A DNA stretch of 28,744 nt. It comes from Stramenopiles sp. TOSAG23-2. Taxonomy: Eukaryota; Sar. Of the stretch, positions 1-28,744 are shown piece by piece. The stretch is taken from NCBI GenBank assembly GCA_900128395.1, contig LT649396.1:1-28744 (forward strand), in the 5' to 3' direction. Under the pieces are notes generated by a model, which saw only the letters and a list, made by a program, of their open reading frames with translations, did no database searches and was not told the origin of the DNA. The translations under genes and the position numbers were made by a program. Numbering within the stretch: the stretch's first letter is position 1; each line of letters begins with the position of its first letter.

Positions 1-495
1 AGGGGCAAAGTTATTTTGGTGTTCATAATATGGTTTTCCAATTGTGTTAGAGGCCCTAAATATTATTCCATAAAAAAAGAAGTAAAACTGAAGTTATAGT
101 AGACGACACACGCCATGATGAACATAATGATACTGCTATGCTAATTTTACAAATGTGTACAAAACAAACATTATATAGATATAAATACACAATTAGTAAA
201 AACATATATTCATTAACATTCATAAACATAAACATGTATCGATCATCAGATTACATTTACCTATTAACCTAGTCCTTTCCCACCATCATCCAACCAACTA
301 ATCCATCATCTGTAGCGTGAAATAATTAAAACCATTTTAGAAGAGGAAGGACAAAATGCTAATTTAGAAGATATAGAAAAATATGAAGATTTTTTTCCAG
401 AAAACGAAATATCTAAGAAGAAGAAGAAGAAAGTGAGTGTCATGCCAATGGAACATCGTAGTAGTGAGGGAAATGTAAATGATGATGCCGACTAA
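1..495 (+). CDS. 3' end of an unidentified spliced gene (partial)
   Basis: The secure part is a terminal exon at 316-495: 59 open codons ending in TAA, directly after a TGTAG acceptor and without an early Met, so it must be joined to upstream sequence. It is acidic then basic: it contains NLEDIEKYEDFFPENE followed by a run of six Lys. Upstream, frame 1 is open from base 1; a GTAAAA donor at 82 would join codons in phase 0 to the terminal exon, giving a hydrophobic stretch (VILVFIIWF) followed by KYYSIKKE and then REIIKTILEEEG. The phase match and the smooth charge pattern support the join, but the donor is not the strong GTAAGT seen elsewhere. I do not recognise the family; a membrane protein with a short charged cytoplasmic tail is one possibility. 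The gene starts outside the window. Confidence 0.5.
82..315 (+). other. putative intron of the partial gene
   Basis: Begins GTAAAA and ends TGTAG, 234 nt, very AT-rich with stops in all forward frames, phase 0. The acceptor is required by the open terminal exon; the donor is a best guess. Confidence 0.4.
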
Positions 496-937
496 TGTGT
501 AACATATTTTAAAAAATACGAATCGTAAAATATAATACAAAAGTACGAGCCGACCCTATATATAAAAATATTGGGCCAGTATTTATATTAACTGGGAGCT
601 GGGAGAGAGGAGAACAAGAGAGAGAAAAAGACAGAACACTTTTACACTTTTAAAATTTTCTTATGTGTGTGTGTACATATCATAAAATAAAAAATATTTT
701 TTTTTAAAAAGACAAAAGCACAATTTTTTAAAATTTTAATTTTATTTATTATTCGTACACGAACTTCGTAATATAATATACAACTTCGTAAAAAAGAAGC
801 GAAGAAAGGGGAAGTATTTTCTTGGAAGTTTTTTTTTGGTAAGAAGTATTTTTAGTTTTTATATTTTTTTGAAAACATGTAAAACACGTGGAATCAATTA
901 TGATTCTTCACACACATATATAATTTTATTCCAAAGA
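496..937. other. intergenic spacer with polypurine tract
   Basis: No coding signal. Contains a purine-rich stretch around 595-640 (gagctgggagagaggagaac and onward), a TG run near 663-674, and two copies of AACTTCGTAA near 761-790. It separates the 3' ends of two convergent genes, so it should hold both polyadenylation regions. Confidence 0.5.
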
Positions 938-2758
938 TTATGGCATGTGTAAAACATTTTCTAAAAACCATACAAGCACTAAGGATAATGGGTACAAAGC
1001 CAATACAGCCCATGCGTCACTCATATAATGGTATTTTTTAAATGAATAAATTACCATGATAAATTGGATGAATACAATTACAATAGTTTCTGCACTAAAT
1101 TCCCAATACAATTGTTTGAAATAAATTAAAGCCATGAATATGCCTAAACAAAAGGTATTGTTCATACATGCAGCGCCTTGCAATGCCGTTAATGAAGTAG
1201 TGATTGTAGTAGAAGTTTTTTTTTGAGCATAATTATACGCTGCAATTAGTTCACTAGCATTCGATGCTAATGGTGCTAATACGAATGATACGTAGAAGGC
1301 ACTAATATTCATCCTGTCACCAAATGCGCTGAATACATCGACCATTGGGTCAGAGAATAGTAATACCATAGCAGTTCCGAGAAACATCATCCATACACTA
1401 CGAAACAAAACACTACGAGAGAATGCTTTTGGGTCAGATTGTCGCAAATCTTCTAGATCTTCAGGAATTTCTGGCTCGTCATCATCTTCCTCTTCTCCAT
1501 CATCATCATCATCATTTCCACCGTCGACTTGTTGTCCTGAATAATTAACAGATCCAGCAGTTGAAGCTACTTCTTTACTTTTTGCGACTAAACTGCTGAC
1601 AACTGGTTGAATTTTATTTAAAAATTCATCGAACTGTACACTGCCATCCCCATCAATATCAATCATCAAATACGCTTGATGTAAATCTTCAGAAACAAAT
1701 TTAATGCCTAAATCTTTCAACATAAAACTCATTTCTTTTTCTGACATTTCACCATCTCCATCATTGTCATATTTTTTAAAACACGAACGTAGCATTGTTT
1801 CGGTAGCAGGGTTAATATTTGATTTTCCAGAAGATTCCTCCAAAGCTGAATAATTACTATTGCTTTCCCGGCCTTGTGGATTGCCACCCGATAAGAATGC
1901 TGCTAGTGATACAGAACCGTTTTCAATTGCTTTTTCTTGCAATGCCACTGTTTTAGCAACATTGGATTCGGAAGAGTGATGTTCACCTTCATCTGCTAAT
2001 TTTGCTTGAAACCATAAATAAATGCAAAAAAATACTATCGATAAAATTGTTCCACACAATGCATACCCACTTTCACCTTTGGCTACTTCTTCAGTGTCAT
2101 CGCCATCGCCTACTAATATAAATGCAGGGATTTGAATCACCAAGTAAATGCATGCAGTTGCGAACATGATACGGCCACTTAATATCATATTACGTTGTTT
2201 TGGCGCAACACCACTTGTTCCCATAGAACACATTGTATTTGAACTTGATAATCGTTTACCACCTTTTTTATATTTTGGTATACCCTTAGTATTTGTATCT
2301 ACACGCCCTGCTAAAATCGATAAAAACCATGGGATAGTTAGTAACATAATAGTACTTCCTGCCAATCCTCCAATGCCGACATTTAATTGCTCTTGTGCAC
2401 CTGGTCCTAAACCACTAAATAATACAATTGCTCCATCTGGAACAGCGCCTAAAATAGGTAAAACTATCGACCCAACTAATTCACTTGATATATATTCCGG
2501 TATCAATAGCAACAATTCACTACCGTCAGATATTAGATTTGACCCTTGATATAAAATTATTGCATAAAATATAAATAACCATACTAATTGTACAAAACCG
2601 AAGAAATCTTGCGGTAATTCATTAACATCGGGGAATAATCTTGCCAGTACAAATTCAGCCGGCGGACAAGTACACGTATCTGCAATGATACCATTGATAC
2701 ACTTTGGGTTACTTATAGTATGTACTCCTTGCAGCACACAAGAGGTAATATTTGACAT
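938..2758 (-). CDS. EF-hand-containing Na+/Ca2+ exchanger-like protein
   Basis: A 606-residue cation/Ca2+ exchanger of the CaCA superfamily. About five hydrophobic helices lie in residues 52-251 and about five in 449-602. The first half carries an alpha-repeat-like segment GSIVLPILGAVPDGAIVLFS (96-115); the second carries FVLAPLASNASELIAA (492-507), the classic acidic transport-site pattern. Between them lies a cytoplasmic loop with two canonical EF-hand loops, DNDGDGEMSEKE (331-342) and DIDGDGSVQFDE (367-378), then an Asp/Glu-rich tract (415-435). This order, alpha-1, two EF hands, alpha-2, is that of the NCL (NCX-like) exchangers known from plants and algae. The likely role is Ca2+ export or vacuolar loading that is sensed by cytosolic Ca2+. 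A short Cys-containing N-terminus (C7, C20, C29, C31) precedes the first helix. Intronless; ATG at 2758, TAA stop. Ion choice (Na+, H+ or K+ in exchange) cannot be read from sequence. Confidence 0.88.
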   Translation of the reverse strand: MSNITSCVLQGVHTISNPKCINGIIADTCTCPPAEFVLARLFPDVNELPQDFFGFVQLVWLFIFYAIILYQGSNLISDGSELLLLIPEYISSELVGSIVLPILGAVPDGAIVLFSGLGPGAQEQLNVGIGGLAGSTIMLLTIPWFLSILAGRVDTNTKGIPKYKKGGKRLSSSNTMCSMGTSGVAPKQRNMILSGRIMFATACIYLVIQIPAFILVGDGDDTEEVAKGESGYALCGTILSIVFFCIYLWFQAKLADEGEHHSSESNVAKTVALQEKAIENGSVSLAAFLSGGNPQGRESNSNYSALEESSGKSNINPATETMLRSCFKKYDNDGDGEMSEKEMSFMLKDLGIKFVSEDLHQAYLMIDIDGDGSVQFDEFLNKIQPVVSSLVAKSKEVASTAGSVNYSGQQVDGGNDDDDDGEEEDDDEPEIPEDLEDLRQSDPKAFSRSVLFRSVWMMFLGTAMVLLFSDPMVDVFSAFGDRMNISAFYVSFVLAPLASNASELIAAYNYAQKKTSTTITTSLTALQGAACMNNTFCLGIFMALIYFKQLYWEFSAETIVIVFIQFIMVIYSFKKYHYMSDAWAVLALYPLSLVLVWFLENVLHMP

Positions 2759-3521
2759 AATTATAAAGTATAATTCTCTATTTTTTCTTTCTATTCAATT
2801 TTTTATATATTCTAATAAAAAATAATTATCTATATACATGTATATAGATATATATTGCTTTCTTTTATCGCTTTCTTTCCTTGTTGAATTATAGTCACAC
2901 AACTATATTTTGGATATCTGTATGTATGTATAGATATATATACATTTGTGGTGGTGGTGAATAATAATATGAATTTGGCACACCACATCAATAATATACT
3001 AATGATACAGCAGCACAGCAGGCGGTACACCGCGGTACCTGGTAAAAAGAAACTCAATATTCAGGCAAATGGCAACATTGTCAGCCTTTCTGTAGCGGTG
3101 ATTTTCGGAATTTTTTACTGATGCTACTTGACCTTATAAGAAACGATAAAGGTCAACTGTGCCACTGTGCCTATGCATCCATGACACTATTATCTATTAT
3201 TACATTACTAGACAGTATTTACATCTACCTGGGATCTCTTCGTTGTTTTGGTATTAATATTTTGGTTGATTTTCGTATTTATTATATTATATTATATAAG
3301 CGAAAAAATATTAAAAATAATAAACGTTATGCCAACTGGCTAAGAAGTAAAAGCATCAAACTAAAAAAAAACAGCTTCTTTTTGCACGGAATTATTATTA
3401 TATTAAACTAATAAAACAATAATAACAATAAATGTAGTGCCTCATACATACATACATACACGCTATCAAACAACATATGATTCTCCATAAGTTTTTCAGC
3501 ATAATTATTTAAGATACTACC
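2759..3521. promoter_or_regulatory. shared upstream region of divergent exchanger and pseudokinase genes
   Basis: A 763-bp spacer between the starts of two divergent genes, so it must contain both promoters. It holds a relatively GC-rich island at about 3008-3050 with repeated GCGGTAC (GCGGTACACCGCGGTACC), set in AT-rich sequence, a GTGG run near 2948-2960 and a CATA microsatellite near 3445-3460. No TATA box or factor site can be assigned confidently. Confidence 0.4.
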
Positions 3522-5018
3522 ATGTCGGATACAATCCCTGTCTATAGGGAAGAGTATCTAGCCGTACGCTTTATAGTCGCTATTGAATCATTTATAATAT
3601 TTACCTTTATTTTGCATAAATTAATTGTACATAGACACCATATACATTATCACGCTAAAATGGTACACCATCATACAAAAAAGAAAATACGAGATGTACA
3701 CTATCACACCAAATTGAATATAGCGAAAGCGAAGACACGTTTCAAAGTTGCCCGTGCGTTGAGTTCAACGCATGATTTTGATGCTCGCTTAAGATCACCT
3801 CCACAACCTAGACGTATACCAGGAACTAATAATAATACAAAAATCGCACCAGCAGAATTTGATGAAGATGGTAATTTTATTGATAATAATAATAATATGG
3901 ATGGTATAAATAATGATGCAAGTCCTAAAAAAGCCAATGGTAGTCCAAATAAAGCAAGTCCAGTAAAAAAAAATAGGAAAAAAATAAAGCCAACTGATCA
4001 TTCTTGGTATATCGACCCAAAAGAGTTAAAGTTAAAACTAAAAAAGCCAATTGCTAAAGGTACGTTCGGAAAAATTTATATTGGAGAGTGGCTGGGCCTT
4101 GTCGTTACAGCAAAGGAAATTGAAATTAAAACAGCAATGAACCCAAAAGGCAAATGCAAAGCAAGTGCTCAAAAGATAACGGAAGAATTTTACAAACTGT
4201 CTGAAATACGACACCCTAATATCGTTATATTTTTAGGAGCTTGTATTACTCCAAAATGTTATGTAGTTATGGAACATTGTGCGCATGGTACATTAAAAAA
4301 ATGGATGGCAAATCAAGTAAGAGAAAGTAAACGTATAGATATGAGGATTGTGTTAGATTTTTTATCCGATATTGCACGTGGCGTTCGATATGCACATGAA
4401 AAATATAAAATGATGGTTAGAAATTTACAAAGTGCAAAAATTTTCATCGATGAGCATTTACAAGCAAAAATCAGCGTGACTTTTGGCATGTCCCATTCAT
4501 TAAGTGGATTTAAAGATGATGATTATCCCGCATGGAGTGCACCAGAAATTTTAAGAGGCGATGATTATAATGAAAAAGTCGATGTTTTTAGTTTTTCTAT
4601 TGTAATGTGGGAGTTATTGACACGCAGCAAACCGTATGATGATGTCGAAGAGTTGAAGCAATTCAAAAATCCACATGAAGCAATCGCATTTGCAGTTGCA
4701 GAACATCATATGAGACCGGAAATACCAGAATGGTGCCCTGAATCATTGCGAACCTTGATGGTGCATTGTTGGGCTGACGATAGTTATGCAAGGCCGGATT
4801 TTAATGGTATTATACAATATTTAATTCGTATGAAAAATGCAAAAGAAGTTTTAGAAGCGCATGATGCTAAACATGGCCCTAAAGGTGCAATTAAAAGCAT
4901 TCATTCCCCTATCAATTACCAAAGCCCACCTGGATCTACTGGTAAGAAACCAACTTATAAAAAGGGCCCAACAAAAATACCTACTCCAGGTGGATATATT
5001 GTATTGCACACATCATGA
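3522..5018 (+). CDS. membrane-anchored TKL/Raf-like pseudokinase
   Basis: A 498-residue single-pass protein. Residues 12-36 form one hydrophobic helix. A His-rich juxtamembrane stretch follows (10 His in residues 37-62), then an Asn-rich, basic linker, then a kinase fold from about 168 to 436. Retained features: glycine-rich loop (AKGTFG, first Gly replaced by Ala178), the VAIK-type Lys198, an aC Glu (221/222), the TKL-like HPNIVIFLGAC, APE (340-342), and DVFSFSIVMWELL. Lost features: the catalytic loop reads VRNLQSAK (299-306), so the proton-acceptor Asp is Asn301, the following Lys is Gln303 and the Mg-binding Asn is Lys306; DFG is TFG (320-322). Both catalytic aspartates are gone, so phosphotransfer is unlikely, although nucleotide binding through Lys198 remains possible. 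It is most likely a scaffold or allosteric partner at a membrane. Stop is TGA. Family assignment is strong; partner and pathway are unknown. Confidence 0.87.
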   Translation: MSDTIPVYREEYLAVRFIVAIESFIIFTFILHKLIVHRHHIHYHAKMVHHHTKKKIRDVHYHTKLNIAKAKTRFKVARALSSTHDFDARLRSPPQPRRIPGTNNNTKIAPAEFDEDGNFIDNNNNMDGINNDASPKKANGSPNKASPVKKNRKKIKPTDHSWYIDPKELKLKLKKPIAKGTFGKIYIGEWLGLVVTAKEIEIKTAMNPKGKCKASAQKITEEFYKLSEIRHPNIVIFLGACITPKCYVVMEHCAHGTLKKWMANQVRESKRIDMRIVLDFLSDIARGVRYAHEKYKMMVRNLQSAKIFIDEHLQAKISVTFGMSHSLSGFKDDDYPAWSAPEILRGDDYNEKVDVFSFSIVMWELLTRSKPYDDVEELKQFKNPHEAIAFAVAEHHMRPEIPEWCPESLRTLMVHCWADDSYARPDFNGIIQYLIRMKNAKEVLEAHDAKHGPKGAIKSIHSPINYQSPPGSTGKKPTYKKGPTKIPTPGGYIVLHTS

Positions 5019-5343
5019 GGCATGAGAAGAGAAATATGATTACACAATGGGGTGTGAAGTAAAGTTTGTTATGATAGTGAAAAATGATTTAAAATGATAT
5101 ATTATATGATGCATATAATGCATATCATACGAACGTATTCATATGATATATCACATGATATATGATGGTTAAAATTTAAGTTATAATAATTTTACGCTTC
5201 TCGCGTTAAGTAATACCAGGTATGCTCAATACTCAATCGCAAGAATATGATATCATAATCTTTAAAGATGTGATAAAAACAAATATTATGTATTTTTTAC
5301 ACGCTCTTTAAAATTACACAAATTTTACACACTCTCTCTTCTC
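5019..5343. repeat. convergent intergenic region with nested AT-rich palindromes
   Basis: A 325-bp spacer between convergent genes. It contains two imperfect inverted repeats, ATATGATGCATAT...ATGCATATCATA at about 5102-5129 and TCATATGATATATCA CA TGATATATGA at about 5139-5165. In RNA these would fold from either strand and could act in 3'-end formation of both genes, or be unstable AT palindromes with no function. Confidence 0.45.
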
Positions 5344-6810
5344 TCACCCAATATGCATCATATGTAGTGAATTGCCATTAACTTCGTGTATCTTTTTGAC
5401 TTTTGACAATTGCTTGTATGCTTCATAATCGTTAAAGGTATTAATGGTTGTAGGTGACGTTGTCATTGGTGAGCGAATGCCATTGCTCTTCCCTTGCGTA
5501 ATAATAACTCTCGGTGGACTGAATTCGCTATTAATTGACTTGGGTGTAATTTCTTCTTCGAAATCATCATCTTCATACGCATCGCCATCAATTTCTTCCT
5601 TTACAATAGCATCTATAAGGTCTTCTTCGTCCTGTTGCTGCTGTCTCAATGTTTTCAGCAGTCGTTCAGATTCTTTCTTTAACAGTATTGGGCTATTGTT
5701 TATTGTTCGCATTCGATTATGTCTATTACCACCTTCACGTTTACTATTTTTATTAGATGATGGACGGACAGGCATTATAGTATTATCCTTAGTACGATTC
5801 GGTGATGTCGATGGTCTGACGGGGGATTCGCTTTCGTGGCCTTTTCGCTTTATTAACGGAGCCACGTTCCATCCTTTATGCTCGACACTTAATTTGCACA
5901 TATAAATAATTTTCTTTTCCATTTCTTTTCTTTCTGCTAGCCAGTCATCTTTAACATAAAATGGACCTTGATCTTTTAATCTACGCTGAAAATGATAATT
6001 ATCAACCGATAACACTTCCGCTTCCTTTAACCTTTGTTGTGTGTATGGATTAGTTTCTGCAGAGTGTTTCATATTTTTACGCTCCATGTTCCATTGTTTA
6101 GGAGTATACGTAGGATGCACATGTTTTTCCATACGTTCAGCAGTCACCCGATTGTCAAAATCAATGTCTCTTAACACTTTCATACGTTTGTATGTATACG
6201 GATTCACAAGTCTTAATTGTTTTTTTTCTAAATAGTTTTCATTATTTTCTATTAAGTTAAATGTTGGTTCTGCATTTACTATATTATTTATATTTATAAC
6301 ATTATCGATATCGATTTCTTCTTGTCGTTTCTGTCGCCTTACTGTATATGGGTTGCATAAAATAGCGCCATTTGTTTTCTTGCGCCACTCTCTCCACTTT
6401 TTTCGTTGATATGTCGCTGGTGTTTTTTTCAACCTTCTTCGATAATGATGATTATCTAAATTTAACCACTTTTGATATTTTAATCTTGCCGGGCCATTAA
6501 TAGTTTTAAAATGTCTGTACTTTGCTTCTAAGCGATGATCAACTTGTGACTTATTAGCAGCTTTCATTCGTTTCTCCAATATTTTATTTTCTGTTTCATG
6601 ATATTCCCTTTCCATTTTTTCCATTAAACGTTTTTTCCTGTCGACACGACGTATTATTTTGCCTTTCTTTATATTATACGAGTGAGGTAAAGTTGTATCG
6701 ATACTACATTTCGTTTTTCTAATGCGATCCCGGCGTTCTTTTTCCTTCCTTTTCCTTTGCTTCGCCGATACTTTTGGTTCACTGCCATTGCCAAAGCTTC
6801 CAGCTGGCAT
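5344..6810 (-). CDS. CFAP97-domain (hemingway-like) repeat protein, paralog A
   Basis: A 488-residue basic protein of the Hmw_CFAP97 type, linked to cilia and sperm flagella in animals. The N-terminal motif KTKCSIDTTLPHSYN (32-46) resembles the K-P-x-x-D-x-x-x-P-H start of the CFAP97 domain, followed by ENKILEKR (74-81). Then come about 50-residue repeats built on a DN core, an R/K-rich helix, Pro-x-Tyr/Phe and Trp: LNLDNHHYRRRL (116-127), IDIDNVININNI (166-177), IDFDNRVTAERM (216-227), LSVDNYHFQRRL (267-278). Each link carries NPYT (153, 203, 254). The end WNVAPLI (314-320) is shared with paralog B. The C-terminal 170 residues are Ser/Pro/Arg-rich, then acidic, and look disordered. Probably a ciliary or microtubule-associated protein; function in this organism is inferred from family only. 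Divergent from paralog B across 860 bp. Confidence 0.78.
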   Translation of the reverse strand: MPAGSFGNGSEPKVSAKQRKRKEKERRDRIRKTKCSIDTTLPHSYNIKKGKIIRRVDRKKRLMEKMEREYHETENKILEKRMKAANKSQVDHRLEAKYRHFKTINGPARLKYQKWLNLDNHHYRRRLKKTPATYQRKKWREWRKKTNGAILCNPYTVRRQKRQEEIDIDNVININNIVNAEPTFNLIENNENYLEKKQLRLVNPYTYKRMKVLRDIDFDNRVTAERMEKHVHPTYTPKQWNMERKNMKHSAETNPYTQQRLKEAEVLSVDNYHFQRRLKDQGPFYVKDDWLAERKEMEKKIIYMCKLSVEHKGWNVAPLIKRKGHESESPVRPSTSPNRTKDNTIMPVRPSSNKNSKREGGNRHNRMRTINNSPILLKKESERLLKTLRQQQQDEEDLIDAIVKEEIDGDAYEDDDFEEEITPKSINSEFSPPRVIITQGKSNGIRSPMTTSPTTINTFNDYEAYKQLSKVKKIHEVNGNSLHMMHIG

Positions 6811-7670
6811 GTTTTGTATAATGATGGGTGTCGTCTTTACGAATAAGAAGATATTGGTGGTTAATAATACTGATATTAATGTCAGTAGTATATCAGGAAT
6901 ATATATAGTATTATTTGGTAATATTATTTATAGTTTTTGTTGTTATATTTTATTATAGTTCTTCTTTCTTCTTTCTTCTTCTTGTTGTGTTTTTTTAGTT
7001 TGCCAGTTTGCTGCTGTTGTTGCCGGTAGTGTTTTGTAGTATTATTATACCAGGTACAATTGTTTTGCGTGCTGCAATTTTGTGCAGTAATTTTATACGA
7101 ATTTTGTACTACTCAACAGGAAAATAGGTCAGATTATTTATGTTAACCCGTAATGCTGTGTGCATGCATTTTCCTGTAGTAGCGTTTCTTTAGTTTTTGG
7201 CCGAAAAATGGAGAAACTACAACAGCATAATCTATTTTTAACAAAACCAGCAGAGAATCGACTTCATTTTTAATCAGTTACACCCTTTCTTATTTTAATA
7301 CCATCATTATACCATTATACCAGGAATGATATAATAATAAAGAATAATGAACAAGAACACAACAAGCTTATAATATAGCAGCAACAAATATCAGATGATA
7401 TATAATAGCATTAGTATAACTACTATAGTCCAGTAGTAGCTTTATAATAACATATATGTATACTATTAATACATTATTAGTATTACTGACTAAAAGTTTA
7501 TCATTACTTAATGTGTTTGCGGATGTATAAACATTCGAAAAGTTCATATTGTTTATTTTCTTAGTTTAAACGATTGTATATATAACTTTATAATCATAGA
7601 TTATCTATCTATATATATAGTTTTGCATATCACATCACTACAATAAAAAAGATAGCTGAAAAATATAATA
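6811..7670. promoter_or_regulatory. bidirectional promoter region of the CFAP97 paralog pair
   Basis: An 860-bp spacer between divergent paralogous genes, expected to hold both promoters. It contains two adjacent inverted repeats (annotated separately at 7107-7217), a TTC-rich stretch near 6958-6990, and the short sequence TATACCAGG twice (about 7046 and 7316). A related TACCAGG lies at about 5213 and its complement at about 26130. Nothing coding is seen. Confidence 0.5.
7107..7217. repeat. two adjacent inverted repeats in the CFAP97 promoter region
   Basis: Arm TACTACTCAACAGGAAAAT (7107-7125) is complementary, with a 2-nt bulge, to ATTTTCCTGTAGTAG (7168-7182). Immediately after it, 7184-7217 folds as GTTTCT...TTTTT GGCCG AAAAA...AGAAAC. 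This amount of pairing stands out from the local AT repeats. It could be a small decayed mobile element or a cruciform-forming regulatory site. Confidence 0.5.
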
Positions 7671-8810
7671 ATGGATGGGCGTGACCCAAAGCAACATGCT
7701 AGAGAGGAAAAAGTTAGAATAGGCCGTTTAATGAAAGCAAAAAAATCTATAGATAATGAGATGCCAAAAGGTTTAAGAAGGGGCAAAGGAGGGAAAGTAT
7801 TTCGCAAGCGAGATGCAAAGAAAGAGATGAAAATGAAAGCTATGCAAGAATATATGAAAAAAGAGAATATGATATTAAAAAGACGTGTTGCCGATATGGT
7901 AAAAGCAGATCAAAAACACCGTGGTGCGCATATTAAATTTAGAAGCGTGAATGAAGTTGTGCAAAAGAAAGAAAGGCAAAGGATTAAAAACGATAATGAT
8001 ATATTAAAGCGTAATCTTGCAAATTCAACTGCATTTTACGATGTTAGAGCGATAGAACGAGATACCGCGCGTATGAAAAAACAGTGGGAACGAAACCCAT
8101 TTACAATATTACGAGAAAATAATGCTAAAAAATTGATAGAAGAAAATAAAATTAATAGAGAAAGGCTAAAGAAAAATGGTAAAGCTTTTTACAATGTTAG
8201 AGAATGGGAAGCGGATGTTAAGCGAATGAAAAATAAATTATTGAAAGCGGATCCAACATGGAAAGTCAGGCAGCGTGCTATAAGGCGCGAGAATAAAATA
8301 AATGCTCAACGATTTAAAAAAAATTCTCGTGCATATTATAATCCTGCAGAATGGGAAGCTGATGTTAAAAAGATGAGAAATAAGATTATCAAAGGTGTTC
8401 CACAATGGAAAATAAGACAAGATAGATTAAGACATGAAAACAATGCATTTTACAAACGATTAGAGAAAACGAAACCTTTAATTGGTAGCGTAGAAGAATG
8501 GGATCGAGACCGAGCGCGGATTGAAGAAAGAATAGTATGGACATGTTCATTGCGTAGTGGTAGATTAGGTAGAAATGTTGCACCATTATTACAAGATTCT
8601 CCAGCGTTACAAAAACGGAATAAACAAAATTCACCTAGAAAAATTAATTCACCACGTAGACCACAATCATCCACAACATCTCCCAGAGGTACTTACCGTA
8701 GAAAAAGATATGAACAATTTGGTGTTACGCCGAAAAGGCCAAAGCGCCCGGCTAGCGCCGGTAAAAAGAAACCAAAACGAAAGAATTATATGTTGTTAGG
8801 TTATTTGTAA
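7671..8810 (+). CDS. CFAP97-domain (hemingway-like) repeat protein, paralog B
   Basis: A 379-residue, very basic protein homologous to paralog A along its length. It has the N-terminal KKSIDNEMPKG (24-34), then KKENMILKRR (63-72), then repeats on an N/E-N core: IKNDNDILKRNL (105-116), IEENKINRERL (156-166), IRRENKINAQRF (204-215) and LRHENNAFYKRL (253-264), spaced 48-51 residues. The links carry FYNVREWEADVKRM and YYNPAEWEADVKKM, and NPFT (142-145) matches NPYT of paralog A. The block WDRDRARIEERIVWTCSL then LGRNVAPLL (277-307) aligns with the end of the repeat region in A. A Ser/Pro/Arg tail follows. The ATG lies after a short AT-rich leader. Likely a ciliary component; the animal family supports axonemal or flagellar function, while the role of two divergent copies side by side is inference. 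Confidence 0.78.
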   Translation: MDGRDPKQHAREEKVRIGRLMKAKKSIDNEMPKGLRRGKGGKVFRKRDAKKEMKMKAMQEYMKKENMILKRRVADMVKADQKHRGAHIKFRSVNEVVQKKERQRIKNDNDILKRNLANSTAFYDVRAIERDTARMKKQWERNPFTILRENNAKKLIEENKINRERLKKNGKAFYNVREWEADVKRMKNKLLKADPTWKVRQRAIRRENKINAQRFKKNSRAYYNPAEWEADVKKMRNKIIKGVPQWKIRQDRLRHENNAFYKRLEKTKPLIGSVEEWDRDRARIEERIVWTCSLRSGRLGRNVAPLLQDSPALQKRNKQNSPRKINSPRRPQSSTTSPRGTYRRKRYEQFGVTPKRPKRPASAGKKKPKRKNYMLLGYL

Positions 8811-9238
8811 AAAAAAAATAAAAAGCTGTGATGAATGCCGCCTGGAATGCCTATCTATCGATAGCTCTATAGTGTGAATCAAAAAATCTGTTTTATGTAT
8901 ACTTATATTGATATTGTTATATACTTCTTCGCATTAATTTCCTATATATAGTTAGCAGATCATAGCATCATTGAACATAAAACGACCTAAGCGCCTCTAA
9001 ACTCTTCCAAAAACAACCTTCCTCTCTTGCGTAGCTCGGAGCAATTACGAATTTTTATAGCAGCATAGCAATACTATCTAGCAAATGAAAAAATGAAAAC
9101 AAATATATAATCTCATAAAATAAATATTGATTGAAGTACACATCACCCATTGTCGATAATACTTTTTTAAGAAACGAAAAGTGTTTTACATTGAAAAGAC
9201 ATTTACATCGAAAAAACATTTACAAAAAACCTACGACT
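8811..9238. other. intergenic spacer
   Basis: 428 bp between two forward genes. Starts with an A-rich stretch (8808-8822) suitable for 3'-end formation and contains the self-complementary CTATCTATCGATAG. No gene seen; an in-frame TTG extension of the next gene to 9131 exists but lacks an ATG. Confidence 0.45.
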
Positions 9239-9697
9239 ATGCCACAACCAACACCAATCATTTCTGCTTGCGAATTTGGACGCAAAGACGATGTCCAACG
9301 GCTCATTGAAAATGGCGTTAACATAAATGCTTTGGGGTTCAACGAAGATTTACATGACCGCACGGCATTGATGGCGGCGCTCGAATTTCAAGAAGTCGAA
9401 ATCGCCGTATTGTTATTAGCAGCTGGGGCAGATGTAAACGTTGTCAATAGTTGTGGATGGACTGCACTACATTTTGCAGCCAGAGGTGACGACAACGTCA
9501 TTGGTGGTGAGGGGCATTTGGAAGCCTTACGATGTATATTAGCCACACGGGTTAATGTAAATGCTCTAACTAACGCCAGTGTTGGTGAAACTGCGTTAGA
9601 TATTATTATCGACAATGTGCAAGGTGGACAAAAAGATCAATTGATCGAGTTCATCCGTCATTCCGGCGGACGAAGAGCAAGTGAAGGTGTCTTTTAA
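9239..9697 (+). CDS. small ankyrin-repeat protein
   Basis: A 152-residue protein made almost wholly of ankyrin repeats: PIISACEFGRKDDVQRLIEN (6-25, with VNINAL after it), DRTALMAALEFQEVEIAVLL (40-59, GADVNVV), GWTALHFAARGDD...HLEALRCIL (73-101, VNVNAL), and GETALDIIIDN...QLIEFIRHSGG (116-144). The first ATG in frame is at 9239 (context ACGACTATGCC); the frame is open further upstream only with non-ATG codons. Ankyrin stacks bind proteins; no other domain is present, so partner and pathway are unknown. Its codons are visibly richer in G and C (ATGGCGGCGCTCGAA) than those of most neighbours, which could mean high expression or a different origin. Confidence 0.8.
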   Translation: MPQPTPIISACEFGRKDDVQRLIENGVNINALGFNEDLHDRTALMAALEFQEVEIAVLLLAAGADVNVVNSCGWTALHFAARGDDNVIGGEGHLEALRCILATRVNVNALTNASVGETALDIIIDNVQGGQKDQLIEFIRHSGGRRASEGVF

Positions 9698-10063
9698 ATT
9701 CACGAATAGCAAGAAGCGGCGAGAGTCTTTTTTTATTGACACTGGAAAAAAACTTCTTCGGTGTTATAAATATGATAATATGATATTATATATATTGATA
9801 TTTTAATATTTTATAAAAAAAAGCTTTTTACTTTTTTTTCCCTGTTCTCTGTTCTTCTTACAAGTCAACGAGTATTCCCTAAATTCATAGCTCGCATATT
9901 TTTTTAAAATCGGGGTGTACATGATTTATACTCGTGTATTTTTTTCTCAGGTTTTTATCTCACCACCTATACTATTAATACTTTCTCCTGTGTTTTTTAC
10001 TTTTTTTTATCTTTGATTTAAAAAACGACTTTTCGACTCTCCGCAAATGAAATATTAATATTT
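9698..10063. other. convergent intergenic spacer
   Basis: 366 bp between the 3' ends of the ankyrin and kinesin genes. T-rich and A-rich runs (9726-9735, 9817-9840, 10000-10010) and an AT palindrome-like stretch near 9775-9815. No coding signal. Confidence 0.45.
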
Positions 10064-12717
10064 CTAACGACCAACTAATCCACGACTCTTAGGAAATTGA
10101 CTTTCCATATCACGTTCACGGTTTTCTCTTTCATATACATCATCACGATCTTTCTTGCCTTCATTATCATCGTCGCGGCTACGACCATCTCTACGTCTAC
10201 GCCTATCAGCTGTGCGCGGTCTACGAGAACGTTTGCCGCTTTTTGGACGGCCACCACCTCTGTCTTTATTTCGACTCTCGTCATTATATTCTCTCCTTTC
10301 ATTACCGCCATCATTACCACCGCCATCTTCCCCATTGTAATTCAAATATGGGTTAAAATTAGTAGCATTTGGTAAATTTTCTGGTGGCTGGAACGTAACC
10401 TCGTCTTCTTCACCAATCAATGCGGCATTTAATGCCGCTTGTACACGTTGCGACATTGCTGGTCCTTCATAATCATGTGTCGTTCGTTGAGGCATGTCCA
10501 AATCAAAATTTACAATATTGTCACCGCGATAACGTGGATTATTGTCGTATTGTTTACGGTGCCTTGCAAATTCACTTTCAGGCCTGCGTGAATTATTAGC
10601 AGATAATGGTCTGCGCCCACGCAATTTGTTGCCAGCTATTTCCAATCTAGCCACTTGCCATGATTCGTTCTCTTCATTCCATTTTGCACGTCTATGCAAC
10701 TGTTCAACTTCATCAGGAGGGACAAAATTATCCAAAATCATATCTTTTAACTTCAATTGTCGCTGCAAGTCACGAATCGTATCTAACATATCTTCCCTTT
10801 CCCTACCGAATTCTTCCCCCATGTCTTTGATTTCCTCTTTAGTTTGTTGGTATTTTTGCCAAACTTTTTTCAATTTCTTAGTTTTAACATCAACTTCTTC
10901 CGACAAACTGGCAAATTGTTCCTCCACCATCATGGTAGCTTCTTCTCGCTCAGCTAATTCCCGTGCCAATTCTTGTTCTTGTCTTCTCCTTTCTTCCAAC
11001 TCAATCTGTGCTTGCCTCAATTCATATTCTTGCTTTGCCGCTTTGTCCATCAAATCGCCTCCTATTAACAATTTGTTTTCCATTGCAGCTAATTTTTTCT
11101 TCAATAGTTGCCTTGCTTTTTCAGCTTTACCAGCTTCGGCCCTTTCACGTGCGACAGCCTCTTCCATCGCTTTCTTCTCTTTTTCCGCTTGCTCTTGTAA
11201 AAGTCTTAAACGTTGTTGTTCATTACGTGCTTTATTCTCGATTTCAGCACGTTGTTTCGCATTGCGTTCTTCCAACTCCTTCATCTTTGCTTCGCTAATA
11301 CCTTCTTTGTAAACGACTTTTTCAACAATACGTTCTTGTACTTTGCCGCCGCCACCAAAGCCGCCGCCGCCGCCTCCGCCGCCGCCGCCACCACCATTTT
11401 GCAATTGTTTTTTCAAACGCATAATTTCTTCTTGAAACTCGCGTAACATAGCATCTTTTGGATCTTCATTAATACGTGGTTTATTTTTAATATTTTTAGC
11501 CCTATTTGCATAACGTAATGTACTCAACGTCTCGTCATAGTTGTATCCAGCTGGACCACAATTGGCACACATCACCGTTTTTGTGTTGCCACCTAATGAG
11601 TCTTGTAACAATCTCGTCAATTTACTATCACGATATGGAATATGTTGACTTTTTGCATCTACCAATGCAGAGATAACATTACCCAATGCACTTAATGATA
11701 AATTAATTTTCGTTGCTTCTTTTAATCGTTGCCCAGTTGCACCTGTTTTCGATTGCCTTTCACTACCTGCTAAATCAACCATATTCAATTTACCAACGCG
11801 AATATGAGCTTCGCCATCGTCTTGGTCCATCTCACTTGTCTCGATTGTTATTGTAAAAATACTATGTGATCGTGAACTTGTTTGGTTCATCAACGTCGAG
11901 CCAACACTTCTGTTTTTCTTACCACTTTGCATAACGTGGTCAATTTCACTTACACTTTTCACAACAAATGATGTTAAATCTTTCACATAAACACCACTAT
12001 CAACATTTTCTTTCAAATCCAATCTGTTTTTTGGATCTTTTGCAAGCAAATCACGAATTTCTTCGTTGTAAATTTCCAAATAGGAGGCACGTACTAAAAA
12101 TTGTTTCTCCTTCGTCTTATTCATGGATATATTTTGAAATATATGACGAAAGGTATTTGGAATAATTCCTCTTAACTCTGGTGGATCTGGGACACCTTCC
12201 ATGGTAAATGTTTTACCAGCTCCTGTTTGGCCATATGCAAAAATAGTACCATTGTATCCTTCCATAGCTGCCTCGACAATCGGTGCAGCTGTCTCGTCAT
12301 ATAGATTTTTTTGAACGGTATTTGCACCATATACATTATCAAAAGTAAAACTTTTTGGGTCTGTTCTACGGTCTGCGTTTGGATCTTTTAAAAAAATTTG
12401 ACATGTTTTTCGATCAATTTCAACTACTTTTTCCCTACCATCTTGCTTCTCCTTTGAAGACATCGGTCTACATCGTACGACCACACGCACCGTCTCCGAT
12501 TTCTTATTTGCAAGTTTACGCGCTGTGTGTGTGTGTGTGTGTATATATATGTTGTTAATATGGTATATGGTATATTCAAATATTTGTTAGTTAACGTTAT
12601 TTTTTTTAATGTTTTGGGTCCTCATTTTTCTATATATAGATAATTTCTTGAATTACTAGCTTTAGTACATATATATATATACGAGTAGATAAACTTACCT
12701 AAATGTTCTGCTGACAT
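10064..12717 (-). CDS. kinesin-2 motor subunit (KIF3/FLA10 type), spliced
   Basis: A plus-end microtubule motor; kinesin-2 drives anterograde intraflagellar transport in cilia. Exon 1 (12699-12717) has 19 coding bases, ATG TCA GCA GAA CAT TTA G, followed by GTAAGT; exon 2 runs 12522-10064. The join restores an ATG and gives 825 residues starting MSAEHLARKLANKKSETVRV. N-terminal motor domain: P-loop GQTGAGKT (104-111), switch I NQTSSRSHS (219-227), switch II DLAGSER (256-262). The neck NEDPKDAMLREFQEEIMRLK (358-377) is the kinesin-2 signature. An uncommon Gly run (383-399) follows, then a long coiled coil, then the tail segment MILDNFVPPDEVEQL...WNEENESW typical of KIF3A/KIF3B. The C-terminal 120 residues are Arg/Asp/Glu-rich and disordered. 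Class assignment is firm; whether it is the A- or B-type subunit is not. Confidence 0.93.
11345..11395 (-). repeat. GGC/GGN repeat coding for poly-Gly in kinesin
   Basis: On the plus strand this is GCC repeats with a few ACC, TCC and one AAA codon-complement; it codes 12 Gly, Phe, 4 Gly just after the kinesin-2 neck. It is the most GC-rich spot in the window. Confidence 0.9.
12523..12698 (-). other. kinesin intron 1, with CA repeat at the 3' splice site
   Basis: 176 nt, GTAAGT...CACACAG, phase 1. A (CA)n microsatellite (minus strand; TG on plus at 12524-12542) runs directly into the acceptor, in place of a polypyrimidine tract. Reading through the intron meets TAA at 12589 and no in-frame ATG, so splicing to the ATG at 12717 is the simplest model. 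Confidence 0.82.
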
Positions 12718-13683
12718 GTTTGCTTTGTTAAATTTATATATTTCCTTTTCTACTAACTCTTTTTTTTTTCCCCACAATCACGTTGTTGTTACTTTCTTCT
12801 ATCTAATTATTTTATTTCAATTATTATTTGACATATTTAAAAATCAAAATCATCTCTGTGCAGGTGAAGCTCCTATCTGGAGGTGTATAAATCTGGAGAT
12901 GGAAATTCCAACACACCAAATATCAAAAAACAAATTGAGATGGCATCAATGCAATTATATTCCCATACATAATATTGCCATTATTCCCATTTTGTTACAT
13001 CTTGGTTTTTAAATATCCGACACAGTGAAATATGATTCCCAAATAACTATATTCACTATTCACTATTGGATGAAGATGATAATACGATGAAGGCTGAAGT
13101 TGCATAAAATTTCAAATATATAAAATATTTCACGGCTTTTGTGTATTTTACCAATCAATGACGTATAATTTATACTTGAATGGGAGATTAGAATACCGAA
13201 AATGCATGAGGTATCATCAGTCACACACAGCACACAGCAGCTGTGGAATTTTTGCAAATTAAAGTAACAGCTTTTATTTCATTTATTATCAACAATTTCA
13301 ATAGTAATACGTTGTTATAACTTTTATTAAACTTGTATATATACTACTACATTTATTATAATTTTTTATTATTAATAATATAAAAAAATATATGTATTGC
13401 TGGTATATATACATATATCAATTCCATCCGTATACATGACATTGTACAACCTATTACATCGCTGTAATACGATTTGATTATACATATACACATACACACA
13501 CACAGATATATATCCACATTCCTGATTTGTATAATTTCATTTTATAGTATTATTATACTTTGTCTATTATAAAATATATTACTATTTGCTAATAATTTTT
13601 GTTACTTGTATTTAGTATTATATAATTTATTGTATATATATAATAAAGTTGTATAATATAGCAAATATTCACTGTCCACCACC
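12718..13683. other. long divergent intergenic region (kinesin / IQ protein)
   Basis: 966 bp holding the upstream regions of two divergent genes. Mostly AT microsatellite, with a less AT-rich island at about 12855-12915 (CTCCTATCTGGAG hairpin) that I cannot explain. A possible CACA/TATA run lies at 13485-13515. The open frame at 12716-13012 looks like chance. Confidence 0.45.
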
Positions 13684-15465
13684 ATGTTAAAAACCACCAT
13701 TGAAGATGCAGGTTCTGAAAATGATACACAATCACAAAAAGAAGCCTTTCAACAAATACGAAGAGAAATAGCTACATCGTCTGATATAACAGAACAACAA
13801 CAATTGCAAATTATACACGATGAGGAAGCAGAACGACAAAAAGAGGAAGAACGAATAACTAATCAAGAAGAGCAAATGGAACGCGAAAAGGAAATGGTAA
13901 CAGAGTTAGCTCAATCAGGGGTGACATTTGCATACGAGACAGCCCTACTAGCCGCAGCGAAAAAAAAAGATTTAAGAGCTACAGAATTATTAGAGTTTGT
14001 AGCAAAAAAAATAGAAAATTTTGGAAGACAATGGAATTCTGGTTATATAAATAAAGATCGATATTTATCACCAACGCGAATGCCACAACCACAACAACAA
14101 GATGATTCGCAAAGTGAAGCTCAAGAAACTAATTATGATGAATACGATATCAAAATTAATCAAGATGAATGGGAAGGTGATATTGCAGAAGCATGGCCCA
14201 GTCCAACAAGTCAATCGTATGATGCAGGCAGTGCATATGGAGAAGAGGAAGAAGTACCACCAACTCCAAGTGGTATTACCACGTTACAAGCAATTCACCG
14301 TGGTAATCTAGATAGAGAACGTGTTCGAAAAATGCAAGAAGATGCTGCAAATAGTCTAGATAGAGAACGTCTTCGAAAACTGCAAGAAGATGCAGAAAAA
14401 AATGGAAAACAAAACGAGGAAGAACGTGAAGCTGCAAGAAAAGAACGGGAGGCATTGGATGCAGAAAAAGCAAGATTAGCAGAGGAAGCAGCAAGATTAG
14501 AAGCTGAAAAAGCACGATTGGCTGCAATGGCTGCAGAGTTAGAAGCTGAAAAAATGAAAATAGAAGAAGAAAAACGACGACATCGTGCTGCAACGAAAAT
14601 ACAAGCAGCTCATCGAGGTGTATTAGGTAGAAAGCGAATTAAAAATATGCATCACGGTGCAACAAAAAAGCAAGCATTGTATCGTGGACATGTAGCAAGA
14701 AAACGAGTGAAAAAAATGAAAGAAGAAATAGAAGCAGCAAAGCCACCTCCAGTTGCATTAGTGAAAAAGGAAAAACGAAAGAAGAAAAAAGTATATAAAT
14801 CAAAAAATAAATTACCATTATCAAAGGTAAAAGACTATATTGCAGGAATGTATGAGAAAAAAGTAAAAGCTGATATGGTAGATGATAAAAAAGGTAACGA
14901 ACGTGATACATTGGAAGAATTTTGTGATGATTTTTTTTCTCAAATGTTTGGTATGCCAGCATTAGCTGGTAAAAAACGATATGAATTAGAACAAGGTGTA
15001 AAACGTTTTCAAAAAGATGATGAGTTTGTTAGATGGTACGGTTCATTGATTGGTTGGTTAGACGACGATGTTCACGAAGGTATCGTAACACCGTTTAAAG
15101 AAGAAGCAATTGATGCATACTTATATGTATTATCGAAAGTGGTTATTCCAGATGCTATTGAGGAAACATTAGATGATGATCCATGCTTAATTAAATTTGT
15201 AGATGTAAAAAGTGCAATAGAAAAGTTATTTAAGAAACAACTTCATGATGAAAAAATTAAAACTTTAGAAGCAAAGATAGAAGAAACTGTGGAAGAGGAA
15301 GAAGTTGAATTTGAAGAAACCTTTGATTTAATTATGAGGACATGGTATGAATACGAAGAACCTATAATTTGCCCTAAACTACCCAAAGACGAGGAACCAA
15401 AAGCGAAGGAGAAGGAGAAAAAAGGTGGTGGACGAAGAAGAGGAAAAGGTGGTAGAAGGAGGTAA
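13684..15465 (+). CDS. IQ-motif coiled-coil protein, probably ciliary/cytoskeletal
   Basis: A 593-residue charged protein; ATG context CCACCACCATG. Residues 40-75 and 240-350 are heptad-rich coiled coil. Three calmodulin-binding IQ-like motifs: TTLQAIHRGNLDRERVRKM (199-217, degenerate), ATKIQAAHRGVLGRKRIKNM (303-322) and ATKKQALYRGHVARKRVKKM (326-345; the usual Ile-Gln is Lys-Gln). The second half of the first motif is duplicated (LDRERVRKMQEDA at 209-221, LDRERLRKLQEDA at 225-237), visible also as a DNA tandem repeat. After a Lys-rich linker, a globular C-terminal part (about 378-550) contains LEEFCDDFFSQMFG and ELEQGVKRF. The protein ends in a Gly/Arg tail. IQ plus coiled-coil proteins of this style are common in flagella, but I do not recognise a specific family. 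Confidence 0.75.
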   Translation: MLKTTIEDAGSENDTQSQKEAFQQIRREIATSSDITEQQQLQIIHDEEAERQKEEERITNQEEQMEREKEMVTELAQSGVTFAYETALLAAAKKKDLRATELLEFVAKKIENFGRQWNSGYINKDRYLSPTRMPQPQQQDDSQSEAQETNYDEYDIKINQDEWEGDIAEAWPSPTSQSYDAGSAYGEEEEVPPTPSGITTLQAIHRGNLDRERVRKMQEDAANSLDRERLRKLQEDAEKNGKQNEEEREAARKEREALDAEKARLAEEAARLEAEKARLAAMAAELEAEKMKIEEEKRRHRAATKIQAAHRGVLGRKRIKNMHHGATKKQALYRGHVARKRVKKMKEEIEAAKPPPVALVKKEKRKKKKVYKSKNKLPLSKVKDYIAGMYEKKVKADMVDDKKGNERDTLEEFCDDFFSQMFGMPALAGKKRYELEQGVKRFQKDDEFVRWYGSLIGWLDDDVHEGIVTPFKEEAIDAYLYVLSKVVIPDAIEETLDDDPCLIKFVDVKSAIEKLFKKQLHDEKIKTLEAKIEETVEEEEVEFEETFDLIMRTWYEYEEPIICPKLPKDEEPKAKEKEKKGGGRRRGKGGRRR

Positions 15466-15611
15466 AAACTTTTTTGTAATATAATTTTATATTCGTACGT
15501 TATATTTTTATTTATTTACAGCGTAATTCTCAAAGATAGTTTTCACACGCCATATTTAATATTTGTTATTTCCCTCTCACACCATTTCATAAATCTAACA
15601 CCACATACCCT

Positions 15612-16446
15612 TTATCCAAGCAATACCTTTATATCTTCACGTAATAATACATATAAAACTATACCAAATGCAGAAGTTAACACACCAGCCGCCTGTTTCA
15701 TTTTCTCAAAAGTTACTTTCGTTCGGAATACCCGGCTTGCATTTAAATTATGTTTATTTAACCACGATTCAAAATTTTCTTTTGGGAATTTCAAGTTTAA
15801 AATAACTTTAGCATCATTCAACAATAATATTTGTTGTTGCTCCCATACTAAATTGGGTTTCGAAATTGCATATAACATATTGGCAATCATTACAAACATC
15901 CAAGTGGAAAAGAAAAAAAATAAAATCATTGGTCCAACATGGCTACTATATCCAAGAAGAATTAAATTAAGAACCAACAGGCCACTCAAATAGGAAAGCA
16001 TCAAAGTATTAAAAGTGCTCATACCTTTGTTTATTTGCACGATCCATTTTTCTACCTTTTCTTGTTCCAAACTAAGTTTATCAACCAATGGAATCCCATC
16101 TTCTGCATTGTCCCTTAGAATAAGACGCCGCACTGTCTCCAAATATTTTGTAATTTTATCAATATGAACTAAACTCACTTGATCTGGAAGTGATTGAATT
16201 GAGCATAATAAAGAGTAAGGAATCACAGCTAAGGTTGCCAGACCTCCAATAAACTAATGTTATCATAAATGTTGATGGGCCTAATAAATTTGTTTCTGCG
16301 AGAGGCAAAATAAAAAAATACCACATTATAGGAGAATGCATTATGCTTACCTTGCCTGATTTTACAAAGAAAGGTGTTTTTTTAGAAGTACTGCTACGAG
16401 ATGCAAAAACAACAAAAAAAATCAATGCAAATATGTTCAACTCCAT
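15612..16446 (-). CDS. unidentified multi-pass membrane protein, spliced
   Basis: Exon 1 (16351-16446) codes 32 residues starting MELNIFALIFFVVFASRSS, a likely signal peptide. The GTAAGC donor is followed by a 97-nt intron and exon 2 (16253-15612). The phase-0 join gives 245 residues. Hydrophobic helices: residues 4-15 (signal), 33-51 (FIGGLATLAVIPYSLLCS), 114-133, 138-162 and 218-236. Between helices 2 and 3 lies a charged helical region (58-110), and between the last two a soluble segment with WEQQQILLLNDAKVIL. The topology would suit a secretory-pathway or plasma-membrane protein. No family recognised. A 31-codon ORF precedes it on the same strand. Confidence 0.7.
16254..16350 (-). other. 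intron of the multi-pass membrane protein gene
   Basis: 97 nt, GTAAGC...ACATTAG, phase 0. Without splicing, the exon 1 frame is open further but codes a peptide unlike a membrane helix, and the exon 2 frame is closed by TAG exactly at the acceptor. Alternative AG positions (GCCTCTCGCAG, TTTATTAG) give stops or lose the helix. Confidence 0.75.
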
Positions 16447-16460
16447 GATATCAACGCTGA

Positions 16461-16556
16461 TTAGTTTCCCGTTTGCAATTCATTTTCATTTTGATTATTA
16501 ATATTTATTTCACCATTTTCTTCCAAAGGCACTGTGTATGAAGAATTTGCCATCAT
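16461..16556 (-). CDS. 31-codon ORF 14 nt upstream of the membrane protein start
   Basis: Starts ATGATG and codes MMANSSYTVPLEENGEININ then NQNENELQTGN, ending TAA. It lies on the same strand, its stop only 14 nt before the downstream ATG (16446). The composition (Asn/Glu-rich, mixed) is more protein-like than the surrounding AT spacer. It may be a translated upstream ORF that lowers initiation at the main start, a very small protein, or chance. Confidence 0.35.
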   Translation of the reverse strand: MMANSSYTVPLEENGEININNQNENELQTGN

Positions 16557-17047
16557 GTAAAAAAAATTTTTTATCTATACAATGTAATATAATATAATAC
16601 AACGTAAAAGTTAATAATTTATTATCAACCTACAAATTGTTTCCAAATTAATAATTCACAATTTATCACGATATGTTTAGAGAAATAGTATTATATCACT
16701 GGTGGAAACACACATTATACATTATAATTCTCCATTATTCTCTCCATAGATGCTCTCCATGAACTTTAATGTTTTTATAATTACATAATTTCTACGTCGG
16801 TATTTATAACGGTTGATGTTATACTACTAAGTACACCGGCCTATCGGAACAATCCCGTCGGAAACCGGAAACATCTCCGGTACACATCATATTCTTATTG
16901 ACATAATATATAAATATATATATACATAATTTATATACGCATGAGATGCATGATGGATGAAATGGAATAGAAATTAACCATGCCCTAATATATGTACGGT
17001 ATGTGTTAGATAATAGATCATTCTTATCGTTCGTTAATGAAAGCTCA
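16557..17047. other. divergent intergenic region
   Basis: 491 bp between divergent starts. Contains a CCGG-bearing stretch at 16835-16885 (CACCGGCCTATCGG, CCGTCGGAAACCGG, CTCCGGTAC) with repeated short CCGG/TCGG elements in an AT background. Possibly promoter elements; no coding signal. Confidence 0.4.
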
Positions 17048-18304
17048 ATGTCGTTGCCACCATTATCGCCCGTACGTGTTGCTGGTGTTGCAAAAAACAA
17101 TCATCATCATATTATTGTTTCTTCAACAACAAATAAGAATATAATTAAAAAATTAGAAAGTAAATATATAACAGAATATCCAAAGGGTACGCCATTCATT
17201 GTTGCATGTGAAAAAGGGAATATAGATGATGTAAAAGCATTTGTTCATAATAATTCTAGAAACAATGTTAAATATATAAATCAAAAAGGCAGAAATGCAA
17301 ATGGTGTTCCAAATTGGTCAGGACTAAATATATCATGTATATATGAACGCTATGAAATTGTGAAGTATTTATTACAGCAACCATTGATAGACATATCGAT
17401 TGTATCGAGATATGGGAATAACGCATTTCATTTTGTATCATTATGGAATAAAGATGTAGAAATATTAAAATTATTATTATCACATACAACATGTTCATCT
17501 AAAATGATTAATTGTCAAAATGATTTTAAAAAAACGCCATTGGATTGTTCATATGATAATCCAAATTTTGTGAAAAAAGAAATACAAATTTTATTAATTA
17601 ACAATTTCGCTTTAAATGGATTTCAAATGGATCAGGAACGTCAATGGGAGGAAGAGGAAGAACGAAAACGTATGCAATATTTCAAAAAACAAAATGTTCA
17701 AGATGCTAAACAAACAATACATAAACTAAAGCAAAAATATTTGAAACGATATCCATTAGGCACGCCATTTATTGTTGCGTGTGAAAAAGGCAATGTAAAA
17801 GATGTGAAATCATTTGTTAAATGTTATAATATTATCGATTATAAATTAAATGCAAATAATAATCGTACCAAATTATTAAAAAATAATATAAAAATGAATC
17901 AGATTGGGAAGACATCGTATGCAGGCTATCAAGGTAAATCTGGTTTAATAGCAGCATGTGGTAGTGAACATAAACATGTTGTAAGTTTTTTATTAAAGCA
18001 GCCAAGCATTGATATATCACAAACGGATAAACATGGATGGAATGCATTACATTGGGCAACACAATTTAGTAAAAAAAGCCCTGACATTGTAATTGCATTA
18101 TTAAATCATTCAACAACAAATATTAATGTCATTAATCAACAAGAAAAAACATATGGTTTCACTCCACTTGATAAAGCATATCGTCGTCTATCAAAGTTAC
18201 AACAAACTAGGAACCGTACTAAACAAGATAACGAAGAACATGTAATATATCATATTATCAATGCAATATTATTAAAAGGTGGAGTGTCGATCATACATCA
18301 TTAA
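17048..18304 (+). CDS. ankyrin-type protein with two duplicated modules
   Basis: A 418-residue protein from the first in-frame ATG (17048); upstream the frame is open only from GTG. It consists of two homologous modules. Module 1 (33-189) opens with KYITEYPKGTPFIVACEKGN (39-58) and module 2 (224-409) with KYLKRYPLGTPFIVACEKGN (230-249). Each then has ankyrin-like helices: LNISCIYERYEIVKYLLQQP and LIAACGSEHKHVVSFLLKQP, followed by NNAFHFVS or WNALHWAT, and a last repeat with TPLD. A charged helix (195-222, EEEEERKRMQYF) links the modules. Protein-binding role is inferred from the fold; no enzymatic domain is present. The strong similarity of the modules at their starts points to an internal duplication. 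Confidence 0.78.
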   Translation: MSLPPLSPVRVAGVAKNNHHHIIVSSTTNKNIIKKLESKYITEYPKGTPFIVACEKGNIDDVKAFVHNNSRNNVKYINQKGRNANGVPNWSGLNISCIYERYEIVKYLLQQPLIDISIVSRYGNNAFHFVSLWNKDVEILKLLLSHTTCSSKMINCQNDFKKTPLDCSYDNPNFVKKEIQILLINNFALNGFQMDQERQWEEEEERKRMQYFKKQNVQDAKQTIHKLKQKYLKRYPLGTPFIVACEKGNVKDVKSFVKCYNIIDYKLNANNNRTKLLKNNIKMNQIGKTSYAGYQGKSGLIAACGSEHKHVVSFLLKQPSIDISQTDKHGWNALHWATQFSKKSPDIVIALLNHSTTNINVINQQEKTYGFTPLDKAYRRLSKLQQTRNRTKQDNEEHVIYHIINAILLKGGVSIIHH

Positions 18305-18534
18305 AAATGACCTTTTTCTCGGTACATATGATATATGATACGTGAAATATTTATTTTTGTTTTATAAAATGATGTACATATATTTTCATTAAAAATCATA
18401 TAAACTTTGCTCATTTCAACATTTTTTTTATCAGCAGTTTCGGAGGAAAATTTATTACGTTCGTATTATTATTTATTATTGCTATACATGGACCATGCGG
18501 ATCATAAAAATATTAATATATATAGATATTAATA
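18305..18534. pseudogene. degenerate copy of the 3' end of the adjacent small membrane-protein gene
   Basis: 18402-18501 repeats 18537-18624 in the same orientation with a few substitutions and about 12 extra bases, offset 135 bp. Read on the minus strand, the copy would code WSMYSNNK, stop, ... NKFSSETADKKNVEMSKV. It has in-frame stops, and the gene's own TGA is changed to TAT, so it cannot code a product. Only the last ~30 codons are duplicated. Confidence 0.75.
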
Positions 18535-18771
18535 TCAAACTTTGCTCATTTCAACAATTTTTTTATCAGCAGTTTCGGCGGAAAATTTATTATTATTATT
18601 ATTGCTATACATGGACCATGCGGAGGCAACATTTGCAATGCACCATGCCACCGCGGCAAAAAGCTGGAAGAAGTCCGCAGCACCCGACGGTCCAGCCAGG
18701 ATCGCACCAATTGCCCAGAAAAAACTTGCAACAAATTGCATACCAAGAGAGATCTGCTCACCTCGATCCAT
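18535..18771 (-). CDS. 78-aa two-helix membrane protein
   Basis: Starts MDRGEQISLGMQFVASFFWA. Two hydrophobic segments, about 8-26 (SLGMQFVASFFWAIGAILAG) and 33-54 (FFQLFAAVAWCIANVASAW), are joined by a short GPSGAAD turn. A polar tail with an Asn run (56-60) and KFSAETADKKIVEMSKV follows. Ends TGA. Two other frames are open over the same span, but this one has clear membrane-hairpin composition with Gly/Ala/Trp, uses an ATG in an AAAGAATGG context, and the 3' duplicate next to it preserves this frame's C-terminal residues best. No family recognised. Confidence 0.65.
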   Translation of the reverse strand: MDRGEQISLGMQFVASFFWAIGAILAGPSGAADFFQLFAAVAWCIANVASAWSMYSNNNNNKFSAETADKKIVEMSKV

Positions 18772-19460
18772 TCTTTAATCATGAAATTAAATAATATTGT
18801 ATAATTTTAAAATGCTAATATTAATTATTTTCTATTGTACAAACATAAAATACAATATCTATATTATATATACAAATATGGATAGCAAAAACTAAAAATA
18901 TATATATTCTTAATTTTTAAACCAATAATATGCATGAAGTTTTCAAAACACGAAACACAAGAGACATAAAAATAAAAAATACATTACTCTAACTCACCCA
19001 TTCTGTTATTAATAAAAGTCTATTGAATATTGAATATATTTATCCCTGCTGTATTAGTATGTGGTATGTTGGTGAACCGAAAATATTAGGATAGGAATAG
19101 CATTATATTAGAGTTGGAGAGTAGTTCAAGCGGAACGTAATTTTATCAAAAAATGCCGATTATGGATATTATTAACATACAAATATCCGATTTTATTTTG
19201 TAAAATGGTAAAAAAATTCTCATTCGTTATTTATATTGCTTTTTAAAAAATGAAATCACAAAATCCTTTTTTAAAATTCATTTTTTGATAAAATTAATTA
19301 CGTTTTTTCGGTCCCACCATAATAAGGCAGATTATATATCTCCATCACATTCAATATAGCCCAATTTAAATATACTGTAAGGAAAATACCTTGACAGATA
19401 TTCAGTGTAAACCGTAGGAAATTATAGTAGCACCAGGCAACAAATAATACCGATAACAAC
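18772..19460. other. divergent intergenic region
   Basis: 689 bp upstream of the Sec-type GST gene (+) and the small membrane protein (-). Very AT-rich except near 19305-19330. Contains the inverted-repeat element at 19134-19304. No coding signal. Confidence 0.5.
19134..19304. mobile_element. 171-bp MITE-like element with terminal inverted repeats
   Basis: Left arm AACGTAATTTTATCAAAAAATG (19134-19155) is the reverse complement of the right arm (19279-19304) except for a TAAT insertion in the right arm. The inside is AT-rich, without an ORF, and holds a smaller GGATAT...ATATCC hairpin (about 19164-19194). Size and structure fit a non-autonomous DNA transposon remnant. CGG flanks it on both sides, directly on the left and four bases out on the right, so a target-site duplication is not clear. 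Confidence 0.5.
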
Positions 19461-20369
19461 ATGGCATCTGCAGTAACATTTTACAATGATGCGTTAACAC
19501 ATAATGGGAAGTCCAAGTGACCTTGGGCGCACAGGGCATGGTTAACTTTACTTGAAAAAAAGGTTAACTTTACTACAATTCCTGTGCCTTTAAACAATAA
19601 GCCGCAGTGGTATAAAGATCTATATGCGTCTGTACATCCTGATCCGCTGGCAAGGGCAAAAGTTCCAATTATTGAGATTGGCAAGCCAAATGATGCTGAA
19701 TATCAAATCTTAGTTGAATCTGATGTGGTTGCACGATTTGTGGCTGAAAACTGGAAATCACAAGGTGAACAGTTAGTTCCTGATAATAAGTTTGCCGAAG
19801 CTAAAATGAATTTATTTATTGGACAATTTATGGAAAAGTTAGGTACAACAATATTTTCTTTTCCTGCTACCAAAAAACCAAACGCAGCGAATAAAGCTTT
19901 TTTAAAAATTTTGTACGGATTGCAAACAGTCGAAGCTTCATTAAAAATGCATGGGGAAACAGAAAGTGGACCGTATTTCTTTGGAAAACAATATTCACTT
20001 GCTGAAACGTTAACTGCTCCATTTATTTTGCGTATGAACATTTTATTCAAGCATCATCGCGGAGTTGATCTGTTGGATTGTTGCGAACAAATTGGCGCAT
20101 TGAAAACAAAACGATGGATGGAAGCCATTCAACAAAGACAAAGTTCCAAAGACTCATTGCCTGCCGAGAATAGTCTTCTTGCTATTCCACCATACCAACA
20201 GCCATTTTTTGAATATTCAGTTCCACATGATGTTCAAGCAAATGCAATTGCAAAAGTCACGAAAGACATTGTATCGGCAAAATTAGAAGAAGAAGCTGCG
20301 TTTGCAAAAACGTTAAAAGATGGGTCTAAACTTGCTGGATATAAAGATGGAACTTTAAGCAAACTTTAG
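19461..20369 (+). CDS. GST-fold thiol transferase with in-frame TGA at the catalytic position (putative selenoprotein)
   Basis: Read from ATG 19461 (AACAACATGGC) to TAG 20369, the frame has 302 sense positions and one TGA, at 19518-19520 (codon 20). The N-terminal thioredoxin-like half reads MASAVTFYNDALTHNGKSK, TGA, PWAHRAWLTLLEKK. In omega/GHR-like GSTs this spot is the nucleophilic Cys of CPF/CPWAHR, so TGA replaces exactly that residue; translation as selenocysteine gives UPWAHR. The rest of the fold is intact: VPLNNKPQW (42-50), the cis-Pro region KVPIIEI (67-73), the glutathione-binding ES in LVESDVV (84-90), then an all-helical C-terminal domain. The proposed activity is glutathione-dependent thiol transfer or reduction in the cytosol. 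TGA is a true stop in other genes here. No convincing SECIS was found in the 3' region; the alternatives are a recent nonsense mutation or sequencing error. Confidence 0.85.
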
Positions 20370-20414
20370 CTACTATGTATATTAATCAAGTCGTACGACA
20401 TGTTGTATTCATGG

Positions 20415-20447
<33 letters not shown>

Positions 20448-21183
20448 TCATGGCATACACATGTGTGTGTGTATATATATATGGATTGGAAATGTAATTT
20501 CAACAGTACTGATAGACAAATACACTATAATATGTATAATACAATGATTTTGAATGATGTTTTTGAAGTTGTAAAAAGAAATTAACATACACATATGTAA
20601 ATTTTTAATTTTAAGAATTGATGAGAAAATGAAAAATACACATATTATTGAAATTATATACGAAGTAATGGTGCTAATGAATATCATATAAACATATAAA
20701 TATGTATTATATATTATAAGTATAGACCTATGACCCCCGGTTACTCTGATCAAATTGGGCATTGGGCACCCTTCCATTATGATTATAGGTTATTTTTTTC
20801 ATGACTTTCAACATTTTTCGTATACTACTTAGCATAGCTTCCTAGTTAATTGCTCCTTTTTTGAGAAAAAATTATTTTGCACCTTTTTATGGATATTTTT
20901 ATGTTGATAAATACATGTATGTATGTAAATTGATATTTCAGGAATAGAGGAGAAGAAGCCGAAAGATTTAGATTCACATGGTCAGAGAGGACATGGTTTG
21001 TAAAAAAGTGGGGGGGCATTTCATTCATCATCAGTATTTTTTATTAGCATATCGAAAATATAGCAATACACACACACATAGACAAATGTATATGTATACA
21101 TACAGATACAGAATTTATCTACCATTAACATTCTGATCAAATATTTTAAAACAACAAAACAACAGAAAAGGAAAACGTGTTCC
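20370..21183. other. 3' region of the GST gene and spacer
   Basis: 814 bp between two forward genes. Contains a duplicated TTCATGGCATACA (20408-20420 and 20447-20459) separated by a TA microsatellite, then TG and TA runs. ATGA tetramers that might seed a SECIS occur at 20677-20680 (followed 10 nt later by AA, and by GA at 20725) and at 20730-20733. Helix pairing around both is weak. No coding signal to 21183. Confidence 0.4.
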
Positions 21184-23607
21184 ATGTCTCCCATCACTAT
21201 GTCTTCATCCTCCACTGTTATATTTCATCGTCACCAACAATCAACGTTAGTATTATTACTATTACTAAGTATATTGTTATATATAAGCCCTATCCATTGT
21301 GTTAAACCAAAAGGTGAAAGCAAAGCATTATTAAGAGTTCTAAATGATGTAGACAATGTATTGAGTAAAGAAACCAAAGTCTTAGAAGAACTTCAAGCTA
21401 ATCGTTTTAAGGAGAAGAAGTATTATGAAATCGTTGACGGTGATTGTAAATGTTCAAACTGGAACCCATTATCAAAATGTGGTGATAATAGTGAGTGTAA
21501 GCCAGATGCACAATATAAAAATCCTTGCAAACATACATGCATTTGCGAAGAAGATTTAGCCAACCCAGAATGTAGATGCGCTAAAGAGGTCCCAAAACCA
21601 GCAACGTTTGAAGAAACGTTGAAAGAAAGTGGTGACAAATGTGCAGATTGGTGTAATTGTATGGCAGATGAACTATTATACGGTTTAACTCACTCTTTGC
21701 CATATGACGCAGATGATCATGGCTTATATCACTTTAAAAAAGTTGATAGGAAAGACTCAGTTTTTAAAATAGATAAAGAAACCAAAAAATGGCAAATATC
21801 TTATAGTCATAGGTTTAAAAAAAACAGTAAAAAATTTGTTACTAGTAAGGCATTTATTAACATAGATGATGAAGAGAATAAAGGTAAACTGGACAAATTA
21901 ACAAAGAAAGACTTCGAGGCCAAATTAGCAATTGATTTATTGCAATATTTTAAAAATCAACCCGATGATAGGCCAACGCATGCAAACCCATTGGAAAGAC
22001 AACGTAATGAACGATGTAATATTTTAAAGAACCCGAAAGAATGCAAACAAGATGAAACGTGTGAATGGCACTTTTTTATGGGTGCTAAACCAACATGCCA
22101 AGCAAAAGATCCATGTTTTAAATATGATGACGATGAAGAAGCGTGTAAAGCTGATGAGTTATGTACAACTGGAACTATAAGGCATGGTCTCAAATTTTAC
22201 AGTTGTTCCATCGCAAATCCAGCTGATCAACCTCACAACTCCGCAAAAGCCAGTGAAGATGCTGAAATGTGTTATAAATCGTTAAAAATACCACAATGCA
22301 GCTGTAGGAAAACTAAATGTTCCTTAGCACTAGCAAAACGATTTGTAAAAGTTGCTGATGATATGCGCCGTATGACTACATCAAAGCAAAGTAAGGATTC
22401 GTTACTAGATAATTTTCAATTTGCATTGGATATGCTGGGAATGTTGCCGGGCATAGGCGAAGTTACCGATATTTTGAGTGGGGCTTTATACGGAGCAAGA
22501 AAAATGTGGAAAGATATGCTTTTATCATTCATATCACTTATGCCTGGTGTAGGTCAAATTATAGGGAAATTACGTTTGGCAAGAAAACTGTGTCGTAAAT
22601 GTTGGGATGGTATTATGTCATCAATCGATTTTGTTTTAAGTTCTGGTATTTTAATAGATGTATTGAAAGAATTATGGTTGATGGTAAAAAAAGGATTAAC
22701 TGGAAAAATAAAAAGCATACTCAAATCAATAATAGCATTTGGTAAACGATTTACCTCTGCAATAATTCATCCAGTCATAATAGCAAATAAAGGTACAATT
22801 GCATTTTTAAAAGCTGCAAAAAACAAAAACGTGAAAGGTGGTGAAGAAAAAGCTATAATAGATTATACAGCAGATATTATTTTAAAAATGGCTGAAAATA
22901 AAAATTGTAATGTAAACCGATTTCAAGTAGAGCTTCTAGAACTTGTACAGCAAGTTTTACCAAATTTAAATAGTGTAGCAAAAAAGTTTGATCAAGATCA
23001 TTTAATCCCTGCAGGCAGTTTTTTAGCAGCTATATATCCATGCATATTGCATTTAGAACATATAAAAAAAGAAGATTGTAAAGTAGCTCAAGAAAATATT
23101 GTCAAAGGAAGAGAAGCTCTCGTTAATCGAATACCTGGTTTAAGACAATGTTTAGTTGGTAAAGTTTCTACTTTGCATGATCATATAAGTGGTAAATTTG
23201 ATGCAAATCAAGTTAAAATTAATCCAATGGATGAAAAATGTGATGATCAGGAAGGAACAGAGGATAGCGATTGTTTGCATAATGTAAATGGAAAATGCAC
23301 AGTCACCGCTGCATGTCCTGGAGCGCAACGTGCCCCAGGTCATTGTTCAGAGGATGGTATTATTTGTTGTTTACATCCACCGAAAAAAGAACCAGATAAT
23401 AATAGTAGTTTTATTGAATTGCAAGAAACTTCCACAACAATTTACAATAACGTTGATAAAAAGAATTTAGTAAATGAAGCACACGAAGCTATGTTTGATT
23501 TGTTTGACAATACTGTTGATGATATGATTGCAATAGATAATTCAAAAAGTAGATATGAACATAGCTTAGAATTATTGGAAATAATGAGTGCAAATAGAGA
23601 AAAATAG
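21184..23607 (+). CDS. large secreted Cys-rich protein with a polymorphic-toxin-like hydrophobic hairpin
   Basis: An 807-residue extracellular or secretory-pathway protein. Signal peptide at about residues 20-39 (TLVLLLLLSILLYISPIHC). Cys-rich segments: 88-160 (CKCSNW...CADWCNCM) and 278-380 (CEWHFF...CSCRKTKC). A hydrophobic region follows, 404-465, with two related segments, MLGMLPGIGEVTDI (417-430) and FISLMPGVGQIIGK (449-462); this LxPGxGEx...IPGVG pattern is found in the membrane-associated pre-toxin regions of bacterial polymorphic toxins. Helical region 480-680. A small Cys module (686-729, ending GKCTVTAACPG...GHCSEDGIICC) resembles CC-ended secreted modules in fungi and invertebrates. 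I see no toxin or enzyme domain after it. Function unknown; a surface, defence or matrix role is a guess. Intronless; either ATG 21184 or 21199 could start it. Confidence 0.75.
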   Translation: MSPITMSSSSTVIFHRHQQSTLVLLLLLSILLYISPIHCVKPKGESKALLRVLNDVDNVLSKETKVLEELQANRFKEKKYYEIVDGDCKCSNWNPLSKCGDNSECKPDAQYKNPCKHTCICEEDLANPECRCAKEVPKPATFEETLKESGDKCADWCNCMADELLYGLTHSLPYDADDHGLYHFKKVDRKDSVFKIDKETKKWQISYSHRFKKNSKKFVTSKAFINIDDEENKGKLDKLTKKDFEAKLAIDLLQYFKNQPDDRPTHANPLERQRNERCNILKNPKECKQDETCEWHFFMGAKPTCQAKDPCFKYDDDEEACKADELCTTGTIRHGLKFYSCSIANPADQPHNSAKASEDAEMCYKSLKIPQCSCRKTKCSLALAKRFVKVADDMRRMTTSKQSKDSLLDNFQFALDMLGMLPGIGEVTDILSGALYGARKMWKDMLLSFISLMPGVGQIIGKLRLARKLCRKCWDGIMSSIDFVLSSGILIDVLKELWLMVKKGLTGKIKSILKSIIAFGKRFTSAIIHPVIIANKGTIAFLKAAKNKNVKGGEEKAIIDYTADIILKMAENKNCNVNRFQVELLELVQQVLPNLNSVAKKFDQDHLIPAGSFLAAIYPCILHLEHIKKEDCKVAQENIVKGREALVNRIPGLRQCLVGKVSTLHDHISGKFDANQVKINPMDEKCDDQEGTEDSDCLHNVNGKCTVTAACPGAQRAPGHCSEDGIICCLHPPKKEPDNNSSFIELQETSTTIYNNVDKKNLVNEAHEAMFDLFDNTVDDMIAIDNSKSRYEHSLELLEIMSANREK

Positions 23608-23771
23608 TAGAGTCGGAAGAGAAAATTGGGAAACAAGGGGTGTGTGCTGAGGTTTTTTTAATATTACAAATGTAGAACACAAGATTTTTTCTTTAATATT
23701 TACGAAGTAAAAATAAAAAATGACATTAATTTAACAAAAAATAACTGGTATAATATTTTTTCCTGCTTTTT

Positions 23772-25755
23772 TTACTCTTTAAAACCACCACCACCACCAC
23801 CACCTTTACGCATGTTGTTAAAATCTTTTCGAAATTTCATATCACCACCACCTCCACCACCATGAATTGTATTTCTAACATGTGCTTTTCCCAATGCTGT
23901 TAATACACTAGCACTTGTTTGAGCCATTTGCATTGGATTTATACCATTATTATTATTTTTACTATTTATCAACAGAGTACTACCAGTGGTACCAAAATTA
24001 GGATATGCGCGCGTTGGAGATGGTGTATTGATTGTATTATTTAAATCATTTTTTTTCGGTGTTGATTGACTAATATTTAAATAATCAAAATCATCTTCCA
24101 CATCATGATTGCCATAATATAAATTAGCAGCTTTATCATCATCATTATTATTAATATTATTACTGCCAATAACTTCTCTTAATTTCCCCTCTTCTTGGCA
24201 AAATTCTTGAAGCAATTGTACCCTTGCGTTTGACCATTGTCGACGATTATCACGTTCTGATTCAAGGGCATTTTCTAAATGTGAGATTCGCTCTAATAAT
24301 TCTTTTCGACTTTTAGCTTCTCTATCTTCCACTTCTCGTGTTCTTACTTGCAATACTTCCCCTAATACTCGCAATTCGCCTAATGTACGATGTGAACTTT
24401 CTAATTCAGCCCTTAAGACACCTGTAATAAATAGTTTACATGTGTTTTATATTATAAATATATACCATATTACAATAAATATATATATCATATTATTTAT
24501 TTATTTTTTTGTTGAATATTCATAATGTTAGAAATATATTAATGTATATATATATATATAATGGGTGGGTAGAGATATACATACGAATTTCTTGTTCTGA
24601 ATCTTCCATTACTTTTTCTGCATGTTCTCTTTTCTGTGTTTCACTTTTCAATTCATCAACCATATCAATCATTAATTTTCGTTGTTTCTCCATCTCTGTA
24701 TTTGAAAAATCAATCGTTTCCGATGCATGATTAATTTTCAATTTCAAATCTTCATTTAATGCTTTCAATGTTTCATTTTCTTTCATTAAATTATTTTTAT
24801 CCATCTCTAATTTATGAACAATATCAATATATTCATGAGATGATTTCATTACTTCTTTTAATTTATTATCACTATCTTGTTTATGATACGTTAATTTTGT
24901 TACTTGTTCTTCCAATTGTTTTGCTCTTAATTGTTGTGCATTTTGTGCATCTTCCATTGATAAAATAGCTGATTTCAATTCAACACCAATTTGTTCTTTT
25001 TCATTAGCAACACTCATTGCTGCCATTCGTGATTCAGCGAATTGTTTTTCCAATTCTGTAAATTTATCTGTAAATATTTTATTTTCTGCTTTACGTTCAT
25101 TTTCAGATAATTCAATTTCACGCCGTAGACTAATTTCTAATTCTTTGTGAGTTTCTATTGTTTTTTTATATTCATGATGTGAAGCTTCTTGTTGTTTTTT
25201 TAATAATTTCACTTGTTCATTCAAAACTCGTTTCTCCTGTTGCAATGTTTGGACTTCCTCACGAAAACGTGCAATTAATTTTGGTATACCAGCATAACGA
25301 TTGGTGATTGCACTGTTATCGTTTGTTGCAAGCTTTTCATTTGATGGCGATGATGTATCTATTGCATTGTTGCTGTTATTCTTATCATTATTAGTATTAT
25401 CAGGGGAAGTAAGAACCATAATATCTTGCATGGTTAAACTATCACTTTGCAACGGAGACGAAGAAATATTATTATTATTATTATTATCGTGATTATTTGT
25501 ATTATTGCTTGGAGAGGTTATGCGATTTTTTTGTTGTCGTTCTAACAATAATTCAGCTTGCAATCGTTCAATCTTGGTATCTTTTTCTAAACTATCTTGT
25601 TTTAATTGTTCCACTTGGTATCGTTGCTGCCGTAACCTTTTCACGGATGCTTCAATTTGTTTAATTTGAATAGTATCTTGCCTAACCTCCTCCTCCTCCT
25701 CCTCCTCATTACGTTGTTTACTATTTACATCATCACTTGGTATTTCCGATGACAT
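23772..25755 (-). CDS. long coiled-coil protein, spliced
   Basis: Exon 1 (25755-24585) and exon 2 (24421-23772) are joined by a 163-nt intron; a C before the donor and GT after the acceptor form one Arg codon, giving an unbroken heptad pattern (SEQEIR|VLRAELESSHRTLGEL). 606 residues. An acidic Glu run (17-23) is followed by coiled coil 25-78, an Asn/Ser-rich spacer (80-150), long coiled coil from about 158 to 480, a second Asn-rich segment, and a C-terminus with two Gly runs around a basic patch (DMKFRKDFNNMRKGG). The ATG at 25755 is preceded by an in-frame GTAT repeat that could be misread as coding. Composition resembles centrosomal, basal-body or golgin-type scaffolds, but no family motif is visible. 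Confidence 0.75.
24422..24584 (-). other. intron of the long coiled-coil gene
   Basis: 163 nt, GTATGT...TTATTACAG, phase 1, with TA-rich interior. Without removal, the upstream frame stops shortly after the donor and the downstream frame has no ATG. Confidence 0.88.
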
Positions 25756-26334
25756 GGTATGTATGTATGTATGTATATATCTGATGTATATATTAATAAA
25801 AAAACTTATAAACAATATAGATAGATTGATGGTTTTGTTATTATATCACTGTCTGTCTTTTGTAATTTTTAAAAAATATATATACATAATTGGATATATA
25901 TATTGGATATATATTATATATTGGATATATATTGTCGCATTGGTGTATTTTTAAATAATACAGTGTACCAAGTATTGTATTTATATTTACAATATTGGCC
26001 TATATAATTCTATAAAAAAAAAAAAATCTTTTATTGGATCCTTAAAAAGCCTCCTAAAAATCCTTAAATCCTGTAGCGGCGTCAATCAAATCAAGTTCTT
26101 TCTGTAGTATAATGTAGTTCTGAAATACTACCTGGTATAATGACATTCTTCTGGGAATTAATATGATGGGAACGTAATAATAACCAAGTGTTATACTATT
26201 CCAACTATATGACATTATCTGTATATTATATATTTATAACATACATACATACATGCATATATATACACAAAGACTCAAAATCTTATGTGTAAAGATACAA
26301 TATCAAGAAGATTAAAAATATACAGAAGCTTAAT
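25756..26334. repeat. divergent intergenic region with short tandem repeats
   Basis: 579 bp between divergent starts. Holds a GTAT run at the start (25756-25776), three copies of TTGGATATATAT (25890-25931, irregularly spaced), a 12-A run near 26016 and a CATA run near 26240-26252. No coding signal. Confidence 0.5.
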
Positions 26335-27081
26335 ATGATTATCAATCGTATTTTACGACGTAGTACAGCTTTAACAAAAAAGACGAGATACTTTTGGAAG
26401 AGTCGAAAAGTGAACCGTAGCTATGTGTTTAATACAAGTTACGGCAATAATAAGAACACTTGGGCGCATATTCAAACCCATTTCGTTTCTTATGACAAAA
26501 AAAACAATGGATCTACCCTAGAGTCAATGATGAAAGACTTAGTAAAACAGCAAAAAGATACGGATATGGAACATGCTGTAACAGTACAAGTTGAAACGTA
26601 CAAGCTAATAAATGAGATAAAAAATGAGATAAAAGACGTAGTAAAGCAACAAGAACTTATGGCAAAGCAACAAGAGCATTTAAACAAGAAGATTCAAAGA
26701 TATGAACAGGAAATAGCAAAGCAACAAGAAAATACGAACAAACCGTTTGATTCCATTCAAAATACGATAGAATCATCAGTGGGAAGCTCTAATACTAGTA
26801 CAAATTATATAAGAAAAGGGGGAACAGATAAGAAGGAAGATAGCAACAAAAACTTGGAGGTGCAGGAAAATACTGTCGGAGATCTGGCGAAATTATGTCT
26901 TTTCGGGCCTCCTTTCTTGGTTTGTTTATGTATTATTTTAACCATGAATTATTATATAATATCCTTTGTTGTTGGCCAGATTGGCGGGTTGGTGGTGAGT
27001 TTGGTGAGTTTATTATCTACGGAACCCTGGATGTTGCTTCCCCTTGTGCTTATAATTTTGGTGGGTCTTCTGACTCTTTAA
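26335..27081 (+). CDS. coiled-coil protein with C-terminal membrane segments, unidentified
   Basis: 248 residues. The N-terminus is basic with hydroxylated and aromatic residues and no acid until D54 (MIINRILRRSTALTKKTRYF), like a mitochondrial targeting sequence. A coiled coil at 62-135 is rich in KQQE repeats (KQQELMAKQQEHLNKK). A polar, Ser/Asn/Lys-rich linker (140-178) leads to two or three hydrophobic segments: 184-205, 206-228 and 232-247, the last ending at the C-terminus. The architecture suggests an inner-membrane or ER tail-anchored tether; if the presequence is real, mitochondrion. No known family recognised. Confidence 0.6.
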   Translation: MIINRILRRSTALTKKTRYFWKSRKVNRSYVFNTSYGNNKNTWAHIQTHFVSYDKKNNGSTLESMMKDLVKQQKDTDMEHAVTVQVETYKLINEIKNEIKDVVKQQELMAKQQEHLNKKIQRYEQEIAKQQENTNKPFDSIQNTIESSVGSSNTSTNYIRKGGTDKKEDSNKNLEVQENTVGDLAKLCLFGPPFLVCLCIILTMNYYIISFVVGQIGGLVVSLVSLLSTEPWMLLPLVLIILVGLLTL

Positions 27082-27256
27082 ATTTCTACAATGAAGTCTT
27101 AAAATAGCAGGTAAATACCACAGCGCCACACAGTAGTTTTACATCTATTATATAAAAATATGATTATTTTTTTTATAATATAAAAATATGATTATTTTTT
27201 TTATAAATATGTATCAGACTAAAAATATTTTTAACACACAATGAAATTCCATATCT
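27082..27256. repeat. 28-bp tandem duplication between convergent genes
   Basis: The 28-bp unit tataaaaatatgattatttt + ttttataa is perfectly repeated at 27151-27178 and 27179-27206, in the 3' spacer between the coiled-coil membrane gene and the syntaxin gene. Perfect identity indicates recent slippage. Confidence 0.8.
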
Positions 27257-28407
27257 CTACGCAGTTTGTGCAGCATTGGAAATAAGTGGTATACAAATAA
27301 TAATTAATATGACTATGGCTATGACTAACATGATGCATATCCATTTACGATTTGCATTTTGATGTTTTTTTGCACTATCCAATTGTTTAATACCTTTTTC
27401 CATGAAATCTTGTGTATTATTAATTAAATCCTCAATTTTATCTATTTGTTCACCTTGCCTTTCCACGATTAAATTTAAATCATTAAACATATCTGCTAAT
27501 TGTTCTAATTGGCGTGTTAAACGTAATATGTCCTATTTGTAAATTTAAAGGTTAGTATTGTTCATAATCCAAATATCTATTTGTTTTTTTTTTTGTTCGG
27601 TGTATATAGATAGATAGATAGATTCAGAATCAAATAATAATAATAATACATCAGACTATATATTAATGTAGATAATCCATTTTTTTCCTCAGTAAACATC
27701 GGAGGGAAGTCAAGGAAGTCATCATTTGTATTTTTTTTATTATATTTAGTATATATATATATGCGTATATGAATAATATATACAAAATTACTTACTTTGT
27801 GTGTATCCATAACATCACGATATGTATCAGCAAGTCTACCTTTACCTTGCAATATAACTTGTTGAAATATTTTTCCAGCTTCACCATCATCAATAATTTT
27901 ATCAATTTCTGCATCATCTTTATCAGGAGCTATAATTTTTACACGACGTGTTAATGTCTCTTTCATATTTACTTTGAACAATTCTTGTGCTGCTTGGTAA
28001 TCTTTCACCCGCTTAATAAATTTAGTTGCCGATGCTTTGATACCTTGCTTTCGGCTTGCCAATTCATTACTACCTTCTGGATATGAGCTTGCGTTCTTTT
28101 TTAAATCATCGTTTAAACGTTGAATATTTGCTTTACATTCCTTTGCCACTTTACCGGTCCTTTGAACAATATTATCTAACTCTGCACTAATTTCATCCTC
28201 TTCGGAGGATTTCGTTGCACGGCTGTAACGCTCAATCAAATCTTTGATATCACGCGTCGATTTTGCTATTTGATCACACGCATGGTTGATTTTATCTTGT
28301 TGTTGTTTAAACTCAGCAAATGCTGATTTTGGTTTTGGACGTGATTGTTGCACTCTTGCACCATTCTTCATAGGATTTTTGATTTCATTTAAACGCGAGA
28401 CGGCCAT
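27257..28407 (-). CDS. Qa-SNARE (syntaxin), spliced
   Basis: Membrane fusion SNARE. Exon 1 (28407-27796) codes 204 residues; after a GTAAGT...AATAG intron, exon 2 (27532-27257) codes the SNARE motif and anchor, phase 0, 295 residues in total. N-terminal three-helix (Habc) region about 28-160, linker, then the SNARE helix from about 205 (DILRLTRQLEQLADMFNDLN) to 265. The ionic zero layer is Gln230 in VERQGEQIDKIE, as in Qa-SNAREs. The C-terminal transmembrane anchor is residues 269-289 (CIMLVIAIVILIIICIPLI), with only a few residues beyond. The Habc plus Qa zero layer suggests a plasma-membrane-type syntaxin (Stx1/SYP1-like), but the compartment is not certain. Without splicing, exon 1 lacks the SNARE motif entirely. 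Confidence 0.92.
27533..27795 (-). other. intron of the syntaxin gene
   Basis: 263 nt, GTAAGT...ACAAATAG, phase 0. It contains TAGA and TAA microsatellite tracts (about 27608-27650) and falls at the boundary between the Habc/linker part and the SNARE motif. Confidence 0.9.
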
Positions 28408-28744
28408 GGTTATTATGTTATATACTTATATGTGTGTGTGTGTGTGTAAAAGGGCGGGGAAATAATAGGGAGAAAAAAAATTGAAGGAATCAGATAGTAT
28501 AGATGAAATTGATTCTTGTTACTATACATATATATATATATATATATTCTTTCCTCCTGTGTACCTAAAACAATAATTTATATATATATATGCACCTCTC
28601 CATTCAATTATTGGACTAACTAACCCTAATGGGGTCCATTATCCATAAAAGTGGTGCGCCTACACAGCACTGGTTATTTGTTCATTGCCAATAACCAGTC
28701 CTGTGTACCTGTTAATCCGGAAATCGGTAGGAAAATATCCGAGA
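28408..28744. other. upstream region of the syntaxin gene
   Basis: 337 bp to the window end. (TG)n at 28431-28447 (CA on the coding strand) just upstream of the ATG, TA runs at 28527-28548 and 28578-28591, then a less AT-rich part with the inverted repeat at 28661-28707. No coding signal. Confidence 0.5.
28661..28707. repeat. 17-bp inverted repeat with 13-nt loop
   Basis: TACACAGCACTGGTTAT (28661-28677) pairs with ATAACCAGTCCTGTGTA (28691-28707) with a single C/C mismatch. Far beyond chance for a non-microsatellite sequence of this composition; could be a transposon end, a cruciform or an RNA hairpin. Confidence 0.8.

Follow-up and report, generated by a model that had tools for sequence, protein, structure and literature searches.

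Selenocysteine (Sec)-containing glutathione transferases (GSTs) have been reported from both algae and bacteria. Sec-GST is one of the named algal selenoprotein families, with a GST-DsbA cluster in the Mamiellales and, in Emiliania huxleyi, a fusion of GST with MSRA, and nearly 90% of algae genomes hold GST as Cys or other homologs (PMC7539508). Bacterial Sec-GSTs comprise four Sargasso Sea sequences assigned to COG0625 (PMC1088965) and 12 entries in the GOS table (PMC2398784), and a 2026 review lists PF13409 for the bacterial family (PMC13188914). In yeast, the omega-like monothiol GST GTO1 is reported to be peroxisomal and to act like a glutaredoxin in vitro, and strains lacking GTO1 grow poorly on oleate; according to the same source, peroxisomal enzymes for glutathione (GSH)-based repair are poorly known (PMC10565873).

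The gene described here, GST1, lies in a stretch of 28,744 nucleotides (the window; contig LT649396.1, forward strand, assembly GCA_900128395.1) from Stramenopiles sp. TOSAG23-2. Compared by description, GST1 resembles the algal GST selenoprotein family, which is likewise eukaryotic and has Sec members beside members with Cys and with other residues (PMC7539508), whereas the genome searched here, which may be incomplete, gave no match to light-harvesting genes. The gene content therefore suggests a heterotroph, perhaps not an alga. GST1 shares its superfamily and PF13409 with the bacterial Sec-GSTs (PMC13188914), and with yeast GTO1, again by description, an affinity to the omega-like GSTs and, if its C-terminus is a guide, a peroxisomal location (PMC10565873). 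The preliminary description of the locus regarded Sec in this type of GST as unusual, a view that does not hold given what is reported for marine bacteria (PMC1088965; PMC2398784) as well as for algae (PMC7539508): the kind is already known, GST1 adds a member, and the less usual feature is its C-terminal SKL.

The GST1 frame and its relatives

GST1 occupies 19461..20369 on the forward strand. Read as a single exon, the frame runs over 302 codons from an ATG at 19461 to a TAG at 20367-20369, and an in-frame TAG lies upstream of the ATG, at 19428. Its sole internal stop is a TGA at codon 20 (19518..19520; ...NGKSK-TGA-PWAHRAWL...), the proposed codon of a catalytic Sec, U20; the preliminary description had read the frame in the same way. 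The window also encodes ankyrin repeats, a kinase, a kinesin and a Na/Ca exchanger with EF-hands; this content and the occurrence of genes in several pieces identify the source as eukaryotic. An 807-aa protein with cysteine-rich stretches follows at 21184-23607; it has no Pfam match and, by eye, a signal-peptide-like start.

Four matches to GST1 were found in the genome (17.45 Mb, 793 contigs): in the window and on contigs C209, C84 and C231. Apart from one mismatch, C209 is identical to positions 1-24912 of the window (24.9 kb), beyond which the two diverge (838 of 26105 positions differ overall); this marks C209 as a duplicate due to assembly or haplotype, and its copy of the GST1 frame is therefore no independent confirmation. 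The C84 paralog is a 356-aa frame with a TGA at codon 100, which aligns to codon 20 of GST1, and C231 carries a more distant GST with Cys at the site (CPFAHRSW).

With the TGA translated as Cys, the best Pfam match of GST1 is GST_N_2 (PF13409; 45.4 bits, above the cut-off), beginning at residue 20. GST_C_5 scores 21 bits, under its cut-off of 27, which the C84 paralog passes, and a search of NCBIfam gave no family for GST1. Residue 20 aligns with Cys in the three PDB alignments listed, those of thiol-dependent reductase 1 and of two dehydroascorbate reductase (DHAR) chains.

Among 5.8 billion proteins, a single-sequence query retrieved six relatives and a profile 16, including those six. The site is reached by seven of the 16 (P0009, P0010 and P0012-P0016), all with Cys in the motif CPFAHR, although these were retrieved with a query that itself had Cys at the site. 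No relative reaching codon 20 has another residue, which upholds the earlier placement of the TGA at the catalytic Cys. The other nine, comprising the close family (P0001-P0006, P0008 and P0011) and P0007, stop short of the site and have no vote on the residue. The patterns used matched 34 stretches of viral contigs, none of which encodes a relative.

The C-terminal SKL

The last three sense codons of GST1 (20358..20366, forward strand) encode Ser-Lys-Leu, and we take a terminal S[KR]L to be a PTS1 peroxisome signal. The same ending is found in P0001-P0005 (SKL or SRL), the close relatives that keep the C-terminal part of the family, and in the Cys paralog on C231, which argues that GST1 is probably peroxisomal. 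An incidental SKL on a Sec-GST residing elsewhere seems the less likely reading to us. In its favour, the C84 Sec paralog as read has FAR at its end (it may have a further exon), and P0006, P0008 and P0011 have other endings, though these three depart from the family pattern upstream of their C-termini. Of the more distant relatives, P0007 ends in SKL, and P0009, P0010 and P0012-P0016 are without a terminal S[KR]L.

Going one step further, we give an even chance to a combination in which a small, non-photosynthetic protist has a peroxisome-targeted Sec-GST beside a second, untagged Sec paralog, with Sec chemistry taking place inside the peroxisome. A literature search over titles and abstract openings, with most subscription journals outside its coverage, found no reported selenoprotein in peroxisomes, and the main text of the algal survey has no match for 'peroxisom' or 'SKL' (PMC7539508).

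The in-frame TGA as a probable Sec codon

Codon 20 of GST1 is very probably a real Sec codon, and the evidence that we regard as decisive in the sequence comparison is the TGA shared with the C84 paralog, i.e. a Sec codon kept across homologs of the same genome. The two read VTFYNDALTHNGKSK-U-PWAHRAW (GST1) and ITFWNNAMTENGASD-U-PWSQRPW (C84) around the TGA. Over the 15 codons before it eight residues are identical, six of these eight with different codons, while the TGA is unchanged; residues have thus been kept despite codon divergence, so that the sequence appears to be translated on either side of the TGA, and the TGA itself to be preserved.

GST1 might instead be an ordinary Cys-GST in which a recent nonsense mutation has made a fresh pseudogene, or in which the base was wrongly sequenced. 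TGA is one base away from the Cys codons TGT and TGC, and the SECIS candidate of GST1 is weak alone (see below). We nevertheless consider such an event very improbable, because the same TGA stands in a paralog that is only 36-37% identical, because all 282 codons past the TGA are open, and because a database cluster of 23 sequences (P0001) has the length of the frame starting past the site. The earlier argument that a TGA at the catalytic site is beyond chance gains from the identical position in C84.

P0001, a 99% cluster, is 261 aa long, exactly the length of the GST1 open frame that begins after the TGA, which could be taken to mean that a shorter GST starts downstream (e.g. at GTG 19584) and that the upstream part is untranslated. 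There is hardly any room for this reading, since such a protein would be without strand one and helix one of the predicted fold, and since GST1 and the C84 paralog share residues upstream of the TGA despite synonymous codon changes. A search with residues 1-70 of GST1 alone recovered only P0001, among 14 candidates, and at its sensitivity found no sense-codon version of the close family. This absence is consistent with a TGA in the relatives too, but is no proof of it, because contig ends and introns also shorten proteins. P0007, the cluster to which the Cys paralog on C231 belongs, likewise begins after its Cys, so that a shortened database protein is by itself no evidence of a stop.

The best explanation of the observed frame, site, paralog and machinery genes is, in our view with little doubt, that GST1 is a selenoprotein, a GST of the Cys type (omega-, DHAR- or thiol-dependent-reductase-like) whose nucleophilic Cys has been replaced by Sec; its decoding, SECIS element, chemistry and location are the parts that we infer.

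Sec machinery and use of TGA in the genome

Genes of the Sec machinery, for which the preliminary description had advised a search of the genome, were found: those for tRNA-Sec, SepSecS and SelD, and one resembling eEFSec. Two tRNA-Sec genes score 64.4 bits each, above the cut-off, with the anticodon TCA; they stand in tandem at C227:11214-11478, their starts 179 bases apart. A third, weak match was called tRNA-Ser. SepSecS is present in three pieces. SelD lies at C587:2942-3874 within an open frame of 846 aa, a possible sign that SelD is fused to a further domain. The eEFSec-like gene, on C1, scores under the cut-off of the bacterial SelB model; among the PDB matches of a 176-residue piece of it, eEFSec is the best (2.5e-57), followed by archaeal-type SelB (3e-26) and eIF2-gamma (2.9e-21).

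Besides the GSTs, an in-frame TGA was found in the one glutathione peroxidase (GPx) match, in one of four MsrA matches and in two of 29 thioredoxin-domain matches, one TGA in each, which brings the distinct genes with an in-frame TGA to six. The sites, ARLUDVQ (GPx), GAGUFW (MsrA), and APWUGHC and CRQGUGYC (thioredoxin/PDI-like), are presumably those of the redox residue, a pattern that is partly one of choice, as the families screened were mostly redox families. The GPx gene lies at C22:45799-46119, about 14 kb from SepSecS, which this contig also carries; the MsrA gene lies at C36:28646-29056, and the other three MsrA-domain matches are without TGA. The thioredoxin/PDI-like genes are at C690:7139-7441 (WUGHC) and C147:10478-10726 (GUGYC), the latter encoding a protein that ends in KEL. 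A search of the genome for SelM/Sep15 found neither (nor any control match), and one for Rdx gave a single match, within a 1002-aa frame without TGA.

No TGA was seen in 27 of the 29 thioredoxin-domain matches, nor in any of the SepSecS (three), SelB-like (eight) and SelD (one) matches. Since most matches in the screened families are without TGA, the codon is not generally recoded, in line with the earlier remark that the code is not simply reassigned. General recoding, or readthrough as Trp, Cys or Arg, might account for in-frame TGAs in six distinct genes but is next to untenable against these 27 matches, the presence of the Sec machinery, the TGA that is the first in-frame stop after five of 21 control matches (a tally that ignores introns), and the two window genes that terminate in TGA, one of them the kinase-like neighbour at 3522-5018, for which the preliminary description had already noted this stop.

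A SECIS candidate in the 3' region

Bacterial SECIS elements adjoin the UGA, whereas in GST1, which also has the PTS1-like end, the candidate element lies in the 3' region (20370..21183, forward strand, up to the next long open frame). A descriptor made up of a core TGA, a helix, an apical AA and a core GA was applied to these 814 bases and returned one candidate, with its core TGA at 20555, GA at 20620 and a 13-bp helix. In the RNAfold structure this element (20547..20630, forward strand) consists of helix I (20547-20551/20626-20630), a 7-by-7 internal loop with ATGA and TGAT (GAATGAT at 20552-20558 and TGATGAG at 20619-20625), helix II of 13 bp (20559-20571/20606-20618), an A-rich 5' bulge and a mini-stem.

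A search for a SECIS in this region had been proposed earlier; the candidate is canonical in shape but lacks significance taken alone. Equally good or better matches arose in 22 of 200 shuffles and, in a larger run, in 141 of 1000; its fold energy does not stand out (z -0.88, 37 of 200 shuffles), and the candidate ranks seventh of 13 descriptor matches on both strands of the window, with six scoring higher. No match as good was seen in ten chosen window frames or in 19 control 3' regions, of which, since two pairs share a match, at most 17 are distinct. We consider 20547-20630 a plausible SECIS of GST1.

The same descriptor detected clear SECIS-like elements 3' of the GPx and C690 genes (in either case 0 of 200 shuffles scored as well). 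These two confident examples differ in loop size; the GPx hairpin begins about 30 bases past the GPx stop. The best match of C84 was equalled by three of 200 shuffles over 814 bases and by 22 of 200 over 1600 bases, and a stricter descriptor gave no match in the 3' regions of the MsrA and C147 genes. The Rfam SECIS model matched neither the window nor the 3' region, and SECIS_1 found nothing over the genome; its silence says little, because it also missed the two clear elements.

Fold, class and proposed chemistry

With the TGA as Cys, the predicted structure of GST1 (mean pLDDT 90.1) has a strand at residues 5-10 and then a helix at 21-32, which places residue 20 at the start of the first helix of the model. 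Profiles and model together show the features of a Cys-type GST, namely a thioredoxin-like N-domain, Cys/Sec at the start of the first helix, and a helical C-domain. The preliminary description had called the protein omega/GHR-like. The first part stands, as thiol-dependent reductase 1, DHAR and omega GSTs are the best sequence matches among those listed. For GHRs, no entry was named among the 28 matches of the PDB alignment search, the best 60 of 234 profile matches or the 50 fold-comparison entries listed, and the sole pointer to them is the PWA motif (PMC4138524).

By fold comparison (VIA-align), Leishmania thiol-dependent reductase 1 (4ags), human GSTO1 (1eem) and plant DHARs are 18-26% identical to GST1 in the structural rows, and tau-class GSTs tie with them by Z, so that the fold cannot settle the class. 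Tau-class GSTs are without the catalytic Cys. The Leishmania, human and plant enzymes have a Cys nucleophile, as does yeast GTO1, whereas Sec is proposed for GST1.

In its most likely role, GST1 would be an enzyme of the omega/DHAR/thiol-dependent-reductase type that uses a selenol nucleophile for GSH-dependent reduction or deglutathionylation. In the cycle described for Cys-GSTs, the catalytic Cys attacks a glutathionylated substrate, becomes glutathionylated and is regenerated by GSH (PMC4138524). By our proposal, the UGA at codon 20 would be decoded by tRNA-Sec with eEFSec and the 3' SECIS. The selenol, which heads the first helix of the thioredoxin fold, would react with GSH conjugates or with mixed disulfides of glutathione, forming a selenenyl-glutathione intermediate from which GSH would regenerate the selenol. 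As the UPWA motif has no second Cys, we expect the cycle to be a monothiol one. Directed to peroxisomes by its C-terminal SKL, the enzyme would repair glutathionylated or peroxide-oxidised targets there, as has been suggested for yeast GTO1.

If the SKL is functional, it would place selenol chemistry in peroxisomes. The 261-aa protein P0001, a truncated GST in the databases, may be a mis-annotated selenoenzyme. One Cys and two Sec paralogs in a single genome would make a natural set for testing the effect of selenium on the chemistry of Cys-type GSTs.
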